Shown here: positions 1-62,831 of the stretch, piece by piece
Layout of the letters: every line of letters starts with the position of its first letter
Numbering within the stretch: position 1 is the stretch's first letter
IMG/VR virus record: IMGVR_UViG_3300000325_000003
Span: 1-62,831 of that record
Source of the DNA: a virus
Reading direction: 5' to 3' (one strand)
DNA length: 62,831 bases
Translations under genes and position numbers: made by a program
The notes under the pieces: model-generated
Told to the model about the DNA's origin: nothing
Databases searched by the model: none
What the model saw: only the letters and a program-made list of their open reading frames with translations

Positions 1-657
1 TCGGGCAACATTGTTATAGGTTCGGGTCAAGGGGGTATCGATGAATCTGGTTCTGTCAGTATTACTACGGGAGATACCTCGACACAACGGAGTGGTGCTT
101 TGACTATAGGATCTGGTACAGCTAGTGCTGATTGGAGTGGTGATGTAAATATTTCCACTGGTGGAGGTACAGGTGGAGGAGATATAAATATCTCCACAGG
201 TTTAGGGTCAGACGGGCATATTTCCTTAGCTACGGATGGCAACGGGGATATTATCTTAACTGCCGATGATGTGGAGGTGAGTTCAGCTTCGGTCCCCAAT
301 TCTGTGGGCAATGACCAACGACTTTTAACAGTTCAAGCGGATGGTGTTCTTAAATCACTAGGAGTAAAAATAATCCATATCGGTCAGGTTACCGTATCCA
401 CAGGGGCTACTAATATTACAGACTTCACATTAACCGCTCCAGTTAATTCGATGTCTGCAAACACGAAGATTTTTTGGAATCTAGAAACAGACAACACAGC
501 GGGGGTACACTGGACAACTTACCCTCATTTTGTACCCGCTAATTTTTCTACAGGTCCTTCGCATGACCCAAACATTGCAGTTTTATATGGGACTCTTAAT
601 AAGTATGTGGTATCAATGGATGTGACGATAAATTATGTCATGTATGAGACATTCTAA
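1..657 (+). CDS. Tail fibre/adhesin-like structural protein, C-terminal part (5' end outside window)
   Basis: The frame is open from base 1 to the TAA at 655-657, so about 218 C-terminal residues are visible and the start lies upstream of the window. The first ~75 residues are Gly/Ser/Thr-rich with repeating G-D-I-N-I-S-T-G-like units, which suggests a beta-solenoid or fibre shaft. A segment N-D-Q-R-L-L-T-V-Q-A-D-G then leads into a ~130-residue non-repetitive C-terminal domain, plausibly a distal knob. Composition resembles the two giant fibre genes at 15.6-23.9 kb, although those are on the other strand. A receptor-binding or virion-surface role is inferred from composition. No enzymatic motif is visible. 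Confidence 0.6.
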   Translation, partial: SGNIVIGSGQGGIDESGSVSITTGDTSTQRSGALTIGSGTASADWSGDVNISTGGGTGGGDINISTGLGSDGHISLATDGNGDIILTADDVEVSSASVPNSVGNDQRLLTVQADGVLKSLGVKIIHIGQVTVSTGATNITDFTLTAPVNSMSANTKIFWNLETDNTAGVHWTTYPHFVPANFSTGPSHDPNIAVLYGTLNKYVVSMDVTINYVMYETF

Positions 658-693
658 AGAAGGATGAGGGTTTTTAATCAACTAAGGAACGAT

Positions 694-939
694 ATGAAAG
701 TATTACCTATTATTATTTTCATCACTTTTTTGATGGTGGACTGTAAGCTTCAAACTAAGAAAGAAAAGCAAGAGCAAGAAGAGAAGAGACTCTGTGACTT
801 AGCCTACCTATATGTCTCCGAATGTGCATATGAATATAGGAAAGTGACAGTTGCCCCTTTTGAAGCGTGTACTGAAAACTATGCTCGGAGGATGTTAAAT
901 TATTCTTGTGAGGAGTTGGTGGTTAACCTTTCAAAATGA
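694..939 (+). CDS. Small secreted, Cys-containing protein (lipoprotein-like)
   Basis: 81 residues. The ATG at 694 is preferred over the one at 664 because AAGGAA lies five bases upstream, whereas the purine run before 664 abuts the start. The N-terminus (M-K-V-L-P-I-I-I-F-I-T-F-L-M-V-D-C) is a signal peptide ending in a Cys, like a lipobox but with an unusual Asp before the Cys. Four further Cys follow (in C-D-L, S-E-C, E-A-C and Y-S-C), so the mature domain may be disulfide-bonded in the periplasm. Small phage lipoproteins are often superinfection-exclusion factors, but nothing here proves that. No family recognised. Confidence 0.5.
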   Translation: MKVLPIIIFITFLMVDCKLQTKKEKQEQEEKRLCDLAYLYVSECAYEYRKVTVAPFEACTENYARRMLNYSCEELVVNLSK

Positions 940-964
940 GAGATGAGCTTTAAAGACCACCAAC
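915..964. terminator. Inverted repeat between convergent genes, possible bidirectional terminator
   Basis: GTTGGTGGT at 915-923 is exactly complementary to ACCACCAAC at 956-964, spanning the convergent ends of the secreted-protein gene and the SLOG gene. The loop is long (32 bases) and there is no strong U-run, so termination is only a possibility. Confidence 0.3.
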
Positions 965-1498
965 CTAAAAGGGGATAAATTGAGGGTTGAGTAAGGGGTT
1001 GGGGTAAGCCTTTAAATACTCTGCAAAATAGAGTTGGGCTGTTCTTAGGTTGAAGTGGGGGATATTATAGTTATGTGCGGCTCGGACAGTATATCGTGTC
1101 CCCCCAGACTCTTTCCCTCGCATAAGTGGGTCTCCCACACAATAGAAGACGACAAACTTAACAGGCTTGAGGTTTTCTTCATCATCTCCAAAGATCTGAT
1201 ACATATTGCGTATGATAAGTGAGCGTGTATAAGGCTTCATCTTGTGTAAAGGGTATTCCCAACACACAGCCTTAGCTTTCTCAATCGCCCATTCATGTTC
1301 AACGATGTGTTGACTCTTAGGAGACCAGATTTCTTTCTGACCACTTTCAAGATCACACCCACGCTCAAAGGCTTGGTCTGCCCCGACAGCACCAGATCTC
1401 AGTGTGAGGTCTTTTTTAGTGCATACCCGACCTATCTTAGTCATAAAGTCAAGACAGGCTTGTGGTGTCTTTCTCGATCCTATTCCTGCGTAGTACAT
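965..1498 (-). CDS. SLOG-fold (cpYpsA/DprA-like) nucleotide-binding protein
   Basis: 177 residues from the ATG at 1498, which has GGGAG eight bases upstream; the in-frame ATG at 1519 overlaps that Shine-Dalgarno and is unlikely. The N-terminus M-Y-Y-A-G-I-G-S-R-K-T-P followed by L-R-S-G-A-V-G-A-D-Q-A-F-E-R-G is the Rossmann-like signature of the SLOG superfamily (YspA/cpYpsA, DprA, LOG), which bind nucleotides or nucleotide-derived ligands. Phage members are common but their role is not established; links to NAD or ADP-ribose signalling have been proposed for the superfamily. The C-terminal ~80 residues (K-F-V-V-F-Y-C-V-G-D, G-G-T-R-Y-T-V-R-A-A) complete the fold. Convergent with the upstream secreted-protein gene. 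Confidence 0.65.
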   Translation of the reverse strand: MYYAGIGSRKTPQACLDFMTKIGRVCTKKDLTLRSGAVGADQAFERGCDLESGQKEIWSPKSQHIVEHEWAIEKAKAVCWEYPLHKMKPYTRSLIIRNMYQIFGDDEENLKPVKFVVFYCVGDPLMRGKESGGTRYTVRAAHNYNIPHFNLRTAQLYFAEYLKAYPNPLLNPQFIPF

Positions 1499-1532
1499 TT
1501 TCTTACTCCCTTTAGTCATACTTCATTATATG

Positions 1533-1566
1533 ACTAAAGGGCTAAATACACTAAAGGGCTAAATAC
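1533..1566. repeat. Tandem direct repeat, 2 x 17 bases
   Basis: ACTAAAGGGCTAAATAC occurs at 1533-1549 and immediately again at 1550-1566, between the SLOG gene and the stop codon of the next minus-strand gene. A further ACTAAAGGG lies inside the SLOG 5' region on the opposite strand. It may be a regulator site or slippage. Confidence 0.6.
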
Positions 1567-2509
1567 TTTTAACTAGTTCCTCTATTTCTTCTCTTGAAGC
1601 TCTTGCAACAGATTTAAGATCACCTTGTGCATCATGATAGAAGACCTCTTTTTCAGGGATCTCTTCGTAGAGATCTTCTAATTCAAATCTTCTATTTTGC
1701 TTTGAGAAGAGACCGCCAATCTCTTTTTTGAGTTTCTTGATAGCAGTGCTCTGTCCTACAAACACATCTTTAGGGTTGTACCCTATGAGTGACCCTAATG
1801 CCAGCCCACCTAAGATTTTAAGAGTGAAAAGGTGTGGGAGGGAGATAGCTAACATCATGGGGATGGCGAAGTTTAACTGATATAAAAGGATATTGAGAAA
1901 ACTTTGGTCTGTTTTTTTCCCAATCCCATGTATGGAGGTATAAAAAGATTCAACGAGTTTTACGGGGTTTATTGTTTCCCAAGCGGTTTTTATAATCTCT
2001 GTAACTGTCCTAAGACCAATATCCTCTTTTGCGATGTTTATCGCCTTGATTCTTAGGTCTTTAGTAGTTGCGGTTTCTTCATATCCACTCAAGTAATCAT
2101 CATAAAAAAAGAGTCCATCTCTTGACCCGTAATACTTAATGAATCCCACTCTACTCAGAAGGTCTTCACCGCTCTCTCTATGTTTGCCCCCAAGTTCCCA
2201 TGCGTGATAGAGCTTTGAGAGTAGTCGTTCATAAGCAATGGATTGGAAAAACTTAGTGAAAAGGTTGACAACAGGAGTTTGAACAAAGAACACTTTTAAG
2301 ATTTTTAAGAACGCATTTTTAACATACTTCGCCATGCCTTTAACTTTAGCTACACCCGAACTGATTAGGTTCGCTAACCAGTTAGACGCAAGGCGAAGGG
2401 TCTTTGCTTGTCTATATTGCAAACAGGCGATTCTTGTTAGTTGTCTTTCCGAAAGAGAAGCCATTTTTATAGTGGTAAAGTGACTTGGGTCTTGTAAGAA
2501 GTTAATCAT
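1559..2509 (-). CDS. Unknown protein with a C-proximal hydrophobic hairpin
   Basis: About 316 residues from the ATG at 2509, which has AAAGG seven bases upstream. The frame stays open to 2863, but the upstream part lies antisense to the Myb-like gene and is not credible coding sequence. The N-terminal ~90 residues are Lys/Leu-rich and helical (A-S-L-S-E-R-Q-L-T-R-I-A). Two hydrophobic stretches near residues 215-260 (N-F-A-I-P-M-M-L-A-I-S and I-L-G-G-L-A-L-G-S-L-I-G) could be membrane segments or an amphipathic hairpin. The C-terminus is acidic (E-E-I-E-E-L-V-K-S-I). No family recognised. The phrase S-E-R-Q-L also recurs in the large minus-strand gene at 45-46.8 kb. Confidence 0.55.
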   Translation of the reverse strand: MINFLQDPSHFTTIKMASLSERQLTRIACLQYRQAKTLRLASNWLANLISSGVAKVKGMAKYVKNAFLKILKVFFVQTPVVNLFTKFFQSIAYERLLSKLYHAWELGGKHRESGEDLLSRVGFIKYYGSRDGLFFYDDYLSGYEETATTKDLRIKAINIAKEDIGLRTVTEIIKTAWETINPVKLVESFYTSIHGIGKKTDQSFLNILLYQLNFAIPMMLAISLPHLFTLKILGGLALGSLIGYNPKDVFVGQSTAIKKLKKEIGGLFSKQNRRFELEDLYEEIPEKEVFYHDAQGDLKSVARASREEIEELVKSI

Positions 2510-2582
2510 TTGTATGCCTTTGTCGATGTGATCATATAAAAAGGGGAGAGTCATAAAAGGTTTATGAGAGAGAGAGACTAAT

Positions 2583-3200
2583 ATGCTTCGTATAAATAGA
2601 AGATGGGATGCAGAAGAAGATTTAACTTTAAGAGCTTGGGCTAACTTGGAGAACATATCCGAAATAACTGCGAGGTTGGATCGTACTGAGAGTTCTGTGA
2701 AGAGTAGGATGAGAACCCTTGGTATTAAGAAAAAGAAGGTGTATAAACCGAATAGGACATGGACTGACAAAGAGGTTAAATATCTCCGAAGGATGTCTGG
2801 TGAGATGAAGTCTGATCGGCTTGCAGAAAAGTTAAACAAAAGCCTGTCTTCGGTTAAACTCAAAGCGTCAAGACTAGGGTTATCTCTAAGGACAAGTAAA
2901 AACTCTAGTTGGTGTGATTCGGATATAGACCAACTTATAAATTTGATCTCAACAGGGAAAAATTGGTTTGAGATTTCAGATGTGTTAGTAGATCGTACAT
3001 GGATGGCTTGTCGTAAAAAAGCAGGCGAGTTGGATTTAAACTTAGGTCTAAAAAGAGAATGGAGAATGTCAGAGTTGCGTTATCTCCACCAAGCAAGATC
3101 AGAGGGAATTCCATATAAGAAGATTTCATTGGAGTTAAATAGATCTGTCTCTTCAGTTAGAAAAAGATATGCCCGTTATAAGAAAGAAAAAGGATTATGA
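2583..3200 (+). CDS. Triple Myb/SANT-like helix-turn-helix DNA-binding protein
   Basis: 205 residues made of repeated ~50-residue units. Each begins with a Trp-containing segment (R-R-W-D-A-E-E-D, R-T-W-T-D-K-E-V, S-W-C-D-S-D-I-D, R-E-W-R-M-S-E-L) and ends with a recognition-helix-like R-S-x-S-S-V-K/R or T-E-S-S-V-K-S-R. This is the pattern of Myb/SANT-like HTH repeats used by phages for DNA binding, so a transcription or DNA-structuring role is likely. The product is very basic. Its TGA overlaps the ATG of the next gene (ATGA at 3197), so the two are translationally coupled. The upstream ribosome site is weak. Confidence 0.7.
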   Translation: MLRINRRWDAEEDLTLRAWANLENISEITARLDRTESSVKSRMRTLGIKKKKVYKPNRTWTDKEVKYLRRMSGEMKSDRLAEKLNKSLSSVKLKASRLGLSLRTSKNSSWCDSDIDQLINLISTGKNWFEISDVLVDRTWMACRKKAGELDLNLGLKREWRMSELRYLHQARSEGIPYKKISLELNRSVSSVRKRYARYKKEKGL

Positions 3201-3568
3201 TAAGAAACTTATTGGTTATGGTACTTTTTTCATTCCCTGTATTAGCCACTGCCAACCCCGAAGAAGGTTGTATGGACGCAAATTATTCAAGGATTTACAC
3301 GACTACCTATAAAGAGAATAAATCTGAGTTGTCTATTAAAGTCAAAACGACTAGACCAGAAGAAGTGTCTTTACATACGAAGAAGATTAAATATGGTTTG
3401 GAGATTGAACTCCAAAACGCATATCTTCCAAGGGAGAGAGTTTTTATAGGTAACCATCTTGAATTGAGAGAGTTTGGAGCGTCTACTCTTTTAATCGTTA
3501 AGGGGGGTAAGAAACTGCTCTCCGAGAAGGTGGAGGGTTCTTACCTTATCCTTGTAGTCTCTCTTTAG
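3197..3568 (+). CDS. Small secreted/periplasmic protein
   Basis: 123 residues beginning with a classical Sec signal peptide (M-I-R-N-L-L-V-M-V-L-F-S-F-P-V-L-A-T-A-N, likely cut after A-T-A). The mature part is beta-rich with no recognised motif and a single Cys. Coupled by an ATGA overlap to the Myb-like regulator upstream. A function in the host envelope, such as exclusion or lysis timing, is possible but unsupported. Confidence 0.55.
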   Translation: MIRNLLVMVLFSFPVLATANPEEGCMDANYSRIYTTTYKENKSELSIKVKTTRPEEVSLHTKKIKYGLEIELQNAYLPRERVFIGNHLELREFGASTLLIVKGGKKLLSEKVEGSYLILVVSL

Positions 3569-3577
3569 ATTACATCC

Positions 3578-3955
3578 CTATCTCTTGAATCTAGCTGGTG
3601 TCCATGCGTTATGTGATCTTCGACCTCTGCGAGATGCTTGCTTGGTGTAGATCATTCCAAGACCATCGGTGAAGTCACCCTTTTCAAACTTCACATCATG
3701 CTTTTGAGCGAGAGCTTTGACCTGTTTCTCGACCTTTTTATTGTCCATTGATGACATGAGGAAAGTAATAACCCCATCTTCAAAATCAATGTCCTCAATA
3801 CCAAAGGTGTCCTCAAGATCACGCCTAATCTGACGAACATTTACATTACCTGCTAAGATGATGTGTCCTGCAACTTTGCGTGTTGCTGAGGTACGCTCAA
3901 GACGAGCAATGCGTCTTTCAAGGTTGTTAATGATTTGTGATGCTGATCTTCTCAT
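3578..3955 (-). CDS. Tag-family protein 1 (shared N-terminal helix, unknown body)
   Basis: 125 residues. The first 20 (M-R-R-S-A-S-Q-I-I-N-N-L-E-R-R-I-A-R-L-E) match seven other proteins in this window, while the ~100-residue body resembles none of them. The tag has hydrophobic residues at 9, 12, 16 and 19 (3-4-3 spacing), typical of a short amphipathic or coiled-coil helix. The body alternates beta and helix with an acidic stretch (D-F-E-D-G-V-I-T-F) and ends very basic (R-R-G-R-R-S), suggesting nucleic-acid or acidic-partner contact. The ribosome site is the ATGGAGAA common to the family. Convergent with the secreted-protein gene. Confidence 0.65.
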   Translation of the reverse strand: MRRSASQIINNLERRIARLERTSATRKVAGHIILAGNVNVRQIRRDLEDTFGIEDIDFEDGVITFLMSSMDNKKVEKQVKALAQKHDVKFEKGDFTDGLGMIYTKQASRRGRRSHNAWTPARFKR

Positions 3956-4019
3956 AGGAGTTCTCCATTTAAGTTAAGGTTAGAGATCACTTAAGATCAT
4001 TTATAAATGATCTATTAAA
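3956..4019 (-). promoter_or_regulatory. Tag-family upstream leader (promoter plus 5' UTR)
   Basis: Read on the minus strand this contains a TTTATAAAT promoter-like box, then TGATCTTAAGTGATCTC, then TAACC and an ATGGAGAA ribosome site. The same ordered elements precede the tag genes starting at 26717, 27326 and 49645, and the HAD fusion at 55588. Two TGATC units lie exactly ten bases apart, one helical turn, which suits an operator. Confidence 0.55.
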
Positions 4020-4294
4020 AACATTGAGGGTCATGTCCTCTCTGCATAGCGAGGGAGGTCAAATCCAAAAGACCCCTTTATCGAACCAGCACTAAGACCT
4101 AATCGGTTAAAAATCAAACCCAAAGACGATGTGTGGGTCAGAGATTTTAGGGTAATAATCAGTGAGAAAATGGCTGTTTTATGATCTGTGTGTGGGTCAA
4201 AGAGATGGAGCATAGTCTAAACCTAACTTTTTTTTGCTAGGGGATACTGTCAATGGTATATACCCAACCTTAAATAAACCAAAGGATCTTAAAA
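4020..4294. other. Non-coding stretch, nothing recognised
   Basis: Apart from the leader described for 3956-4019 I see no convincing gene, RNA or repeat here. A 60-codon minus-strand frame at 4031-4213 lacks a ribosome site. GTATATA near 4256 and AAAGGATC near 4281 belong to the promoter and ribosome-site region of the small plus-strand gene at 4295. Confidence 0.4.
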
Positions 4295-4414
4295 ATGACA
4301 TTACTTGCTATCTCTTTTACCGCTCTCTTATATTCAATGTACTTTGTAGAAGCTTATAGGGCTTACAAAAGAGGCGATGGACCTCAAAGACCTAAGCCTT
4401 GGATTAAGCGTTAG
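4295..4414 (+). CDS. 39-residue single-span membrane peptide
   Basis: A short gene with AAAGGA eight bases before its ATG. The product starts M-T-L-L-A-I-S-F-T-A-L-L-Y-S-M-Y-F-V, a membrane helix, followed by a basic, Pro-rich tail (R-G-D-G-P-Q-R-P-K-P-W-I-K-R). It overlaps the end of the convergent zinc-finger gene by 11 bases. Such peptides in phages include holin-like and inhibitor proteins. No family can be assigned. Confidence 0.45.
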   Translation: MTLLAISFTALLYSMYFVEAYRAYKRGDGPQRPKPWIKR

Positions 4415-5000
4415 TCTCAAAGCAACCTTTTTTCCTCTGTACATAAGCTCGTTTCCTACAAGGGTCTGAACAATAAGCCTTTCGAGTCTTAGGTACTTCA
4501 TTAGAACAGGTGATTGAGGAACACAGGTCGCTCGGCTCTGGTGCTATAGGTTTAGGAGGACTGATCGGATTTGGTTTTTTCTCAGAATCCACCTCTTTGC
4601 GTTTGCGAGTTCGATTAGGGTTTCTTGATTCATAGTCTGCACGAGCCTTTTGCATACGACACTTGTCAGAACAGTATCTCTTGCGTCCTGTAGCGATCAT
4701 ATTTGCACACCCATAGTTGGCACATTCCTTAGTCGATTGTTTTGACTCGTCAATCTGAATGACTTCCTCGACCTCTTTAATCGTCTTTCGTGCTTTCTCT
4801 GCCTTTCTCTCCTCCAGTTCTTGAGGGGTCAGAGGGTATCCAACCATACTCCTACCTAGACAAGTCGAGTACCAACACTTCTCCGAGTGTTCTCTGTGTT
4901 TCGTGTAAGGGGCGAGGTGTTCAGAACACACCCACATCTTTTTCCCTAGTTCATCTATATACCACTGTACAGGACACTTCCCTGTTCCATCTCTTCGCAT
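4404..5000 (-). CDS. Protein with three Cys-rich zinc-finger-like modules
   Basis: 198 residues. An N-terminal Cys/His cluster (C-P-V-Q-W near residue 9, W-V-C-S-E-H, C-W-Y-S-T-C) is followed by a Lys/Glu-rich helix. Two copies then follow of a treble-clef-type motif, C-x4-C-x9-Y-C-S-x2-C-R (A-N-Y-G-C-A-N-M with K-R-Y-C-S-D-K-C-R, and I-T-C-S-N-E-V with K-A-Y-C-S-D-P-C-R), separated by a Pro-rich linker. Duplicated Y-C-S-x-x-C-R fingers occur in many small phage and bacterial proteins and suggest nucleic-acid binding. It is divergent from the zinc-ribbon gene at 5024, with starts 24 bases apart, so the two probably share a control region. Confidence 0.6.
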   Translation of the reverse strand: MRRDGTGKCPVQWYIDELGKKMWVCSEHLAPYTKHREHSEKCWYSTCLGRSMVGYPLTPQELEERKAEKARKTIKEVEEVIQIDESKQSTKECANYGCANMIATGRKRYCSDKCRMQKARADYESRNPNRTRKRKEVDSEKKPNPISPPKPIAPEPSDLCSSITCSNEVPKTRKAYCSDPCRKRAYVQRKKGCFETNA

Positions 5001-5023
5001 TGTCTGTCCTTTGGAGGTTTATT

Positions 5024-5245
5024 ATGTTTGGTTATGAGCGTTGTCCCAAGTGTACATTGTACTACTTGACTCAAGATTTTAACGAAAACATTTGTATTGA
5101 ATGTTCTCCCACAACAAGAGAGAGAAAGACACCTGTACCTCTTTCAAAGGTTCAGTACAAGAAGCTCTATAAAAAAAGGCTCTCAGTTGTCAAGAGCATC
5201 CTTAAACCTACCCTACCTGCGTTCCCCTCTGATGTGTTCGATTGA
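5024..5245 (+). CDS. Small zinc-ribbon protein
   Basis: 73 residues. The ATG at 5024 follows a strong TTGGAGG; the longer in-frame reading from 4790 is antisense to the zinc-finger gene and is rejected. C-P-K-C at the N-terminus and C-I-E-C about 18 residues later form a compact two-knuckle zinc ribbon. The C-terminal half is basic (K-K-L-Y-K-K-R). Probably a DNA- or RNA-binding accessory factor. No specific family recognised. Confidence 0.6.
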   Translation: MFGYERCPKCTLYYLTQDFNENICIECSPTTRERKTPVPLSKVQYKKLYKKRLSVVKSILKPTLPAFPSDVFD

Positions 5246-5287
5246 ACCAAGACCCCCCTAGAGACATTATTCACTTTCCTTTTTAAG

Positions 5288-5303
5288 ATCTATCGGTATA
5301 GAT
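5288..5303. promoter_or_regulatory. Palindrome upstream of thyX, operator-like
   Basis: ATCTATCGGTATAGAT is a 6-base perfect inverted repeat around CGGT, 36 bases before the thyX ATG and followed by GATAAACATACC. A dimeric regulator site or an RNA hairpin in the thyX leader is possible. Confidence 0.3.
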
Positions 5304-5338
5304 AAACATACCACAAATAGAGAAAGGATCGTGGACTT

Positions 5339-6082
5339 ATGACGAATGATTTTAGATCTGATATAGTCAGTATTTATGAGGATGGGATTGGGGGCGTTTC
5401 TCTCATTCAATCTATGGGCGATGACCTCACTATCGTAAACAGTGCGAGAGCAAGTCTAGGGAAAGTCAGTACCGAGATGGGTGAGCGAGAGGAAAAGCTG
5501 TGCAACTTCCTCATTAAAGAGGGGCATACCTCGACCACAGAACATAATGTCGTTTCGTTTTGGATTAAAGTACCACTCTTCGTAGCCCGTCAACAAATGC
5601 GACACAGGACATTCTCTTACAACGAGATTTCTCGCAGATACACAAGCTCTGACATCGAGTTTTACCTCCCAAATGAGATGAGGAAGCAAGACACTAAAAA
5701 CCGCCAAGCAAGTCTTGATGAGACATTTAACCCCATCGTAGAGTTTGATCCCTATGAGTACCCTAAGTTCCTTAAACTAGACGCTGTGTCTGCTATTAAA
5801 AGCCATGCTTCTGATTCTATTAGGTTATACAATCAGTTAATAGAAAAAGGGGTCGCAAGAGATCAAGCTCGTATGATACTCCCACAGAATCTATATACAA
5901 CTTACTGGGCAACTGGGTCATTGCACAACTGGGTTAATAGTTTCATTGCTAAAAGGGATCACCCCGATGCTCAATGGGAGATCAAACTCTTAGCAAGAGA
6001 AATCTCTCGGCAAATCCAAACGCTATGGCCTTTGGCTCATGCTAACTTTGTGGAGCATGGGAAGATCCCACCATTAAATTAA
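5339..6082 (+). CDS. thyX: Flavin-dependent thymidylate synthase ThyX
   Basis: 247 residues, the usual length for ThyX. Residues 88-101 read R-H-R-T-F-S-Y-N-E-I-S-R-R-Y, matching the family signature RHRxxSxNExSxRY that binds FAD and dUMP. The enzyme methylates dUMP to dTMP using methylene-tetrahydrofolate and NADPH, through a tetramer in the cytoplasm. The C-terminal H-P-D-A-Q-W-E-I and the Q-T-L-W-P region fit the family. Together with the class II ribonucleotide reductase at 36.7-39.1 kb it supplies dNTPs for phage replication. Start supported by AAAGGATC upstream. Confidence 0.96.
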   Translation: MTNDFRSDIVSIYEDGIGGVSLIQSMGDDLTIVNSARASLGKVSTEMGEREEKLCNFLIKEGHTSTTEHNVVSFWIKVPLFVARQQMRHRTFSYNEISRRYTSSDIEFYLPNEMRKQDTKNRQASLDETFNPIVEFDPYEYPKFLKLDAVSAIKSHASDSIRLYNQLIEKGVARDQARMILPQNLYTTYWATGSLHNWVNSFIAKRDHPDAQWEIKLLAREISRQIQTLWPLAHANFVEHGKIPPLN

Positions 6083-6091
6083 AAGAACCTA

Positions 6092-6544
6092 TTACTTTGT
6101 AACCCTTACGCCACAACAGGGACAAAGTGCATCTTCTTTTTGAGATAACTTAGAGACAAGTCGTGCTTGAGCTTTCTTCAAACTCGTATCCCAATGTTCA
6201 GGGAACTGAGGAGGATCAATCGAGGGTAAGGTCTTTCGCTGTCTCTTTTTGACACGATTTGGTGGCACTGCTTCAGACTCGGCAACTGCTTTCCACTTCC
6301 ACGCTTTCCTGCCCGACTCCGTAATGCCCTTAGTGTTCGTATTAAGGACAAGACCCTTATCCATGAGGTTAATACGACAAGGGCGATATGTGTTCGGGTT
6401 CATACCTAACGATCTAAATCCATCATCATCTGTAATACCATCTTCTCCCTTCGATAGGATGTACCGATATACACGATCTGTTATATTGGTGATTTGAGGT
6501 TCGATTGACTCAAGTGCCTCACGAGATGTTTCCATGTTAGACAT
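6092..6544 (-). CDS. Winged-helix-like protein with C-terminal zinc knuckle
   Basis: 150 residues. Residues ~15-75 look like a winged helix-turn-helix (I-T-D-R-V-Y-R-Y-I-L-S-K-G-E-D-G-I-T-D-D, then L-M-D-K-G-L-V and T-E-S-G-R-K-A). A basic linker (N-R-V-K-K-R-Q-R-K) follows and the protein ends with C-P-C-C-G-V, half of a zinc knuckle. AAAGGA precedes the start. Likely a phage transcriptional or DNA-binding factor. Convergent with thyX. Confidence 0.5.
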   Translation of the reverse strand: MSNMETSREALESIEPQITNITDRVYRYILSKGEDGITDDDGFRSLGMNPNTYRPCRINLMDKGLVLNTNTKGITESGRKAWKWKAVAESEAVPPNRVKKRQRKTLPSIDPPQFPEHWDTSLKKAQARLVSKLSQKEDALCPCCGVRVTK

Positions 6545-6593
6545 AAATCAGTCCTTTCATATATGAAGTCAGATAATAACCCCTTATATGATC

Positions 6594-6821
6594 CTAGCCC
6601 TCTTTATGCCTCTCTACCTCTCGTTGAAGATACCAAATAGCTTTATTCAAGTCCTCAATAGAACTCTCACCAGGTTTCTTTCCCGCTCTTAAGATATATT
6701 TGATCGCTGAACCAAGCGAAAAATTGAGGTTATATGCCTCGATCACAGATATCGCTTCCATCCCCTTTGCTTGGTAATGGTCGGGATGGTCAATCTTCTC
6801 GTACTTTTGCTCTTTACTCAT
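6594..6821 (-). CDS. DUF3310 family protein
   Basis: 75 residues. The sequence D-H-Y-Q-A-K-G-M-E-A-I-S-V-I-E followed by A-I-K-Y-I-L-R-A-G-K-K and D-L-N-K-A-I-W-Y-L-Q-R-E-V is the complete DUF3310 signature, very common in tailed phages near nucleotide-metabolism genes. The biochemical function is not established; it is often annotated as a nucleotide-kinase-like protein. It is read divergently from the structural gene at 6883. Confidence 0.85.
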   Translation of the reverse strand: MSKEQKYEKIDHPDHYQAKGMEAISVIEAYNLNFSLGSAIKYILRAGKKPGESSIEDLNKAIWYLQREVERHKEG

Positions 6822-6843
6822 AGTATATTCTTTAACTTTTCTT

Positions 6844-6857
6844 AGCTTGTTTATAAT
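6844..6857 (+). promoter_or_regulatory. Promoter-like motif A (GTTTATAA type)
   Basis: AGCTTGTTTATAATG, about 30 bases before the structural gene at 6883. It is one of at least 15 copies of an ATAGTTTWTTTATA-like motif placed upstream of genes on the matching strand. Confidence 0.45.
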
Positions 6858-6882
6858 GACACTATACTAAAGGAGGCTCAAT

Positions 6883-7848
6883 ATGGCTGTAGCATTTAAA
6901 AGAAATCAAATACTCTCAAGGGGCGATCTCGACATCTTCCTCACAAACTCAAATGGGAATGTGTCTAATGCCGCTGAAATTACTTACGCACTTTATTATG
7001 TAGACCCTGGACCACCCGAAACAGATGTACTCATCGGTGATCAAGCTCGCATACCCGAAAACCCATCGGTAGGTGAATACTATGCATCTGTACGCATACC
7101 TACCACAGCTACCTATGGTCGCTATCGGATCAGATGGACCCTCAAAGAGTTGGTCAACAGCCAACCCCAAACGGTTGTACAAGAGTTCGGGGTAGTCGCA
7201 GAGAACGCTGTACTTGGATTACAACTCTCAGAAGCTCAAAAGTCTATGGTCTATAAGTTGCGTATGCTCCTTAGAGATCAGAACCCCGACAAGTATTATC
7301 ATTTCAGACCACCAGAGCATGAATCGAACATTGGTAGCTACAATCAAGTCTTTGGTCAAGTGTGGGAAGATGAGGAGATGCTTGAGTATCTTGAGAGAGC
7401 TTTAGATTGGTGGAATATGCAACCACCAGAAACTGAAGAACTCCAAAACCTTAACTCACTCGTAAATATTAAACCTGCTTGGAGAACTCCCATTCTTCAA
7501 GGGGCGATACAGTTTGCGGCTATGGCTCTTCAAGCAAACTGGATCGTAGACGAGTTCGATTATTCCATCGGGGGCATCTCTCTTAACATCGACAGGTCAA
7601 GCAAATATGAAGGACTCAAATCTTCGGCTGAACAAATGTGGTCGATGTCGGTTGAAGCTAAAGCAAGAACTACAAAATATATGCGTGGATTAAAACAACC
7701 CAAATATGGCGTGGGGATAAGAAGTGCCTTTGGCCCGCATGTTGGTCGGGGCGTTCTTTCGCCGCGGGGATTCCTTATTTTCCCTTTATTTCTAGGTACT
7801 TACGAGATGATTTCGGAGTTTTTGAGTGTGGCTCAAGGGGTGGTTTAG
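6883..7848 (+). CDS. Probable virion structural protein with N-terminal Ig-like domain
   Basis: 321 residues. Residues 1-105 are beta-rich with regularly spaced aromatic and Gly residues (Y-A-L-Y-Y-V-D-P-G, G-E-Y-Y-A-S-V, Y-G-R-Y-R-I-R-W), like an immunoglobulin-type sandwich. Residues ~115-270 are helical (Y-K-L-R-M-L-L-R-D, L-E-R-A-L-D-W-W-N). A segment near 275-295 reads Y-G-V-G-I-R-S-A-F-G-P followed by R-G-V-L-S-P-R. After that the sequence turns into hydrophobic text of different character, and the homing endonuclease gene follows within 65 bases. The tail may have been altered by that insertion. Strong AAAGGAGG before the ATG. A head-tail connector or neck role is a guess. Confidence 0.5.
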   Translation: MAVAFKRNQILSRGDLDIFLTNSNGNVSNAAEITYALYYVDPGPPETDVLIGDQARIPENPSVGEYYASVRIPTTATYGRYRIRWTLKELVNSQPQTVVQEFGVVAENAVLGLQLSEAQKSMVYKLRMLLRDQNPDKYYHFRPPEHESNIGSYNQVFGQVWEDEEMLEYLERALDWWNMQPPETEELQNLNSLVNIKPAWRTPILQGAIQFAAMALQANWIVDEFDYSIGGISLNIDRSSKYEGLKSSAEQMWSMSVEAKARTTKYMRGLKQPKYGVGIRSAFGPHVGRGVLSPRGFLIFPLFLGTYEMISEFLSVAQGVV

Positions 7849-7851
7849 GGG

Positions 7852-7881
7852 TTGACAAGCAAGCAAAGTTTGGTGTATAGT
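7852..7881 (+). promoter_or_regulatory. Host-type sigma-70 promoter of the homing endonuclease gene
   Basis: TTGACA at 7852-7857, an 18-base spacer and TATAGT at 7876-7881, followed by the ATG at 7911. This near-consensus host promoter is unlike the phage motifs elsewhere and fits an independently mobile gene. Confidence 0.75.
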
Positions 7882-7910
7882 ATCAATCTCCACTAAGAGA
7901 AAGGATACAT

Positions 7911-9014
7911 ATGTCAACTCATTGTCCAGCTTGTAAGAAAGTAGTAAAGGCAAAGGGTCTACCTTTGCACATTAAGGCTTGCCCCGATTGGGATACCAAG
8001 ATTGGAGTTCCCTCGTCCGAGTTCAACTTCGATGAGTATTTCCAAAGGGGTTTGTATGAACCTCAATTGATTGAGAGTGTGGACTACCTGTCTTGTAAGA
8101 TTTGTGGGTATCGTAAGAAGCGTATTGCCGACCATGTGAGGAAGGTGCATGGGTATGATGCGAAAGACTATCGTGCTAAGTATAACGCACTCACTTCGAT
8201 ACCTAAGACAAATGAGAAGCGTAAGGCTACAGTCAAAGAACGCTATGGTGTTGAGAATGTGTTCCAAGATGAGTCTGTAAAAGAGAAGATGAAAGAGACT
8301 AATCTTAAGCGTTATGGTGTAGAACAAATCGCCCATAGTGATGAGGTTAAAGAGAAGCGTAAAGCGACCAACCTAAAGCGTTATGGTGTAGAGAATGGGT
8401 TTGCTTCGGAGATCATCAAGGAACGCATTAAAAAGACGAACCTTGAGCGTTATGGTGTAGAACACCCTAATCAATGTGCCGAGCATAGAGAACGCACTAA
8501 AGCAACCAATCTTGAGCGTTATGGTACAGAACACTATTTACAAACTGACGAGTTCCAGGAGAAGCGTATTAATACTTGTCTTGAAAGGTATGGACTTCCT
8601 TTTGCTCCAAGTAGTGTGGCGAATAGATCGTCCGACAAACCTAACAAGCTAGAAAGCTACTTTGACTCGATTACACCAGAGAGGTTGGTCTACACAGGAA
8701 ACTTTTCTTATTGGTTGAGAGAGAGCAATAGGGCAAGAAATCCCGACTTCATCTATTTGTCGGAGAGTCAGTACGAGAGTTATGTTGCTGGTATTGTTAT
8801 CTTGAATGACTTACGAGTGTATAAGGTGGTGGAGGTCTTTGGAGACTACTGGCATGGGGAATCAAAGACGGGAAAGAGCAATGAGGAGCATGAGGCAGAG
8901 GTAGTAGATTACTATGCTCGTTGTGGTGTGTCTTGCCTTGTGATTTGGGAGGGAGAGATTCGTTCAGACGAGGAGTCTGTGATTGATAGATTTGTGAGTT
9001 TCCTTACTTCGTAG
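7911..9014 (+). CDS. Free-standing homing endonuclease, Vsr-like (EDxHD/I-Bth0305I-type)
   Basis: 367 residues. Two zinc fingers come first (C5, C8, H20, C24; then C62, C65, H75, H80). Residues ~100-225 hold five or six copies of a [K/E]-R-Y-G-V-E-x-repeat of ~25 residues, a DNA-binding array typical of phage homing nucleases. The C-terminal third carries V-F-G-D-Y-W-H-G (G311-G316), C-L-V-I-W-E-G-E-I and upstream R-N-P-D-F, the hallmarks of Vsr/very-short-patch nuclease folds recruited as homing enzymes. The gene has its own sigma-70 promoter and lies directly behind a structural gene, as expected of an invading element. Such enzymes cut intron- or insert-less alleles. Confidence 0.8.
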   Translation: MSTHCPACKKVVKAKGLPLHIKACPDWDTKIGVPSSEFNFDEYFQRGLYEPQLIESVDYLSCKICGYRKKRIADHVRKVHGYDAKDYRAKYNALTSIPKTNEKRKATVKERYGVENVFQDESVKEKMKETNLKRYGVEQIAHSDEVKEKRKATNLKRYGVENGFASEIIKERIKKTNLERYGVEHPNQCAEHRERTKATNLERYGTEHYLQTDEFQEKRINTCLERYGLPFAPSSVANRSSDKPNKLESYFDSITPERLVYTGNFSYWLRESNRARNPDFIYLSESQYESYVAGIVILNDLRVYKVVEVFGDYWHGESKTGKSNEEHEAEVVDYYARCGVSCLVIWEGEIRSDEESVIDRFVSFLTS

Positions 9015-9029
9015 TAACCCCTTATTTAT
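9014..9029 (+). promoter_or_regulatory. Promoter-like motif B (GTAACCCCTTATTTAT)
   Basis: A full-length copy of the 16-base motif, followed by CATATAAAG and lying 49 bases before the ATG at 9078. Identical or near-identical copies lie at 32440, 51053, 61741, 31746 and 13361, each oriented towards a gene or RNA. Confidence 0.5.
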
Positions 9030-9077
9030 CATATAAAGACCGACAGGGTATGATTACGAGATATAAGGAGAAGCAAT

Positions 9078-11585
9078 ATGAGAAAAGAACAAGATGTAAA
9101 TGCGTTCCTAAGAGGCATCCTCGAAAAAGAGGTCGGGGATAGCTTCACAACAATATCTGGTCGAAATTGGGCTACCGATGGAGTCTTAGATTGGGAAACA
9201 CCAAGTAAGACACCTGTAAGGGTTTTACTTGAAGCTAAGTATGGCACAGACCTAACGATTGAAACTGCTCGATCAAGTGTTCTTGCTCAAGCTCTCTATT
9301 ACTGCAAGAGGTTTGAGGAAAATGGGCATGATCTACCTAGCGTCATTTTCATTGGAGATGAAAAGTTTTGCTTTGTGGTGAGTTTTGAGTCTATCAAAAG
9401 TTTCTTAGACGCTAACATAGATTGGGGTAGACGACCTAGTTCACCCGATCCCGAACTAAAGGTAGCCGTTGATGTGCATCTTGAGTCTGTGTTTGAAGTA
9501 GATGGGAAGAAGCTCAAACAACTTTGTGAGCAACTATCCGAAGGGGCTATTGTTAAGGTAAAGCCTTCGGAGAAGAACATCAGTGCAATGTATCAGTATT
9601 GGGTTGATCATATCTTTCCTAAAGATCGTTATCAGCCTGTTGAGATGATCGACCTTTTCTTCGGGTGTGTGTTTTACTCAGAGGAAGATGGCAACTATGC
9701 TTATGAACACCCTTCAAAGAAAGACACCATCATCTTGGGAGGCAAAGAGTACACTCTAAACCTTTCCTCTATGCGAGCATTCTTTGAGCGTAGAGAGCGT
9801 GGTTTATCTGCAAAAGACATTGATAAGCTATTATCTATGAGAGATCGTATCATCGAGGACGATACTCGTAGACGACAAGGTGCGTTCTATACACCTACTT
9901 TATGGGTAGATGAAGCACATTCTGAGATGGACAAAGTGCTTGGTGAAACATGGAGAGATGACTGTATCGTGTGGGATTGTTGTGCTGGTACAGGTAACTT
10001 GACTAGAGACTATGACTTTAAGAATCTTATCTTATCTACTGCTGAAGAATCAGATGTTATAGCAATGAAAAGAGAAGAATATAATTATGGGTCAGAGGTC
10101 TTTCAGTATGACTTTTTAAACCCAGAAACAGAAAGTCCATTCTTTGAGGGAACTGACAATGTATTGCCCTTATCTGTAAAGAAGATCTTAAAAGAAGGGG
10201 CAGAGAGTGGAAAGCGATTAGTATTTCTTATTAACCCTCCTTATGCTACCGCAGGTATAAACGGAAAAAAAGGAACTTCAAAAGAAGGCGTAGCTAAGAC
10301 TATTGCAAATGAGGAAATGAAAAAAGCAAAATTAGGGTCTTGCTCTCAACAACTTTATACTCAGTTCTTATTTCAATGTGAGCGAGTAGCGTCTGAGTAT
10401 GGATTTAAAAGTAAGAGCGTAGGCGTGTTCTCCCCCCCACTTATTATAACAAGTGGTTCTTTCTCTAAGTTCAGGCCCTACTGGTATAGCCGTTATAATT
10501 ATAAGTCTGGCTTTATGTTTCAAGCGTCCCATTTCGCTGATGTGAAGGGGTCTTGGGGCGTTAGCTTTACACTGTGGAACGAGGGCAAGACTAATATAAA
10601 GCAGGACTTGCCTGTCACTTTAAAAGACATAAAAGATGATAGTATCATTTCCCTTTCTGAAAAGTATCTTTACACTTCCGATGGCAGAGAGGCTTCAAAA
10701 TGGGCTATGGCTTATACAGAAAGAGGAATTTTAGATTTACCACAACAATCTTCTGGATTGTCTTTAAGTAAAGATGGTAATTGTCGTGTGGCTTCCCCCC
10801 ACCTTTGTTACATGAACAACAAGGGGAATTGTATAATGTATAACGCACAAGAGGTTTATATCACTTCTAGTGCTTGTAGTCGAAATAGGGGTTTCTCTTT
10901 AAATGCAGGTGAAAGCTGGAGACGAGCTATCGCCCTTTACTCAGCACGAAAACTCGTAAAGGGTAATTGGGTAAATGACAAAGACGAATATCTAGCTCCT
11001 CAGACTGAGAAAGAAGGTTATGAACAATGGGTAGATGACTGCCATGTTTATGCTCTACTTCATATTTCTAACAACATGACCTCTATGAGAGATGTCGAGT
11101 ACAAAGGTAAGACTCATAACATCCACAACCATTTCTTTTGGTTGACTCGTAAAGAAGCTCTTGACCTGTATGGCTCACATAAGAGTGCTAGAAGCCTTTA
11201 TCGTGATGCCAAAGCAAATCCGATTCCCTCTCACCATGAGGGTGGTCTCGTAGACGCATCAGAATGGACTAAGAATGGCGACCCTTACTTTTCCCATGTC
11301 TTACCCTCGCTTAACCTTTCACCTCTTGCTCAAGAGATCATGAGCGATCTAAACGATCTTTTTGTTGAGAGCTTTGAGCTGAGGTCTAAGACATCAAAAG
11401 TCATTGAGAAAGGTAAGGAGATTGATCTCCATCTCAACGCTTGGGATGCGGGTATCTATCAACATAAGAAAATGTGGTATACTGAGCCTACACTTAAAGC
11501 TAAGTGGGAGTCCTTAAGGGTAAAACATCAACAGCTCGCTAAAAGCCTTGAGCATGGTGTCTACACATTCGGGTTCTTAAAGTAA
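9078..11585 (+). CDS. Type IIG-like restriction-modification protein (PD-(D/E)xK nuclease + adenine methyltransferase)
   Basis: 835 residues. The N-terminal domain carries D38 (G-V-L-D-W) and E52-A-K54 (L-L-E-A-K-Y-G), a PD-(D/E)xK nuclease core. The central domain has the SAM-binding motif V-W-D-C-C-A-G-T-G-N-L (from residue 298) and catalytic N386-P-P-Y of gamma-type N6-adenine methyltransferases. Residues ~430-830 probably form the target-recognition and spacer region. This order is that of type IIG enzymes, which cut and methylate DNA from one polypeptide. A phage copy could modify phage DNA or attack competing DNA. An alternative is a methylation-only enzyme with a structural nuclease remnant. 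Motif B precedes it. Confidence 0.75.
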   Translation: MRKEQDVNAFLRGILEKEVGDSFTTISGRNWATDGVLDWETPSKTPVRVLLEAKYGTDLTIETARSSVLAQALYYCKRFEENGHDLPSVIFIGDEKFCFVVSFESIKSFLDANIDWGRRPSSPDPELKVAVDVHLESVFEVDGKKLKQLCEQLSEGAIVKVKPSEKNISAMYQYWVDHIFPKDRYQPVEMIDLFFGCVFYSEEDGNYAYEHPSKKDTIILGGKEYTLNLSSMRAFFERRERGLSAKDIDKLLSMRDRIIEDDTRRRQGAFYTPTLWVDEAHSEMDKVLGETWRDDCIVWDCCAGTGNLTRDYDFKNLILSTAEESDVIAMKREEYNYGSEVFQYDFLNPETESPFFEGTDNVLPLSVKKILKEGAESGKRLVFLINPPYATAGINGKKGTSKEGVAKTIANEEMKKAKLGSCSQQLYTQFLFQCERVASEYGFKSKSVGVFSPPLIITSGSFSKFRPYWYSRYNYKSGFMFQASHFADVKGSWGVSFTLWNEGKTNIKQDLPVTLKDIKDDSIISLSEKYLYTSDGREASKWAMAYTERGILDLPQQSSGLSLSKDGNCRVASPHLCYMNNKGNCIMYNAQEVYITSSACSRNRGFSLNAGESWRRAIALYSARKLVKGNWVNDKDEYLAPQTEKEGYEQWVDDCHVYALLHISNNMTSMRDVEYKGKTHNIHNHFFWLTRKEALDLYGSHKSARSLYRDAKANPIPSHHEGGLVDASEWTKNGDPYFSHVLPSLNLSPLAQEIMSDLNDLFVESFELRSKTSKVIEKGKEIDLHLNAWDAGIYQHKKMWYTEPTLKAKWESLRVKHQQLAKSLEHGVYTFGFLK

Positions 11586-11592
11586 GATTCTT

Positions 11593-11607
11593 ATAACTGT
11601 TTTATAC
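11593..11607 (+). promoter_or_regulatory. Promoter-like motif A variant
   Basis: ATAACTGTTTTATAC, about 50 bases upstream of the Ntn-hydrolase gene on the same strand; a weak match to the ATAGTTTWTTTATA family. Confidence 0.35.
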
Positions 11608-11654
11608 CCTTGTATTAGTAAGACAAGTCTTAATAGAAGACAAGGAGAGTTAAA

Positions 11655-13064
11655 ATGAAAAAAGACGCTTGTGTAATTGCACTCACTCATCTGAACGATA
11701 AAAAAGTAGTATTTAAGAACAGGGATCGAAACTACACCCCTAGTTTTAAGGTATTCCATGTGATTGCAGATAATGGAACAGAGATTGTGTACTTTCAAGA
11801 TACAATCTCTGGTTGGGTAGAAGGAATGAATGAATACGGCATTTGCATAACGAATGCGGCTTTAGCTGTAAACCATGATGAAAAAGAGGGTAAGAAGCGT
11901 TTACCTGGAGATCGTAATCGGTTTTCTAAAGACGCTTGGAGGTTTTTAGAGGCATTGAAATGTAAGTCTCTTTTAGAAGCTGTGGATCGTATGACGAATT
12001 ACAGAAAGGGTGTGAGAGGTCATACTATAGTCACTGATCACAAAAACACTTTTATAGTGGAGATGACAAGTCAACATGAGGCAAAAGTAGAAGAGATTGT
12101 AGACAAAAACTTTGTGAGGACAAATCATGGAGCGAGACATCCCGATGCAGGTTATACACATGGGGAATCTCTTGAATCTTCAAAGCAAAGGCAAGAAAAG
12201 ACCTATAAGCTACTAGACTCTAACCTAAGATCTCCTATGGACATGATTAGAAAACTATACAAACAGAGAATCAAAGAGATAGACAACCCTTTTAATGTTG
12301 TTCGTAAAGTGGATATGTACACTAGCAATCAGATTATTTTTGAGCCTTCAAAAAAGAAGATGACGATTATTACAATTGATGAGGATGCTATTTATGAGGG
12401 GTATGAAAAGCAGTTCAAAGGCCCTGCAAAATGTAAGGTTTGCGTTAAGAAGGTGCATGAAAGCAAAGACGGTAAAGTAGTTCTTGAGAATGTAGACTTA
12501 AACCCATTAGAGGTTAAACCAAAATCCACGCATAAAAACGCACTAAAAGTTTTTGCCTATGGGTCTTTGATGTATGAGCCGATTTCTTCAGATGACATTT
12601 GTAATGAAGGAAAGGCTTTCATTAATGGAATCTCAAGAAATTTGAATCTGCAATCCAAGAGTAGGGGTCACCTTGTTTTTGGAACTGTACCCTACGGAAG
12701 AATGGAAGGCACTTTATATGAATACCCTATCGAGAAAACGGAAGAGATTTTAAAAGAGTTAGACAAAAGAGAAGGGTTTAATGGAACAAGTACAAGTATG
12801 TACTTGAGAAGGACTTTGACAGCTTTTACGAAGGAGAACCCTGATGGTGTTTCTTGTATTGTTTACATCACCAACGAGGAAAGCGATCAGTATCAAGGCT
12901 CTTTTGAAAAGCAAGAGATAGCAGAACTACTTTTAGAGAACCCTGACTTTGATGAATACTTCTATGGGACTAGCATCGCTTTAGACGCTATAAACGGACA
13001 GGATAAATACCTAAACAAATTGAAAGATGAACATTGGCCCAAGAAGATGGAAAAGCTCAAATAA
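11655..13064 (+). CDS. Fusion of Ntn-hydrolase (C45/acyltransferase-like) and gamma-glutamylcyclotransferase-like domain
   Basis: 469 residues. Residues 1-~260 resemble the penicillin-acylase/acid-ceramidase-like Ntn hydrolases: a candidate nucleophile Cys6 near the N-terminus, then K-N-R-D (22-24) at the usual Arg/Asp position, W-V-E-G-M-N-E-Y-G and N-H-G-A-R. If so, the first five residues must be removed to expose the Cys. Residues ~295-430 form a gamma-glutamylcyclotransferase/AIG2 fold: F-A-Y-G-S-L (Y302-L305) and the catalytic Glu in L-D-K-R-E-G-F (E373). A C-P-x-C-like pair (C-K-V-C) lies between. The fusion suggests processing of amide- or gamma-glutamyl-linked small molecules. Whether the substrate is host cell wall, glutathione or a modified nucleotide is unknown. 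Confidence 0.6.
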   Translation: MKKDACVIALTHLNDKKVVFKNRDRNYTPSFKVFHVIADNGTEIVYFQDTISGWVEGMNEYGICITNAALAVNHDEKEGKKRLPGDRNRFSKDAWRFLEALKCKSLLEAVDRMTNYRKGVRGHTIVTDHKNTFIVEMTSQHEAKVEEIVDKNFVRTNHGARHPDAGYTHGESLESSKQRQEKTYKLLDSNLRSPMDMIRKLYKQRIKEIDNPFNVVRKVDMYTSNQIIFEPSKKKMTIITIDEDAIYEGYEKQFKGPAKCKVCVKKVHESKDGKVVLENVDLNPLEVKPKSTHKNALKVFAYGSLMYEPISSDDICNEGKAFINGISRNLNLQSKSRGHLVFGTVPYGRMEGTLYEYPIEKTEEILKELDKREGFNGTSTSMYLRRTLTAFTKENPDGVSCIVYITNEESDQYQGSFEKQEIAELLLENPDFDEYFYGTSIALDAINGQDKYLNKLKDEHWPKKMEKLK

Positions 13065-13129
13065 AAAATGTAAAGCTCAAATCCTTCGTAAAAGCTGTAT
13101 AACTTTAAATATCTTGAAAGGAATAAGCG

Positions 13130-13252
13130 ATGTGGTGTCTCGAAGCAATTAAGCACATGAACAAACCCAAACCTAAAAAAACAAGCAAGGAGAAATCCAA
13201 GACTGAAAAATCACAATCCAAACCGAGAGAAGATCAAACTAGTTCGAGCTAG
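13130..13252 (+). CDS. Small Lys/Ser-rich peptide (40 residues)
   Basis: AAAGGA precedes the ATG by eight bases. The product M-W-C-L-E-A-I-K-H-M-N-K-P-K-P is followed by a Lys/Ser/Glu-rich disordered tail ending S-S-S. No family. It sits alone between the fusion gene and the motif-B operon. Confidence 0.4.
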   Translation: MWCLEAIKHMNKPKPKKTSKEKSKTEKSQSKPREDQTSSS

Positions 13253-13360
13253 AAAGCGATCCATAGAAGTGATTTGGTCAAGTCTTTGAGAAGAAGATCG
13301 AAGTCTATTTTAGAGAAATCCTTTAGAGTAGATTCTGGGTACCCTTGAGTTATCATGTGC

Positions 13361-13376
13361 GTAACCCTTTATATAT
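13361..13376 (+). promoter_or_regulatory. Promoter-like motif B variant
   Basis: GTAACCCTTTATATAT, one of two variants with CCCTTT instead of CCCCTT, 20 bases before the ATG of the next gene with AAGGAGG in between. Confidence 0.45.
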
Positions 13377-13395
13377 AACTAGTAAGGAGGTAAAC

Positions 13396-13746
13396 ATGAT
13401 TACCACAAAGAAAAATGGAATGACAAAAATTGAGGTCGATGTTCTCGACTGCGATGAGTTCAAGTACGCATACGCAGACCAAATCCTACAGGAGTTGGGG
13501 GTGGATCGTAGGGACGGGGTTGAGCCTTTAAGGGGTGGTGACCCTTGGTACATACAGGGGGATTTACATGGAATCCATGTCTCTGCAACCTTCAATTCCT
13601 ACGAAAATCTCACCCTGAGTGTTTTCGACAAGAAAGTTTCATATAAAGATTCAATGAAAGATACTTTAAACAAATTTATTGAAACTTATAGGGAAGGGTG
13701 GAATGAACATCACCACAGTACAAGAAAAAGAGAGGGTAATGTGTGA
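13396..13746 (+). CDS. Small acidic protein, unknown
   Basis: 116 residues. The ATG at 13396 is chosen because AAGGAGG lies six bases upstream; the frame opens further to 13345 without a ribosome site. It contains I-H-G-V-like beta text (G-D-L-H-G-I-H-V-S-A-T-F) and ends with a His/Arg-rich tail. The layout (helical N-terminus, H-G-I/V-x-V strand, aromatic C-terminal helix with W) resembles the following overlapping gene, so the pair may be distant paralogues. No function assigned. Confidence 0.5.
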   Translation: MITTKKNGMTKIEVDVLDCDEFKYAYADQILQELGVDRRDGVEPLRGGDPWYIQGDLHGIHVSATFNSYENLTLSVFDKKVSYKDSMKDTLNKFIETYREGWNEHHHSTRKREGNV

Positions 13747-14086
13747 ACCCTCATATTATAAATGGTGGCAGAATTGCTCCCCATCATTTAAAGATGTCTT
13801 GGAGAAAGTCTGCAAAGAATGTGGGTCGTCTGACCCCCCGACCTTTGATGACGATACCTCAACGGTGATCTCATGCACCATTCATGGAGTTGAGATTACC
13901 ATTGTCAAAAACACAAACCTAAACCCGAACCTCATTAAAACAAAAATGAGGTGCAAGACTGCAAAACATGATTGGATTTCTCTTGAGGTTCAAGAGTCTA
14001 ATCTTTACATCCCCTATTTCCAAACATTCCTAAGCAATCTAAGGAATGTTTGGTATCAGCAATACAGAGTCGATATAGGCGTTTAA
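13703..14086 (+). CDS. Small protein overlapping the previous gene, unknown
   Basis: About 127 residues from 13703 (AAGG five bases upstream). An alternative ATG at 13739 overlaps the stop of the preceding gene with a GAGAGGG nearby and would give 115 residues. Contains C-K-E-C-G, T-I-H-G-V-E-I-T-I and an aromatic C-terminus (N-V-W-Y-Q-Q-Y). Shares the overall layout of the preceding gene. Translationally coupled to it, and convergent with the acidic protein gene whose stop overlaps at 14083-14086. Confidence 0.45.
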   Translation: MNITTVQEKERVMCEPSYYKWWQNCSPSFKDVLEKVCKECGSSDPPTFDDDTSTVISCTIHGVEITIVKNTNLNPNLIKTKMRCKTAKHDWISLEVQESNLYIPYFQTFLSNLRNVWYQQYRVDIGV

Positions 14087-15015
14087 GCCTCTTCAATGCC
14101 CTTTTGGATGGCTGTGATTACACCTTTAGTCTCAACAGCCATGATCGCTTCAAGAGTCGCTTGGTCATCACCGTACATCTCTAAAGCGATCTTAGCTCTC
14201 TTACTCCAATGCTTAGAGGTGTCCCACTCGATACCTCCTAAAAGAAATTTAATCTTAGAGTTATCTTTACCTACTGCAACAGCACCCTGTGCAGGATCAA
14301 CATCTCCATCAATCGCTTGAAGGATTTGAGCGTTCTCTAGGTCTTGCTCATCTACTTCCTCATCAAGATCAAGATCAGAGAAAAGATCATCCTCTTCTGT
14401 GACCACTGGCTCGACAGTAGCAGTCTTGGTCACAGAGGCTTGCATATTGTCGAGTTTAGAAACTTCCGAACTTGCTTGATTCCCATCAGAAATCACAGTC
14501 TTGGTGCTAGTCGCTGTCTTGAGATTGACCTTACCCACAGATTTAGCCCCTTGATACTCTGCGACACCATCACCTGCACTTGAAGCACCAGCAATTTCTG
14601 CTCCCGATTTATTCACCACCTTAGCAACAGGTCGAATGTCGTTATCTTGGTTCTCCACAACGAGAGGGAACTTCTTAGTTTTAGCAACCTTTTTTGGTTT
14701 AACCTCTGCAACAGCTCTTTCCTCATCATAGACGGTCTGAATAGGCATTGCTTTTTTAGGTGGTGCAGGTGCAGGTGCAGGTGCAACTTCTGCTACAGGA
14801 TCACTCACACCCTCCTCAACAAGTGTTAGCCACCCTCGCTTAAGACCTGCCTTAAGTTCGGGCATATCTGTATTTTGTCCGTTGAACTTGAGTGAGAAGC
14901 CGTCAAAGTCAACGATGTCTCCCTCATAGATGTTCCTCTCAAGGCGACCAAGATGAATGGTTGAGTTTGCCTTGAGCTGAACGAAGGTCCCTTTTTTGAA
15001 TGTAAAGTCACTCAT
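14083..15015 (-). CDS. Acidic/low-complexity protein with folded N- and C-terminal domains
   Basis: 310 residues. Residues 1-68 form a small beta domain (K-K-G-T-F-V-Q-L, E-G-D-I-V-D-F-D-G). Then follows a ~160-residue Ala/Pro/Val/Lys-rich linker (A-P-A-P-A-P-P-K-K) that is probably disordered. An acidic patch (E-E-D-D-L-F-S-D-L-D-L-D-E-E) leads into a helical C-terminus. The acidic patch resembles protein-interaction tips of single-strand-binding systems. No family recognised. ATGGAGAA ribosome site. Motif A upstream at 15060. Confidence 0.55.
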   Translation of the reverse strand: MSDFTFKKGTFVQLKANSTIHLGRLERNIYEGDIVDFDGFSLKFNGQNTDMPELKAGLKRGWLTLVEEGVSDPVAEVAPAPAPAPPKKAMPIQTVYDEERAVAEVKPKKVAKTKKFPLVVENQDNDIRPVAKVVNKSGAEIAGASSAGDGVAEYQGAKSVGKVNLKTATSTKTVISDGNQASSEVSKLDNMQASVTKTATVEPVVTEEDDLFSDLDLDEEVDEQDLENAQILQAIDGDVDPAQGAVAVGKDNSKIKFLLGGIEWDTSKHWSKRAKIALEMYGDDQATLEAIMAVETKGVITAIQKGIEEA

Positions 15016-15059
15016 TTATTTATTCTCCATTAATGTAGATTAGGTTATTTATACTCTAC

Positions 15060-15078
15060 CTATAAACAAACTAAAAAT
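15060..15078 (-). promoter_or_regulatory. Promoter-like motif A
   Basis: On the minus strand this reads TTAGTTTGTTTATAG, 45 bases before the ATG at 15015. It fits the ATAGTTTWTTTATA family. Confidence 0.45.
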
Positions 15079-15129
15079 CGCAACCTATATTACCATGAAC
15101 CCTACAAATCTACACAAAAAGGAGTTCCC

Positions 15130-15597
15130 ATGTTTCTTTTATACGCTATACTATCCTACCTCCTCTGGGCATACATACACGAGTACGCTCACCTGCTAAC
15201 CGCTAAAAAACTCGTAGGAGTCAAGTCTTACTCCATGAAGATCTATCCTCATACCCATCCTCGACTTGGACTTGTGTTCGCCTCTGTCAGTTATGAGTTT
15301 GAAAAAACCATGACCAAAGCTGAAAAAACTAAGATCTCTTTCGCTCCACGAATCCCAGACGCAATCGCTCTTTTCCTGTTCCCCTTCACTTATAACTTAG
15401 ATCTCTTTTGGATCATATTAGTTGGAGGGGGTTTGGTCGATACCATAAGAGGTTCGTTTATCTTTAGCCCTACAAGCGACATCAAGAGATATTGTGATGG
15501 TTGGGGTTTACATTACCCCTACATCAGAACAGTCCAGTTATCGCTTGTAGGATTAAGTCTCTCTCTCTTTATTCTCCTTAGAGGATTACAAAGTTGA
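15130..15597 (+). CDS. Integral-membrane zinc metalloprotease-like protein (M50/DUF3267-like)
   Basis: 155 residues with strong AAGGAG upstream. The first helix contains H-E-Y-A-H (residues ~17-21), an HExxH zinc site embedded in a membrane segment (L-L-W-A-Y-I-H-E-Y-A-H-L-L). Three further hydrophobic segments follow, and S-P-T-S-D-I-K-R-Y-C-D offers an Asp that could be the third ligand. This layout is that of mini site-2 (M50-like) intramembrane proteases. It is very short for the class. A phage copy could cut host anti-sigma or signal proteins; an inactive membrane protein is the alternative. Its 3' end overlaps the convergent giant fibre gene by 20 bases. Confidence 0.6.
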   Translation: MFLLYAILSYLLWAYIHEYAHLLTAKKLVGVKSYSMKIYPHTHPRLGLVFASVSYEFEKTMTKAEKTKISFAPRIPDAIALFLFPFTYNLDLFWIILVGGGLVDTIRGSFIFSPTSDIKRYCDGWGLHYPYIRTVQLSLVGLSLSLFILLRGLQS

Positions 15598-18500
15598 TAA
15601 CAAGAGTTGCATCTGCGGAAAGTTCTCCACCTGTACGATTTACAGCACAAAACTTAAAGCTAGTTGCATTAACGATAGTGTGTGCATAAACCTCAACATT
15701 CTTGTCTTGGCAAGTAGCGAGGATTACGCTTGTGGATAATGCAGAGGTATTATTCACAAGAAAATCGATTGAGTGTGCGTCATCTGCAATTGCAGTGTCT
15801 ATTGTTGCTGTCACTTGGAAAGACTTAGTGTTGGTAGCAAGTAATGGGTTGTTACTTGCTCCTTCATCTCCTGTAAGCCCTGTAGTTTTAGTGATTGTAA
15901 GACTACCCGAATCAATGGTGACTTCTTGATCGTCCTCAATAGTCATAGCAAGAGTTCGAGCGTTTTCTACTGACGCTCCACCATCGGCTGATCCACCTGT
16001 CTTAAACTCAATCGCACCACCTGTGGCATTACCTGTGGAAGCACCACCACTGATCGTAAGAGTAGTACCTGCGGTATTATCTGCACCAAGAGCAGAACCA
16101 CCACGAAGCGTTCCGAGATCCACAGTAGAAAGATCTCCATCAGGAACAGCATAAGTATCCGCTGGCTCTGCTACAGATGCTCTACCATGAAAAACCTTAA
16201 AGACACCACCCTTACCACCTGCGGTGTCTGCGGTTTCATAAACCATACCCATTAAGTAGTCGGCAGAGTTTGTATCTCCATACGCACCCACAAAACCAAC
16301 ATCTCTATCATCAGCCGTACTCTGATAACCAAGATAAACAGTTGGGTCTTTAAAGAGCAAGGAGGTCGAGACCGCACTGCTATTTTGAATCACACCTGAG
16401 ACAGTTAAGTTCCCAACTATAGCTGTTGTAGCTTCGGTTATGGTAAGAGTAGCGTTATCTGTATTAACGATGGTCGCACCACTACCGAAGTCTAAAGTAT
16501 TACCTGTTACTGTAAGATCTCCTGCTGTGATTACAGTCGAACCTGTGTGTCCACCAAGAGTCATTGAGTGGGTATTTCCTACAGAAGCACCGAGAATAGT
16601 TCCGTTTGAGAAGTCAATGTCTCCAGCGAAGGTTGCTTTCTTTAAATGAGTTAGAGTGAGGACAGGAGCAAGAACCGCACCATTCGCACCCGCTGTCTGA
16701 AGAACAAGATCACCACCATCGCCTGTACCAACACCTCTACCAGAAGATAAGGTAAGAGTAGCTCCATCTGTGTTCCCTGCGGTTTGAGTTGGAGCTTTAA
16801 TGGTCGTTGCAGTCGAAGTACCCACCCCTAATACGATGTCATTCCCACCAACAGTAAGATCACCCGCAACAGTAAGCATTTCATCAGTGTCCATAGTAAG
16901 AGTAGTAGTACCCTCACTATTTTGAATGATGTTATTGTTGATTCTGAGATCACCCGAAAGAATCGTAGTGGTTGCAGTTAGAGTGGTTGAAAACCCTGCT
17001 CCTGCAAAGGTAATGACAGTATCTGCATTCGCATTTTTAATATCATTTCCACCAACTTGAAGATCAGCAGAGGTCTTAACAATGTCTTCTGTTAAGAGTA
17101 GTGTACCTGCTGTAGTTGAGTCGATGATTGAACCTTCAGTTAGGTTGATCTTACCACCAAGTACCGTAACATCACCTGCAAAGGAGGCATTTGATGAAGT
17201 TGCAGTGTCATGTGAGGTTAAAGTGAGAACACCTTGATAACTAGCATCGCCTGTCTTCTGACCACTGATGGTAAGAGTACGAGTACCCTCATCTGATCCT
17301 GTGATCGTCCAACTATCACCATTCGCAGTACCCAAAGAGGACTGAATGTTGATCACTGCATTTGTAGCGTCTGCCGCTTTGACTGTAAGATCACCACCAT
17401 TAATATTAGCATCACCTGCAATAGTGAGGACACCTGCTTCATCAATAGAAGCGATTTCTGCGTCTAATCCATTCTGGAAAGTGAACTTATTATCGCCATC
17501 GGCATTCTCGTCCACCCTAAAGAGAATGTCCCCATCTGAGTGGAACGCTAATGTCGGACTTGCAATTTTACCATTGGTAAGAGTGAGATTACCAATGGTA
17601 GTGCCTGTAAAGAAAGAGGAAGCTACTGTGGTGTCAGTGATACCACCTACTGATACTACTGCACCCCCAGTGCTAACAGTAAAGTTTTGTGTTCCAATCG
17701 CAGTACCCACAGAGAAGTTGGTGTTTGAATGAAATTTACCACCATCTACAGTGAATGAATCTGCCGAATCATCCCACTTCAAGTAAGCGTCAGTGCCATT
17801 ATCTCCACCCTTTACAAACAAGAGACTGACATCTGTGTTCGCTCCACCTTTCGCCACATCAGTGCGATCAGAATTGAAGATGATAGCGTTTCCGTCAGTG
17901 GGTGCTGACTTGACCTTAAGCGTATCGTCTAAGGTAGAAATACCTGTGACACCCAAAGTGGTCGTGATAACAGTCGCACCCGTATTTGATACGGTGAAGA
18001 CAGAAGCATTAACATCAATACCACCATTAAGGTCTGCAAGACCACTGACTCCAAGAGTACCTGTAATGTCGAGGTCATAAGCAGGAGCGGCAGTCTTGAT
18101 ACCAACTCGATCATTACTCGCTTGAGCAAAGATCAAGTTAGCATTGCCATCACCCTCAACCCTAAAGTCGATGTCCACACCACCTTGATTGAACACAACC
18201 TCTTCTGTGGTATTTGTAGTGACGAAGGTGAGGTAAGATTGAGTACCGTTAGCCTTAACATCTCCTTTGACTTCAAGAGATGTCGCTTCATTATCAGTGA
18301 GGTTAATATCGAGGTCAGAACCTGCGATACTTGAAACACCACTGATCGCACCTGCTAGCGTGATACCACCACCAGAAGCGTCCAAAGAATCAACTGTAGT
18401 CGCACCGAAGTCACAAACACCTGTTGTTGTTAAAGTGTCATTACCAAAGGTAATCGCATCAGTACCAGAGGCGATTGATCCATTATTGATAGTGAAGTTA

Positions 18501-20326
18501 GCAATCGTGTGTCCCACGCTATCGGTGGTGATCACACCTGTATTACTTACTGAGAAGTTTGAAGCTCCATCAACAGCACCTTGTGTGATTGCACCTACAA
18601 CATTTAATCCATCGGTAACTGAGAAATAAGCCGAGCTTGTGTCCCAAACTAATGAGGAGTATGTAGCACCACGATCCACTCTAATAAGAGTCTGATTCTC
18701 ATCATCGGCTTCGTCATGTCTGAAAGTGATTCCTGTGGAGCCTACAGCATCAGTGATATTAATGTTTCTTGTAACAATAAGATCTTGTCCAACAGTCAAG
18801 TCTGTTGCAGTAGAAACATTATTACTAAACGCCCATGTTGAAGAAGCGTTTGTCCAAGTAAGAGTCGCGTATGTTGGGCCATTGGTAAGGGCTACACCGA
18901 TTACAGCATTTGCGGGGGTGTTATCTGTAACAACATCACTATTAAGAAGAAGGCTATGGGTTGCCCCTTTCTTAATATTAAGGTTTTTATTAGATGCAAC
19001 AGTCACATTATCATTAAGGGCAGAAGTACCCGCAATCGTAAGTGTCCCTGCCCCTGTTGTCGAAACATTCCCACTTGTAGTTAGGTCTTCTGCTCCGAAG
19101 TCTAGGTCATTACCCGCTGAATTGATTGCTCCATCAGCTAAAACAAGATTACCAATGGTAGTGCCTGTTTTGAAGGAAGAAGCTACTGTGGTGTCAGTGA
19201 TACCACCAACAGAAACAACAGCACCCCCAGTGCTAACAGTAAACTTATTCCCGCCATTATCAATCTCAATACCACCATCAGCATTTAAGAGTCCTGTAAC
19301 TCCAACAGTAGTACCAAAAGTACCTGCACCTGTGGCTGTAAGAGTTAATAACTGCAATTCTCCAAGGGTGAGGTTTCCACCAAAATCTGTTGCAGTGTGG
19401 GCATCAGTGGTCGTACCAAGTTTGAAGATGTCATCACCTTCATCCCAGAAAATAACAGCGTCATTCCCTGTTGTACCACGCTCTAAGAATAATCCGATGT
19501 CATTGGTGTTTGCAACACCAGCAACACCCTTATTAAGTCTAATGACAGTATCTTCTACATCTAAAGTTGCGGTGTTTACTGTGGTAGTGTCTCCATTAAC
19601 AGTGAGATCACCTGCAATCGTCATGTCGTTTGCAATCGCAACAGTAGAAGTACCACCACCTAAAGTAAGAGTCTTCGCTCCAATATTTGCCGCAATACTA
19701 GCGTGTTCAACTGTAAAGTCAATCCCTGTCATACCAGCAAGGGTAGTGGAGCCTGCACCTAAAGAAATGCTTGTTGAGCCTACTGTCAGAGATGAGTTCT
19801 CCAACTTAGCGTTGGTCACATTATCATCTAAGATTTTTGCAGTGATGACTTTATCTGCACCGATTGAGGAAACCCCCGCATTAGTGATTGTCACATCACC
19901 TGAGAGGGTTACATTTTTCCATTGGTCATCTGCATCCCCACCATCATTATCATAGACGAGAACTTGAGCGTCAGCGACACCTGCAATCGTCACATCATCA
20001 ATGTCATTCAGATTTGCAGACCCACCCAAGTCAACATATGCTTTGGTAGCGGCATCATTATTTGCAGTAGGGGTAGCGAGGTTTGTAATTCTTACAGTGG
20101 CATCCCCTGCGGAGTCTGCAACAGAGATCGTACCATCCACAGCCAAGGCATTTGTGCCGAGATTGGACATATCCGCTTTTAGCGTTTCAGTACCACCTTG
20201 AGTTGCCCCATCATGTACAAGAATGGTTTTCTTTGTGGTGTCGATGGTAATTTCACCAACTGCACCTGTGAAAGCCTCATTTTCAGCAGTTGTACCTCTT
20301 CTTAATTGAACTCTTCTTACAGACAT
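15578..20326 (-). CDS. Giant tail-fibre protein 1 (1582 residues)
   Basis: The N-terminus (S-V-R-R-V-Q-L-R-R-G-T-T-A-E-N followed by G-A-V-G-E-I-T-I-D-T and V-H-D-G-A-T) is the virion-attachment module found at the start of many phage fibre and tropism-determinant proteins. The remaining ~1500 residues are a Gly/Thr/Ala/Asp-rich array of imperfect repeats (T-I-A-G-D-L-T-V, G-G-I-T-D-T-T-V-A-S-S-F, L-T-N-G), probably a long triple-stranded beta shaft. The last ~110 residues (from about N-T-K-S-F-Q-V-T-A-T) form a distinct distal domain likely to bind the receptor. A duplicated block (V-S-V-G-G-I-T-D-T-T-V-A-S-S-F with surrounding bases) shows internal expansion. Long antisense frames here are composition artefacts. 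Confidence 0.85.
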   Translation of the reverse strand: MSVRRVQLRRGTTAENEAFTGAVGEITIDTTKKTILVHDGATQGGTETLKADMSNLGTNALAVDGTISVADSAGDATVRITNLATPTANNDAATKAYVDLGGSANLNDIDDVTIAGVADAQVLVYDNDGGDADDQWKNVTLSGDVTITNAGVSSIGADKVITAKILDDNVTNAKLENSSLTVGSTSISLGAGSTTLAGMTGIDFTVEHASIAANIGAKTLTLGGGTSTVAIANDMTIAGDLTVNGDTTTVNTATLDVEDTVIRLNKGVAGVANTNDIGLFLERGTTGNDAVIFWDEGDDIFKLGTTTDAHTATDFGGNLTLGELQLLTLTATGAGTFGTTVGVTGLLNADGGIEIDNGGNKFTVSTGGAVVSVGGITDTTVASSFKTGTTIGNLVLADGAINSAGNDLDFGAEDLTTSGNVSTTGAGTLTIAGTSALNDNVTVASNKNLNIKKGATHSLLLNSDVVTDNTPANAVIGVALTNGPTYATLTWTNASSTWAFSNNVSTATDLTVGQDLIVTRNINITDAVGSTGITFRHDEADDENQTLIRVDRGATYSSLVWDTSSAYFSVTDGLNVVGAITQGAVDGASNFSVSNTGVITTDSVGHTIANFTINNGSIASGTDAITFGNDTLTTTGVCDFGATTVDSLDASGGGITLAGAISGVSSIAGSDLDINLTDNEATSLEVKGDVKANGTQSYLTFVTTNTTEEVVFNQGGVDIDFRVEGDGNANLIFAQASNDRVGIKTAAPAYDLDITGTLGVSGLADLNGGIDVNASVFTVSNTGATVITTTLGVTGISTLDDTLKVKSAPTDGNAIIFNSDRTDVAKGGANTDVSLLFVKGGDNGTDAYLKWDDSADSFTVDGGKFHSNTNFSVGTAIGTQNFTVSTGGAVVSVGGITDTTVASSFFTGTTIGNLTLTNGKIASPTLAFHSDGDILFRVDENADGDNKFTFQNGLDAEIASIDEAGVLTIAGDANINGGDLTVKAADATNAVINIQSSLGTANGDSWTITGSDEGTRTLTISGQKTGDASYQGVLTLTSHDTATSSNASFAGDVTVLGGKINLTEGSIIDSTTAGTLLLTEDIVKTSADLQVGGNDIKNANADTVITFAGAGFSTTLTATTTILSGDLRINNNIIQNSEGTTTLTMDTDEMLTVAGDLTVGGNDIVLGVGTSTATTIKAPTQTAGNTDGATLTLSSGRGVGTGDGGDLVLQTAGANGAVLAPVLTLTHLKKATFAGDIDFSNGTILGASVGNTHSMTLGGHTGSTVITAGDLTVTGNTLDFGSGATIVNTDNATLTITEATTAIVGNLTVSGVIQNSSAVSTSLLFKDPTVYLGYQSTADDRDVGFVGAYGDTNSADYLMGMVYETADTAGGKGGVFKVFHGRASVAEPADTYAVPDGDLSTVDLGTLRGGSALGADNTAGTTLTISGGASTGNATGGAIEFKTGGSADGGASVENARTLAMTIEDDQEVTIDSGSLTITKTTGLTGDEGASNNPLLATNTKSFQVTATIDTAIADDAHSIDFLVNNTSALSTSVILATCQDKNVEVYAHTIVNATSFKFCAVNRTGGELSADATLVINFVIL

Positions 20327-20366
20327 TTTAATCTCCTATGGGTAGGTGTGTTTCATATAAAGGTTA

Positions 20367-20385
20367 AGTATAAAAAGACTATTAA
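20367..20385 (-). promoter_or_regulatory. Promoter-like motif A of fibre gene 1
   Basis: Minus strand ATTAATAGTCTTTTTATAC, about 45 bases before the ATG at 20326, which follows GGAGATTAAA. Confidence 0.55.
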
Positions 20386-20391
20386 TCTTAA

Positions 20392-23300
20392 TCAGCAGAC
20401 TAATACTCCGTAGTCTTCTTCAGCATAGATAACCACAAGATTAAGGAAGGTGTCATTTAAGCCATCTCCATTAAAATCAAGTGCGAAATCATTATTGACA
20501 TTAAAGGCATCAGACACGAGTCCATAGTCAATAGTCTCAATATATCGACCTTTAATTATTAGATCTGCGGTTTCATTTGCTGATAAAGCAGATAAATAAT
20601 GGGTTGTTAAAACAGGGATTTCTCCATTAGAGGTTCCAGTATCAACAGTGGAAGCCGTACCTAAAGTTGTTGGCACATATTTATTCTGATCATCTCCCGC
20701 ATCAGTCGTGTACTTTAACACCTGCCCATTTGTAGGGTCAGTGGTAGAAATATCTGAGATTTCTTTTGCCTCAGTATTTCCTATTTCTTGAGTCACAAAT
20801 GCGGTGGTAGCGATCTGTGTAGTGTCCGTATTGGTGACAGCGGTAGGTGCTGTGGGTGTTCCAGTCAGTGCGGTATCTGCAAGTTGTAATTGGACAAATG
20901 CAGTAGTGGCGACTAAAGTTGTATCGTTAGCTTTCGCTTGAGTCGTGGCTTCCACCCCATCTGCGAAAGTCTGAGCACCATCTAAAAGAGCAATGTTTGC
21001 AGTATCCGATAAATCCTCGGAATCTATTCTTTGGTTTACAAACTGACCTGCACCATTATGGACTAATAAATGCTTGGTTGTTTCATCCCCATCCAAAGTG
21101 ACATTTGATAATGCCCCAACAGAAAACGAAGTTAAAGACACAGTAGCTTCTATGGTGTCTTCCGCATCATTATTTAAGAAAGTAATACCTGTATGTGTTC
21201 CTCCAGCTAATGCTGTACCTACGGTGTCTCTAGCTTGTTCATCAGTATAATCCGCAATGTTCGCCACTGCTTCAAATTGATCATTGACCGCTGACCATGC
21301 GAGTACATGACCATCAGTGTCATTAAGATTCGTTAAATCTACATCTGATAACCCACCAACAGAAGTCGATCCTATTTCTGTCTCTACATAAGCGGTGGTC
21401 GCAATACTTGTAGAATTATTTCCTTGAGCTTGAGTGGGGGCAGTGGGGTTTCCCGTTAGGGCTGGTGAAGCAAGAAACGCAATATCAGCAACATTAGAAA
21501 GATCAGCAGAAGAAATAAGTCGGTTGACATATTGGCCTGCACCATTCTCAACCAAGAAATGCTTATCCGCACCTCCCGCAATAGTCACATTATTAAGATC
21601 GTTTAGCCCCGCATTGGAGGCTAAGAAATCACCTGTATTTGAAGTAGAAGCAGTTCCAAGACCTAGAGTTGTTCTTACTGCACCTGCATCAGCATCGTCT
21701 ATAATTGAGCGACCAAAAGCAGAAATACTCGTTGTAGAAAAAGCATCTGCACCTGTAGCGTAAATGAGCTTATTTGCACCTGTAGCGACACCTGCAAGAG
21801 CCGTAAGAGTAGCATCTAAACCTTGATATGTGCCCCCAAGATTAAGAGTTACAAGATCAGCATCAATTTGAGCATCCACATAAGCAGTAGTGGCGACTTT
21901 TGTTGAATTATTTGAAGCACCTTGTGTGGTTGCAGTTGCCGTAGCAACTGTCAAATCAACGGCTCCTGTAAATACTTTATCTCCACTTAAAGTCTGATCT
22001 CCACCTAATAAAGAAATATTTCCTGTGTTAGTTAGGTCAGTGGAGGCGAGACTAACCGTTGCTGTGATCGTTCCGTCATTTGCACCTTCAGTGTCATCAT
22101 ACGCAAAGGTGAGATGAGTATTACCTGCGTTATTCGCAGTAAACATTGTGCCAACGAGATCTTGTACTTCTTCATCTGTAAGTTGTGTGTTGGTGTCATC
22201 CCCAACAACAAGATTTAATGCTCCATTGAACCTAAGAACTTTACCTTCTGCTTTATTTGTAGTGTCAACATCCGACAAGATGTTGATCGAACCTAGACTC
22301 GTAAGATCTGCACCCGAAACAGCGGGTAATCCATTTGCTCCGAGTTCTACAACATCCCCATTTGCGACACCTACATTTTTTTGAGAGGCTGTACCCAAGC
22401 TGAGGGTTGTGACCTCAGTCTGAACATAAGCTGTGGTAGCGATTTGGGTTGTATTTACACCTTGAATAGCAGTTGGAGCAGTAGGTGTGCCTGTAAGATC
22501 GGGGTCACTTAGTCTTGCGACAGTATTATCGACAACAAAGTTTAGTTTCCCACCTGCATCGTCATAAGAAACAGTAATATCTGTTTCAGTATTACCTGAA
22601 ACCATACCTCCAACGAGATCTTGCACTTGCTCGTCAGTTAGCTGAGTATTTGTGTCTGTCTCATCGGCTTGAGTTATTTCTCCTGCAACAACTTTAAGAA
22701 TCTTTCCATTAACTAATGCCCCACCTAAAGCGACATCATTTAAGTCATCAATACTTGAATTGGAAGCGAGGAAGTCACCAGTTGCGTTTGCAGAGGCAGT
22801 ACCGAGATTTGAGGCAGTGATATTCCCTGTGAGTTCTAAAGCCCCTGTAATCTTGGTATCCCCTACGACATCTAGGGGTACAGTAGGGGCGTTTTGAAAG
22901 ATACCGACTCGATCCGTCCCACCATCGGAGAAGATTGCGTGAGTTTTTGTACCTGTCTCTACTCTGAAGTCGATTCCATTACCTGCTTCATTAATGACTA
23001 CATCATTGTGGAAATCTACTTTAAAGTTGAAAGCAGAAGGTTTGTTGAAGACAATATTTTCAATATTGTCGGTCGTATTAAAAGTAAGATAACTATTATT
23101 TCCCTCTTTGATAGAGAAAGCAGAAGCAGTGTTATCTGTCATAGAAACTGAGACAGTAGTTCCATCAGCAGAGATGGTATCTAATGCGACATCACCTACA
23201 TTCGTGAGGTTAAAATCCCCCAAAGACACATGACCTGTGAAAGTTACAGTACCATCTCTAAGAATAATGTCTGCGTTATTGGAGAGATCGGCAGAAGAGA

Positions 23301-23877
23301 CTAACTGGTTTACATATTGACCAGCACCATTTCTCACTAAAAAATGAAACTCTGCTCCTCCTGCAATGGTGACATCCCCTAAATCTGTAAGATTTGTAGC
23401 CCCACCACCACCACCTTCTCCTGGAACCCATTCGCCAGCATTATTATCCCAAACAATCGTATTTCCATCAGCTAGACCCGCTAGATTCACATCAGAAATA
23501 AGACTTAGATTTAGGGTAGCATTTTTCCATTTCCCTGTGGCTAAATCATACTGCAAAAACTGATCGTCAGCTAAACCTGCAATCGTTACATCAGCTAACG
23601 CAGATAATTGTGCGTTTCCTGCAAGAACTGCATTACCTACAACATCTTGCACAAATTCTGTGGTTGCAATTCGATCTGAACTTTCAGCAAGGGCGATTCC
23701 CCCTTTTATGTTAAGAGTCCAATCGCCATTTGCCCCCAAAAGATAACTTTCTTGAGCAACTGAAGGACCAGGAACGAGTCCGTCAGTCCCTGCTTTAACT
23801 CCATTTGTGCCTTCAAAAGCGGTGAGTGTGATAGATGCACCTGCTGTGGTGGTAGAACCTGATCCAAATGAACTCAT
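20392..23877 (-). CDS. Giant tail-fibre protein 2 (1161 residues)
   Basis: Contains at least six copies of a fibre repeat of the form P-T-A-P-T-x-x-Q-G-x-N-T/S-T-x-I-A-T-T-A-Y/F-V, the Phage_fiber_2 repeat that pairs with long-tail-fibre shafts. They alternate with L-S-D-V-T-I-A-G-type units (D-V-T-I-A-G-L-A-D-D-Q-F) that also occur at the start of fibre protein 1. The C-terminal ~60 residues (F-N-V-N-N-D-F-A-L-D-F-N-G-D-G, ending G-V-L-V-C) are distinct, with a D-x-N-G-D-G-like calcium-type loop. It lies upstream of fibre gene 1 on the same strand but has its own promoter-like motif, so the two may be expressed together late as subunits of the adsorption apparatus. Confidence 0.85.
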   Translation of the reverse strand: MSSFGSGSTTTAGASITLTAFEGTNGVKAGTDGLVPGPSVAQESYLLGANGDWTLNIKGGIALAESSDRIATTEFVQDVVGNAVLAGNAQLSALADVTIAGLADDQFLQYDLATGKWKNATLNLSLISDVNLAGLADGNTIVWDNNAGEWVPGEGGGGGATNLTDLGDVTIAGGAEFHFLVRNGAGQYVNQLVSSADLSNNADIILRDGTVTFTGHVSLGDFNLTNVGDVALDTISADGTTVSVSMTDNTASAFSIKEGNNSYLTFNTTDNIENIVFNKPSAFNFKVDFHNDVVINEAGNGIDFRVETGTKTHAIFSDGGTDRVGIFQNAPTVPLDVVGDTKITGALELTGNITASNLGTASANATGDFLASNSSIDDLNDVALGGALVNGKILKVVAGEITQADETDTNTQLTDEQVQDLVGGMVSGNTETDITVSYDDAGGKLNFVVDNTVARLSDPDLTGTPTAPTAIQGVNTTQIATTAYVQTEVTTLSLGTASQKNVGVANGDVVELGANGLPAVSGADLTSLGSINILSDVDTTNKAEGKVLRFNGALNLVVGDDTNTQLTDEEVQDLVGTMFTANNAGNTHLTFAYDDTEGANDGTITATVSLASTDLTNTGNISLLGGDQTLSGDKVFTGAVDLTVATATATTQGASNNSTKVATTAYVDAQIDADLVTLNLGGTYQGLDATLTALAGVATGANKLIYATGADAFSTTSISAFGRSIIDDADAGAVRTTLGLGTASTSNTGDFLASNAGLNDLNNVTIAGGADKHFLVENGAGQYVNRLISSADLSNVADIAFLASPALTGNPTAPTQAQGNNSTSIATTAYVETEIGSTSVGGLSDVDLTNLNDTDGHVLAWSAVNDQFEAVANIADYTDEQARDTVGTALAGGTHTGITFLNNDAEDTIEATVSLTSFSVGALSNVTLDGDETTKHLLVHNGAGQFVNQRIDSEDLSDTANIALLDGAQTFADGVEATTQAKANDTTLVATTAFVQLQLADTALTGTPTAPTAVTNTDTTQIATTAFVTQEIGNTEAKEISDISTTDPTNGQVLKYTTDAGDDQNKYVPTTLGTASTVDTGTSNGEIPVLTTHYLSALSANETADLIIKGRYIETIDYGLVSDAFNVNNDFALDFNGDGLNDTFLNLVVIYAEEDYGVLVC

Positions 23878-23913
23878 GGTGAACTCCTTTATTTTTATAC
23901 CTATTAATGTCGA

Positions 23914-23933
23914 GGTATAAAAAGAGTATTAAA
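23914..23933 (-). promoter_or_regulatory. Promoter-like motif A of fibre gene 2
   Basis: Minus strand TTTAATACTCTTTTTATAC, about 40 bases before the start at 23877; nearly the same as the copy before fibre gene 1. Confidence 0.55.
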
Positions 23934-23968
23934 GGAGATTGCGAATGATCTATTTAAACTATGTACCC

Positions 23969-24841
23969 TTAAATCTCTTCAATGACATAGTTAAGTTTAG
24001 TTCTAAGTCGCTTACCACTAGATGCGAGATATTGAAACGACTCCTCAGAAGCACCAAGTTGACGAATAATACTTTTTCGCTCATCTTCATCTAGGTATCC
24101 GAACGCTTCAAGAACTTGCTTCTCACTCCACCCTCTCTCCTCATAAAGATACTCATAAGGGTACTGTTTAAGAGCTTTCTCGATCTCTTCTTCTGCTTCT
24201 CCCATAAGATCATTGCGGGCAGACTCTGGTAACTCGTTCAACATATTATTATAGTCAAATACCATTACTTCTGCACGATCAGAATAAAGACGATTGATCT
24301 CTCCATTAACTTCTGGATCCATCCTCGCTTCCCAATAAGCCAGCTCCTCTTCATATGACTCTTTCTTTTCGGTCAAATCTGCCCTCTCAAGGATTTCGTC
24401 ATCGTCTAAGTCTTCGATTTGTTCCTCCGCCCATTGAGTAGCCCACATTCCAATATCACCGTAAGGTAGACTCGCAGTGGTTACAATGATGTCTCTTGCC
24501 CAAGGCACTCTTACAACCACTTCTTTAACAGAATGGTTATCGAGCATCTCATCCATGATCTCTTCATTCATCTGTGTCTTAACATCATCATCCTCATAGA
24601 TGATGTAATCACTCCAATCAGAAGAAACCAAGATCACATCTTTATGACCTTGAAAGTATTCCCAGACTTGACCGTTTCTTCTCTCTTTAAGATCAGACCT
24701 AGTTTGGGCTTTAGTTTCTCGACTTTCAACTAGAACTTCTAAAGCCCAAGTTATCCATTGAGGTTCTTTCTTAGATTGCTTTTCAAGTTGGGCAATCCTA
24801 TTCTCAAGTTTATTAATGATTTCTGATGCTGATTTTCTCAT
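23969..24841 (-). CDS. Tag-family protein 2 (290 residues, acidic body)
   Basis: Begins M-R-K-S-A-S-E-I-I-N-K-L-E-N-R-I-A-Q-L-E, the shared tag, then K-Q-S-K-K-E-P. The body is rich in Asp, Glu, Trp and Tyr with long helices (E-E-D-D-D-V, A-E-E-Q-I-E-D-L-D-D-D, L-M-G-E-A-E-E-E-I-E). It ends G-K-R-L-R-T-K-L-N-Y-V-I-E-E-I. A very acidic helical protein could mimic DNA or act as a scaffold, but no family is recognised. ATGGAGAA precedes the ATG. It follows the tag gene at 24869-25276 on the same strand with 27 bases between. Confidence 0.65.
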   Translation of the reverse strand: MRKSASEIINKLENRIAQLEKQSKKEPQWITWALEVLVESRETKAQTRSDLKERRNGQVWEYFQGHKDVILVSSDWSDYIIYEDDDVKTQMNEEIMDEMLDNHSVKEVVVRVPWARDIIVTTASLPYGDIGMWATQWAEEQIEDLDDDEILERADLTEKKESYEEELAYWEARMDPEVNGEINRLYSDRAEVMVFDYNNMLNELPESARNDLMGEAEEEIEKALKQYPYEYLYEERGWSEKQVLEAFGYLDEDERKSIIRQLGASEESFQYLASSGKRLRTKLNYVIEEI

Positions 24842-24868
24842 GATTTTTCTCCATTTGATTAAAATAAA

Positions 24869-25276
24869 TTAGTACGCACCCTTGATGCTTTTGATCTCTG
24901 ATTTGACTTCTTCATGTAGGTCATACCATCGATCAGAGATGGAAGCATAAAAGCGATCCTCTCTCATTGAAAATGAAGGCATACTCTCTAATGCTTGCTC
25001 CAGCTCTTGCATCGCTTCAAGAACTTTGACTGCACTCTCTCTTACAGATAATTGACGAGCAGTCTTGTTTCCCTTGTACTCAGGAGTTTTACGATACTCT
25101 TTAACGAGTCTTTCGTATTCTTCATTTTGAGACTTGGTGAGATTATCATCGTCTTCAAGTTTTTGCAGGTCATCAAGTCTCGACCTGTCTTTTTTAGACA
25201 TAGTGTGTGCTGATATTTCAAGTTGTGCGATTCTTGATTCAAGATCCCTGAGTACTTCACTTGCTGATTTTCTCAT
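24869..25276 (-). CDS. Tag-family protein 3 (coiled-coil body ending G-A-Y)
   Basis: 135 residues from the ATG at 25276 (ATGGAGGA upstream). The longer frame to 25405 would add an unrelated hydrophobic N-terminus and bypass the ribosome site. Starts M-R-K-S-A-S-E-V-L-R-D-L-E-S-R-I-A-Q-L-E. The last ~55 residues (V-K-V-L-E-A-M-Q-E-L-E-Q-A-L-E-S-M-P-S-F, ending S-I-K-G-A-Y) are clearly related to the C-terminus of the tag protein fused to a HAD domain at 56095-56352 (E-K-M-P-S-F, F-I-T-G-A-Y). So a tag plus coiled-coil body exists in two genomic places. Function unknown. Confidence 0.65.
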   Translation of the reverse strand: MRKSASEVLRDLESRIAQLEISAHTMSKKDRSRLDDLQKLEDDDNLTKSQNEEYERLVKEYRKTPEYKGNKTARQLSVRESAVKVLEAMQELEQALESMPSFSMREDRFYASISDRWYDLHEEVKSEIKSIKGAY

Positions 25277-25353
25277 AAGAGTCCTCCATTTTTGGCTAGG
25301 GTTGCTGAGATTATATAAGTATAATAATAGATAAACTATCAAAGGATTAGCAT

Positions 25354-26328
25354 ATGATAAAGCTACTATGGAGAACAGATGTCCACATGGGAGATAAAAC
25401 CCCACGCAGACGCACTGGAAACTGGACGGATGATGTGGTCAACAAGCTCAAGTGGATTGGTGATCTCGCTAAGGATAAAGAGATTGACGCTGTACTTGAT
25501 GGTGGAGACTTCTTTGATGTCAAATCACCCACCAAGAATAGCCATAGTTTAGTCCGTAAGGCTTGTGACGCACATGAGGGGTATCCTTGCCCTACTTATG
25601 GTCTAGTCGGCAACCACGATGTAAAATATGGCAATATAGACTACCTACCCGAACAACCTCTAGGAGTCCTATTCTCATCGGGTGTCTTTAAGCAGTTTGG
25701 CGATGATGTAGAAATAAACTTTGAAAAAGATGGGGTCAAAGTTCGTGTAGTCGGTGTGCCTTATCATGGTGTCATTTATGACTTTGATCGGATCAAGAAC
25801 ATAAAAAAGAAAGACGAGGATTACCTACTAGTCGCTAGCCACCTCCTCGCTCGACAAGGTAAGACTGGATCAATGTTTGAGAATGAGGATATAGTTGGAT
25901 ATGACTTCCTTAATGAGAACACAGAAGTAGACGCTTGGTTCTTTGGTCATTGGCACAAAGATCAAGGCATCTCCACGCTCTTAAATGGAGCAAGGGTTGT
26001 CAATGTAGGGTCATTAACAAGAGGTTCTTTACACCTTGATGACTTAGACCGTAGACCTTGTGTGGTAGAGGTTCAAGCCACCAAAGAGTCGCTTAACTTC
26101 ATCAGACACGATGTTCCTGTACGAGATGCCAATGAGGTATTCAAGATCGAGGAAACTGTGCGTGAAAAGGAAGATAAGCAACGAATGATCGACATTGTAG
26201 ACAAGATGAAAGCAGTAGCCACATCGGGTTGGTCTGAACTTACTCTTAAAGAGCGTGTAATGCAGACTATGGGTTCAAATGGAGCTAAGGAAATGGCTAT
26301 CTCTTATCTTGAACAAGTCGAGGATTAA
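25354..26328 (+). CDS. SbcD/Mre11-like (T4 gp47-type) metallophosphoesterase
   Basis: 324 residues. The calcineurin-like metal-binding motifs are in order: W-R-T-D-V-H-M-G (residues 6-13), D-G-G-D-F-F-D (50-56), G-N-H-D-V (87-91), a later H-L-L (about 168) and G-H-W-H (near 203-206). These are the five phosphoesterase motifs of Mre11/SbcD/gp47 nucleases, which work with an SbcC/gp46 ATPase to process DNA ends for recombination-dependent replication. The partner is not in this window. Position 1 W-R-T-D replaces the usual S-D-x-H, but D8 and H10 remain. The last 37 bases are repeated at 26819-26855 beyond an inserted tag gene. Confidence 0.8.
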   Translation: MIKLLWRTDVHMGDKTPRRRTGNWTDDVVNKLKWIGDLAKDKEIDAVLDGGDFFDVKSPTKNSHSLVRKACDAHEGYPCPTYGLVGNHDVKYGNIDYLPEQPLGVLFSSGVFKQFGDDVEINFEKDGVKVRVVGVPYHGVIYDFDRIKNIKKKDEDYLLVASHLLARQGKTGSMFENEDIVGYDFLNENTEVDAWFFGHWHKDQGISTLLNGARVVNVGSLTRGSLHLDDLDRRPCVVEVQATKESLNFIRHDVPVRDANEVFKIEETVREKEDKQRMIDIVDKMKAVATSGWSELTLKERVMQTMGSNGAKEMAISYLEQVED

Positions 26329-26329
26329 G
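26293..26329 (+). repeat. Direct repeat copy 1: 3' end of the metallophosphoesterase gene
   Basis: 37 bases from the ATG of M-A-I-S-Y-L-E-Q-V-E-D to just after the TAA. Copy 2 at 26819-26855 differs at two bases. The tag gene on the minus strand at 26331-26717 lies between them. Confidence 0.85.
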
Positions 26330-26330
26330 A

Positions 26331-26717
26331 TTAAAGACTTTTAAGATAATCTAAAATGTCTTCATCTCTTCTTAATCCGTTTGGTTGGCCTTGGTCATGG
26401 TAGATAATCTCGATTAAGTCGGTTGCGATAAGCACCTGGTCTTTTCTCGGTCTTTCCATAGACATACCAACTACATAACTATGATCAATGTCATCACTAG
26501 TTGAGAAGTGGTTAAAGATTTCGCCTTTTGACATGAAATAAGTTTTCATTCTGCGACCTCCACCATCTTGACCGTACTTATCTTTAAATGGTGCGAAGAG
26601 GGTAAATTGCCCTTGCCCAAGAGCTTCCCTAGCTGGGTGCTTTCGGCCTGCTTGTCTTTCAAGTCTTGCAATCCTTGACTCAAGATTACGAATAACTTCG
26701 GTTGCTGATCTTCTCAT
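26331..26717 (-). CDS. Tag-family protein 4, inserted between duplicated nuclease 3' ends
   Basis: 128 residues from the ATG at 26717 (ATGGAGAA). The frame opens further to 26753 but without a ribosome site. Begins M-R-R-S-A-T-E-V-I-R-N-L-E-S-R-I-A-R-L-E, then R-Q-A-G-R-K-H. The ~100-residue body is mixed alpha/beta (Q-F-T-L-F-A-P-F, T-Y-F-M-S-K-G-E-I-F, I-I-Y-H-D-Q-G-Q). It resembles the bulk of small phage proteins of the M-x-x-Y-x-x-Y type but no family is certain. It lies convergent to the gp47-like gene and is flanked by the 37-base repeat, which implies that it arrived as an insertion. Confidence 0.65.
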   Translation of the reverse strand: MRRSATEVIRNLESRIARLERQAGRKHPAREALGQGQFTLFAPFKDKYGQDGGGRRMKTYFMSKGEIFNHFSTSDDIDHSYVVGMSMERPRKDQVLIATDLIEIIYHDQGQPNGLRRDEDILDYLKSL

Positions 26718-26781
26718 GGTTTTCTCCATTTTGTTTGTGGTTAAAGAGATCACTTATGAGAACCTATAAAAGAACTATTAA
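26718..26781 (-). promoter_or_regulatory. Tag-family upstream leader
   Basis: Minus strand: AATAGTTCTTTTATAGG, then CATAAGTGATCTCTTTAACC and ATGGAGAAAACC before the ATG. Same order and near-identical text as the leaders at 3956, 27327 and 49581. Confidence 0.55.
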
Positions 26782-26818
26782 AACAAGAAATAGATAAAAG
26801 TAGGAATAAGGGGTGGGG

Positions 26819-26855
26819 ATGGCTATCTCTTATCTTGAACGAGTCGAGGACTAAG
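26819..26855 (+). repeat. Direct repeat copy 2: orphan 3' end of the metallophosphoesterase gene
   Basis: A displaced copy of the last 37 bases of the gp47-like gene (35/37 identical by my count), not attached to any coding frame, followed three bases later by the end of the next tag gene. It marks a past insertion or duplication. Confidence 0.85.
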
Positions 26856-26858
26856 TTA

Positions 26859-27326
26859 TTAGGCTTTTGTGATGTCATAGTCTGCACGAGCCTTTAGATT
26901 GCTCTTTAGGATGCTCTGTAGTTTATTAGCACAAGAGTTATAACTTTGGCTCTCACATCCAGTAGCAACAAATACTTGATAGAGACAACTCCAACAACCA
27001 CCTTGAAGATTGTCTGATCCGTCATCAAGACCCCAACTGATTTGTAGTTGACCCCCCCCTATATCAACATATGCGTATAGGCTTGTTCCTCTCTCAATGT
27101 CTCCTTCCTCGATTCCTTCTTCAAGACTGGATTTAGCAGACTCAATATCACTGTTAACTTCTGCAATAATCTCTGCAAAAGTCATGTCGGTGTTTCGATC
27201 TCTTGGGTGACCTGTGTACCAACCTGTACTGATCTTTAGACCAGAATGTTTGTTGGCAGTACGACCTTCAAGACGAGCAATCCTCATCTGAAGGTTGCGA
27301 ATAATTTCTGATGCTGATCTTTTCAT
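26859..27326 (-). CDS. Tag-family protein 5 (155 residues)
   Basis: From the ATG at 27326 (ATGGAGAA). Begins M-K-R-S-A-S-E-I-I-R-N-L-Q-M-R-I-A-R-L-E, then G-R-T-A-N-K-H. The body holds an acidic helix (D-I-E-S-A-K-S-S-L-E-E-G-I-E-E-G) and then beta text with three Cys (G-G-C-W-S-C-L-Y, A-T-G-C-E). Ends basic. No family recognised. It abuts copy 2 of the nuclease 3' end repeat, so it and tag protein 4 form two similar convergent units. Confidence 0.65.
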   Translation of the reverse strand: MKRSASEIIRNLQMRIARLEGRTANKHSGLKISTGWYTGHPRDRNTDMTFAEIIAEVNSDIESAKSSLEEGIEEGDIERGTSLYAYVDIGGGQLQISWGLDDGSDNLQGGCWSCLYQVFVATGCESQSYNSCANKLQSILKSNLKARADYDITKA

Positions 27327-27390
27327 GGTTTTTCTCCATTTTGTTAAGGTTAATGAGATCACTTAAGATCAATTATAAATAAACTATTAA
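27327..27390 (-). promoter_or_regulatory. Tag-family upstream leader
   Basis: Minus strand TTAATAGTTTATTTATAATTG, then ATCTTAAGTGATCTCATTAACC and ATGGAGAAAAACC. It is the clearest copy of the leader and includes a good motif A. Confidence 0.6.
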
Positions 27391-29465
27391 AATCTATACC
27401 TCAACCTAGAGTACCTAAGACCACTAGACGAGTTTCCTACACAAATCGCTACTGCGTCCTTATCTCCAATCAGCACTGCCTTATCCTTCGCTCTCGTGAC
27501 AGCGGTGTAGAGCAAAGAGCGTTGTAAGAGGTTTGAACTATGTTCGGTGGTCATAGGCATAATGATGGTGTCGTACTCAAGACCTTGGCTCTTATGAACA
27601 GTCGTAGCATAAGCGAGTCTCAATAGCTTCCTTACTTGATCAGAAGGGATGTCTACGATTTGATCTTTTACACCTTTGATGAGTACGCTCACGCTTGTTT
27701 TATCAATCGACCTAATACGACCTATATCACCATTATAAACATTGAGGTCATACTCATTCTTGGTGATCATAACTCGATCACCTACTCGGATTGAATCTTT
27801 ACCTACCCGAATGAAAGCACCTCCTATATCGGGGTTCAAAGCAGATCTAAGCTCTCTGTTAAGATTAGTAACACCCACTTTGCCATGATGAGTAGGACTA
27901 ACCACATGGAAATCTATTTGATCCATGTGAAGCTCTTTACACCGTCCCACAATTTCATCGAGAATGTCTTGTGAGGTATAACGATCAATGAACTGATAAT
28001 CTTTATTGTGTTGTGGCACTTCACCTGCATGGATCTTGTGAGCGGCAATTGTCACCCCACTCCCCTCTCCTTGCCTAAAGATTTCTGTAAGGTGTTCTCT
28101 CGGTACTGCGTTCGACTCAATAAGTTCCGAAAGAACAAACCCTGCACCAACAGGTGGAAGCTGTGCTATATCACCTACCATGATGACTCGACACTTGGGT
28201 GAGATGCCTTTCATCACACGCCACATGAGGTGTAAGTCAATCATAGAGGATTCGTCTATAATGACAACTGACTCTGGTCGAGGATTCTGAGGATTATGTC
28301 TCCATAGTTCTCGACTTGGGTCATTGCTATTGCCAATACCTTTAACTCCACTTTCTTCATCTTTCTTAACCCCTTCATAATCAGACTTGTCCTTCTTATC
28401 CTCTGAGGGCAATCCTGCACCGAACGCTCTATGGACTGTGAAAGCGTCCATATTGGTTAATGCACTAGCTCGTTTAGCGGCTATTCCTGTGGGGGCGATG
28501 AGTAAGATACTTTCTTTACGATCACGCAAGATTTTACAGAGCGTATTAAGGATAGTCGTCTTACCTGTTCCTGGTAATCCTGTCACGATTGAAAAAGGCT
28601 CTATAAGACCCTGTTGGATTGCTTTGAGTTGTGTATTGGTCAATGGGTAGCGTGAATATGCTTTAATGTCATCAATACTTATTGATTGAAGCATACTATT
28701 CACTCGGAGAGGAGATTTAATTTCTTCGGCAACAGCTACCTCCATTTTATGATAAGAAGGCAAATAAAGGGCAATAGAGGAGTCTTGTGATATCTTATCT
28801 ACCACAATGCGAGTCGGCTTCGCCTCTTTCATCGACTTGATGACTTGACCTATCTCTTTCGGGTTCGTCAAGCCTGTGAGGATAGCAGTATCTTTGAATA
28901 CCGTATTTGTGTCTAAATAACAATGACCTTGATACACACCTTGAAGCATAGACCAAAAGATAGAGGCTTCAACTCGACCTTCATTTTCTGGGTCAAAGTC
29001 CTTTTTAAGAAGCGTCTTAGCAATTTCATCAGCACCTTGAAAAGAGACACCTTTATAAACCAACGACCAAGGGTTTTTAGCAATAGAACTCGGAGATATT
29101 TGAACATCATTCCAAATAGAGTTTATGATGTTCAAAGGCACTCCTGCTTCAGACAGACTTGAGATAACCTCGATGGACTCTTGCATAAGAGGGTCAGACC
29201 AATCTGCCCAACTGTAGAGAGCCGACCCTTTAAGATACTTAGGGTTAATCGGATTACGAACTATATCAAGGTTCTTCTTCCCATTACGCTTGTCGAGGAC
29301 TTCCTTACCTTGAAAGGTAAATACTTGACCTTTTGAAACAGGGCCTGCAATCTTACCTTTGACCACGATAGGCTTTGTATCGGCCTCAGAAGCTACGATA
29401 CACCTTAGAATATAATAAGGTGGGTTGGCAAAAATCTGCCCCAACACTTTGGCAACATAAAACAC
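27387..29465 (-). CDS. RecD2-like SF1B DNA helicase
   Basis: 692 residues, starting at GTG 29465 with AAAGGA eight bases upstream. Walker A is G296-L-P-G-T-G-K-T303. Walker B is V-V-I-I-D-E-S-S-M-I-D. Motif III is V-G-D-I-A-Q-L-P-P-V-G-A-G. Motifs V-VI are T-V-H-K-S-Q-G-L-E-Y-D and L-Y-T-A-V-T-R-A. The long N-terminal region (~260 residues) with an OB-like start is typical of RecD2, a 5'-3' helicase acting at forks and breaks. A Walker-A-proximal linker insert (about residues 350-385, rich in K and D) is unusual. In this phage it probably supports replication and recombination with the gp47-like nuclease next door. Confidence 0.88.
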   Translation of the reverse strand: MFYVAKVLGQIFANPPYYILRCIVASEADTKPIVVKGKIAGPVSKGQVFTFQGKEVLDKRNGKKNLDIVRNPINPKYLKGSALYSWADWSDPLMQESIEVISSLSEAGVPLNIINSIWNDVQISPSSIAKNPWSLVYKGVSFQGADEIAKTLLKKDFDPENEGRVEASIFWSMLQGVYQGHCYLDTNTVFKDTAILTGLTNPKEIGQVIKSMKEAKPTRIVVDKISQDSSIALYLPSYHKMEVAVAEEIKSPLRVNSMLQSISIDDIKAYSRYPLTNTQLKAIQQGLIEPFSIVTGLPGTGKTTILNTLCKILRDRKESILLIAPTGIAAKRASALTNMDAFTVHRAFGAGLPSEDKKDKSDYEGVKKDEESGVKGIGNSNDPSRELWRHNPQNPRPESVVIIDESSMIDLHLMWRVMKGISPKCRVIMVGDIAQLPPVGAGFVLSELIESNAVPREHLTEIFRQGEGSGVTIAAHKIHAGEVPQHNKDYQFIDRYTSQDILDEIVGRCKELHMDQIDFHVVSPTHHGKVGVTNLNRELRSALNPDIGGAFIRVGKDSIRVGDRVMITKNEYDLNVYNGDIGRIRSIDKTSVSVLIKGVKDQIVDIPSDQVRKLLRLAYATTVHKSQGLEYDTIIMPMTTEHSSNLLQRSLLYTAVTRAKDKAVLIGDKDAVAICVGNSSSGLRYSRLRYRF

Positions 29466-29579
29466 GAGAAGTCCTTTCTCTACTTAGGAGATCATTTTCT
29501 TGTGTTATATGATTTAACCCTAATACATCTAGCTGTTCGAGAGGAACTGCTCCATAGTAGTTGAACTCATCTTAGCCCC

Positions 29580-30176
29580 TTATTTTAAAAGATCGAACTC
29601 TTCTTTAGTTATATCTACTGGGTAGGGGTTGGGTTTGATGAGATGAGGATGGAACTCCACAAACATCGGCCCATGACAAACCTTTTGGATTGCGTCAAGA
29701 TTCTTCTGTGTGTCTTCCCAAACAGAAACACTTGTGATGTTTGGGTACTTCTTTAAGAGATCAAACACTAACTTGGCTTTATACCTCGCTGTCGATCCAG
29801 TTCCTGGCTTTAAGTGTACCTCATCAAAATCAAGACCCTTCCCCTTTAACAACTCTGCAACACGATAACGCATCGCACCATTGTCATTAGGGCGACCTGT
29901 ACACATGATCGCAAGAGTGTCCATATCAGAGATTGATCTCTTAGCCTCAGAAACAACCCCACCATACCAATAATCCCCACTTGGCTTTTGAGGGACAAAA
30001 GGTTCACTCAAACTAATTGCCTCATTAAACCAATAGCCCATCTTTTTCTTCGACCACCACTCTGGTGGTTCGGGGCTTCTGAAGAGGGTATTGTCAAAGT
30101 CAAATATGTGAAGCTCAAGATTTTCTGAGCTTGTTTTCATATACTTTGTAGCAACTCTCGCAACAAGATTTCTCAT
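29580..30176 (-). CDS. HAD-SAK family phosphatase (Swiss-army-knife RNA-repair type)
   Basis: 198 residues. After a short basic leader (L-V-A-R-V-A-T-K-Y-M-K) comes the HAD motif I I-F-D-F-D-N-T-L-F (D26, D28), motif II C-T-G-R and the C-terminal W-E-D (motif IV). This matches HAD_SAK_1, the HAD domain found in Swiss-army-knife RNA-repair proteins, where it is proposed to remove 3' or 2'-3' phosphates from broken RNA ends. A paralogue lies at 55588, where it is fused to the tag. A 2H-type phosphoesterase is ~1.6 kb away. AAAGGAGAACGAAC precedes the ATG. Motif A type sequence near 30191 precedes it. Confidence 0.7.
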   Translation of the reverse strand: MRNLVARVATKYMKTSSENLELHIFDFDNTLFRSPEPPEWWSKKKMGYWFNEAISLSEPFVPQKPSGDYWYGGVVSEAKRSISDMDTLAIMCTGRPNDNGAMRYRVAELLKGKGLDFDEVHLKPGTGSTARYKAKLVFDLLKKYPNITSVSVWEDTQKNLDAIQKVCHGPMFVEFHPHLIKPNPYPVDITKEEFDLLK

Positions 30177-30230
30177 GTTCGTTCTCCTTTAAGGTATTAT
30201 AAACAATCAACAGTAATAAAGGATCTACAA

Positions 30231-31112
30231 ATGATTGTTATACTTTCTCCGACATCACAGTTAGCTACCGACACTCTTAGGGTATCAAACCCTCCTGCAT
30301 TATCAGTTGAAGCAGAATATGGAGGGTTCGTCCTTGAGGGTACAAAATACACTGCCGCTCACCATCAACCTCTAGGTTCTCCTTATGTTGGAAGACACCT
30401 CACACCCTTTGGTAGACCTGCCCCTTGTAATGATGCAGGCATACCGAAACTCAATGAAGATGAGGTCGCACTGATCTCTCATATAGACATCGACACTCTA
30501 GGTGGGCTTATGCGAGCTACAGATCAGTTCGTGGATAATGGAGTCTTTTGGTTCTATGCTGAACATATTGACACCAACGGAATCCACAAGGCAAAACAAG
30601 ACCACCCTTGTTGGGTTCTATATAATGGATTAATTGCATGGATTAACGAGAACCACCCAGAGATAGACCCGAAAAGAAACAACGATGTAACCGATTTCTG
30701 CTATCAGGCGTTCGACTTCATTAAAGAAATGCTCACTGATGGTCAGATCGCTACTCAAATGGGTAATGCTCATATCTCTATTCAAGAAAAGCTCGATGAG
30801 TCTACCCTCGTAGAGATGCGACCCTGTGGCTTGATCGTTAGACGAACAAGAGGAGAAAAGGTAAATCATCTTTATCGTGAAGAAAATGCAGTCATAACCT
30901 TCGATGAAAAGTATAAGAAGATTAGGATTTCTACTGCTGACCCCATTAAAAATCTATCTTGCAGACGACTCGTTCAAGAATGGTGGGGTGATCGAGCTGG
31001 TGGACATGATCAGATCGCAGGTTCTGCAAGAGGTCAAATCATGTCCGAAGATCAGTTTAAAGAAGCAATAGAAAGGTTTGAAACTGAACTGACTAGATCA
31101 TTACAAAGGTAA
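30231..31112 (+). CDS. Possible DHH-family phosphoesterase
   Basis: 293 residues. Residues 83-92 read S-H-I-D-I-D-T-L-G-G, reminiscent of the S-H-x-D-x-D core of DHH phosphoesterases. The C-terminal D-R-A-G-G-H-D-Q-I-A-G-S-A-R-G resembles the DHHA1 substrate loop G-G-H-x-x-A-A-G. T-A-A-H-H-Q-P near residue 45 could supply metal ligands. DHH enzymes cut small oligonucleotides, cyclic dinucleotides or pyrophosphate; a RecJ- or NrnA-like role would fit next to repair genes. The match is partial, so another hydrolase is possible. Divergent from the HAD-SAK gene with only 54 bases between the starts. Confidence 0.45.
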   Translation: MIVILSPTSQLATDTLRVSNPPALSVEAEYGGFVLEGTKYTAAHHQPLGSPYVGRHLTPFGRPAPCNDAGIPKLNEDEVALISHIDIDTLGGLMRATDQFVDNGVFWFYAEHIDTNGIHKAKQDHPCWVLYNGLIAWINENHPEIDPKRNNDVTDFCYQAFDFIKEMLTDGQIATQMGNAHISIQEKLDESTLVEMRPCGLIVRRTRGEKVNHLYREENAVITFDEKYKKIRISTADPIKNLSCRRLVQEWWGDRAGGHDQIAGSARGQIMSEDQFKEAIERFETELTRSLQR

Positions 31113-31114
31113 AG

Positions 31115-31708
31115 CTAAAAACCCTTCTCTTTGAGTGTCTTCTTATACTCAGACCATGATCTCCTAAAGGTTAGCATGAAACCCTCAAGATCATCATAAA
31201 GACTAGATGGAGTGAGTACACCAGAGAGCTTAGGTAAACCCCAACCACCGTTAAAGAGATCCTGTAAAAAGTCATCTGTAGATGTGTGGCCAGTATGTTC
31301 TCGTTCATCGCTGAAGTTGATCGAATACTCGACCATCTCTTCACCATAGCTAAACTCGATGTCGATCTGTAAACGATCTTCATCACAGATCATCACACCA
31401 CAAAAGTCACATTCTTCCTCTGTAGTTTCTTCGACTCGAAACCCAAGCTCATGTAGAACTTTGAGGAACGCACCAATTGCGTAAAAAGTGTTCTGACCTT
31501 CTAGGATCTCATCAGTGACCCCACGAACACCATTACGCTTCTCAGTCATGGATTGCTCGATGAGATTCTGTCGAGCGTTTTCCTCGATAGCACACTCAAA
31601 CATCAAACCATAAGTTTTAAAGGTATCGAGGACACCTTTTAGTGCTGTGTCAGCTTCAAGAAAGTCTGCGAAGATGAACTTCTCGTCCTCTTGATAATCT
31701 TCTTGCAT
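31115..31708 (-). CDS. Unknown acidic protein with a C-x2-C pair
   Basis: 197 residues, strongly acidic. Contains C-D-F-C-G-V-M-I-C-D-E-D near residue 100 and an aromatic-rich C-terminus (M-L-T-F-R-R-S-W-S-E-Y-K-K-T-L). Helical N-terminus (L-E-A-D-T-A-L-K-G-V-L-D-T-F). No known family. Convergent with the DHH-like gene (3-base gap). GAGGA before the ATG. Motif B variant at 31731-31746 upstream. Confidence 0.5.
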   Translation of the reverse strand: MQEDYQEDEKFIFADFLEADTALKGVLDTFKTYGLMFECAIEENARQNLIEQSMTEKRNGVRGVTDEILEGQNTFYAIGAFLKVLHELGFRVEETTEEECDFCGVMICDEDRLQIDIEFSYGEEMVEYSINFSDEREHTGHTSTDDFLQDLFNGGWGLPKLSGVLTPSSLYDDLEGFMLTFRRSWSEYKKTLKEKGF

Positions 31709-31730
31709 ATTGTCCTCCGTTCTAAGGGGT

Positions 31731-31746
31731 ATAAATAAAGGGTTAC
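31731..31746 (-). promoter_or_regulatory. Promoter-like motif B variant
   Basis: Minus strand GTAACCCTTTATTTAT, 23 bases before the start at 31708 and followed by ACCCC. It differs from the main form at one base. Confidence 0.45.
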
Positions 31747-31807
31747 AAATCGACCCTCATATCTACTAACGAACCCTAGAACACAAATCGGACAACTTTT
31801 CTTCGAT

Positions 31808-32371
31808 TTATTTTTTATCTTGACCGAAATCCCAAGGTAAATCGTACATATCTTGACCCGAACGAGCATCTTTCCAACCGATCCTAGCTTGGAGTGAACC
31901 ACGAGCGGGGATGATTTCTCCCTTTGCAAGAAGCTCGTTGCTGTATTTAGCTCCCACGCCATTGGTTGCGATGGTGATGTGAGGATCATCATTCTTAACA
32001 AGTCGAGATAGAGGGCCTTTAGGCTCTACAAGTACAGCCATCCCCTTATCATCATGTGCGTAGCCCACGATGTCTAATACAACGGGTTTGCCGATTAGAT
32101 CAGCATAAGGTTCAAGAATGTTGGACTCGGCCCGACCTTCTCTCTTAAGAGCTTTCTTATCCTTTTTATCAAAGAACTCGATGGTCATGTGGTGAGCGGC
32201 AACTTTCCACCCCATTGCTTCGGGATCAAGACCTGCTTGATCCTGAAACCAATTAAGTAAGTCTCTCGTGTCGATAACTGCTTCTGCAAACATAACACTT
32301 GCAGGTTTCTCTTCGGCAAGCTTCCTCATGTGTGTAGAGGCAACTCTTCGGATCATGCGATTGTAGTTCAT
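31808..32371 (-). CDS. 2H-phosphoesterase-like protein (LigT/CPDase type)
   Basis: 187 residues. Two H-x-T-x motifs 70 residues apart, H61-M-T-I and H131-I-T-I, are the double signature of 2H phosphoesterases, which open 2',3'-cyclic phosphates or join/break RNA ends. The N-terminus (M-I-R-R-V-A-S-T-H-M-R-K-L) is a basic leader like that of the HAD-SAK protein at 29580-30176 and may be a second targeting peptide. Combined with the two HAD-SAK proteins it suggests an RNA-end healing system. AAAAGGAGT precedes the ATG. Confidence 0.6.
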   Translation of the reverse strand: MNYNRMIRRVASTHMRKLAEEKPASVMFAEAVIDTRDLLNWFQDQAGLDPEAMGWKVAAHHMTIEFFDKKDKKALKREGRAESNILEPYADLIGKPVVLDIVGYAHDDKGMAVLVEPKGPLSRLVKNDDPHITIATNGVGAKYSNELLAKGEIIPARGSLQARIGWKDARSGQDMYDLPWDFGQDKK

Positions 32372-32411
32372 ATTAAACTCCTTTTAGGTTTGATTAAATG
32401 CATATAAACTA

Positions 32412-32433
32412 GAGCTTATAAACAATCTACAAA
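32412..32433 (-). promoter_or_regulatory. Promoter-like motif A
   Basis: Minus strand TTGTAGATTGTTTATAAG, about 45 bases before the 2H gene start at 32371. Confidence 0.4.
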
Positions 32434-32439
32434 TAGAGT

Positions 32440-32455
32440 GTAACCCCTTATCTAT
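32440..32455 (+). promoter_or_regulatory. Promoter-like motif B of the SNF2 gene
   Basis: GTAACCCCTTATCTAT, 64 bases before the ATG at 32520. One of four near-perfect copies of the motif. Confidence 0.5.
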
Positions 32456-32519
32456 TGAGTTGTGTGGGAAAGGTATATAGACCGAACCCAAACCCCTTAC
32501 TCCAAACAAGGAGATCCCA

Positions 32520-34646
32520 ATGAGAGTTTTCAAGAACAAGTTCGCTAAAAAATGCCAAGTCTGCTCAGTACGAGTAGATGAGGGTCAAGGCTTCACCTAT
32601 CAGCCTAATGGTGGTGCTTATACCACCATCTGCAACTCATCTCAGTGTGTGGACGCAAGTCCTGCACAGGTGAAGGCTCTCCTCTCAGCACCCTCTGTGC
32701 GAGAGATCAACGCTCAAGGAGAGATCAAGATGCCCTATGAGGCTGAAGCTCTCCCCATCTTGCGTGGTATGCCAGGTGCGAGGTGGGATGGTGATCTGAA
32801 GTGTTGGACTGTAAGCCTCGCTCCGAAGGATCGTGAGCGTGTGATGGAAGGGGTTAAGCGTCTTAACCTCAGTTTCCCCATCGGGTTTGATGGTGTTCAG
32901 CACGACAGCACTGTCTTAGACGCTATCACTCGTGCAAAGAGTGGTGGGGCGTACACCTATCAGCTTGATGGTGTGAAGTTCCTTAGTTCTCACGAAAACT
33001 GCCTCCTCGCAGATGACATGGGCTTGGGTAAGACACTCCAAGCTCTCATGGCTATCGAAGAGGGTGGTCGAGCAATCGTAATCTGCCCTGCAACCTTGAA
33101 GCTCAATTGGGCGAACGAGGTTCGCAAATGGAGATCTGATCTCTCCCCAGTGGTCTGTAAAGGTCGCAAGGGTTTCAAACTCCCTCAAGCTAACGAGGTG
33201 GTCATCATCAACTATGACATCTTGCCTACCGAGATGACCCCTACATCTCAGTGGGGCGATGACTCTGAGAATGTGCCACAAGCGTGGCGTGATGTACTTG
33301 CAAAGACCGTCCTCATCGCTGATGAGGCACACCTCTGTAAGAGCCACAAAGCTATGCGTAGCAAGCGTACAAAGGTTTTGAGCAACCTCTGTCAGCGATC
33401 TTGGGCAATGACAGGGACTCCACTCTTGAGCAAGGGTTTTGACCTTTGGGGAGTGGTCAGCACCTTCGGAATGGGTCGCACAGTGTTTGGTGGATTCAAA
33501 GGGTTCATCAGAGACATGAACGGTTATAAGAACTATCATGGGGGGTATGAGTTCGGCACACCTAACCCATGTGTACCTGAGAAGCTCCGTAGGGTCATGC
33601 TTAGACGACTCAAGACAGAGGTACTCACAAGCCTCCCTCCTAAGACTTACCAAGATGTACTTGTCGAGGTAGGCTCAAAGCGTCTGCTCAAGATGAGTGA
33701 GAAGATGCTCAAGGCAATGAAAGAGCATGGCTCAAGCTCACTACCCGACTTTAGCGAGTTTAGTCGAATCCGAGCCGAGCTTGCAAAGTCTCGTATCTCT
33801 GCTCTTGAAGAGATGGTAGAGAGCTTTGAGGAGGCTAACGAGCCTGTGGTCGTGTTCTCAGCACATCGTGCCCCTATCGAAGCTATGGCGAAGCGTCATG
33901 GTTGGGCTGTCATCATGGGTGATACTCATCAGTCTGACCGAGAGGACGCAGTACAAGCCTTCCAAGCAGGTATGCTCAAGGGTATCGCTTGCACCATCAA
34001 GGCAGGTGGTGTCGGGATCACGCTCACCAAAGCAAGCAAGATGATCTTCTGTGATCAAGAGTGGAATCCAGCTCTTAATCTTCAAGCCGAAGACCGTATC
34101 TGTCGTATCGGTCAAACGGCACAAAACCTTCAGTACATCCGACTCGTCAGCGACTGTGCTATGGATCTCCATGTCCTTAAGCTCATCGACAAGAAGAAGG
34201 CTCTCATCAAGGCTTCGATTGAGAAGGAATGTGGAGCTTTGACCTCTACCACTAGGACTAAGGGAGTGGCGATCAAACAAGAGACTCGCTCAGAGCGTGA
34301 TGCAAGGGTAACTAAAGCTATCGCACAACAGGCTCAAAATGAGGTTCTAAGCCAAATCCCTGTGTGGACTAGTGTAATCCCCTCAAAGATCCTCAATCGT
34401 TCAGTAGACACTAATATACAAGCTCAAATCATCACTGCAAGTGAGGCTCTCGATGGAGCGTGTGATGGAGCGACTGATAAAGACGGAATGGGATTTAACA
34501 AACCCGATTCTTATGTGATGAAGAACATCAACTCAAGCGGTATGCTTCACGACCTCGACCAACAAGACCTCCTCAAGTACACATGGTCTAAGTTGATCAA
34601 ATATCGAGGGCAAATCGGTCAAGTAGCACCAAGCCTGTTCATCTGA
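32520..34646 (+). CDS. SNF2-family DNA-dependent ATPase, SMARCAL1-like
   Basis: 708 residues. An N-terminal Cys cluster (C-Q-V-C, C-N-S-S-Q-C) is followed at ~residues 75-125 by an annealing-helicase-like (HARP) segment (I-L-R-G-M-P-G-A-R-W-D, C-W-T-V-S-L). The ATPase has motif I D165-D-M-G-L-G-K-T, motif II D268-E-A-H, motif III A-M-T-G-T-P-L and the helicase C-terminal G-G-V-G-I-T-L-T, E-W-N-P-A-L-N-L-Q-A-E-D-R and C-R-I-G-Q. SNF2 proteins of this type remodel or rewind DNA at forks and R-loops rather than unwinding. By eye the gene is more GC-rich than its neighbours, suggesting separate acquisition. It precedes a GHKL ATPase on the same strand. Confidence 0.85.
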   Translation: MRVFKNKFAKKCQVCSVRVDEGQGFTYQPNGGAYTTICNSSQCVDASPAQVKALLSAPSVREINAQGEIKMPYEAEALPILRGMPGARWDGDLKCWTVSLAPKDRERVMEGVKRLNLSFPIGFDGVQHDSTVLDAITRAKSGGAYTYQLDGVKFLSSHENCLLADDMGLGKTLQALMAIEEGGRAIVICPATLKLNWANEVRKWRSDLSPVVCKGRKGFKLPQANEVVIINYDILPTEMTPTSQWGDDSENVPQAWRDVLAKTVLIADEAHLCKSHKAMRSKRTKVLSNLCQRSWAMTGTPLLSKGFDLWGVVSTFGMGRTVFGGFKGFIRDMNGYKNYHGGYEFGTPNPCVPEKLRRVMLRRLKTEVLTSLPPKTYQDVLVEVGSKRLLKMSEKMLKAMKEHGSSSLPDFSEFSRIRAELAKSRISALEEMVESFEEANEPVVVFSAHRAPIEAMAKRHGWAVIMGDTHQSDREDAVQAFQAGMLKGIACTIKAGGVGITLTKASKMIFCDQEWNPALNLQAEDRICRIGQTAQNLQYIRLVSDCAMDLHVLKLIDKKKALIKASIEKECGALTSTTRTKGVAIKQETRSERDARVTKAIAQQAQNEVLSQIPVWTSVIPSKILNRSVDTNIQAQIITASEALDGACDGATDKDGMGFNKPDSYVMKNINSSGMLHDLDQQDLLKYTWSKLIKYRGQIGQVAPSLFI

Positions 34647-34729
34647 AAGGAGAGCAAGAATGGATTTATAATAGCGTATTCATATAAGTATTAACACAAC
34701 AACAAAACACTCTATAAGGAGAATCACAA

Positions 34730-36691
34730 ATGCCACACTCACCATTAACAGACAAAAACCCCACTCATTACTTGAAAAGGTTCGGGCGTGATGTCCATCC
34801 TTCTCAACACTTAAGAGAATTGGTACAAAACGCTATCGAGTCAGAAGCGACTAAGATTGACATCCTAAATGAACCCACATTAGCGAAAAAAGACATCCTC
34901 AAACTTTGTGTTCGAGATAACGGTGCGGGTATGACCGCAAGCGAGATGTACAAATACCTTGGTTCGATGAACTCAAGTTCTAAGTCATCGAACTCAGACC
35001 CACACGAAAACTATGGGATTGGAGCTAAAGTTACAACTGCCCATAACAATCCTTATGGTGTGGTTTTTATGTCATGGACAAAGGGTAATCCTGTGGGGAA
35101 CTTGGTCTGGCTTTCACTTGAAAATGATCGCTTTGGAATGAAGTCATTCCCTATCACAGATGAGTTTGAAGATGAAGATGGAGAGGTGTTCACTGAGACC
35201 TCAGACATTGTTTCTTACATTGACGGTAAAGCCACGAATGTAATCCCACTCCACCATGAAGACTATGGAGACTTTACTGTGGATGGAGTAAACTGGAATA
35301 AACATAAACCCAGATGTGGGCATGGTTCTGTCGTGGTTCTTATGGGTAAAAGTCTTGAGGACAACTCTTGGACTGATACTGAAGGTAAACTTTATTCTGC
35401 TAGGGGTGTTTCTCATTATCTCAATCAGAGATACGCATATATCCCCAAAGACACAAAGATTAAAGTGCTAAGAGGCAAGGGTAAATTACAATTACGGGTA
35501 GAGGGTCTACTAGCGACTTTTAGAGCAAAAGGATTCCTAAAAAGCCAATCGTTCGTTGAATGTCCAGATGGATTCAAAGTGGAAGTATTGATCACCGAAA
35601 AGCATTCTACTTGGAGAGAAAAACAAGGCAAAGAGTCTCGCAAACAGTTTGGAGGAAGCTCTCCATTACTCAGTTTCTTTGAAGTCAAAGACATTGAAAA
35701 GGGTTTTGTAGCTGTTCAATACAAGAGTGAAAAGACTACCGAACTTTATAATATACAGAGGGGGATTAATACTGCTAGGGATTGGGGCTTGAGTTGTGAA
35801 TCAGTGATCCCAAATGTGAAGTTAATCGTACACCCTCCACAGTTAGATGATACTAATCAAACTAAGGGAGTCTACCCGAATGAAGGTAGAGATCAGCTCT
35901 TGTGGCGAGACTATGGGAGTTTAAAGGGGTCGGGTCGTAAACTTGATCTTAGTAAAGTAAGAGAACACTTTATTAATAATATGCCCCAAGAGTTGAGATC
36001 CTTGATCGACAATGCCTATGAAGGTTATCAAGGCAAGCAACTTGATATCACAAAGATCTTAAATCGCTGGAAAAGCATCTTTAAATCGAGAAATAATTTG
36101 GATGCTGTTATAGAGTCTCATGCTAAGGGAGATATTAACTTCGACCCCACAGGTATGGGGGGTACTAAAGAGTACGACAAAAAAGAGGTTGGAGACTCTA
36201 AAGGGGGGGTGCGTAAAGGACTTGAGAGCGGAGGACATGGGCATACGGGGGATGAAGAGAATAAAAAAGGCAAGGTTAAAGGTAGGAAAAGAAAGACAAA
36301 GAAGCAAAAAGACATCATTATCAGGTGGGAAACTAAAAGAGACATTGGATTTGATAGTACCAAGACAGAAGAAAAGTTCCTCTTCTTTGCAGTGGAAGAC
36401 ACTGACAGGATCGTGGTAACTGGAAACCCAAACCATGACCTTATTAAAGAGGTACTAGCTTTCTTTGTGGTCGAGAATAAAAAAGTACCAAAAGTCTTCA
36501 TCCATGAGACAATAAAAGAGGTATATGAGGGTGAACTTCAATCTTACATCTTACACCTTCTTAACTTCAATAAGAAGAAAGGCTCTTCTGTCACCCCTTA
36601 TCTCACCCACGAGACATTACAATCTAAGTTTATGGGGTGTCATATGCTATGGGGGAAAATTTCAAGGAAGATCAACAATAGGTTTAGATGA
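34730..36691 (+). CDS. GHKL (Bergerat-fold) ATPase, MutL/MORC/Hsp90-like
   Basis: 653 residues. The N-box Q33-N34-A-I-E-S, G1 box R-D63-N-G-A-G-M and G2 box E-N-Y-G-I-G-A-K (about 93-100) define a GHKL ATPase domain. S-S-S-K-S-S-N-S between them forms the ATP lid. Residues ~330-400 contain W-R-D-Y-G-S-L; a Lys/Gly-rich linker near 500-530 (K-V-K-G-R-K-R-K-T-K-K-Q-K) is followed by a C-terminal domain ending R-K-I-N-N-R-F-R. No gyrase, topoisomerase or histidine-kinase motifs follow. MORC-like GHKL proteins are known to occur next to SNF2 ATPases in bacterial conflict and modification systems. Coupled in orientation to the SNF2 gene, 84 bases downstream. Confidence 0.75.
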   Translation: MPHSPLTDKNPTHYLKRFGRDVHPSQHLRELVQNAIESEATKIDILNEPTLAKKDILKLCVRDNGAGMTASEMYKYLGSMNSSSKSSNSDPHENYGIGAKVTTAHNNPYGVVFMSWTKGNPVGNLVWLSLENDRFGMKSFPITDEFEDEDGEVFTETSDIVSYIDGKATNVIPLHHEDYGDFTVDGVNWNKHKPRCGHGSVVVLMGKSLEDNSWTDTEGKLYSARGVSHYLNQRYAYIPKDTKIKVLRGKGKLQLRVEGLLATFRAKGFLKSQSFVECPDGFKVEVLITEKHSTWREKQGKESRKQFGGSSPLLSFFEVKDIEKGFVAVQYKSEKTTELYNIQRGINTARDWGLSCESVIPNVKLIVHPPQLDDTNQTKGVYPNEGRDQLLWRDYGSLKGSGRKLDLSKVREHFINNMPQELRSLIDNAYEGYQGKQLDITKILNRWKSIFKSRNNLDAVIESHAKGDINFDPTGMGGTKEYDKKEVGDSKGGVRKGLESGGHGHTGDEENKKGKVKGRKRKTKKQKDIIIRWETKRDIGFDSTKTEEKFLFFAVEDTDRIVVTGNPNHDLIKEVLAFFVVENKKVPKVFIHETIKEVYEGELQSYILHLLNFNKKKGSSVTPYLTHETLQSKFMGCHMLWGKISRKINNRFR

Positions 36692-39100
36692 TTAACTGCA
36701 CTTCCCATAACCACAATCGGTACATGAAACACACCCGTCTTGATAGATCAACGAGTCGTTTCCACAGTCATCACATCTTTTATCACTGGGTACTTCTCCG
36801 TTCTCTATATACCCTTTCAAGATACGAGCAATGCACTTACTGAAGCTGAACATATCGCTGTTTCGATCTTTCAAGAGTTGCTCGACCATAAACTTAGCTT
36901 TTGCTCCATGTCTCAAACCTAATGAGATCATACGAGCAAAGGCTAAGTTATTTGGGTTATTGAAGACTGAGACTACATCCTTTATGACTAGCCCTTCATC
37001 TCCAATATGCAGATCATACTTACCGTTTTGAGTTTTGAACTGACGCTTAGAGATTTTCCCTGTGGTGTACTTCTTAGGGATCTCTATCAAACTCGCTTTC
37101 CCCCCAAATATCTCATATGGTTTATCTTCAAGCAACCCGACTAAAATGATCCATTTCTCACTTTGAATCTGAGAGTAATGAATATCACACTCAAGTAGAG
37201 CAGGTCGTTTTGGAGCTTGGTTTTGTGGGAAAGTTTCTTTTTCTTTCTTTGTCACCAAGACACCAGATCTTGAACCATCAACATAAACAGTGACCCCTTT
37301 TAACTTTAGTCTCCAAGATTTCAAGTATATTTCACTGACCGTTTCCTCTGTCGTGTCTGAGGGGAGATTTATTGTGGATGAGATAGCATGGTCAATATGC
37401 TGTTGAATGGTTGCCTGGATCTCTACTCTTTTTTCCCATTTGATATTCTGACTTTCAGTGAAGAAATCTGGTAATGGTTGATCTGGATTTAATGTTTTCC
37501 ACTCTAAGATGTTGTGGTGGAACACTTCGTACTCATCCCAAACATCACCGACATCATCTACAAAACTTTTTTCAGTTTTGTTCTTCTCTTCAATCTTCCT
37601 TCTTCGCACATAAGAATTACGAAAGACGGGTTCTAATCCAGAACTTGTCTGAGACATTAGAGAAACACTACCTGTTGGAGCGTTAGTCAAGATGCTGATG
37701 TTTCTTCGCCCATGCAGTTTGATCCCATCTTGGATTTCTTGAGGAAGAGACTTTATGAAGAGGTTGTCTTTTTCTAAGTCATAATTGAAAGCTGGGAACG
37801 CACCTCGTTCTTGAGCTAGGTTTATGCTCTCTTTATACGCTTCACATTTAAGAGTCTTGTAGATCTCATCTGTTATTTTTAAAGCCTCATCACTATCATA
37901 GGGAAGATTAAGCCTAGCGAGTGCGTCAGCTAATCCATGAGTTCCTAATCCTGTGCGTCTACCATTTTCACAAGCAGTCAGTAGCTTTCCCCATAGGCTC
38001 TTTTCATCTTCGGTGTCTGATATTTGAATCAGGTTAGAGAGCTTTTCTAATTCTAACTCTACAAGATCATCGGAGAGTCTCATCGCACTTTGTACCGTTT
38101 TTGAGAAGTCCTCAAAGTTAAAAGCGGGATACTCTTCAAACGCATTTAGCACAAAGTGTTTCAGGTTGATGGAAATCAACCTACAAGAGTCATAAGCGGA
38201 CAAGGGGATTTCGGCACAAGGATTTGTGCATATCGTTTTGAACTCTGGATATGCATTTGCAGGTAGGTAGTTTAAAATGTTATCCCACATCAAGAGTCCA
38301 GGTTCTGCTGTAGTTTTAGCCGAACGAACAATTGTTTCCCATAGATCCTTCGCAGAAATCGTCTTTGTATGTGTTGGGGATTCACTCTCCACAGGATACT
38401 GGAGTGTGAAATCTGAATCAGACTCCACGGCCTTCATGAACTCATCATTGATCCTGATGCTAATGTTAGCACCTGTCACTTTTGTGAGGTCATTCTTCAT
38501 TGTGGTGAAGTTTTCGATGTCGGGGTGTCTGATGTCCATAGAGAGCATCAAAGCTCCTCTTCGACCATTCTGACCAACCATGCGACAGACATGACTGTAG
38601 AAGTCGGCAAAGCTCCAAGCACCAGTAGTTGTACCCGCTGAATTTGAAACTTTAGAACCAGAGGGTCTTAATGAACTCAAATCGAGTCCAACACCACACC
38701 TTCTTTTAAAGAGGTTAGCGAGATCTCGCCCTGCATTCATGATGCTACTCATGTCATCACTTGGAGACTCCACAACCACACAATTTGAGAGAGAGGTATT
38801 TATTTGGTTGTTACCGATCCCCATCATAGGAGATCCTTGAGGTACGATCTTCTTAAAATCTTTTAACAAGTCATAGATGTCTTCCTCACTCATTTGTCCA
38901 TCATTGGAAAACTTTGATTCGATCCTCGCAAATTCTGCACTTAATCTCTGGTGCATTTGATCTGGAGTTACCTCTAAGAACTCCCCATGCTTATTCTTCA
39001 ACGCATACTTTGAAACCCAGACCTGACTTGCCAAAGAATCCCCGTTAAAGTACCTTAATGATTCTTCGGACACCTTACTTAAAGAATACTCACCATTCAT
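36692..39100 (-). CDS. nrdJ: Class II (adenosylcobalamin-dependent) ribonucleotide reductase NrdJ
   Basis: About 802 residues from the ATG at 39100, which has AAAGG ten bases upstream (the in-frame ATG at 39109 overlaps it). The key residues are C107 (S-L-S-N-C-V-V), the N-P-C-A-E-I-P-L site (N293, C295, E297), and the C-terminal redox Cys cluster (C-D-D-C-G-N, C-V-S-C-T-D-C-G-Y-G-K-C-S). This is the pattern of B12-dependent RNR, which reduces nucleotides to dNTPs without oxygen. Length is typical. It implies that the host or environment supplies cobalamin. It ends one base after the convergent GHKL gene. Confidence 0.93.
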   Translation of the reverse strand: MNGEYSLSKVSEESLRYFNGDSLASQVWVSKYALKNKHGEFLEVTPDQMHQRLSAEFARIESKFSNDGQMSEEDIYDLLKDFKKIVPQGSPMMGIGNNQINTSLSNCVVVESPSDDMSSIMNAGRDLANLFKRRCGVGLDLSSLRPSGSKVSNSAGTTTGAWSFADFYSHVCRMVGQNGRRGALMLSMDIRHPDIENFTTMKNDLTKVTGANISIRINDEFMKAVESDSDFTLQYPVESESPTHTKTISAKDLWETIVRSAKTTAEPGLLMWDNILNYLPANAYPEFKTICTNPCAEIPLSAYDSCRLISINLKHFVLNAFEEYPAFNFEDFSKTVQSAMRLSDDLVELELEKLSNLIQISDTEDEKSLWGKLLTACENGRRTGLGTHGLADALARLNLPYDSDEALKITDEIYKTLKCEAYKESINLAQERGAFPAFNYDLEKDNLFIKSLPQEIQDGIKLHGRRNISILTNAPTGSVSLMSQTSSGLEPVFRNSYVRRRKIEEKNKTEKSFVDDVGDVWDEYEVFHHNILEWKTLNPDQPLPDFFTESQNIKWEKRVEIQATIQQHIDHAISSTINLPSDTTEETVSEIYLKSWRLKLKGVTVYVDGSRSGVLVTKKEKETFPQNQAPKRPALLECDIHYSQIQSEKWIILVGLLEDKPYEIFGGKASLIEIPKKYTTGKISKRQFKTQNGKYDLHIGDEGLVIKDVVSVFNNPNNLAFARMISLGLRHGAKAKFMVEQLLKDRNSDMFSFSKCIARILKGYIENGEVPSDKRCDDCGNDSLIYQDGCVSCTDCGYGKCS

Positions 39101-39212
39101 TATCCACATACCTTTCGATGTTTAGAAACTTAGTTCAAAAATAAGTTTGTTGAACCCCCCACCTTAAAAAGTACCAACCAAAGGAGGGTTTCAAAGAGGG
39201 TGTATTTATTAA

Positions 39213-40148
39213 CTATAAAATACCAAGCACTCCGACTTTAAATTTCAACCAGGAACTCCTACCACCAGAAACCACATTGTTTTCGCACTCATAAAGCACA
39301 TTTAGAAGTCTTCTCAGATTAACAACCCCCCCAAAAGTATAAATCTTGGGTGTCATAAAGTTTTTTATGGCATAAGGATTTTTCCCTAAATCTTCTGCGA
39401 TATGATCCAAAGACATCTTTGCTTCCACTCGCAGACCTACCTCAAGTAGGTTGATACAGTTCGACAATAAGATCCCATTACAGACTGCCATCGTTTGATC
39501 TGTCTTGGACGAACGCTCTATCTTTTCACAAACCTTGATGAACGCTTTATGATTCCTCTCCATGATCGCATTTGAAAGATCAATAAAGCTCGCTTCTGTT
39601 AAGTCAGAAATCAAGTTCATTACAATGTTGGGAGTGATCTCTTCTTCTTCCCCCACTGCATAAACATATTTGACGACTTCCCATCGTAAAGCACCAAGAT
39701 CAATCCCTACACGATTAACAATTGCACGACACAACACAGGGTCGATCTTCTTCGCATACTTTCCAACATACTTATGCAACCAATCACTCGCCCATTCTTT
39801 TTTCTGATCCTCATATTGAGGTTCGTCTAGTTTACGATTCAGATAACCTTCTAAGGCTTTCGGTAAACGATCATTCGTGTGAACTACTAAGACCTCACTA
39901 CCACTCCTCGATTTGAGGTGCTGTTCTAACTTCTTGTTCTTTGTTGGATTGGTCAACACCACAAAGATCGGGTCGGTATCAAATAAACCAGATTCAAAAG
40001 ATGATGTAAGATCATCTGTCTTAGCGTCTACCTCACGAACATCATATCCATTAGCCCGATACTCAAGGGTGATGTCTCTAGCTGTCAACTCAATCCACTG
40101 TTTTGATGACCCATATAAGACCATCACATTCTCATCATTCCCTCTCAT
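39213..40148 (-). CDS. DNA polymerase III delta subunit-like clamp-loader protein
   Basis: 311 residues. Starts with M-V-L-Y-G-S-S-K-Q-W-I-E-L-T, a degenerate Walker-like loop as in HolA (which does not bind ATP). The middle has Y-A-K-K-I-D-P-V-L-C-R-A-I-V-N-R and D-L-G-A-L-R-W-E-V-V-K-Y, matching the conserved helical lid of delta subunits. The C-terminal helical collar follows. It overlaps the delta'-like gene by one base (40148), so the two proteins are translated as a pair. Together they could form a minimal clamp loader for the phage or hijack the host gamma complex. Confidence 0.7.
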   Translation of the reverse strand: MRGNDENVMVLYGSSKQWIELTARDITLEYRANGYDVREVDAKTDDLTSSFESGLFDTDPIFVVLTNPTKNKKLEQHLKSRSGSEVLVVHTNDRLPKALEGYLNRKLDEPQYEDQKKEWASDWLHKYVGKYAKKIDPVLCRAIVNRVGIDLGALRWEVVKYVYAVGEEEEITPNIVMNLISDLTEASFIDLSNAIMERNHKAFIKVCEKIERSSKTDQTMAVCNGILLSNCINLLEVGLRVEAKMSLDHIAEDLGKNPYAIKNFMTPKIYTFGGVVNLRRLLNVLYECENNVVSGGRSSWLKFKVGVLGIL

Positions 40149-40729
40149 TATTTAACCCCCAAGAAATAACCATATACGCACACTTTGCGTATATGAGGTC
40201 GTTTAAGGACTGCTTTAAGTTCATCGTCATAACGCTCTACCAACCCCTCATCAACCAACACATCCACATATGCTTCAAGAAAAGCTCTATGTTGCCCCTT
40301 TTCGATCTTTTTAAGACAATCAGATACTAGGACAAGGTTTTCATCTAAAGTAGCCTTAGAGAGCGTTTTAGCGTCCTCATAAAGTGGGTGTTGAGGTTGA
40401 GGCTGATAATGAAACCTCTCCCCACATCTTGAACGAATGGTTTCGGGTACAGAACCATAGTCTCTAGCCCATAAGATCAGTTCGGGGGCTGAGGGGTAGG
40501 GTTCTTCAATCCTCTTAAGTAAGATATCTAAGGTTTGAGGATTCGCTTCGTCAAGAGGACCTGCTACTAAGAGAGGATTATCATGAGGCCAAACTTGAGA
40601 GTACATCTCCACAAGCTCTTTAACAGCGTCAGTCTTTAAGTCTTGATAGGGAGGTTTGATGAGGGTTTTCCCCTCCATGAGGTCAGATAAAGCCCTCTCT
40701 ACTCCCGATCCATGATGTATAAACAGCAT
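40148..40729 (-). CDS. Clamp-loader delta'-like protein (truncated AAA domain)
   Basis: 193 residues. The segment L-L-K-R-I-E-E-P-Y-P-S-A-P-E-L-I-L-W followed by T-I-R-S-R-C-G matches the sensor-1 region and SRC motif of delta'/DnaX/RFC subunits. The Walker A and B parts are shortened or missing (H-H-G-S-G-V-E-R-A at the N-terminus), so ATPase activity is unlikely. A helical C-terminus replaces the collar domain. It lies upstream of and coupled to the delta-like gene. The AAAGGAGA site precedes the ATG. The divergent control region to 40795 carries a possible promoter-like TCTTATATGAAACTTACG. Confidence 0.7.
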   Translation of the reverse strand: MLFIHHGSGVERALSDLMEGKTLIKPPYQDLKTDAVKELVEMYSQVWPHDNPLLVAGPLDEANPQTLDILLKRIEEPYPSAPELILWARDYGSVPETIRSRCGERFHYQPQPQHPLYEDAKTLSKATLDENLVLVSDCLKKIEKGQHRAFLEAYVDVLVDEGLVERYDDELKAVLKRPHIRKVCVYGYFLGVK

Positions 40730-40794
40730 ATAGTCTCCTTTCTTTTACTCTTATAGGTTTTACCCTTTACATCAACTCGTAAGTTTCATATAAG

Positions 40795-41425
40795 AGTGAT
40801 CGTGTCATCCCTTTGGGGAGTTGTCTCTAGTCCTCTTAAGTGAGATCAAGACAGGAGATGGATAACAACCATTAGGTGGGATAGTCTACTTGTAGTACGC
40901 ACCTAACGACACAAGATTAACTGTTCATACGCCGTGGCTTACATATATCCCTAACCTCTTAGTCGAGATTGGGTATGCTCCAGGGGAGAAGATCTGACTT
41001 AATACACTTGTTAAGTTTCATTCTAGGAATACCTCAACTAGATCAGATTAGTCTCTTGCCCGTAACTTACATTAGATACTCTTTAGAGTAGATAAACTCT
41101 TAGAGGAGTATACTCTAAGAGTTAGTAAGATACGAAGTATCGCTAGAGTTAAAAATAATACTAAGAAAAAAACTACAACAACTTTAACTGTTACAAGTTC
41201 AAGTTCTACATCTACGAATATAGCTTCAGCTAATATGAGTTCTTCTACTATATGTCCTATAACATCTTAACCTACATCTTCTACATCTTCGATTCTTCCA
41301 GATGTATGTCTTTTAAAGACACCTTATCAGTAAGGATAAGGTATCAAAAGATAGTATTTCCTCTTAGTAAACAGAGGAAATACGATATAATCTCTCTAAG
41401 ATACTAAGAGAGAGATTAATAGAAA
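40795..41425 (+). ncRNA. Large hairpin-rich non-coding region, candidate ornate RNA
   Basis: A ~630-base stretch with no coding frame and dense inverted repeats: TTAGGTG/CACCTAA at 40872 and 40910 enclosing a nested GTCTAC/GTAG-T-AC stem; TACTCT-TT-AGAGTA at 41077-41090; ACTCTTAGAG/CTCTAAGAGT at 41096 and 41113; GATAC/GTATC at 41129; ACCTTATC/GATAAGGT at 41321 and 41335; GTATTTCCTCT/AGAGGAAATAC at 41354 and 41373; AATCTCTCT/AGAGAGATT at 41389 and 41409. Many independent perfect stems in one region point to a structured RNA. Size and setting recall the ROOL/GOLLD class of giant phage RNAs, but I cannot verify the class. The strand is most likely plus, since a CATATAAGAG promoter-like sequence lies at 40791; the opposite strand is not excluded. 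Confidence 0.5.
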
Positions 41426-41427
41426 AA

Positions 41428-41751
41428 ATGAAATTAATAGAAATCAACCTATCTGGAACAAAGGAAGAAAAGGTAAAGAGTTTATGTGAAGCTCTTAGCA
41501 GGAGGTTCTCAGGTTGTACTCTCTACAGGACTATCGGTTATTGGAGTGATGAGGGTTATCTGTTTAAGGAATCTTATGAGGGTATCAAAGAGGAACAGGG
41601 GTATGGGATAAAGGTCTTAATAGAAGAAGATCTTGATCAAGTGGAAAAGATCATAAGAACCTACTTATCGGAAACAGAAATAAACTGGGTTCAAGTAGTC
41701 TCTTATAGGGTAGATATTCATCATGTAAACTTGGGGAGTTTAAGGGGGTAG
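41428..41751 (+). CDS. Small acidic protein, unknown
   Basis: 107 residues. A compact alpha/beta protein (S-L-C-E-A-L-S-R-R-F-S, Y-R-T-I-G-Y-W-S-D-E-G-Y, L-S-E-T-E-I-N-W-V-Q). The ribosome site is weak (GAGAGATTAATAG). The W-S-D-E-G-Y phrase is reminiscent of the W-S-x-x-G-I phrase of the small paralogue family at 59.8-60.7 kb but the rest does not match. It follows the hairpin-rich region directly, so its translation could be controlled by the RNA. Function unknown. Confidence 0.45.
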   Translation: MKLIEINLSGTKEEKVKSLCEALSRRFSGCTLYRTIGYWSDEGYLFKESYEGIKEEQGYGIKVLIEEDLDQVEKIIRTYLSETEINWVQVVSYRVDIHHVNLGSLRG

Positions 41752-41799
41752 TTCATATAAAGGTAAGTGAACTACCGACCTAAAAGGAGACTCACCCTT

Positions 41800-42147
41800 A
41801 TGAGTGATGTAAAAGATTTAAAAGAGCAGATCGTTCGTATCCGAAATTATACTGAGATTTCACAAATCACAGTCAGTCGAAGTGTAAAGATGCCTAGAGG
41901 TGGGGGGGATGTTTTTGTATCATTAACAGGCAACTATGGGGATCAAAATGAGTGTGTTGGTCCAGGTCTAAGTTTAGAGGATGCAAGGGTTGCAACTCAT
42001 TTACTTGGACTTGAAGCAAATATCATGGCTTTTCAACAAGCTCATTCAGCAGGTATCTTATCGGGGGAGCAATGCGAGAGTGCTATCCGACACACAAAGA
42101 ACAACTTTGGTCAGCTCCTTATGAACCTAGATGGAGATAAAAAATGA
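41800..42147 (+). CDS. Small helical protein, unknown (coupled operon)
   Basis: 115 residues from the ATG at 41800 (AGGAG nine bases upstream; the frame opens from 41767 without a site). Beta N-terminal part with Q-I-T-V-S-R-S-V and G-G-G-D-V-F-V-S-L-T, then helical A-T-H-L-L-G-L-E-A-N-I-M-A. Its stop overlaps the next start (ATGA at 42144). The CATATAAAGG box at 41753-41762 is a candidate promoter. No family recognised. Confidence 0.5.
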   Translation: MSDVKDLKEQIVRIRNYTEISQITVSRSVKMPRGGGDVFVSLTGNYGDQNECVGPGLSLEDARVATHLLGLEANIMAFQQAHSAGILSGEQCESAIRHTKNNFGQLLMNLDGDKK

Positions 42148-42983
42148 TTGAACAAGCGTATATTGATCGCATTTATGCACGACTTACGGAGATGGATGTC
42201 GTGTTAGACGCAGATCCTATTGAGTTTGGGCCTAGTCGGTTAAATTATAAAGTGTCTATCGTGCGTGGACACCTTTCCTCGACTGAAAAGATTTTCATGG
42301 AAGTCAGCCATAACCTCCAAAAATTCAAGCGTGATCTGTTGATCAAAAATACCGAGTATTCACTTGAGCAAACACAGCTCATTGCTAATGATCCTCATGT
42401 GCGTTCGGGTCGATCTCAAAAAGAGCGAGAAGCCTTAGCGGCAACTCGACTTGTCCATATCCAATCTAAGATCAACGACCACACGCTCTCCTCACATGAC
42501 CTTGAGGACTTGATGACGGTTATCAAGGCAAAGCGTACAGACCTTAAAGACATTCAAGGTCGATTACGAGATCAGCTCAAGTTATGCCAAGAACAGATCG
42601 CTCTTGGACAGCGTTGGGGTTCAAAGACAATGACCTCTAAGACATTCAATGATCCGAATGTTATCTCTACTGAAGTCAACACAGCTAAACTTGTCGATCA
42701 GTTTATCACTCAGCGTCAAAACGCAGAAGCCAAAGTCGACCAGCAGGCTGAACAAATGACACAGGCAGAGCAACTATCAGTCAAGCGAGAATCAATATCT
42801 GCTGATGATGAACTTGCAGTCGCTTTGGCTCAAGCACCAACAGAAAGCACCCCTTTAAATGGCACAAATACCACAGCCAATGAGGATGAGATCAATGGCT
42901 TTGTAAAGACTCCTTTGGAGGATATTGATACGAATGTTGATGCGATTGACCTTGACGACCTTTTTGCTGAGTTTGGTGGGTAG
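42144..42983 (+). CDS. Coiled-coil protein with acidic C-terminal tip
   Basis: 279 residues. Mostly helical from residue ~55 to ~200 (L-Q-K-F-K-R-D-L-L, D-L-K-D-I-Q-G-R-L-R-D-Q-L-K). Low-complexity A/T/E text follows and an acidic end (D-A-I-D-L-D-D-L-F-A-E-F-G-G). Acidic tips of this type are used by SSB-like and helicase-loader systems to recruit partners. Coupled to the preceding gene and ended by the terminator at 43071. By context it may belong to replication or recombination, but this is inference. Confidence 0.5.
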   Translation: MIEQAYIDRIYARLTEMDVVLDADPIEFGPSRLNYKVSIVRGHLSSTEKIFMEVSHNLQKFKRDLLIKNTEYSLEQTQLIANDPHVRSGRSQKEREALAATRLVHIQSKINDHTLSSHDLEDLMTVIKAKRTDLKDIQGRLRDQLKLCQEQIALGQRWGSKTMTSKTFNDPNVISTEVNTAKLVDQFITQRQNAEAKVDQQAEQMTQAEQLSVKRESISADDELAVALAQAPTESTPLNGTNTTANEDEINGFVKTPLEDIDTNVDAIDLDDLFAEFGG

Positions 42984-43070
42984 GACACTCAAGGTAGAGT
43001 TCTTTTGCATTGAGCATGACCTGAAGGGCATTAAACAAATCTTATAGAAGAGACTCGATAAAGAAGATTT

Positions 43071-43094
43071 AAGGGTTCGTCTTTGAACCTTTTT
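43071..43094 (+). terminator. Rho-independent terminator
   Basis: GGGTTC-GTCTTT-GAACC followed by TTTTTC, within a larger AAGAGAC/GTCTCTT outer stem (about 43048-43104). It ends the 41.4-43.0 kb operon. Confidence 0.65.
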
Positions 43095-43239
43095 CTTGTC
43101 TCTTTGATTTCTCTGACTGGCTTCGCTGAATCTTCGCTACAACAAAGCGTACAGCATATCAATAGTATATAAGTCAGTTTCATCAGAAAAACCCCCCATT
43201 GTTAAATTATGAACATAGGGAGTATTTAATGATTATAAA

Positions 43240-43770
43240 TCAAATCTTGAGTGGGTCTCCGTTGTCGTCAAAAAGACGCTCAACATCAAATGAACCATCC
43301 TCTGATACTTTCATGCTCCATAGGTCTTTGGTCGCTTTGTGTACAAGAGTGGACTCACCACCTGCTTGACTTAAAAAGCTCGCTGAAAGATTAGGTCCAC
43401 TCAACACAATAAAGTGGTCATTGATGTTTGCCACTTTCATACTCGCTACACGCAAAAAGTTAGCAGGAATACGATCAATCTTATTCCGACCATCGAACTT
43501 AACGAACACTTCACCATCAAGAGAGGTAACATCACCTGTTGCGGTCTTAACAGATACAACAGTTCCCTTAGTACCAGATGTCGGTAGTTGTCCAGGTAGT
43601 ATAACACCGTTATTAGTGTGAGATACTACACGCATACCGTCATCAAAGTTAAGTGCTTCTCTTGTGTTCTGACGACCACGATCTGTTAGATCAGAAATCC
43701 TAGTTTCAAGAACCGCGTCCATGCTTGAGGTCTTTTGAAACGACCCGAATACAATGTCATTTTCTTTCAT
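43240..43770 (-). CDS. Beta-rich protein, unknown, possibly virion-associated
   Basis: 176 residues from the second ATG (43770; AGGAGAATGGTT gives an eight-base spacing). Contains L-E-T-R-I-S-D-L-T-D-R-G-R-Q-N near the N-terminus, a helical phrase a little like the tag family but not the same, followed by a beta domain (G-V-I-L-P-G-Q-L, V-S-V-K-T-A-T-G-D-V) and V-A-S-M-K-V-A. Motif A upstream at 43814 suggests late expression. Function unknown. Confidence 0.45.
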   Translation of the reverse strand: MKENDIVFGSFQKTSSMDAVLETRISDLTDRGRQNTREALNFDDGMRVVSHTNNGVILPGQLPTSGTKGTVVSVKTATGDVTSLDGEVFVKFDGRNKIDRIPANFLRVASMKVANINDHFIVLSGPNLSASFLSQAGGESTLVHKATKDLWSMKVSEDGSFDVERLFDDNGDPLKI

Positions 43771-43813
43771 AACCATTCTCCTATTGTGAATAGAGTGTTT
43801 GATTATGTGGGCG

Positions 43814-43832
43814 ATATAAAGAGACTATTAAA
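43814..43832 (-). promoter_or_regulatory. Promoter-like motif A
   Basis: Minus strand TTTAATAGTCTCTTTATAT, 45 bases before the start at 43770. A close copy of the fibre-gene promoters. Confidence 0.5.
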
Positions 43833-43959
43833 CTCTCTCGTATTTGAGGACTACCTCAAGGCACTTCTCTGGGTTCATCCAAAGATCACGCTTTAGGAGT
43901 TGTTTGATTTGCTCCTTAATGCTTGTGTGTTTGAGATAAATACTCTCCAACATTCCCAT
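43828..43959 (-). CDS. Small peptide, 43 residues, uncertain
   Basis: M-G-M-L-E-S-I-Y-L-K-H-T-S-I-K-E-Q-I-K-Q, ending K-Y-E-R-V. It is helical and basic, lying immediately downstream of the 43978 gene on the same strand. The ribosome site is weak (TGGA near the start), so it may not be translated. Confidence 0.3.
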   Translation of the reverse strand: MGMLESIYLKHTSIKEQIKQLLKRDLWMNPEKCLEVVLKYERV

Positions 43960-43977
43960 AAGTCCATCGACTCTTTC

Positions 43978-44400
43978 TCATCTACTCTCACGAATAATGT
44001 AAAAACCCTCTAACCAAGCTAAAACTAGAGGTCTTAGCGATTTTGTTGCTATTGGGGAAAAACAATCTGGCATTTTCCGATGCCCTAAGATGCAGTGGTC
44101 TTTTTTATACGAAAGGCAGTGGTCTTTTTCATCACACGCTTTGGATACATCGAGGAGTTTTAGACATCCTCTCGGATCTCTAAGGTTTTGGTTCATCAGT
44201 GGTGTTGTGAACCCTCTCATCGCTTGATCAAGTACTTCGTGAGACACTTCGGGTATTAAACGCTCAACAGATGTTCCTATCAAGTCCGAAAACTCTCCCC
44301 AATTTGTACTCTCATATGGAAGGATCTTAGCAATCTTAGGGTTATTCCAGTTTTTATCCTTGAGTGTCATAAAGATTAGCCCATCTCTACGATACATCAT
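43978..44400 (-). CDS. Cys/His-containing unknown protein
   Basis: 140 residues. A segment C-L-K-L-L-D-V-S-K-A-C-D-E-K-D-H-C-L-S-Y-K-K-D-H-C-I-L-G-H is rich in Cys and His and could bind zinc. The start overlaps the stop of the gene upstream (TAATG, with a second ATG right after). No family recognised. Operon partner of 44400-44720. Confidence 0.45.
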   Translation of the reverse strand: MMYRRDGLIFMTLKDKNWNNPKIAKILPYESTNWGEFSDLIGTSVERLIPEVSHEVLDQAMRGFTTPLMNQNLRDPRGCLKLLDVSKACDEKDHCLSYKKDHCILGHRKMPDCFSPIATKSLRPLVLAWLEGFYIIRESR

Positions 44401-44720
44401 TAATGATATACCTTTGATTCTTCAATCGCTTTGATCTCTTCTAAGCAAAGGTTAGCTAGGTCTTCTGTTAAGATCCCCTCTGAGGTTAGATGATCCACCA
44501 CCAAAGGGAGGACAGTACCTATAAGTAGTACAGGTTGGTTTTCACCTTGGTTGTCTGGAGTTACTACAACCTGCATTTCTGGGAATATCTCACTGATACC
44601 CATCATTCGCCCTATGTAGAACCATATCCTAATTAGTTCTTCTTTAGAATCTGATTGATTGACAATCTGATTAAGTATGGTCTGCAATACTGTAACAGGA
44701 TCTATTGAGTCGTTATCCAT
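44400..44720 (-). CDS. Small acidic helical protein, unknown
   Basis: 106 residues. Begins M-D-N-D-S-I-D-P-V-T-V-L-Q-T-I-L. Helix-rich with two amphipathic stretches (I-L-N-Q-I-V-N-Q-S, D-L-A-N-L-C-L-E-E-I-K). AAGGGA precedes the ATG by seven bases. First gene of a short operon with 43978. No function assigned. Confidence 0.45.
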   Translation of the reverse strand: MDNDSIDPVTVLQTILNQIVNQSDSKEELIRIWFYIGRMMGISEIFPEMQVVVTPDNQGENQPVLLIGTVLPLVVDHLTSEGILTEDLANLCLEEIKAIEESKVYH

Positions 44721-44770
44721 GACATATCCCTTCTTTTTGTCAGAAGGGATAATATCTAAAGACTACAAAC

Positions 44771-45061
44771 TTACCTTCCGAACAAACACCTAGATTTTAC
44801 CTCATTGAGCATGGATTCAATCTTATTGAACTGATCTAAAAATTGTTGGTAAGGTAGAAGCACACTTTCACCACTAAGACCATCTAGCATTTCTGAAGCG
44901 TCCTCAAGTAGTTTTTGAACCTCACGATTTTCTCTAAGAAATTCATGACCCACAAAATTCTCTTTGATTGAATAGAGTCTACCTAGATTTTCATCTAGGT
45001 TTTCTTTTACCTTTTGAAACATCTTAGTCTTTGAGAGATGGCGATCAGCGTTTTTCACCAT
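44771..45061 (-). CDS. Small helical protein coupled to the WGR gene
   Basis: 96 residues of predicted helix (V-K-E-N-L-D-E-N-L-G-R-L-Y-S-I, L-L-E-D-A-S-E-M-L-D-G-L), ending L-F-G-R. It overlaps the end of the WGR-protein gene by seven bases, so it is translated after it. The A/G-rich sequence before its ATG is atypical. A partner of the WGR protein is plausible but unproven. Confidence 0.45.
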   Translation of the reverse strand: MVKNADRHLSKTKMFQKVKENLDENLGRLYSIKENFVGHEFLRENREVQKLLEDASEMLDGLSGESVLLPYQQFLDQFNKIESMLNEVKSRCLFGR

Positions 45062-45879
45062 CCTTTTTTTTTATTCCTTCTTAGTGAAGCTCTTCTACGA
45101 CCACCAGTCATAGCACCATCAAGTTTACGCATAAGTTTCTGTAGACTCTTAATTGCATTGCGAGTACGAACCTCAATAGGTTGACGACCTGCACGACCAG
45201 TTCCTTGGATACGGTCAAGTACGAGTTTAATTTCTGAAGCACTCTCTTGTGAAAGCTGATCTCGGTTAGTGCTGAGTGAACGCTGTGTTGACATAAGTTG
45301 TGCAACAGCCCTCTCATCAACGATACCGTCCTCGTTAAAAGATGTAATCGCCGCACGAATGACAGAGATAGTATCTGTGATCATACCCTGTGCGTAAGCG
45401 ATGTCTTGGTTCTGCCAAGGTCCAGGTGTTGAAGTAAGACCGATAGGGTATTTACCATAGAGAGGTCCACTTTTACGATGTTCACCACGCTGTGAGAACG
45501 CAGAGACATAACCCTTTTTGAGCTTAGACTTGAGTTGCTTTGCAAAAAACATCTCGGCATCATAAGAGTCCATAAATGATTTGTCAGAACTGCGACCAGT
45601 TGAACCGAGGCGACCATAAAGAATTTCTACTGTTGAACCATTGATGACCATCTCGTAGAACTTGCTCTTGTTCTCAGACTCACCGATGAGATAAAGCATA
45701 CAAGAGGTAGCGTCAGCGATTGAGCGACCATCGTGATAAGCAGTGCCTGAGCGAACTCCTTCAAGTTGTGGTTTACCTGCGGCTTCACGAGTCATGCGAG
45801 CTGTACGGTTGAGGTTTCCTTCAAGACGAGCAATCCTCATCTCAAGATTTCTGATTACTTCACTAGCTGATTTACGCAT
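45055..45879 (-). CDS. Tag-family protein 6: internal start of the WGR protein
   Basis: An in-frame ATG at 45879 is preceded by AAAGGAAACACT, a good ribosome site. The resulting 274-residue protein begins with the shared tag, exactly like the stand-alone tag proteins, and carries only the WGR domain and basic C-terminus. It may be the ancestral gene, now joined by read-through to an upstream repeat protein, or both forms may be made. Confidence 0.5.
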   Translation of the reverse strand: MRKSASEVIRNLEMRIARLEGNLNRTARMTREAAGKPQLEGVRSGTAYHDGRSIADATSCMLYLIGESENKSKFYEMVINGSTVEILYGRLGSTGRSSDKSFMDSYDAEMFFAKQLKSKLKKGYVSAFSQRGEHRKSGPLYGKYPIGLTSTPGPWQNQDIAYAQGMITDTISVIRAAITSFNEDGIVDERAVAQLMSTQRSLSTNRDQLSQESASEIKLVLDRIQGTGRAGRQPIEVRTRNAIKSLQKLMRKLDGAMTGGRRRASLRRNKKKGW

Positions 45880-46794
45880 AGTGTTTCCTTTCTTTAGAAG
45901 CCTTCTGACTTCATCTTTAGAATAAGAGTTGTTGAGCCTACGCTCATTTCTGTAGATGAGATGACGCAATCGCTTACGCTCCTCATCATTGAGTGAATCA
46001 ATGCCTCTACGCTGACCTTTATTGATAAGCATAAAGTCATCTCGTGATAGATTAACATTGGATTTAAGATCTGCAAGTAACTTAGACTCTGGAGAGGACT
46101 GACTAGCAATGATCTCTTCAACTACATTCATTTGTCTTTCAGAGAGCTGAATACGATCTTCAGCTTTAGACTTGAGTTGAGCCAAGAAACGATTACGAGG
46201 GTCGAGTTCAAGTGCTTCTTCAATACGAACGAGCTGATTGTTAGGCTGATTTCCAACCATCTGTACAGCATCAAGCTTTTCGTCTATAACTTCAAGTTGT
46301 CTCTCGGAAAGCTCTCGCCCTCCCATAAGCTGGTCATAAAGGCTTCTGTAGAAACGATTTGTTGGTTGCATTGCGATTAACTCATTGAGTTTCATCAAGA
46401 TTTCTTGGTCTGGGTCTTCAATACGCTCTTCAGTATCGATTAGGATCTCTTCTACTCGATACCCAAGAGGTTCTCCGTGTTCAAGATACTCAAGAATACC
46501 TTTCCACCAATCGCTGTTTGGATTAAGTGCAAGTACTGCTTGCACACGATCAATACTCTCCATATCTCGAAATTTCCCTGGGAAGTCTACCTTTAACTGT
46601 ATTAAACCCTCCCGTATAGACATACCGTCAATGCTTCTCACAAGAGTCACAAGTACAGAGTCCCCTTTTTTATTCAACTTGACTTCAAACTCATCAAAGT
46701 TGATCAAGGCATTGTCTCTCCTAGACTCCATTTCAAGCATCTCTAGTGCTTCGCCTACTGTGGTATTGTAGAATATAATCTGGTTTTCTTTCAT
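45055..46794 (-). CDS. Large repeat-plus-tag-plus-WGR-domain protein
   Basis: 579 residues read as one frame from 46794. Residues 1-300 hold imperfect ~40-residue helical repeats (R-E-L-S-E-R-Q-L-E-V-I-D, R-I-Q-L-S-E-R-Q-M-N-V-V and others with N-R-F-x-x-x-L). At residue 306 the shared tag appears internally (M-R-K-S-A-S-E-V-I-R-N-L-E-M-R-I-A-R-L-E), preceded by its own ribosome site. Residues ~345-430 form a WGR domain (Y-G-R-L-G-S-T-G-R, A-E-M-F-F-A-K-Q, L-K-K-G-Y-V), the nucleic-acid-binding module of PARP proteins. The end is basic (R-R-R-A-S-L-R-R). WGR domains are rare in phages. Motif A lies upstream at 46825. Confidence 0.65.
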   Translation of the reverse strand: MKENQIIFYNTTVGEALEMLEMESRRDNALINFDEFEVKLNKKGDSVLVTLVRSIDGMSIREGLIQLKVDFPGKFRDMESIDRVQAVLALNPNSDWWKGILEYLEHGEPLGYRVEEILIDTEERIEDPDQEILMKLNELIAMQPTNRFYRSLYDQLMGGRELSERQLEVIDEKLDAVQMVGNQPNNQLVRIEEALELDPRNRFLAQLKSKAEDRIQLSERQMNVVEEIIASQSSPESKLLADLKSNVNLSRDDFMLINKGQRRGIDSLNDEERKRLRHLIYRNERRLNNSYSKDEVRRLLKKGNTMRKSASEVIRNLEMRIARLEGNLNRTARMTREAAGKPQLEGVRSGTAYHDGRSIADATSCMLYLIGESENKSKFYEMVINGSTVEILYGRLGSTGRSSDKSFMDSYDAEMFFAKQLKSKLKKGYVSAFSQRGEHRKSGPLYGKYPIGLTSTPGPWQNQDIAYAQGMITDTISVIRAAITSFNEDGIVDERAVAQLMSTQRSLSTNRDQLSQESASEIKLVLDRIQGTGRAGRQPIEVRTRNAIKSLQKLMRKLDGAMTGGRRRASLRRNKKKGW

Positions 46795-46824
46795 TATAAG
46801 ACCCCTTTGCTTTTAAAAGGGGGG

Positions 46825-46843
46825 TTATAAATAAACTACAAAA
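46825..46843 (-). promoter_or_regulatory. Promoter-like motif A
   Basis: Minus strand TTTTGTAGTTTATTTATAA, about 33-45 bases before the start at 46794. Confidence 0.5.
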
Positions 46844-46851
46844 AGGAACAC

Positions 46852-47364
46852 ATGAAAATCTTAAAAGTCACAGCCGAAAAACAAGAGTCTATCAACAGGA
46901 CACTCGAAAATATCTTAAGTGAACATCTAATGCTCACACAGATGTACTCTTTCGAGGGGTCAGATAAAGATTTACTACAAGTCGCGGAGTTTTCTTCTAC
47001 TTGTCTTGAACACCTTAGTAATATCCTTATTAGCGATACAGACATTACATGGAATTGGAAAGCGTATCAAAAGGCTCGTAAAGACTTCTCCGAGAAGCCT
47101 ACCCCTCAAACCAAAGAGAAGTTGATCCTTCATATTCAGTTCAATCTTGGTGTGCATGAGTCATCTCTCCACACAGGGGAAAAGTGGGAGTTAGTAGAGG
47201 ACAAAAATGGGTACTTAAAGTTTAAGTCTGTTTACCCTAACAAGTTTCACATAAGTTTGGGTCAGTTAGAGGACTTAAAGAAATCATATCCGTTTGTTGA
47301 TGATGTTATATACAATCAAGATGGACTCTACATTCAGTACAACGAGGTGCAAAATGACACATGA
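46852..47364 (+). CDS. Unknown small protein, first gene of the portal operon
   Basis: 170 residues; AAGGA before the ATG. Mixed alpha/beta with no motif that I recognise (K-V-T-A-E-K-Q-E-S-I-N-R-T, E-K-W-E-L-V-E-D-K-N-G-Y-L). Its 3' end overlaps the next start (ATG at 47354). Read in the direction of the portal gene. Confidence 0.45.
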   Translation: MKILKVTAEKQESINRTLENILSEHLMLTQMYSFEGSDKDLLQVAEFSSTCLEHLSNILISDTDITWNWKAYQKARKDFSEKPTPQTKEKLILHIQFNLGVHESSLHTGEKWELVEDKNGYLKFKSVYPNKFHISLGQLEDLKKSYPFVDDVIYNQDGLYIQYNEVQNDT

Positions 47365-47638
47365 TGAGATAATAACCAAATGGCAGTCTTTGTTTACAGA
47401 CGAGTACGGAGAACCGACACTCACATACCTTGAAGTATCTGAGTCTTGGTATCTATTGATTGATACTTTATGTAGTCAGATCCAAAGTCACCTCATGCAA
47501 ACACCCGATGTCAGCCCTGTGCAGGTCGTTCAAATCAAAGAGAAGTTTGGAGGGTTGAGGTTTTATACTAACAACCAGGATCTTTACATAGACGGACTAA
47601 TTCAAATGGCTGAGGCTTACAGTTACCATATTGTTTGA
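47354..47638 (+). CDS. Small protein with the K-E-K-F-G-G-L-R-F-Y motif
   Basis: 94 residues from the ATG at 47354, overlapping the stop of the previous gene by 11 bases. It carries Q-I-K-E-K-F-G-G-L-R-F-Y-T, a phrase conserved in many small phage proteins of unknown function. The N-terminal half is helical (E-I-I-T-K-W-Q-S-L-F). No Cys pairs follow, unlike some relatives. Function unknown. Confidence 0.55.
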   Translation: MTHDEIITKWQSLFTDEYGEPTLTYLEVSESWYLLIDTLCSQIQSHLMQTPDVSPVQVVQIKEKFGGLRFYTNNQDLYIDGLIQMAEAYSYHIV

Positions 47639-47652
47639 TAGTTATTTTATAC
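47638..47652 (+). promoter_or_regulatory. Promoter-like motif A before the portal operon
   Basis: ATAGTTATTTTATAC, 27 bases before the ATG at 47679 with AAAGGGAG between. The portal is a late gene, so this supports motif A being a late promoter. Confidence 0.55.
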
Positions 47653-47678
47653 TCTCGCTTTCACAAAGGGAGTATATT

Positions 47679-47945
47679 ATGTCATTACCTAGAGAACGAA
47701 AAAGAGCAGATTATCGAGTGATCGCTCGTATCTTGCAACTGAGTCATGGACAGGGAAACCCAAAAGACTCTTTGCTTGAAAATACTTCTATTGTATTTAC
47801 TCTAAAGGGGGGGTCATGGGTATTATTCTTTGAAGGACACCCAAAACACAGCAAACTACTTAAAATAGTGATAAAAGCTGTCGTAAAACATAAGAAGGAT
47901 CAACATGAGCGAAGAAATAGATGCAAAACCAGTCGGGAAGATTAA
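47679..47945 (+). CDS. Small basic protein overlapping the portal gene
   Basis: 88 residues from the ATG at 47679 (AAAGGGAG, seven bases). Basic and helical with a C-terminus rich in Lys, His and Arg (K-H-K-K-D-Q-H-E-R-R-N-R). Its last 41 bases overlap the portal start. Probably a structural or assembly co-factor by position; no family recognised. Confidence 0.45.
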   Translation: MSLPRERKRADYRVIARILQLSHGQGNPKDSLLENTSIVFTLKGGSWVLFFEGHPKHSKLLKIVIKAVVKHKKDQHERRNRCKTSRED

Positions 47946-49581
47946 ACCTCGATCTAAAGCAACCACTCGTAAGCTCAGTCCTGCTGAGATGAAATCGAGG
48001 GTGAAGATAGCGATGACTACAGGTGGCTCTATGATGGGGTCGGGTGGAAACTTCTATTCTCCAGAGCTATCGACAGACTTTCTTGAGCTACCTCAAAGTC
48101 AAGACGAACAACGCAACTACTTTAGGTTCTTCTATCGCACTGACCCATTCGTTGGTCAGGCGATTGACCTACATACAGAGCTACCCCTCTCTAAGATCAG
48201 ATTAGGATTACCTAAAGCTCGCAATAGAGATATGGCGTATGAAGCTCTAAGGTTTTGTGAAAAGTGGTCTAAGCGAGTAGGTCTTCTTCATCGGTTAATA
48301 GAAATCTTACATGAGTTCAATCTACTTGGTGAGGCGTTTGTCTTTTGTGAAGACAATAACCCCGATGTGCCTCAAGAGATCACACATAGTGGTCGAAATG
48401 TCCTCAAAGAAGATGGCGAAGCGTTTACCGAGTGGACTGAGTATGAGGACGCAGATGAACGAGCTTTCAAATGGCTTAAAAGGAATTATAAAGGTTGGAC
48501 TGGTCTTAGAATCCTTCCACCAGAGCAAGTTCACATGGAGAGTTTTCCTTTCACTAGTGAGAAGATCATCCAACTTATTCCCGATAGTAAAACTCGTGAT
48601 GTAGTTGAACGAGCTTCGGTTAATGACCCCTCTGCTCTTCGTATCGTGGACTCTATGCCAGGTGATGTTGTTGAAGCTATCCGAGATGGTCGCAACATTG
48701 ATCTCAACACCGATCCCGATCAAGGTTCATTCGTTTACTATATGGCTCGTAAGAAATCACAATATGAGCCTCGTGGACACTCTATGCTTGAGCGTTGTCT
48801 TCGTGTCCTCGTTTATCGAGATAAGTTAAGACAGGCACAAACCTCAATCGCTTCAAGACACATGACTCCTATCCGTCTTGTTTATGCAGAGGATATGGAT
48901 GCGTCTGATGTCGAAGAGTTGAGAGATCAAGTGGATCTTGCATTACAAGACCCAGACTACTCGATCATCGCTAACTTTCAAGTATCTTGGGAAGAAATGG
49001 GTGCAGACTCTCGCTTATTAGAACTATCGGGTGAATATGACATGACCGACCGACAAATGTATGCTGGTCTAGGTGTTACTGAATCTCTGTTGTCGGGTGA
49101 GTCTAGTTATAGTGGCGACAGGATCAACCTAGAAGTCATCAACACACGCTATATGCTTATGCGTGAGGTTCTTCAAGAGATGGTTGAGGAGAACATCTTG
49201 AAGCCAATGTGTAGACGAATGGGTTTCGTTGAAGAAGATGAAGATGGGGATGAAATTGTCGTACACCCAACTCTTAGCTTCACTAGACTTGGATTGCGAG
49301 ATAACCAAGATACCTTTGATGCTCTCTTTAATCTGTATCAGAAGGGTTCATTGGACATTGATGTCATCTTAGAACTTCTTAATGTCGATCCTATGACCAC
49401 TAAAGCTAAACTTGAGCGTGATATGTGGACACTCAACGATAGTCAGTTTAATGAGGTTCTTAGAGGGGTCTATGGTGAAGCTGGTCGTATGTTAGCCGAG
49501 AATACCGAAGCGATTGAACTCATCGCTAAGAATCTTGGCTTAAAGTACAACCCACCAGAAGAAGAAGGTGGTCGTTTCTAA
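47905..49581 (+). CDS. Portal protein (T4 gp20-like)
   Basis: 558 residues. A typical myovirus portal: Y-F-R-F-F-Y-R-T-D-P-F-V-G-Q-A-I-D-L-H in the clip/wing region, L-R-I-L-P-P-E-Q-V-H near residue 210, L-L-S-G-E-S-S-Y-S-G-D-R-I-N-L-E-V-I-N-T-R (about 395-415) and acidic C-terminus. Portals form dodecamers at a capsid vertex through which DNA is packaged and ejected. AGAAGGATCAAC precedes the ATG. The mature protein ends G-G-R-F. The neighbouring terminase and protease genes are not in this window. Confidence 0.85.
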   Translation: MSEEIDAKPVGKIKPRSKATTRKLSPAEMKSRVKIAMTTGGSMMGSGGNFYSPELSTDFLELPQSQDEQRNYFRFFYRTDPFVGQAIDLHTELPLSKIRLGLPKARNRDMAYEALRFCEKWSKRVGLLHRLIEILHEFNLLGEAFVFCEDNNPDVPQEITHSGRNVLKEDGEAFTEWTEYEDADERAFKWLKRNYKGWTGLRILPPEQVHMESFPFTSEKIIQLIPDSKTRDVVERASVNDPSALRIVDSMPGDVVEAIRDGRNIDLNTDPDQGSFVYYMARKKSQYEPRGHSMLERCLRVLVYRDKLRQAQTSIASRHMTPIRLVYAEDMDASDVEELRDQVDLALQDPDYSIIANFQVSWEEMGADSRLLELSGEYDMTDRQMYAGLGVTESLLSGESSYSGDRINLEVINTRYMLMREVLQEMVEENILKPMCRRMGFVEEDEDGDEIVVHPTLSFTRLGLRDNQDTFDALFNLYQKGSLDIDVILELLNVDPMTTKAKLERDMWTLNDSQFNEVLRGVYGEAGRMLAENTEAIELIAKNLGLKYNPPEEEGGRF

Positions 49582-49644
49582 TAGTTTATTTATGAGTGAT
49601 CTTAAGTGATCTCTTTAACCACAAACTTGAATGGAGAAACCATT
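49581..49644 (+). promoter_or_regulatory. Tag-family upstream leader
   Basis: ATAGTTTATTTATGAGTG, then ATCTTAAGTGATCTCTTTAACC, then AATGGAGAAACC before the tag ATG. It follows the portal stop directly. Confidence 0.6.
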
Positions 49645-49974
49645 ATGAGAAGATCTGCAACCGAAGTTATTAATGACCTTGAGATGAGAATCGCAAGGCT
49701 TGAAAAAGAAGCAAAAGAAGCAAATGATCTTCTTTTTTCGATAAATGAGGATGAGTGGGCAATGCTTGCAGAACTGCACGAAAATTTATCGAGCCGCGGC
49801 CCTTTACAAGATCTAAAGTCAGGTTTGCCAAGTCATGTTCAGAAAGATTTTTCTAAAGTCTTACAACGAGGTAAGAACGATTATGTTACAAAGGAACTTT
49901 TAAATTACTCAAAGGCGGTACGAGCCGAGCAATCTAAGTTAAAAGATTCACTCGGCAATATTCTGGGTATCTAA
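49645..49974 (+). CDS. Tag-family protein 7 (109 residues)
   Basis: The ATG at 49645 follows the ATGGAGAA site; the frame opens from 49606 but the leader is non-coding. Begins M-R-R-S-A-T-E-V-I-N-D-L-E-M-R-I-A-R-L-E. The body is helical and charged (E-A-K-E-A-N-D-L-L, L-N-Y-S-K-A-V-R-A-E-Q-S-K), ending L-G-N-I-L-G-I. No other similarity. It lies immediately after the portal gene on the same strand. Confidence 0.65.
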   Translation: MRRSATEVINDLEMRIARLEKEAKEANDLLFSINEDEWAMLAELHENLSSRGPLQDLKSGLPSHVQKDFSKVLQRGKNDYVTKELLNYSKAVRAEQSKLKDSLGNILGI

Positions 49975-49987
49975 TAAGGTTTCTTCT

Positions 49988-50497
49988 TTAAGAGAGAGCC
50001 TTATATAGCTTCTCCCATTGACGAACCTTTGAGTCCTCTATCGATGAGAGCATATTGAACACCTCCCAATAGCGTAAGGTGTCATCATAATCCTCTCTCC
50101 TAGAGGTTTTCTCGTTTAATAGACCCTCTACCCTACGCACAAGTATTTCTTTGCGTGTAGGGTCTTCATAGGTGTCCTCAAAGATGTCCTTCTTAGGTTC
50201 GTACTTCCACACCTCAAGCCCATACTTACGCTCTAAGGCTGTGCAAGCTCTACCAAAGTCGAGACCCTCTTTCTCCATAACCGTTGCGATGGAGTCTCGT
50301 ACCTTACCACAAGCGAAACAGAACCATGTGTTAGTCTCTGGGTAAACACGGGCAGAAGGTGCATTATCTGAACCATCTCCATGTAGATCACAACGGAACT
50401 GTTGTTGGTGATCTCGACCATGTACATCATAGTTGTAGGCACTCAAGACAGACAGGATGGGGATCTTTTCTTTAATCCTATCTGCTCTCTTGCTCAT
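49988..50497 (-). CDS. Stand-alone primase-type CHC2 zinc-binding domain protein
   Basis: 169 residues. F-R-C-D-L-H-G-D-G-S-D-N-A-P-S-A-R-V then F-C-F-A-C-G-K is the C-x2-H / C-x2-C zinc ribbon of DnaG-type primases. In full-length primases it is followed by TOPRIM and helicase-binding regions, which are absent here. The C-terminal half is helical and basic. It may bind DNA templates and supply the zinc function to a host or phage primase. Coupled (ATGA) to the upstream membrane-protein gene. Confidence 0.8.
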   Translation of the reverse strand: MSKRADRIKEKIPILSVLSAYNYDVHGRDHQQQFRCDLHGDGSDNAPSARVYPETNTWFCFACGKVRDSIATVMEKEGLDFGRACTALERKYGLEVWKYEPKKDIFEDTYEDPTRKEILVRRVEGLLNEKTSRREDYDDTLRYWEVFNMLSSIEDSKVRQWEKLYKALS

Positions 50498-50727
50498 TTC
50501 GCACCTTTTCTCATCACTCTTCTTAGTGTGCCGTAGCGTTCGTTACTCATACTTTTTATGATACAGTCACCCAACTTTAACTCGGTTGGTGGGGGTTTTT
50601 TATCTACATAGATTGTGAGTTTATTTAACTCACAAATGTGAACCTCCACTATTCGTGTGGAGTTCAAAAAAATCATGTACCCCAATAACGCAATAAATGT
50701 GATTAGTCCTAGTGCGTCATAATTCAT
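50494..50727 (-). CDS. Small single-span membrane protein
   Basis: 77 residues. The N-terminus (L-G-L-I-T-F-I-A-L-L-G-Y-M-I-F-L) is one membrane helix, followed by a small beta domain (V-E-V-H-I-C-E-L, K-P-P-P-T-E-L-K-L-G-D). AAAAGGAGA precedes the ATG. Its stop overlaps the primase-zinc gene start. Function unknown. Confidence 0.5.
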   Translation of the reverse strand: MNYDALGLITFIALLGYMIFLNSTRIVEVHICELNKLTIYVDKKPPPTELKLGDCIIKSMSNERYGTLRRVMRKGAK

Positions 50728-50780
50728 CTCATTCTCCTTTTACTTCGTACTTCTTTAATCAGTTATATATTTTAGGTGAC

Positions 50781-50815
50781 AAAACACCCCGACTCTCCTA
50801 AGAGAAGCCGAAGTG
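50781..50815 (-). terminator. Intrinsic terminator of the minus-strand RNA
   Basis: Minus strand CACTTCGGCTTCTC-TTAG-GAGAGTCGGGGTG followed by TTTTG: a 13-pair stem with wobbles and one bulge and a U-run. It is separate from any gene and closes the 50.8-51.0 kb transcript. Confidence 0.7.
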
Positions 50816-51024
50816 TCGGGCAAGTGAGCTGACCTCGCCAAGCATATCTGAGTCTGCGTAAAGCCCAATCGCGAGAAGAATCTCACATCCTGGCTCAACC
50901 CCCCCTTTTGGGATTGAACCTACGACATGAGGTCAGAATCACTCATATCGACCACTACCCAATCTAGGGAGGTTTACCTTTACAACAGCATAAAGGCTTT
51001 GTCGTGGGTTAGTGGTATCACCCA
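50781..51024 (-). ncRNA. Structured small RNA with its own promoter and terminator
   Basis: A ~245-base transcript unit on the minus strand between a TATAAT promoter and an intrinsic terminator, with no coding frame. Stems: ACCACTA-(A)-CCCA pairs with TGGGTAGTGGT (51005-51016 with 50951-50961); CTGACCTC pairs with GAGGTCAG (50929-50936 with 50829-50836), extended by AGTGA/TCACT; hairpins include CCTTTA/TAAAGG near 50990 and GGTTCAA-TCCC-AAAA-GGGG-TTGAGCC near 50900. A tRNA-like half (CCTCCCT ... AGGGGGG acceptor, D-like arm, GGTTCAATC T-loop) is present but the anticodon arm has a 10-base loop and the T-stem is broken, so it is not a normal tRNA. It may be a tRNA-like or regulatory RNA. Confidence 0.55.
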
Positions 51025-51029
51025 ACTGT

Positions 51030-51053
51030 ATTATACAATAAATAAGGGGTTAC
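51030..51053 (-). promoter_or_regulatory. Promoter of the minus-strand RNA (motif B + TATAAT)
   Basis: Minus strand GTAACCCCTTATTTAT (51053-51038), then TG and TATAAT (51035-51030). A consensus -10 follows the motif directly, and it lies upstream of the structured RNA at 50781-51024. Confidence 0.65.
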
Positions 51054-51057
51054 AGTT

Positions 51058-51072
51058 ATAGTTTATTTATCA
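51058..51072 (+). promoter_or_regulatory. Promoter-like motif A
   Basis: ATAGTTTATTTATCA, 30 bases before the GTG at 51101 and divergent from the motif B promoter next to it. Confidence 0.5.
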
Positions 51073-51100
51073 TCACACAAGGTAAAGTAAAGGGGTCATC

Positions 51101-53455
51101 GTGCAGAATAAAACAAGTAGGATAAGAGTACCTAAACCATTGGTACGAGAGATTGTATCACATATATTCAGCCAAGTAGGTGTCTATAATGACCTCAGTA
51201 TAAGTGTCTCAGTACCATCTCCACCGAGAGTTCATAGGTATCTTGCAGACTTAGACTTGAGAGTGGAGATAATACCTCCGAGTGCGTCTAGGAAGTTAGA
51301 ATTTGAGGCTAAATACGATCCGACTAACTCTGTCATTTATGTAAATCTACCTTATTTAGAGAGTCGCTACGAAGGTAGAGAACTTGAACAATCTCTCTAC
51401 AAAGTAGTCGCTCACGAGCTTGTTCATGTATATCAAATCCTCTATACAAGATCACGAGATAGCGATCCCAATGCAGTAAACCCAACAGCAGGACTTCCTG
51501 GTCTTAGAGAGAGAACTCCACAATATAGGCAAGAAGAAGGCGACATACTTCACCATCGCCTAGACGATAATGAGTTTTACCCACGCTTAGAGGATACGAT
51601 CAATGCTATTAAATTTGTACTAAAGAGGAATCCTGGAAAATTAGTTGAAATAGTCTCTTATGTCTTAGGTGAGTCAAGTCGCCCTGTATATAGGTCTAAG
51701 CATTTAAAAGAGCCTATAGAATGGCTCATAGCTTTAGATAGATACGCACCTAGAAAGTTCATCAAAGCTGTAAGGAAGATTAAGAATGAGTTCCCCGAAA
51801 CAGCTAAACTTACCCGTCAAGCCGATTTCTTTAGACAGGTTAGCCCACCCGATGAACTGAGTACCTTTAGCAATGGCACACCCACGGGTAAAGGTACAGA
51901 TCTTGAAGATAAGGGTGAGGGTTCACAACTGCCTAATGGAGATGGTGCAAGGAACATAGGTCGTCCTAGCCCCGACTCACCGAATCTCAAATCAAGAAAT
52001 CTTGATCGTTCTGAGTCATATGGCAGGAAACCCGCTGAAAAACAAGACTTTGGTTATGTTCATGATAGTGGTAGCGGTAGTGCTAGGGTTATCCCTTATG
52101 ATAGTGGTTTTGCGAACAACTCATCTCCTCTGAGAAAAGCATCCTCCAAAGTTAAACCCATGTTTTTAGGGTCTGACGGGTCAGCGATGGCTTATGATTT
52201 CTACTTTATGCGAGTCGAAAAAGACTACTATTATCACTACACATACAGAGATCGTGCTGATGAGATCATTGAAGATGGACATCTAAGACCTAACTTCTAC
52301 AAAGACCAGCCTGGTGCTAAAGGTGTGTTCGCTATTTCTGGATCTTATGGGCAAGTGGTTACGAGTCTTCAAGTCAGTGGTTCTAGGAAAGAACACATGG
52401 ATAAAATCGTAGCTCTCAAGTTTAAGACTAGAACTGAGCCTAAGTATGGATATCCCGAAGAAGTCATTTGGGATAAGCCTGTGAAACTTATTCGACCAGA
52501 GATTGTGGGCGTTTCAAAAGCAGTATCCGATCTGAACCGAAATGAAGACTTGGGAGAGAACTTCAAGGTGTTTTACGACTTCAAGAAGGCAGTCGAGATC
52601 AAAAAAGAACATGGGAAACCTAACGCTAAGTCTAAAACAGCGTCTATTAGTAGGATAGCTCATCGCTATCTTCAAAGTGCCGCCCAACCAGCTCAAGACT
52701 TGGCAGGTGTCAAAACTTGGGTTGATAAAAACCGACAAGACCAAGTTCAAAACGATACCTCTTCTCCAGATAAATCAAGAGAAGATTATGAAGATGGTAA
52801 GCCACAGAGAGATCGAGTTCTTCCTTTACCAAATGGACACCCCGAAGGTCGAGATGAACAGCGAGTCGGCCCAGGTCAAATAAACTCACCTCCCGATTCT
52901 AGTGGTCAAGGTGGAGCGAACCGTCCAAAGAAAGACCCTAGTGCATTAAATGACCACCCCGATGGAAAAGCGTTACATGAACGACCTAGATCAAGCGGTA
53001 TGCCTGGAGATGAGTATGGACACCCTTATATAGACCAATCCACATCTACGGGATTAAAGCGTAGAGTCATGGCTTCCATTGAGAAAATCTCTTATGTGGG
53101 AGAAGATGACTTTTATGCAGAAGAAGAAGATTTCTATTGGGATATAGAAGATGGTGTGATGGTAAAAAATGCCCTCTTCAGATACAACTTCCGACCCCCA
53201 AGAGGGAATAAGAGACAGCGTTCTCAAAAGGGTCAGGCGAAACGAAAATCTCTAAAGACTAAGCGTAAATATAGAGTAAAATATCGTAGAAACCTCATTA
53301 AGCAAAAGAGGTTATACAAGCGTAAGAAACACAATCCTACTTACAAAAAGTACAAGAAAAACTATGCTAAAAACCCTCAGAAGTACAAGCGTAGACCTGG
53401 TGGTGTCAGCACAGTTAAACAAAAATCTCAAAGAGCAGAAAAAAGGAGAAAGTAA
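51101..53455 (+). CDS. Zincin + ART-like + basic-tail multidomain protein (candidate virion effector)
   Basis: 784 residues, starting at GTG 51101 with AAAGGGG. Residues ~95-205 hold a metallopeptidase-like motif H105-E-L-V-H109 with a later E-D-D-N-E-F that may complete the zinc site. Residues ~370-490 look like an ADP-ribosyltransferase: Y-H379-Y-T381 (the first conserved strand), D-E-I-I-E-D-G-H-L-R-P, K-G-V-F-A-I-S-G and E453-E-V-I-W near the catalytic Glu region. Around 511-524 is K-T-A-S-I-S-R-I-A-H-R-Y-L, like the leader of the HAD-SAK protein. The last ~75 residues are extremely basic (K/R/Y). T4 packages an ADP-ribosyltransferase (Alt) in its head; a similar injected effector is the inference. 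Next to the basic Dps-like gene. Confidence 0.5.
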   Translation: MQNKTSRIRVPKPLVREIVSHIFSQVGVYNDLSISVSVPSPPRVHRYLADLDLRVEIIPPSASRKLEFEAKYDPTNSVIYVNLPYLESRYEGRELEQSLYKVVAHELVHVYQILYTRSRDSDPNAVNPTAGLPGLRERTPQYRQEEGDILHHRLDDNEFYPRLEDTINAIKFVLKRNPGKLVEIVSYVLGESSRPVYRSKHLKEPIEWLIALDRYAPRKFIKAVRKIKNEFPETAKLTRQADFFRQVSPPDELSTFSNGTPTGKGTDLEDKGEGSQLPNGDGARNIGRPSPDSPNLKSRNLDRSESYGRKPAEKQDFGYVHDSGSGSARVIPYDSGFANNSSPLRKASSKVKPMFLGSDGSAMAYDFYFMRVEKDYYYHYTYRDRADEIIEDGHLRPNFYKDQPGAKGVFAISGSYGQVVTSLQVSGSRKEHMDKIVALKFKTRTEPKYGYPEEVIWDKPVKLIRPEIVGVSKAVSDLNRNEDLGENFKVFYDFKKAVEIKKEHGKPNAKSKTASISRIAHRYLQSAAQPAQDLAGVKTWVDKNRQDQVQNDTSSPDKSREDYEDGKPQRDRVLPLPNGHPEGRDEQRVGPGQINSPPDSSGQGGANRPKKDPSALNDHPDGKALHERPRSSGMPGDEYGHPYIDQSTSTGLKRRVMASIEKISYVGEDDFYAEEEDFYWDIEDGVMVKNALFRYNFRPPRGNKRQRSQKGQAKRKSLKTKRKYRVKYRRNLIKQKRLYKRKKHNPTYKKYKKNYAKNPQKYKRRPGGVSTVKQKSQRAEKRRK

Positions 53456-53457
53456 CT

Positions 53458-54522
53458 ATGAGTGATTTCTTATCCGAAGAATTGTTTGCAGAGGAATTAT
53501 CTGCCGAAGAGTTATTAGCTGGTCGAGCTAGACGAAAGACCAAGTATAAAATCAAACGCAGAAGGCGTATGAAAACTAGAACTAAGTCTTTACGCAAGAG
53601 AAACACTAATGTGTCTCAAAAGCGTCAAAACAGAAAGAAGTATAAAAAGCGTATGAAGACGGACTCTAACTACAGGAAAAATCGTAAAGACTATCGTAAG
53701 CAGTACTACAAGAAGAACAAGAGGGGTTCTATCGGGTATAGTTTGCCCTTTGGATTAGAATTCTTATATCAAGGAATACCTGCTTATCTTATGTCTCTTT
53801 CTGAGATGTTTGATGCGGTCAATATCTATGTTGAAGGTGAAACTGCAATCTTAGTTGACCTCAATCATTTCTTAGATAACACTGAATGGTATGAAGAAGA
53901 TGATGCTAACCTTTTCATCGATTTGATAGAGGAATCTTATGCTGTTTTAGAGGAAGATCCAGAGGATGCTTGGTCTGAGTATACCCTTGATGAGCGAGAT
54001 CCCCCTGCCAAGTCTAATATAGATAAGAAATCTTCGAGGGCTACTGATATTTGTGATCGGACAGATAACCTTGCACTTCTTCAGATGCTCCTAGCTGTTC
54101 TTCGTGGTGCTCATTTTGCTCATTGGACTAGTCACTGGCAGGTTAAAGGCTCAAACTTCTATGGTGATCATGAAATGATGGATAACATTTACAGTACCCT
54201 CATTGAAGAAATCGACACCCTTGCAGAGAAGATTGTTGGTACATACGGTGGGGAAGCCGTTAATATGGTCGAACAGTCCCAACTAATGGCTAATCAGCTT
54301 TTACCTCTAGCCGAAGCACATAGCATGAATAACCCTATTCGTAGAGCCTTGCTGATTGAGGAGGGTTTACAGGTCATCTTTAGGAACACTTATGATATGC
54401 TCAAGGAACAAGGCGGTCTTACTTTAGGTATGGACGATTTTATTATGTCTATGGCTAACACACACGAGACTAACCTTTACCTTTTAAGACAGAGATGCGA
54501 TACTCGACCAAAGATTAATTGA
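53458..54522 (+). CDS. Dps/ferritin-like protein with long K/R/Y-rich basic N-terminal region
   Basis: 354 residues. An acidic start (S-E-E-L-F-A-E-E-L-S-A-E-E-L-L-A-G) precedes a strongly basic ~75-residue stretch (K-I-K-R-R-R-R-M-K, R-K-K-Y-K-K-R-M-K) then a ~75-residue acidic middle domain. The C-terminal ~150 residues are Dps-like: A-H-F-A-H-W-T-S-H-W-Q-V-K-G-S-N-F-Y, then H-E-M-M-D and E-E-I-D-T-L-A-E-K, the ferroxidase/DNA-binding signature. Dps proteins form 12-mers that bind DNA and oxidise iron. The basic segment resembles the tail of the neighbouring 784-residue protein. Together they may condense or protect DNA in the capsid or infected cell. Very unusual for a phage. Confidence 0.65.
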   Translation: MSDFLSEELFAEELSAEELLAGRARRKTKYKIKRRRRMKTRTKSLRKRNTNVSQKRQNRKKYKKRMKTDSNYRKNRKDYRKQYYKKNKRGSIGYSLPFGLEFLYQGIPAYLMSLSEMFDAVNIYVEGETAILVDLNHFLDNTEWYEEDDANLFIDLIEESYAVLEEDPEDAWSEYTLDERDPPAKSNIDKKSSRATDICDRTDNLALLQMLLAVLRGAHFAHWTSHWQVKGSNFYGDHEMMDNIYSTLIEEIDTLAEKIVGTYGGEAVNMVEQSQLMANQLLPLAEAHSMNNPIRRALLIEEGLQVIFRNTYDMLKEQGGLTLGMDDFIMSMANTHETNLYLLRQRCDTRPKIN

Positions 54523-54579
54523 TATTATTCATCAGATATTATCGACACTTGGGTGAATCTAAAAAATAAATAAGAAAAG

Positions 54580-54609
54580 TTGGGCGACTTCTTGTGTATA
54601 TCGTATAAG
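54580..54609 (+). promoter_or_regulatory. Sigma-70-like promoter of the SSB gene
   Basis: TTGGGC, an 18-base spacer and TATAAG, followed by the ATG at 54684. It resembles a host promoter with a weak -35. Confidence 0.4.
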
Positions 54610-54683
54610 AGTATGTGAGCAACAGAGCCAATCACTTAGGATGACTCGCTAAAGCTCTTAACCATTTATACAGGAGATCACAC

Positions 54684-55403
54684 ATGAGTGGATTTTCAGA
54701 TTTCAGTCTCGGTTCTCAGTCCCCAATCCTTTCAGGTGGCAAAGTACGATGGAAGCCTCAAAAGGGTAAATTTCGTGTCACTTTTGCCGCTCTTCCAGGT
54801 CTTGAGGAAGAGGATGTTAAGTTTGAGGATAGCAACGGAGATCCTACTAACCCTTCTTTTAAAGGTGGTCGTAGACTTTACGCAAAAGATGTTGGGTACT
54901 TCTTGGATCATGGGCCAGAGTATCAAAAAATCGCAGGCAACCCTTCAAAGACTTCGATTGCTACTACTTTAATCTTTTGGCCTACAGATGCTAACGGTTC
55001 ATTAGATAAGGCTCGTTTCTCCAATGGTGAGTTTGAGATCAAAACTTGGATCTTCTCACTCGACAAGTATCGTCAACTTGAGTCAATCAACACTGAGTTC
55101 CCTTTGAGTCAACATGACATTTCAATCACTGTGACTGACCCTCAGTTCCATAAGATGACCTTTGCACCCTGTAAAGAGTCTTTGTTCAAGACCTTACATG
55201 ATAAGGGATCTGATATGTTCAAGACTTGTATGGAGGCTGTAAAGCCTATCCACGCAAACATCCAGAATGATATCGCTCAAGACCTCACCATTGATCAGAT
55301 TCGTGAGAAGATGAGTGGCTCAGTCGGTTCTCCTACAGGCAAGAGTGGTGGTGGATTCAATTCTAGCTTTGACGCAGATGAGATTCTTGACGGTATGCTC
55401 TAA
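54684..55403 (+). CDS. Single-stranded DNA-binding protein (T4 gp32-like)
   Basis: 239 residues, AGGAGATCACAC before the ATG. The N-terminus is an OB-fold-like domain with aromatic and basic residues (V-R-W-K-P-Q-K-G-K-F-R-V, G-R-R-L-Y-A-K-D-V-G-Y-F, T-L-I-F-W-P). The last ~35 residues are Gly/Ser-rich and end acidic (F-D-A-D-E-I-L-D-G-M-L), the partner-binding tail found on gp32-type SSBs. It coats single strands during replication and recombination. Terminated by the hairpin at 55472. Its last 36 bases are duplicated at 56392-56427 beyond the HAD-tag gene. Confidence 0.8.
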   Translation: MSGFSDFSLGSQSPILSGGKVRWKPQKGKFRVTFAALPGLEEEDVKFEDSNGDPTNPSFKGGRRLYAKDVGYFLDHGPEYQKIAGNPSKTSIATTLIFWPTDANGSLDKARFSNGEFEIKTWIFSLDKYRQLESINTEFPLSQHDISITVTDPQFHKMTFAPCKESLFKTLHDKGSDMFKTCMEAVKPIHANIQNDIAQDLTIDQIREKMSGSVGSPTGKSGGGFNSSFDADEILDGML

Positions 55404-55405
55404 AG
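55370..55405 (+). repeat. Direct repeat copy 1: 3' end of the SSB gene
   Basis: 36 bases covering the last eleven residues (D-A-D-E-I-L-D-G-M-L region) and the stop of the SSB gene. Copy 2 at 56392-56427 is identical by my count. About 986 bases lie between them. Confidence 0.9.
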
Positions 55406-55471
55406 TCCTTGACTTTTTGACTTCGGTCATGGTTGAATATGCTCAATAGCCTTTGATTCATCTAAAGGCTC

Positions 55472-55526
55472 AATGCCCCTTAGACCCCTCATCGCCACAG
55501 AGGGTGTTTAAGGGGCATTACTTTTT
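55472..55526 (+). terminator. Rho-independent terminator after the SSB gene
   Basis: AATGCCCCTTA at 55472-55482 is fully complementary to TAAGGGGCATT at 55509-55519, with an inner CCCTC/GAGGG pair and an ACTTTTT tail. A strong terminator; it lies within the duplicated interval. Confidence 0.85.
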
Positions 55527-55587
55527 GTAGTCCTTTTATAGCCTCTCCTTTGGTGATCTCATTAACCCGAACCAATGGAGAAAAACC
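55527..55587 (+). promoter_or_regulatory. Tag-family upstream leader before the HAD fusion
   Basis: GTAGTCCTTTTATAG, then TGGTGATCTCATTAACC, then CCAATGGAGAAAAACC before the HAD ATG. It matches the leaders of stand-alone tag genes although here a HAD domain precedes the tag. Confidence 0.55.
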
Positions 55588-56352
55588 ATGAGAGCAGTAC
55601 ACATCTACGATTTTGACGGGACTTTATTTAGAACTCCACAAAGACCAAACTGGTATGACAATAACTTGGATGGGGTTTGGCATCAAAACCCATTGAGTTT
55701 TGCAGAACCTTGTCTACCTAAAGGTGAGCGTTGGGTTAAGTCTATTGTTTCAGAAGCTAAGAGAAGCATCGCCTCAAAGGATGTTTACACCATCGTCCTT
55801 ACAGGGCGTAAGACACCTTTTCAAAGAGTAGTTGAGGATCTTTTAAGATCAAAAGGATTAAAGTTTGATGAGGTCATCTTGAAAGACAGAGGAGATACTG
55901 AGTCTTTTAAAAACAGAGTAATAGATCGCCTTATGGCACTGTTTCCTGATGCAGAGATCCACATCTGGGAAGATAGACATAATCATTTAAAAGTATTCAT
56001 GGATCACATCGAGATGAGAGGTGGCGTTGGAATCCCTCACGCAGTACCGCAAAACTACTCGGTGGCTGAATGTTCTGAAGAGGAGTTTAGGGATATGAGA
56101 AGATCAGCATCAGAAACTATTAGAAATCTTGAGCATCGCATTGCTCGACTTGAGGGGTCTAGGACAGCTTCAAGCGATGTTCGTAGAGCTGGCAAGAAAG
56201 TTATTGAAGCAATAGACAAGCTACAGGAAGAGCTTGAGAAGATGCCTTCCTTCAACAGTGATGAGTCTTACTATGAGGATTTAAGAGAGCGTTTTGAGGC
56301 ACTTCACCTTAGCGTCCATAAAGAGGTTCAGTTCATCACAGGTGCTTACTAA
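55588..56352 (+). CDS. HAD-SAK phosphatase fused to a tag and coiled-coil
   Basis: 254 residues. HAD motif I is Y-D8-F-D10-G-T-L-F, motif II L-T-G-R, and motif IV W-E-D near residue 130. The HAD part is a paralogue of the protein at 29580-30176 (shared I-V-S-E-A-K-R-S-I). At residue 170 the tag appears (M-R-R-S-A-S-E-T-I-R-N-L-E-H-R-I-A-R-L-E), followed by a ~60-residue coiled coil ending T-G-A-Y, as in tag protein 3. The whole gene sits between two 36-base copies of the SSB 3' end. A role in RNA-end repair with a targeting tag is inferred. Confidence 0.7.
   Translation: MRAVHIYDFDGTLFRTPQRPNWYDNNLDGVWHQNPLSFAEPCLPKGERWVKSIVSEAKRSIASKDVYTIVLTGRKTPFQRVVEDLLRSKGLKFDEVILKDRGDTESFKNRVIDRLMALFPDAEIHIWEDRHNHLKVFMDHIEMRGGVGIPHAVPQNYSVAECSEEEFRDMRRSASETIRNLEHRIARLEGSRTASSDVRRAGKKVIEAIDKLQEELEKMPSFNSDESYYEDLRERFEALHLSVHKEVQFITGAY
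56095..56352 (+). CDS. Tag-family protein 8: internal start of the HAD fusion
   Basis: In-frame ATG at 56095 with GAGGAG upstream, giving an 85-residue protein that begins exactly with the shared tag and ends in the M-P-S-F and G-A-Y coiled coil. Internal translation is possible but not shown; it resembles the situation at 45879. Confidence 0.4.
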   Translation: MRRSASETIRNLEHRIARLEGSRTASSDVRRAGKKVIEAIDKLQEELEKMPSFNSDESYYEDLRERFEALHLSVHKEVQFITGAY

Positions 56353-56391
56353 GACTTAATCGTCTGAGACTCGAACACAGAGTTATACTGC

Positions 56392-56427
56392 TGACGCAGA
56401 TGAGATTCTTGACGGTATGCTCTAAAG
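56392..56427 (+). repeat. Direct repeat copy 2: orphan 3' end of the SSB gene
   Basis: TGACGCAGATGAGATTCTTG followed by ACGGTATGCTCTAAAG, identical to the SSB 3' end but with no gene body in front of it. It marks the right edge of the inserted HAD-tag module. Confidence 0.9.
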
Positions 56428-56452
56428 AAAAAGTGGGAGTGAAGGGTTACCT

Positions 56453-57115
56453 TCACTTTGAGGGTAAGATAACAGCGTATTTGCCACCCCATTGTGAAGA
56501 AGGTGGGATGTTAGGATCACCAGGAAAAGCTGTCAATAGGGAATAAGATTTACCCGCTTTGACATCTGAAAGGATAGCCTTTACACTCTTAGCATCATCG
56601 GGTAAAAACTTAGAGTTACTTGGTCGAATGACGAGGCTGATCTGATTGGTAGCGAAATCCCTTAGAGAAGCTGTAGTCTGAACAGCAGGTACAGTGATTT
56701 TCTTACCCCTCTCTTCTTTTTGGACTGTTGTCTGAGTCGCACCAGGCAGTCTCATCGCTTCCTCAATCGGGAGGACAAGGTTATACCCTACATTGGAAGC
56801 CTTCATGGTGTAGAGGCCACCTTGACCCTTAACAGGAGCTTTCTGAATGAGTTTGATAAGAGTACGCTCATCAATGCCTCTCGCAAAGACTGAACCTGTA
56901 CCAATGTCATTGTGTGCGGTAATGTGTTTAACAGCCCACTGAGATAAAAGAACATGACCTGCCCGTACTGGGATCTTCCATGTTCCTTTTTGAAGTTGAC
57001 GAGGTTTGTCTCCTGTACCTGCTGACTTTAGATGTGCAAGTTTACGCTCAATGCCATTGATCCTTAGATCGAAGCTAACGATCTCTGCAAGTACCGATTG
57101 GATTTCTTTGTTCAT
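56453..57115 (-). CDS. Helical-leader protein with unknown alpha/beta body
   Basis: 220 residues; ATATGGAGAACAGAC before the ATG. The first ~30 residues form a helix (L-A-E-I-V-S-F-D-L-R-I-N-G-I-E-R-K-L-A-H-L-K) that recalls the tag family's helical logic but not its sequence. The body has repeated beta elements, G-T-G-S-V-F-A-R-G-I-D-E-R and a C-terminal S-L-L-T-A-F-P-G-D-P-N-I-P-P. The A-F-P-G ending recalls some RNase or toxin folds of phage origin, but no motif confirms it. Convergent with the HAD fusion. Confidence 0.45.
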   Translation of the reverse strand: MNKEIQSVLAEIVSFDLRINGIERKLAHLKSAGTGDKPRQLQKGTWKIPVRAGHVLLSQWAVKHITAHNDIGTGSVFARGIDERTLIKLIQKAPVKGQGGLYTMKASNVGYNLVLPIEEAMRLPGATQTTVQKEERGKKITVPAVQTTASLRDFATNQISLVIRPSNSKFLPDDAKSVKAILSDVKAGKSYSLLTAFPGDPNIPPSSQWGGKYAVILPSK

Positions 57116-57152
57116 GTCTGTTCTCCATATTTAAGGTTTTGTATGAAGGACA

Positions 57153-57171
57153 GTATAAAGAAACTATTAAA
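57153..57171 (-). promoter_or_regulatory. Promoter-like motif A
   Basis: Minus strand TTTAATAGTTTCTTTATAC, 38 bases before the start at 57115. Confidence 0.5.
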
Positions 57172-57790
57172 GTCTTGACTTTTTAATCGCTTCTTTGAGC
57201 TTCTTTTCGTCATACACTTTGATGTTACTCTCACTTTGAAAAAGGTTGTGAGCTGATTTAACTTGAGATTGATTGAGCTTCATATTACCAGTAACCGTAA
57301 TATCATGTGTGTCTTTATCTTCAAGCCTAGTTGTAAATCCTGTGACCGAGGGCATGAGTAGCTTAATCAGTTTGGGGTCAATGTACTTGAGGGCTATATC
57401 CCAAACCATTTCAAGTTCGACCTCGTTGGAGATGTTAATGGGGGAGTTACCATAAGAGGTAGGCATCTTTTGCCTATAGAGACTAATACCAGATTGAGTC
57501 CGAAGATCCATATCAAAGAAAGGTACAGGTTTACCTGGTGGTGGAGGTGCATTTTCAAATGAAATCTTAATGTGTGCATGAATGATTTTATCCCCAAATG
57601 TCACCTTTGGCAGTACCGTACCCCAACCATGAAACACGACCAAGATTTCTCCTTGTTCAACAAGGCGGGCGATGAACTCTTGCTCAATGTCAGACATCGG
57701 AATGTAAAGGGAGTTTTCATTACCACCTCCAAATGTGTTCTTCCCTTTTTTCCGATTGGGGTCGTTTTTAATACCATTGATGTTGGTCAT
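57167..57790 (-). CDS. Unknown alpha/beta protein
   Basis: About 207 residues from the ATG at 57790 (GAGGAGATTGCTAGC); the frame opens to 57808. Contains G-G-G-N-E-N-S-L-Y-I-P-M, I-L-V-V-F-H-G-W-G-T-V-L-P and a helical C-terminus that ends basic. No family is recognised; the G-W-G-T and V-W-D-I-A-L-K-Y regions look like a compact enzyme or structural domain. It is followed by the gene at 56453-57115 on the same strand. Confidence 0.45.
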   Translation of the reverse strand: MTNINGIKNDPNRKKGKNTFGGGNENSLYIPMSDIEQEFIARLVEQGEILVVFHGWGTVLPKVTFGDKIIHAHIKISFENAPPPPGKPVPFFDMDLRTQSGISLYRQKMPTSYGNSPINISNEVELEMVWDIALKYIDPKLIKLLMPSVTGFTTRLEDKDTHDITVTGNMKLNQSQVKSAHNLFQSESNIKVYDEKKLKEAIKKSRL

Positions 57791-57817
57791 TGCTAGCAAT
57801 CTCCTCATTTTAGGGTT

Positions 57818-59245
57818 TCAACCCTCTACTATACCACTCTCAAAAATGTGTTCTAGCATATCTACAATTGTTTCTATGCTCTCTAGTGTTCTCCCCGATG
57901 CAGTGAGCCTACGCATACTTGCTGTTCGAGTCGCCTCTCGAACAAACATCAGAGGGTCGAAGTGGAGCTTGGTCTTACCTGTGGTAATACTTTCTTTGAG
58001 CGTGTTTTGCATGGACGCAGTACTTAAGAATCTTAGCAAAACTTCTGGGTTGATATAAGATTTCTTAGTTGTACTGCCACTATCATGGCTTAATGCCACC
58101 TGTGCTCTTTCATGTGCTTTATTGATTGTGTCTGATACAATTTCAACAACCCGTTGGGTCAAGTCTTCAGTTTCTAGTTCTGCGACTTCTTTAATCTTTT
58201 CAAGCATCGAGTCTCTTTCTTCTTGGAGTCCATCAAACACCTCTTGGGTCGCTCTTAACTTCCTAAAGTCAGTGATCTTAAAACCTTTGAAATTCTCTTT
58301 AAAGTATTTCGCAAGATGTCTATAAGTGAACTTCTCTCCCTCACTAGTAACGAAGATATACTCAGAGCCAGATTCTAAGGCGTTGTCTACATAGTCCTTT
58401 AAAACTTTGATGATAGATGAGTTGGATATGGAAGCTGTATTTACCGTTCCCATTTTCCCTCTGAAGACCAACTCGACAAAATTGTTTCGGACAAAGTTGA
58501 CATGGGTGGCGTTCAAAGTGATTGCACCGAATGTTTCAACCTGCACTTCTTGTTCCTCCACAGTTTCTACAATCCCATTCCCTATTTGTCCTGGTCTTAT
58601 TCCTGTTTCCATGATGATTGAAGTAATGATTGCAGATAACTTGGTTAGTTCATCTTTTGACTTGAGGTCTTTTTTAATCTTTTTTACGATGGTGTTGTAC
58701 TTTTTGATGAGCTTCTTTTGAGACTTGATCTTCTCGGCTAAAGTATAAGTCTTGTTGCCGAACATATCGTTAATCGTCTTGATGTATCCCTCATCATCTA
58801 CATCAATCGTGATTGTGTCGGGCAGGTACGCCCTTAACTCCACAGGAATGGCAGATTTAAGAGGGGTTTGTTTTTTGTGGAGTTCTATCGCCTTAAAAGA
58901 CCTAACACTGTTTTTTTTGAATGTCTCGCTTACCTCTTTAAGAGGCTTTTGCCCAGCTAGGTAGTCTCGTATGAGGTACATCGTTGCATTTCTCCACGAA
59001 TATGCTTTATCGCTTACCTCATCTGACCCCACAAACTTATTCATGAACCCTAAGACTTGAGACAAGTTTTTAATCGACTTAACTATATGTCTTTTCCTCT
59101 TACCTATAACTGCTTTTCCCCTACCTTTGTGTTCAGATTTAGCTTGCACCCCATAGCTTTTAAGGTCTTTCAACAGGACTTTAAAGGCAGTAAGGGATTT
59201 GCGTTGAAACGCAGAGATTTTTTTTTCCTCTTGTGGTGTCGGCAT
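57818..59245 (-). CDS. Type IB DNA topoisomerase (viral/bacterial type)
   Basis: 475 residues from the ATG at 59245, which follows AAAGGAGAATTAAA (the frame opens from 59275). The catalytic residues are in order: R217 (E-T-G-I-R-P-G), K264 in F-R-G-K, R328 and R331 in D-F-R-K-L-R-A-T, H387 and nucleophile Y397 (K-K-S-Y-I-N-P). F-G-A-I-T-L-N-A-T-H-V before the Lys is also diagnostic. Topo IB relaxes supercoils by a 3'-phosphotyrosine. The N-terminal ~130 residues are a basic helical domain; the C-terminal ~75 residues include A-T-R-T-A-S-M-R-R-L. Phage-encoded topo IB is uncommon. It may relieve torsion during replication or act with the SNF2 and GHKL ATPases. Confidence 0.85.
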   Translation of the reverse strand: MPTPQEEKKISAFQRKSLTAFKVLLKDLKSYGVQAKSEHKGRGKAVIGKRKRHIVKSIKNLSQVLGFMNKFVGSDEVSDKAYSWRNATMYLIRDYLAGQKPLKEVSETFKKNSVRSFKAIELHKKQTPLKSAIPVELRAYLPDTITIDVDDEGYIKTINDMFGNKTYTLAEKIKSQKKLIKKYNTIVKKIKKDLKSKDELTKLSAIITSIIMETGIRPGQIGNGIVETVEEQEVQVETFGAITLNATHVNFVRNNFVELVFRGKMGTVNTASISNSSIIKVLKDYVDNALESGSEYIFVTSEGEKFTYRHLAKYFKENFKGFKITDFRKLRATQEVFDGLQEERDSMLEKIKEVAELETEDLTQRVVEIVSDTINKAHERAQVALSHDSGSTTKKSYINPEVLLRFLSTASMQNTLKESITTGKTKLHFDPLMFVREATRTASMRRLTASGRTLESIETIVDMLEHIFESGIVEG

Positions 59246-59285
59246 TTTAATTCTCCTTTTCTTTAGTGGTATCATAAATGAAATA

Positions 59286-59304
59286 CCATAAAAGAACTAT
59301 AAGG
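59286..59304 (-). promoter_or_regulatory. Promoter-like motif A before topo IB
   Basis: Minus strand CCTTATAGTTCTTTTATGG, about 45 bases before the start at 59245. Confidence 0.45.
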
Positions 59305-59313
59305 AGGTATTCA

Positions 59314-59580
59314 TTGAACCCTTTGCTGAGATACAGAATAGACATATCCAAGATAGATCACATCAACGCACAGATTGAAGCATACCAAAGGATGCTCGAC
59401 TGGTATGAAGGCTGGAAAGATAGAAATGACCCCTATGAATACATAGAGGAGCGTATTGAGGATCTTAACGGACAACTCGCTGAGTATCTTATTGCTCGTG
59501 AGTTCGCCATAGAAGGTGTTAGAACTTATGACGAGAAAGATGGGGGATCATATAAAGATGGGAAACAGGAGAAAAAATGA
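59314..59580 (+). CDS. Small helical protein with probable TTG start
   Basis: About 88 residues from TTG at 59314, which lies seven bases after a perfect AAGGAGGT; the upstream ATG at 59278 has no ribosome site. Predicted helical (I-D-I-S-K-I-D-H-I-N-A-Q-I-E-A-Y, R-I-E-D-L-N-G-Q-L). The stop overlaps the next ATG (ATGA at 59577). Operon leader of three small genes. Function unknown. Confidence 0.5.
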   Translation: MNPLLRYRIDISKIDHINAQIEAYQRMLDWYEGWKDRNDPYEYIEERIEDLNGQLAEYLIAREFAIEGVRTYDEKDGGSYKDGKQEKK

Positions 59581-59786
59581 GTATCGACCAAATTATTGAA
59601 GCATATACCTACGCCCGTGTCACAGGTTCTGCTAAACCTTTAGATCATCTTGATCTCCAAGCCGAGAGATATGTTAAAACAGCTTCCCCACACATAAAGA
59701 ATAGGATTGATTTCTTGTTCGCAAAGAGTGAGTACGAGGCAAAGTTGAGGTGCATCAGAAATGAAAACACTAACCGAGAAAGTTGA
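59577..59786 (+). CDS. Small helical protein, unknown
   Basis: 69 residues, coupled to both neighbours by overlapping stop and start codons. Contains A-R-V-T-G-S-A-K-P-L-D-H-L-D and a basic C-terminus. No family. Confidence 0.45.
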   Translation: MSIDQIIEAYTYARVTGSAKPLDHLDLQAERYVKTASPHIKNRIDFLFAKSEYEAKLRCIRNENTNRES

Positions 59787-60069
59787 TGGTCGAAGAGAAT
59801 GGTCTTCCTACGGCATTAAGGAACTTCAAAAAGTAATCTCACATAATGATGACAGTATGAAAGCCATCATACTAGCTAATGCCCTTAGTGAATGTAGTAT
59901 TAAGAGCGTTGGACATAGATCCTTTAAAATAGGATCTAAAATGATCCTGTCTATCACCAAAGAGGGTGTTGTAGTGATCAAAGGACTACAAGGGAAGATT
60001 GAAGAAATAAAAGACCCTAGAACTCTTTTTGATCGTATTCGGGTCCTGTGGGGAAATCGCTACCCTTGA
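59761..60069 (+). CDS. Small paralogue family member 1 (W-S-x-x-G-I)
   Basis: 102 residues. Starts V-D-G-R-R-E-W-S-S-Y-G-I-K-E-L-Q-K-V-I, then a helix (A-I-I-L-A-N-A-L-S-E) and beta strands (M-I-L-S-I-T-K-E-G-V-V-V), ending L-F-D-R-I-R-V-L-W-G-N-R. The same order occurs in the two genes at 60060 and 60394 on the opposite strand. It overlaps the 59577 gene by 26 bases and is convergent with 60060, sharing ten bases. Function unknown. Confidence 0.5.
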   Translation: MKTLTEKVDGRREWSSYGIKELQKVISHNDDSMKAIILANALSECSIKSVGHRSFKIGSKMILSITKEGVVVIKGLQGKIEEIKDPRTLFDRIRVLWGNRYP

Positions 60070-60404
60070 TTTCTTTCTGACCATCTCTTTCTGATCTTAT
60101 CCCACAAGTAGATCAAGTCTCCAATATGACATTGATCCAAACCAATAACGACCAAACCACTATGTTCTACGGGAGTTATAAACTTAATGTAGCAACTCCA
60201 GTTCTCTATTTCTAAAGCCCAACCATTGAGTTGATCTTGGTTTATTGTTTCACTGAAACCTGCTTCTTTTAATGAATCGCTTAACAAAGATCTGATCGTG
60301 TAATGAACATAATCGAGGGGTCTATCATTGTGACAACAATCCAAAATCTTACCTATTGAATCTTTTGTCCATACCCTCTCTCCTTCTCGCATTTCAGTTC
60401 TCAT
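60060..60404 (-). CDS. Small paralogue family member 2 (W-T-x-x-x-I)
   Basis: 114 residues with AAGGGAG before the ATG; a second in-frame ATG lies 12 bases later. Shows R-E-G-E-R-V-W-T-K-D-S-I-G-K-I-L, a helix L-S-D-S-L-K-E-A-G-F, strands around G-L-V-V-I-G-L-D and the ending D-L-I-Y-L-W-D-K-I-R-K-R-W. It overlaps the next gene upstream by 11 bases. Function unknown. Confidence 0.5.
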   Translation of the reverse strand: MRTEMREGERVWTKDSIGKILDCCHNDRPLDYVHYTIRSLLSDSLKEAGFSETINQDQLNGWALEIENWSCYIKFITPVEHSGLVVIGLDQCHIGDLIYLWDKIRKRWSERNQG

Positions 60405-60744
60405 AAAAGCTCTCCCTTAAAATGCCCCATAGAGGGAGAAGATCCCTTAAAGGACGCAACACCCCATTAATTGCGAATGTTATCTCATCATTATTTGTAA
60501 TACCATAGCCCAAATTAACATAAGCGACCCAACCTCCAGTGTTCAGAGACCAGCCACAATCCGAACTTCCTAACATATAGTTCTTTTCAAACCCTACTGC
60601 ACAAAGACTTTCTTCTAAGACCCCTTTCAAGTCGATAAACTTTGCTCGACTATCCTCTTTTTCAAGTCTCTTTTGGATTAGGCTAATACCTTCCTCACTC
60701 CAACCCCTCTTACCATCCTTTATCCTAGATAATGAACTACTCAT
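60394..60744 (-). CDS. Small paralogue family member 3 (W-S-x-x-G-I)
   Basis: 116 residues with AAGGGGGAC before the ATG. K-D-G-K-R-G-W-S-E-E-G-I-S-L-I-Q-K-R-L, then L-E-E-S-L-C-A-V-G-F, G-W-S-L-N-T-G-G-W-V-A-Y-V-N-L, and the end D-L-L-P-L-W-G-I-L-R. Clearly the same architecture as members 1 and 2. Three divergent copies side by side indicate local duplication, as in toxin/antitoxin, immunity or receptor-diversity loci. Function unknown. Confidence 0.5.
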   Translation of the reverse strand: MSSSLSRIKDGKRGWSEEGISLIQKRLEKEDSRAKFIDLKGVLEESLCAVGFEKNYMLGSSDCGWSLNTGGWVAYVNLGYGITNNDEITFAINGVLRPLRDLLPLWGILRESFYEN

Positions 60745-60813
60745 AAAAGTCCCCCTTAAAATAGGGTCTCAGTCTTGTTAGGTAACAAGGGTGTTGAGGG
60801 ATTGGTGATGCAT

Positions 60814-60984
60814 TTATAGTTGGACATCGGGATACCTCTTGATCTTCTCCCTAGACTCAAGCCAAGCCCTCTTGAGCAACCAAGACACCGTTCGGTCTTG
60901 ACGCTTGGCTTCAGATTCAAGCTCCTCTGCTATCTGATCTGGTAAGTAGATTGATCTTTTGTTTTTTGATTTGTTAGTAGCCAT
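60814..60984 (-). CDS. Ribbon-helix-helix regulator (Arc/MetJ/CopG type)
   Basis: 56 residues. K-R-S-I-Y-L-P-D-Q-I-A-E-E-L-E-S-E-A-K-R followed by R-T-V-S-W-L-L-K-R-A-W is the complete RHH pattern: one DNA-contacting strand then two helices. These proteins dimerise and bind operators as transcriptional repressors. The ATG overlaps the upstream gene by 11 bases, so it is co-translated with the tiny membrane proteins. It may control its own operon. Confidence 0.75.
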   Translation of the reverse strand: MATNKSKNKRSIYLPDQIAEELESEAKRQDRTVSWLLKRAWLESREKIKRYPDVQL

Positions 60985-61132
60985 AGTAAAAAAGTCCTAT
61001 TCGTATTCCTAAGACATAAGAAGCAATACACGCATAAGTGAAGTACCTCGCTCTTGGGGTTGAATGAAACAACCCAACACCAAAAGAGAGGAGAAGCAAA
61101 ATGATGAGTGATAAATAGTAGGGTTCAGCCAT
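60974..61132 (-). CDS. 52-residue two-span membrane protein
   Basis: M-A-E-P-Y-Y-L-S-L-I-I-L-L-L-L-S-F-G-V-G, a basic loop (S-T-P-R-A-R-Y) and a second hydrophobic span ending R-I-G-L-F-Y-Y-G-Y. The start overlaps the gene upstream by 8 bases in a conserved ACTATGGCT context. The ending I-G-L-F-Y-Y-G is shared with the neighbour's I-G-L-K-T-Y-Y-G, so the two look like duplicates. Holin or spanin-like roles are possible. Unassigned. Confidence 0.5.
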   Translation of the reverse strand: MAEPYYLSLIILLLLSFGVGLFHSTPRARYFTYACIASYVLGIRIGLFYYGY

Positions 61133-61292
61133 AGTAAGTTTTCAGACCTATCGACAAAGCCAACATATAAACCATGCAAAGCACGAACATTAGCTCAAAC
61201 TTGTCTGTTTTATAGACCCTATAAAAGCATACCACCATGCCGACTAGATATGCTAAGACCCATGCACTGGGGATGGTGGTGATTTGACTCAT
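61125..61292 (-). CDS. 55-residue two-span membrane protein
   Basis: M-S-Q-I-T-T-I-P-S-A-W-V-L-A-Y-L-V-G-M-V then a short polar loop (Y-R-V-Y-K-T-D-K-F-E) and a second span (M-F-V-L-C-M-V-Y-M-L-A-L), ending I-G-L-K-T-Y-Y-G. ATGA couples it to the upstream gene at 61289. Probable paralogue of 60974-61132 and candidate holin-like protein; the function is not proven. Confidence 0.5.
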   Translation of the reverse strand: MSQITTIPSAWVLAYLVGMVVCFYRVYKTDKFELMFVLCMVYMLALSIGLKTYYG

Positions 61293-61681
61293 TTTTCTTC
61301 ACCCTCTTCTTTGTACCCTGCATGATAAACATACCCACCCCCGACCACTTTCATGTAGCTGTCGTCATCGCAGTGAGTCATACAAAATAAAACGATCTCA
61401 GATCGCTTTAGAATGTGTTTCTCGTTATCGTCTACCCACTGCCATGTGGCGATGTCAGCGTCCTCGTGAGCGACATCCTCAACCTCATAGAGAGGCATGG
61501 GGAAGCTCTGCGAGGGATTGAAGAACATCCCCATCACAGAGGGCAAAGACTTCCACCACTCGATGATGGAATCTGTGGTCATCTCATCTGGGATAACACC
61601 GATCCAATGTCGGTATCCATACTCCTCTTGGACAAAGAGGATTCGGGGATCAGTTTGTGTTGGGGTGGTTTGGTCTGTCAT
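61289..61681 (-). CDS. Unknown acidic protein, first of the RHH operon
   Basis: 130 residues. Pro/Thr-rich start (T-D-Q-T-T-P-T-Q-T-D), then Y-G-Y-R-H-W-I-G-V-I-P-D, W-W-K-S-L-P-S and a Cys/His stretch (F-C-M-T-H-C-D-D-D-S). Ends G-Y-K-E-E-G-E-E-K. Motif B lies upstream at 61726. No family recognised. Confidence 0.45.
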   Translation of the reverse strand: MTDQTTPTQTDPRILFVQEEYGYRHWIGVIPDEMTTDSIIEWWKSLPSVMGMFFNPSQSFPMPLYEVEDVAHEDADIATWQWVDDNEKHILKRSEIVLFCMTHCDDDSYMKVVGGGYVYHAGYKEEGEEK

Positions 61682-61725
61682 GTTGTCTCTTTTCGAGTCG
61701 GTTGGGGGGTTGAATACATAAGGTT

Positions 61726-61741
61726 ATAGATAAGGGGTTAC
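61726..61741 (-). promoter_or_regulatory. Promoter-like motif B of the RHH operon
   Basis: Minus strand GTAACCCCTTATCTAT, identical to the copy at 32440 except for strand, 45 bases before the start at 61681. Confidence 0.5.
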
Positions 61742-61755
61742 ACACCTTGAAGTTT

Positions 61756-61772
61756 AATAGTTTGTTTATATT
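61756..61772 (+). promoter_or_regulatory. Promoter-like motif A
   Basis: AATAGTTTGTTTATATT, about 40 bases before the ATG at 61813, back to back with the motif B copy. Confidence 0.5.
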
Positions 61773-61812
61773 TTCCTCACTGTAGTTAGTGCATTAAAAA
61801 AAAGGTGTAGTT

Positions 61813-62454
61813 ATGAGTAGCGATCAAGGCTTATTGCCGATTATGAGTCCTTTATATAACTTACGAGAGATCTGTAAGCAGATCGTCCTACTCGAAGATC
61901 ACCTTAACCAACCTCGCAAAAGATGCCCCGATTGTATCCGTAAACATTTCCTCACCATAGAAGCATTATTTGAGGAAGCGGTATCTCTTGATAAAGAGTT
62001 GAAATATACAGAGGTGCTAGACAATAAGGCTGAAGAGATTAGGAAGCTCCAATCTGTATGGTTAGACACTAGAGAGAGTGAACACGCACATAGGTTTTAC
62101 CTCATCCTCGCTCAAGCACTTAGAGTTCTCAGAAAGAGCTTTGCTGAACATTGCTTTGATGTTCGCAAGATGGCGAGCATGGAGCGTAAGGCTAGTTCTT
62201 ATGTCTGCCCACACATGAGGGTAGCTACTAAAACCGAATCTGAAAAAGAGGATGAAGCAGTACAGAAGCTCATTCGTAGATCTCCGAAGAAAAAGCCACC
62301 ACGCAAAGACCTTCGTAAGAACAGAGTAGAAATCAGCGATGACCCCGACCTACAAGGTGTTGGTCGTGGGGATCAAGGCGACCCAGACCTTTCTCGTAGA
62401 GATCAAAAGATGGCGAAGCGTATTGCTCTTAAGCATCTGAACTTAAGAGCGTAA
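61813..62454 (+). CDS. Helical Cys/His protein with basic disordered C-terminus
   Basis: 213 residues. L-R-E-I-C-K-Q-I-V-L-L-E-D-H-L is followed by K-R-C-P-D-C-I-R-K-H-F-L-T-I-E and F-E-E-A-V-S-L-D, a helical motif with C-P-D-C and H that recurs in phage virion-associated proteins as far as I recall. The last ~75 residues are Lys/Arg/Asp-rich (P-K-K-K-P-P-R-K, G-D-Q-G-D-P-D-L) and likely disordered. The next gene starts six bases after the stop. Function unknown. Confidence 0.5.
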   Translation: MSSDQGLLPIMSPLYNLREICKQIVLLEDHLNQPRKRCPDCIRKHFLTIEALFEEAVSLDKELKYTEVLDNKAEEIRKLQSVWLDTRESEHAHRFYLILAQALRVLRKSFAEHCFDVRKMASMERKASSYVCPHMRVATKTESEKEDEAVQKLIRRSPKKKPPRKDLRKNRVEISDDPDLQGVGRGDQGDPDLSRRDQKMAKRIALKHLNLRA

Positions 62455-62460
62455 TCTGTG

Positions 62461-62831
62461 ATGTTAAATATACTTCTACTCGAACTGCAAAATGAGCTAG
62501 ATAAAACAGACAGACTCCTTTTAGAGGCATATCGAGTAGCCGCACCTCTAAAAAATGAGGACGGTTCTCGTAAACCCACAGTTAAAAAGAAGCGAAAGAA
62601 ACAGAAACTCACACCAGAGCAGAAGAAGAAACAGAAAAAAGAACAAAAGATCGTTAAAAAGGTCAAAGAAAAACTCAAAAGCCGCACCTATAAGAGCAGG
62701 CAAACTGGTGATGAGTTATCCTTCAACACAGCCTATAATCGCAAACACCCTAAAGCGGTCAAAGACTTCAACAAAGCGATGGAAAAGGCTAGGGGTTCTA
62801 AAGGGGAATCAAAGAAAGAGGTCAACTACTC
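62461..62831 (+). CDS. Lys/Arg-rich protein, 3' end outside window
   Basis: At least 123 residues visible. A short helical start (L-N-I-L-L-L-E-L-Q-N-E-L-D) and Y-R-V-A-A-P are followed by long basic text (V-K-K-K-R-K-K-Q-K-L-T-P, K-V-K-E-K-L-K-S-R). Its composition resembles the basic modules of the 51101 and 53458 genes, so it may bind DNA. The gene runs off the end. Confidence 0.5.
   Translation, partial: MLNILLLELQNELDKTDRLLLEAYRVAAPLKNEDGSRKPTVKKKRKKQKLTPEQKKKQKKEQKIVKKVKEKLKSRTYKSRQTGDELSFNTAYNRKHPKAVKDFNKAMEKARGSKGESKKEVNY

Follow-up and report, generated by a model that had tools for sequence, protein, structure and literature searches.

ROOL and GOLLD form RNA cages with disordered linkers, and ROOL is often encoded near tRNA islands (PMC12286853). 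Judged by architecture and phage origin, these two families appear to be the nearest known relatives in kind of the RNA described here, which lies in an IMG/VR record of a tailed phage (62,831 nucleotides or 62.8 kb; the whole stretch is called the window below). Like ROOL, it is a large, highly structured phage RNA with a disordered internal linker (PMC12286853). Unlike ROOL, it is linked to a clamp-loader gene with no tRNA island nearby, and its disordered part is triplet-periodic and G-poor. With GOLLD it shares the phage origin, a size of several hundred bases and a division into conserved and variable parts (PMC12286853). However, GOLLD is conserved at the 3' end and less so at the 5' end, whereas the present RNA has a conserved 5' body and a variable 3' tail, again with no tRNA near it. 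OLE is also a large ornate RNA with many covarying helices, found in bacteria (PMC12286853); the present RNA differs in that it has no Rfam match. As in tmRNA, a structured RNA is combined with a start-less reading frame, but ARAGORN finds no tRNA-like domain and the frame has no fixed place relative to the body.

To our knowledge, OLE does not occur in such a setting. Few large structured RNAs combine many covarying helices with the lack of a known protein partner, and the roles of most of them are unknown. A search of the open-access literature found no report of an RNA like this one from huge phages. In our interpretation, the region encodes a large non-coding RNA, stand-alone and trans-acting, in a clade of huge phages, and we give this reading a probability of roughly 0.68.

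The RNA lies in a 698-base gap (40730-41427) between the start of a minus-strand gene at 40729 and that of a plus-strand gene at 41428 (Table 1). No ORF of at least 60 aa was found in this gap. When the plus strand of the gap was folded (701 nt), it reached -179.8 kcal/mol, compared with -150.9 +/- 7.4 for 20 dinucleotide shuffles, none of which was as good (z -3.9). The minus strand also folded better than its shuffles (z -3.4); therefore, energy by itself does not give the strand. Between 40795 and 41425 we counted five compact perfect hairpins with stems of at least 7 bp (shuffle mean 1.1; 1 of 300 shuffles reaches five) and three with stems of at least 9 bp (shuffle mean 0.08; 0 of 300). 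A repeat search listed 15 inverted-repeat pairs of at least 8 nt, of which five were perfect. The original prediction had described 40795-41425 as a hairpin-rich non-coding region, and the lack of an ORF, the excess of perfect hairpins and the fold energy bear this out. Its count of seven or more perfect inverted repeats was slightly high, as five are perfect at strict settings, while the hairpin richness itself is real. The nested multi-stem that it noticed corresponds to a three-way junction (40984-41057) conserved by covariation, and its 5' edge at 40795 falls just after a conserved -10 box (40789-40794).

Table 1. Coordinates of the RNA, its neighbours and other products encoded in the window (window positions unless a record is named).
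Feature	Position	Strand	Remarks
RecD2 helicase; ribonucleotide reductase	encoded in the 62.8-kb window		
DNA polymerase III delta- and delta'-like proteins	encoded in the 62.8-kb window		
Tail protein with Mtd_N domain; tail-fibre-like protein	encoded in the 62.8-kb window		
delta'-like clamp-loader gene, 193 aa	40148-40729	-	PF13177, E 2.7e-6; constant neighbour of the RNA
-10-like box TATAAG of the delta'-like gene	40750-40755	-	putative, from sequence and inverted repeat
RNA promoter TTTACA-17 nt-TATAAG	40766-40794	+	transcription start expected near 40801
5' domain, hairpins	40801-40857	+	lineage-variable; local folds
Helix Pa, ATGG/CCAT (GTAGG/CCTAC in others)	40858-40872	+	two-sided changes in 2/4 pairs; 96.9% paired
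Helix Pb, TAGGTG/CACCTA	40872-40906	+	helices 2 and 3: 6/11 pairs changed on both sides
Unpaired linker ACTGTTCATACGC	40920-40932	+	near-invariant in the alignment
Helix Pc (GGC/GCT, then TA-CCC/GGG-TA)	40936-40979	+	variable tip
Three-way junction Pd	40984-41057	+	long outer stem; hairpins 40997-41016 and 41022-41042
Domain B, junction closed by CTTAC/GTAAG	41066-41129	+	perfect hairpin 41095-41123 (11 bp)
Terminal hairpin GATAC-gaa-GTATC plus G	41129-41142	+	3' landmark
Tail, G-poor, triplet-periodic	41143-41303	+	largely unstructured
Tail in other lineages	L054 5332-5600; L074 4107-4560; L079 8653-9040		
3' hairpins	41282-41418	+	41282-41306, 41318-41345, 41351-41386, 41388-41418
107-aa gene (orphan)	41428-41751	+	3' flank of the gap

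The comparison rests on eight distinct homologous sequences, all from one clade of uncultivated phages. Neighbouring proteins used as queries led to four near relatives; L004 (a 227-kb record) and L005 (376 kb) are 82-83% identical to the window over the region, and L002 and L003 are identical copies. A wider search added L015 (312 kb), L017 (105-kb and 177-kb records) and L054 (297 kb), in which the region aligns only in parts. The RNA is kept in six divergent huge-phage lineages, in every one of them upstream of the same divergent delta'-like DNA-replication gene and adjoining it. The IMG/VR records with syntenic homologues reach 376 kb. In the 376-, 312- and 297-kb records, the terminal 60 bases of either end recur at the other end, indicating that these are probably complete phage genomes. 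In a 290-kb phage and in L079 the intergenic region extends to about 1.7 kb, and none of its ORFs exceeds 82 aa. When the region was searched as DNA in 50,697 phage records, no match was found.

All eight sequences have a TATAA box in the corresponding position, with a TTGACA-like (TTGNNN-like) hexamer 16-18 nt upstream of it; the -35 match of L015, L017 and L054 was read by eye. No promoter is listed by a strict consensus scan, in which the -10 box has to end in T. The boxes of the RNA sit back-to-back with those of the delta'-like gene. A 9-bp inverted repeat (40747-40755/40789-40797) had been considered as the first stem of the RNA, and is probably better read as the two -10 boxes of these back-to-back promoters.

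Downstream of the promoter, the 5' domain is 91% identical to L004 over all columns, compared with 73.7% at third codon positions of the neighbouring gene. The internal loop of Pb (GGGATA...TAGTACG) is conserved. In Pc every cell with letters is paired, and L015 and L017 carry compensatory changes. The three-way junction (helices 6-8) has 16 of 23 pairs changed on both sides, one of which is seen as UA, GC, AU and CG. Domain B, 97.6% identical to L004, shows compensatory changes in L005, from AACTCTTAGAG/CTCTAAGAGTT to ATCTTTTAGAG/CTCTAAAAGAT. The terminal hairpin, ending in GTATCG, is found in seven of the eight sequences, and L054 keeps only AAGAGTATCG. The 3' hairpins as a set are limited to the close clade, with 96% ungapped identity to L004 at 41311-41420; they could be either the 3' end of the RNA or a leader of the next gene.

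The conserved core comprises about 200 nt (40858-41059), for which we drew a 49-pair structure by comparing six sequences. In these, 95.5% of the cells are paired and 19 pairs have changed on both sides; no shuffle was as good, and controls with slid partners gave at most five. This count was made on the same six sequences from which the structure had been drawn, and the blind scan reported below weighs more. In the set of eight, with pairwise core identities down to 56%, 96.5% of the cells are paired over the 49 pairs. Two-sided changes occur in 26 of the 49, a number that leans towards the model, as the alignment was fitted to R1, a covariance model made from six sequences. None of 500 shuffles was as good, and sliding the partners left 5-6 pairs at most. 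RNAalifold, run without a supplied structure, recovered Pa, Pb and the three-way junction, with 24 of 43 pairs covarying. The paired cells of the alignment hold 39 G.U as against 3 A.C, an excess which indicates that the RNA is on the + strand.

We then have the scan of R1 over 13 whole records, which gave one strong match outside the training loci, in the 290-kb phage (70.4 bits, E 1.6e-17); the next best score anywhere in these records was 19 bits. The match lies directly upstream of a delta' homologue (60% identity), and the other marker proteins are elsewhere. The lineage of L076, L079 and L080, brought in by a short motif pattern, scored 113 bits (E 1.1e-29), and its RNA adjoins a delta' homologue with 57% identity. 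The family defined by R1 thus has both the core fold and the linkage to the delta'-like gene. That the region encodes a real, conserved, structured RNA is in our view virtually certain.

Outside this family, a scan of 80 bacterial genomes with R1 gave no match at E <= 0.001. The 485-kb record LR745208 has a relative of delta' and no R1 match. Fourteen motif-scan matches in genome contigs were not confirmed by R1 and were taken as chance, as was a second, weak R1 match in G006 (19 bits), which coincides with a 146-aa ORF. In the more distant contigs G004 and G005, the sequence upstream of delta' is gene-poor over about 400-500 nt, and this stretch has one end rich in ACT/ACA. With R1 run without filters, the best scores in these contigs fall at the syntenic place, at just 7.4-7.7 bits (E ~0.2); these are hints of a far-diverged form of the RNA, which we do not claim. 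Stretches of this kind lie upstream of delta' at 2500-3060 of L143 (minus strand) and at 700-1215 of L144 (plus strand). These two seem to have hairpins in common, with compensatory changes, and R1 gives no confident recognition of them.

An alternative that has to be considered is that the RNA is a long cis-acting 5' leader (a riboswitch, attenuator or antitermination element) controlling the downstream operon. Indeed, a plus-strand operon follows it in every lineage, in L054 it runs straight into the gene down2, and a search for a plus-strand intrinsic terminator found none between the RNA and the operon. However, a leader or riboswitch would be expected to precede one constant type of gene, which is not the case here. 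Depending on the lineage, the RNA is followed first by an orphan of 107 aa, another orphan of 439 aa (in a shorter form in L017), down2 itself (L054) or the RecD2 helicase (L074 and L079). Four different following genes beside a constant delta' make a stand-alone, trans-acting RNA likelier than a leader. In addition, the structured body of L079 is separated from the gene by about 1 kb that contains no ORF, and in the 290-kb phage down2 and down3 are about 13-15 kb away while the RNA is still with delta'. In the window, a TATAAT box near 41385 stands upstream of the 107-aa gene. A leader is therefore unlikely, and the RNA is probably stand-alone and trans-acting. As it is always in cis to the replication genes, a role at that locus is also possible.

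The palindromes could instead act as DNA, for example as initiator or repressor sites of a replication origin or regulatory region. The place between divergent genes, one of them for replication, would suit such an element, and some of the inverted repeats are back-to-back promoter boxes. Against this, G.U is kept in 39 of the paired cells and A.C in 3, though both would be mismatches on DNA, and the junction stems covary as in RNA. Three whole records have no consistent extremum of the cumulative GC skew at the locus. We regard a DNA element as very improbable.

The terminal hairpin is followed by a tail of roughly 140-450 nt with 3-12% G. In the window 88% of its C falls in one triplet phase (0 of 300 shuffles). 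The phase is kept throughout the tail in seven of the eight sequences, and in L074 all ten 45-nt blocks agree. The tail reads like a Thr/Ser/Pro-rich protein in a frame that is open for 36-146 codons, in the window for 41 Ser/Thr-like codons with a single ATG near the end, and its indels are multiples of three. These properties would be in line with a tail translated without AUG, with the body as an internal entry or tmRNA-like element. However, six of the eight sequences lack a start codon in frame, stops follow soon after the fold in L074, L079, L015 and L017, and the offset of the frame to the fold is 1 or 2 depending on the lineage. Substitutions hit the three codon positions about equally (4/3/4 and 9/7/6), selection at the codon level is not apparent, and the ARAGORN search for tmRNA was negative. 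On the substitution pattern, the missing start and the unanchored frame we rejected the tail ORF as a gene, and engagement of ribosomes by the tail has only a very slim chance of being correct. We take the tail as a non-coding tract, probably the product of triplet slippage together with G avoidance.

Membership in ROOL or GOLLD, suggested by the phage setting, the size and the structured body with a disordered linker (PMC12286853), can practically be dismissed, as the RNA is not near tRNAs and neither family is matched at the Rfam gathering score or found among the weak matches. None of 4227 Rfam 15 families reached its gathering threshold in the window. Weak matches (RT-14, HrrF, an RNase P fragment, a CRISPR repeat) were far below threshold, disagreed between homologues and were rejected; for the window, L015, L017 and L054 all matches were sub-threshold, with no ROOL, GOLLD or OLE among them. 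The models of ROOL (RF03087, cut-off 99.1 bits) and GOLLD (RF02032, cut-off 150 bits) stayed below cut-off throughout the window and seven related records, and were silent in the control genomes as well, 14 in the case of ROOL. The best GOLLD score anywhere was 10 bits, in another part of G006. The 62.8-kb window contains no tRNA, and the nearest tRNAs in G010 and G003 are more than 40 kb from the RNA. The large structured phage RNA of the original prediction is therefore supported by covariation among homologues, and the unknown RNA class that it offered as the other possibility fits better than ROOL or GOLLD, for which nothing over cut-off was found with models that are silent in controls too. 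Of the observations named there as speaking against an RNA, lack of covariation is strongly contradicted by the two-sided changes in the core. With respect to Rfam 15, the family is very probably new.

For the stand-alone RNA, we propose that it would be transcribed together with the replication genes and fold into the three-way-junction body, the second junction domain and the terminal hairpin. It would end in, or pass through, the long disordered G-poor tail. The body might then be a scaffold of RNA or ribonucleoprotein, and the tail, rich in C, A and U, conceivably a multivalent binding tract. Either the RNA would be encapsulated as in the RNA cages of ROOL and GOLLD, or the tail would bind a host protein such as Rho. 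A scaffold or decoy is a tentative suggestion, and a homo-oligomeric cage is a doubtful one. Less probable still is a new ribosome- or protein-engaging machine made of a structured body and a start-less, triplet-phased, nearly G-free tract. Either ribosomes that have not initiated or an oligomeric RNA-binding protein would read or bind such a tract in three-base steps, and host translation or transcription would then be taken over during phage replication.

The locus adds a strongly covarying RNA family that was confirmed by prediction in lineages beyond the training set and occurs in complete-looking phage genomes of 297-376 kb. Its fixed place beside a replication gene offers a handle on when the RNA is made and what it serves.

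Some further observations concern the surroundings of the RNA. Downstream of the tail, L079 has many copies of GGATAAG (9040-9460), and the structured part of this RNA contains several copies of the complement, TTATCC; a long-range pairing between the two is possible. In the window, the homologues of the clamp-loader subunits delta and delta' adjoin (39213-40729), and the delta'-like protein, at only 193 aa, matches just part of the usual domain. The 1582-aa tail protein (15578-20326) carries an N-terminal Mtd_N domain, which we take to be of the kind found in diversity-generating tropism proteins. A protein with a eukaryotic-type topoisomerase I (type IB) catalytic core domain is encoded at 57818-59275.
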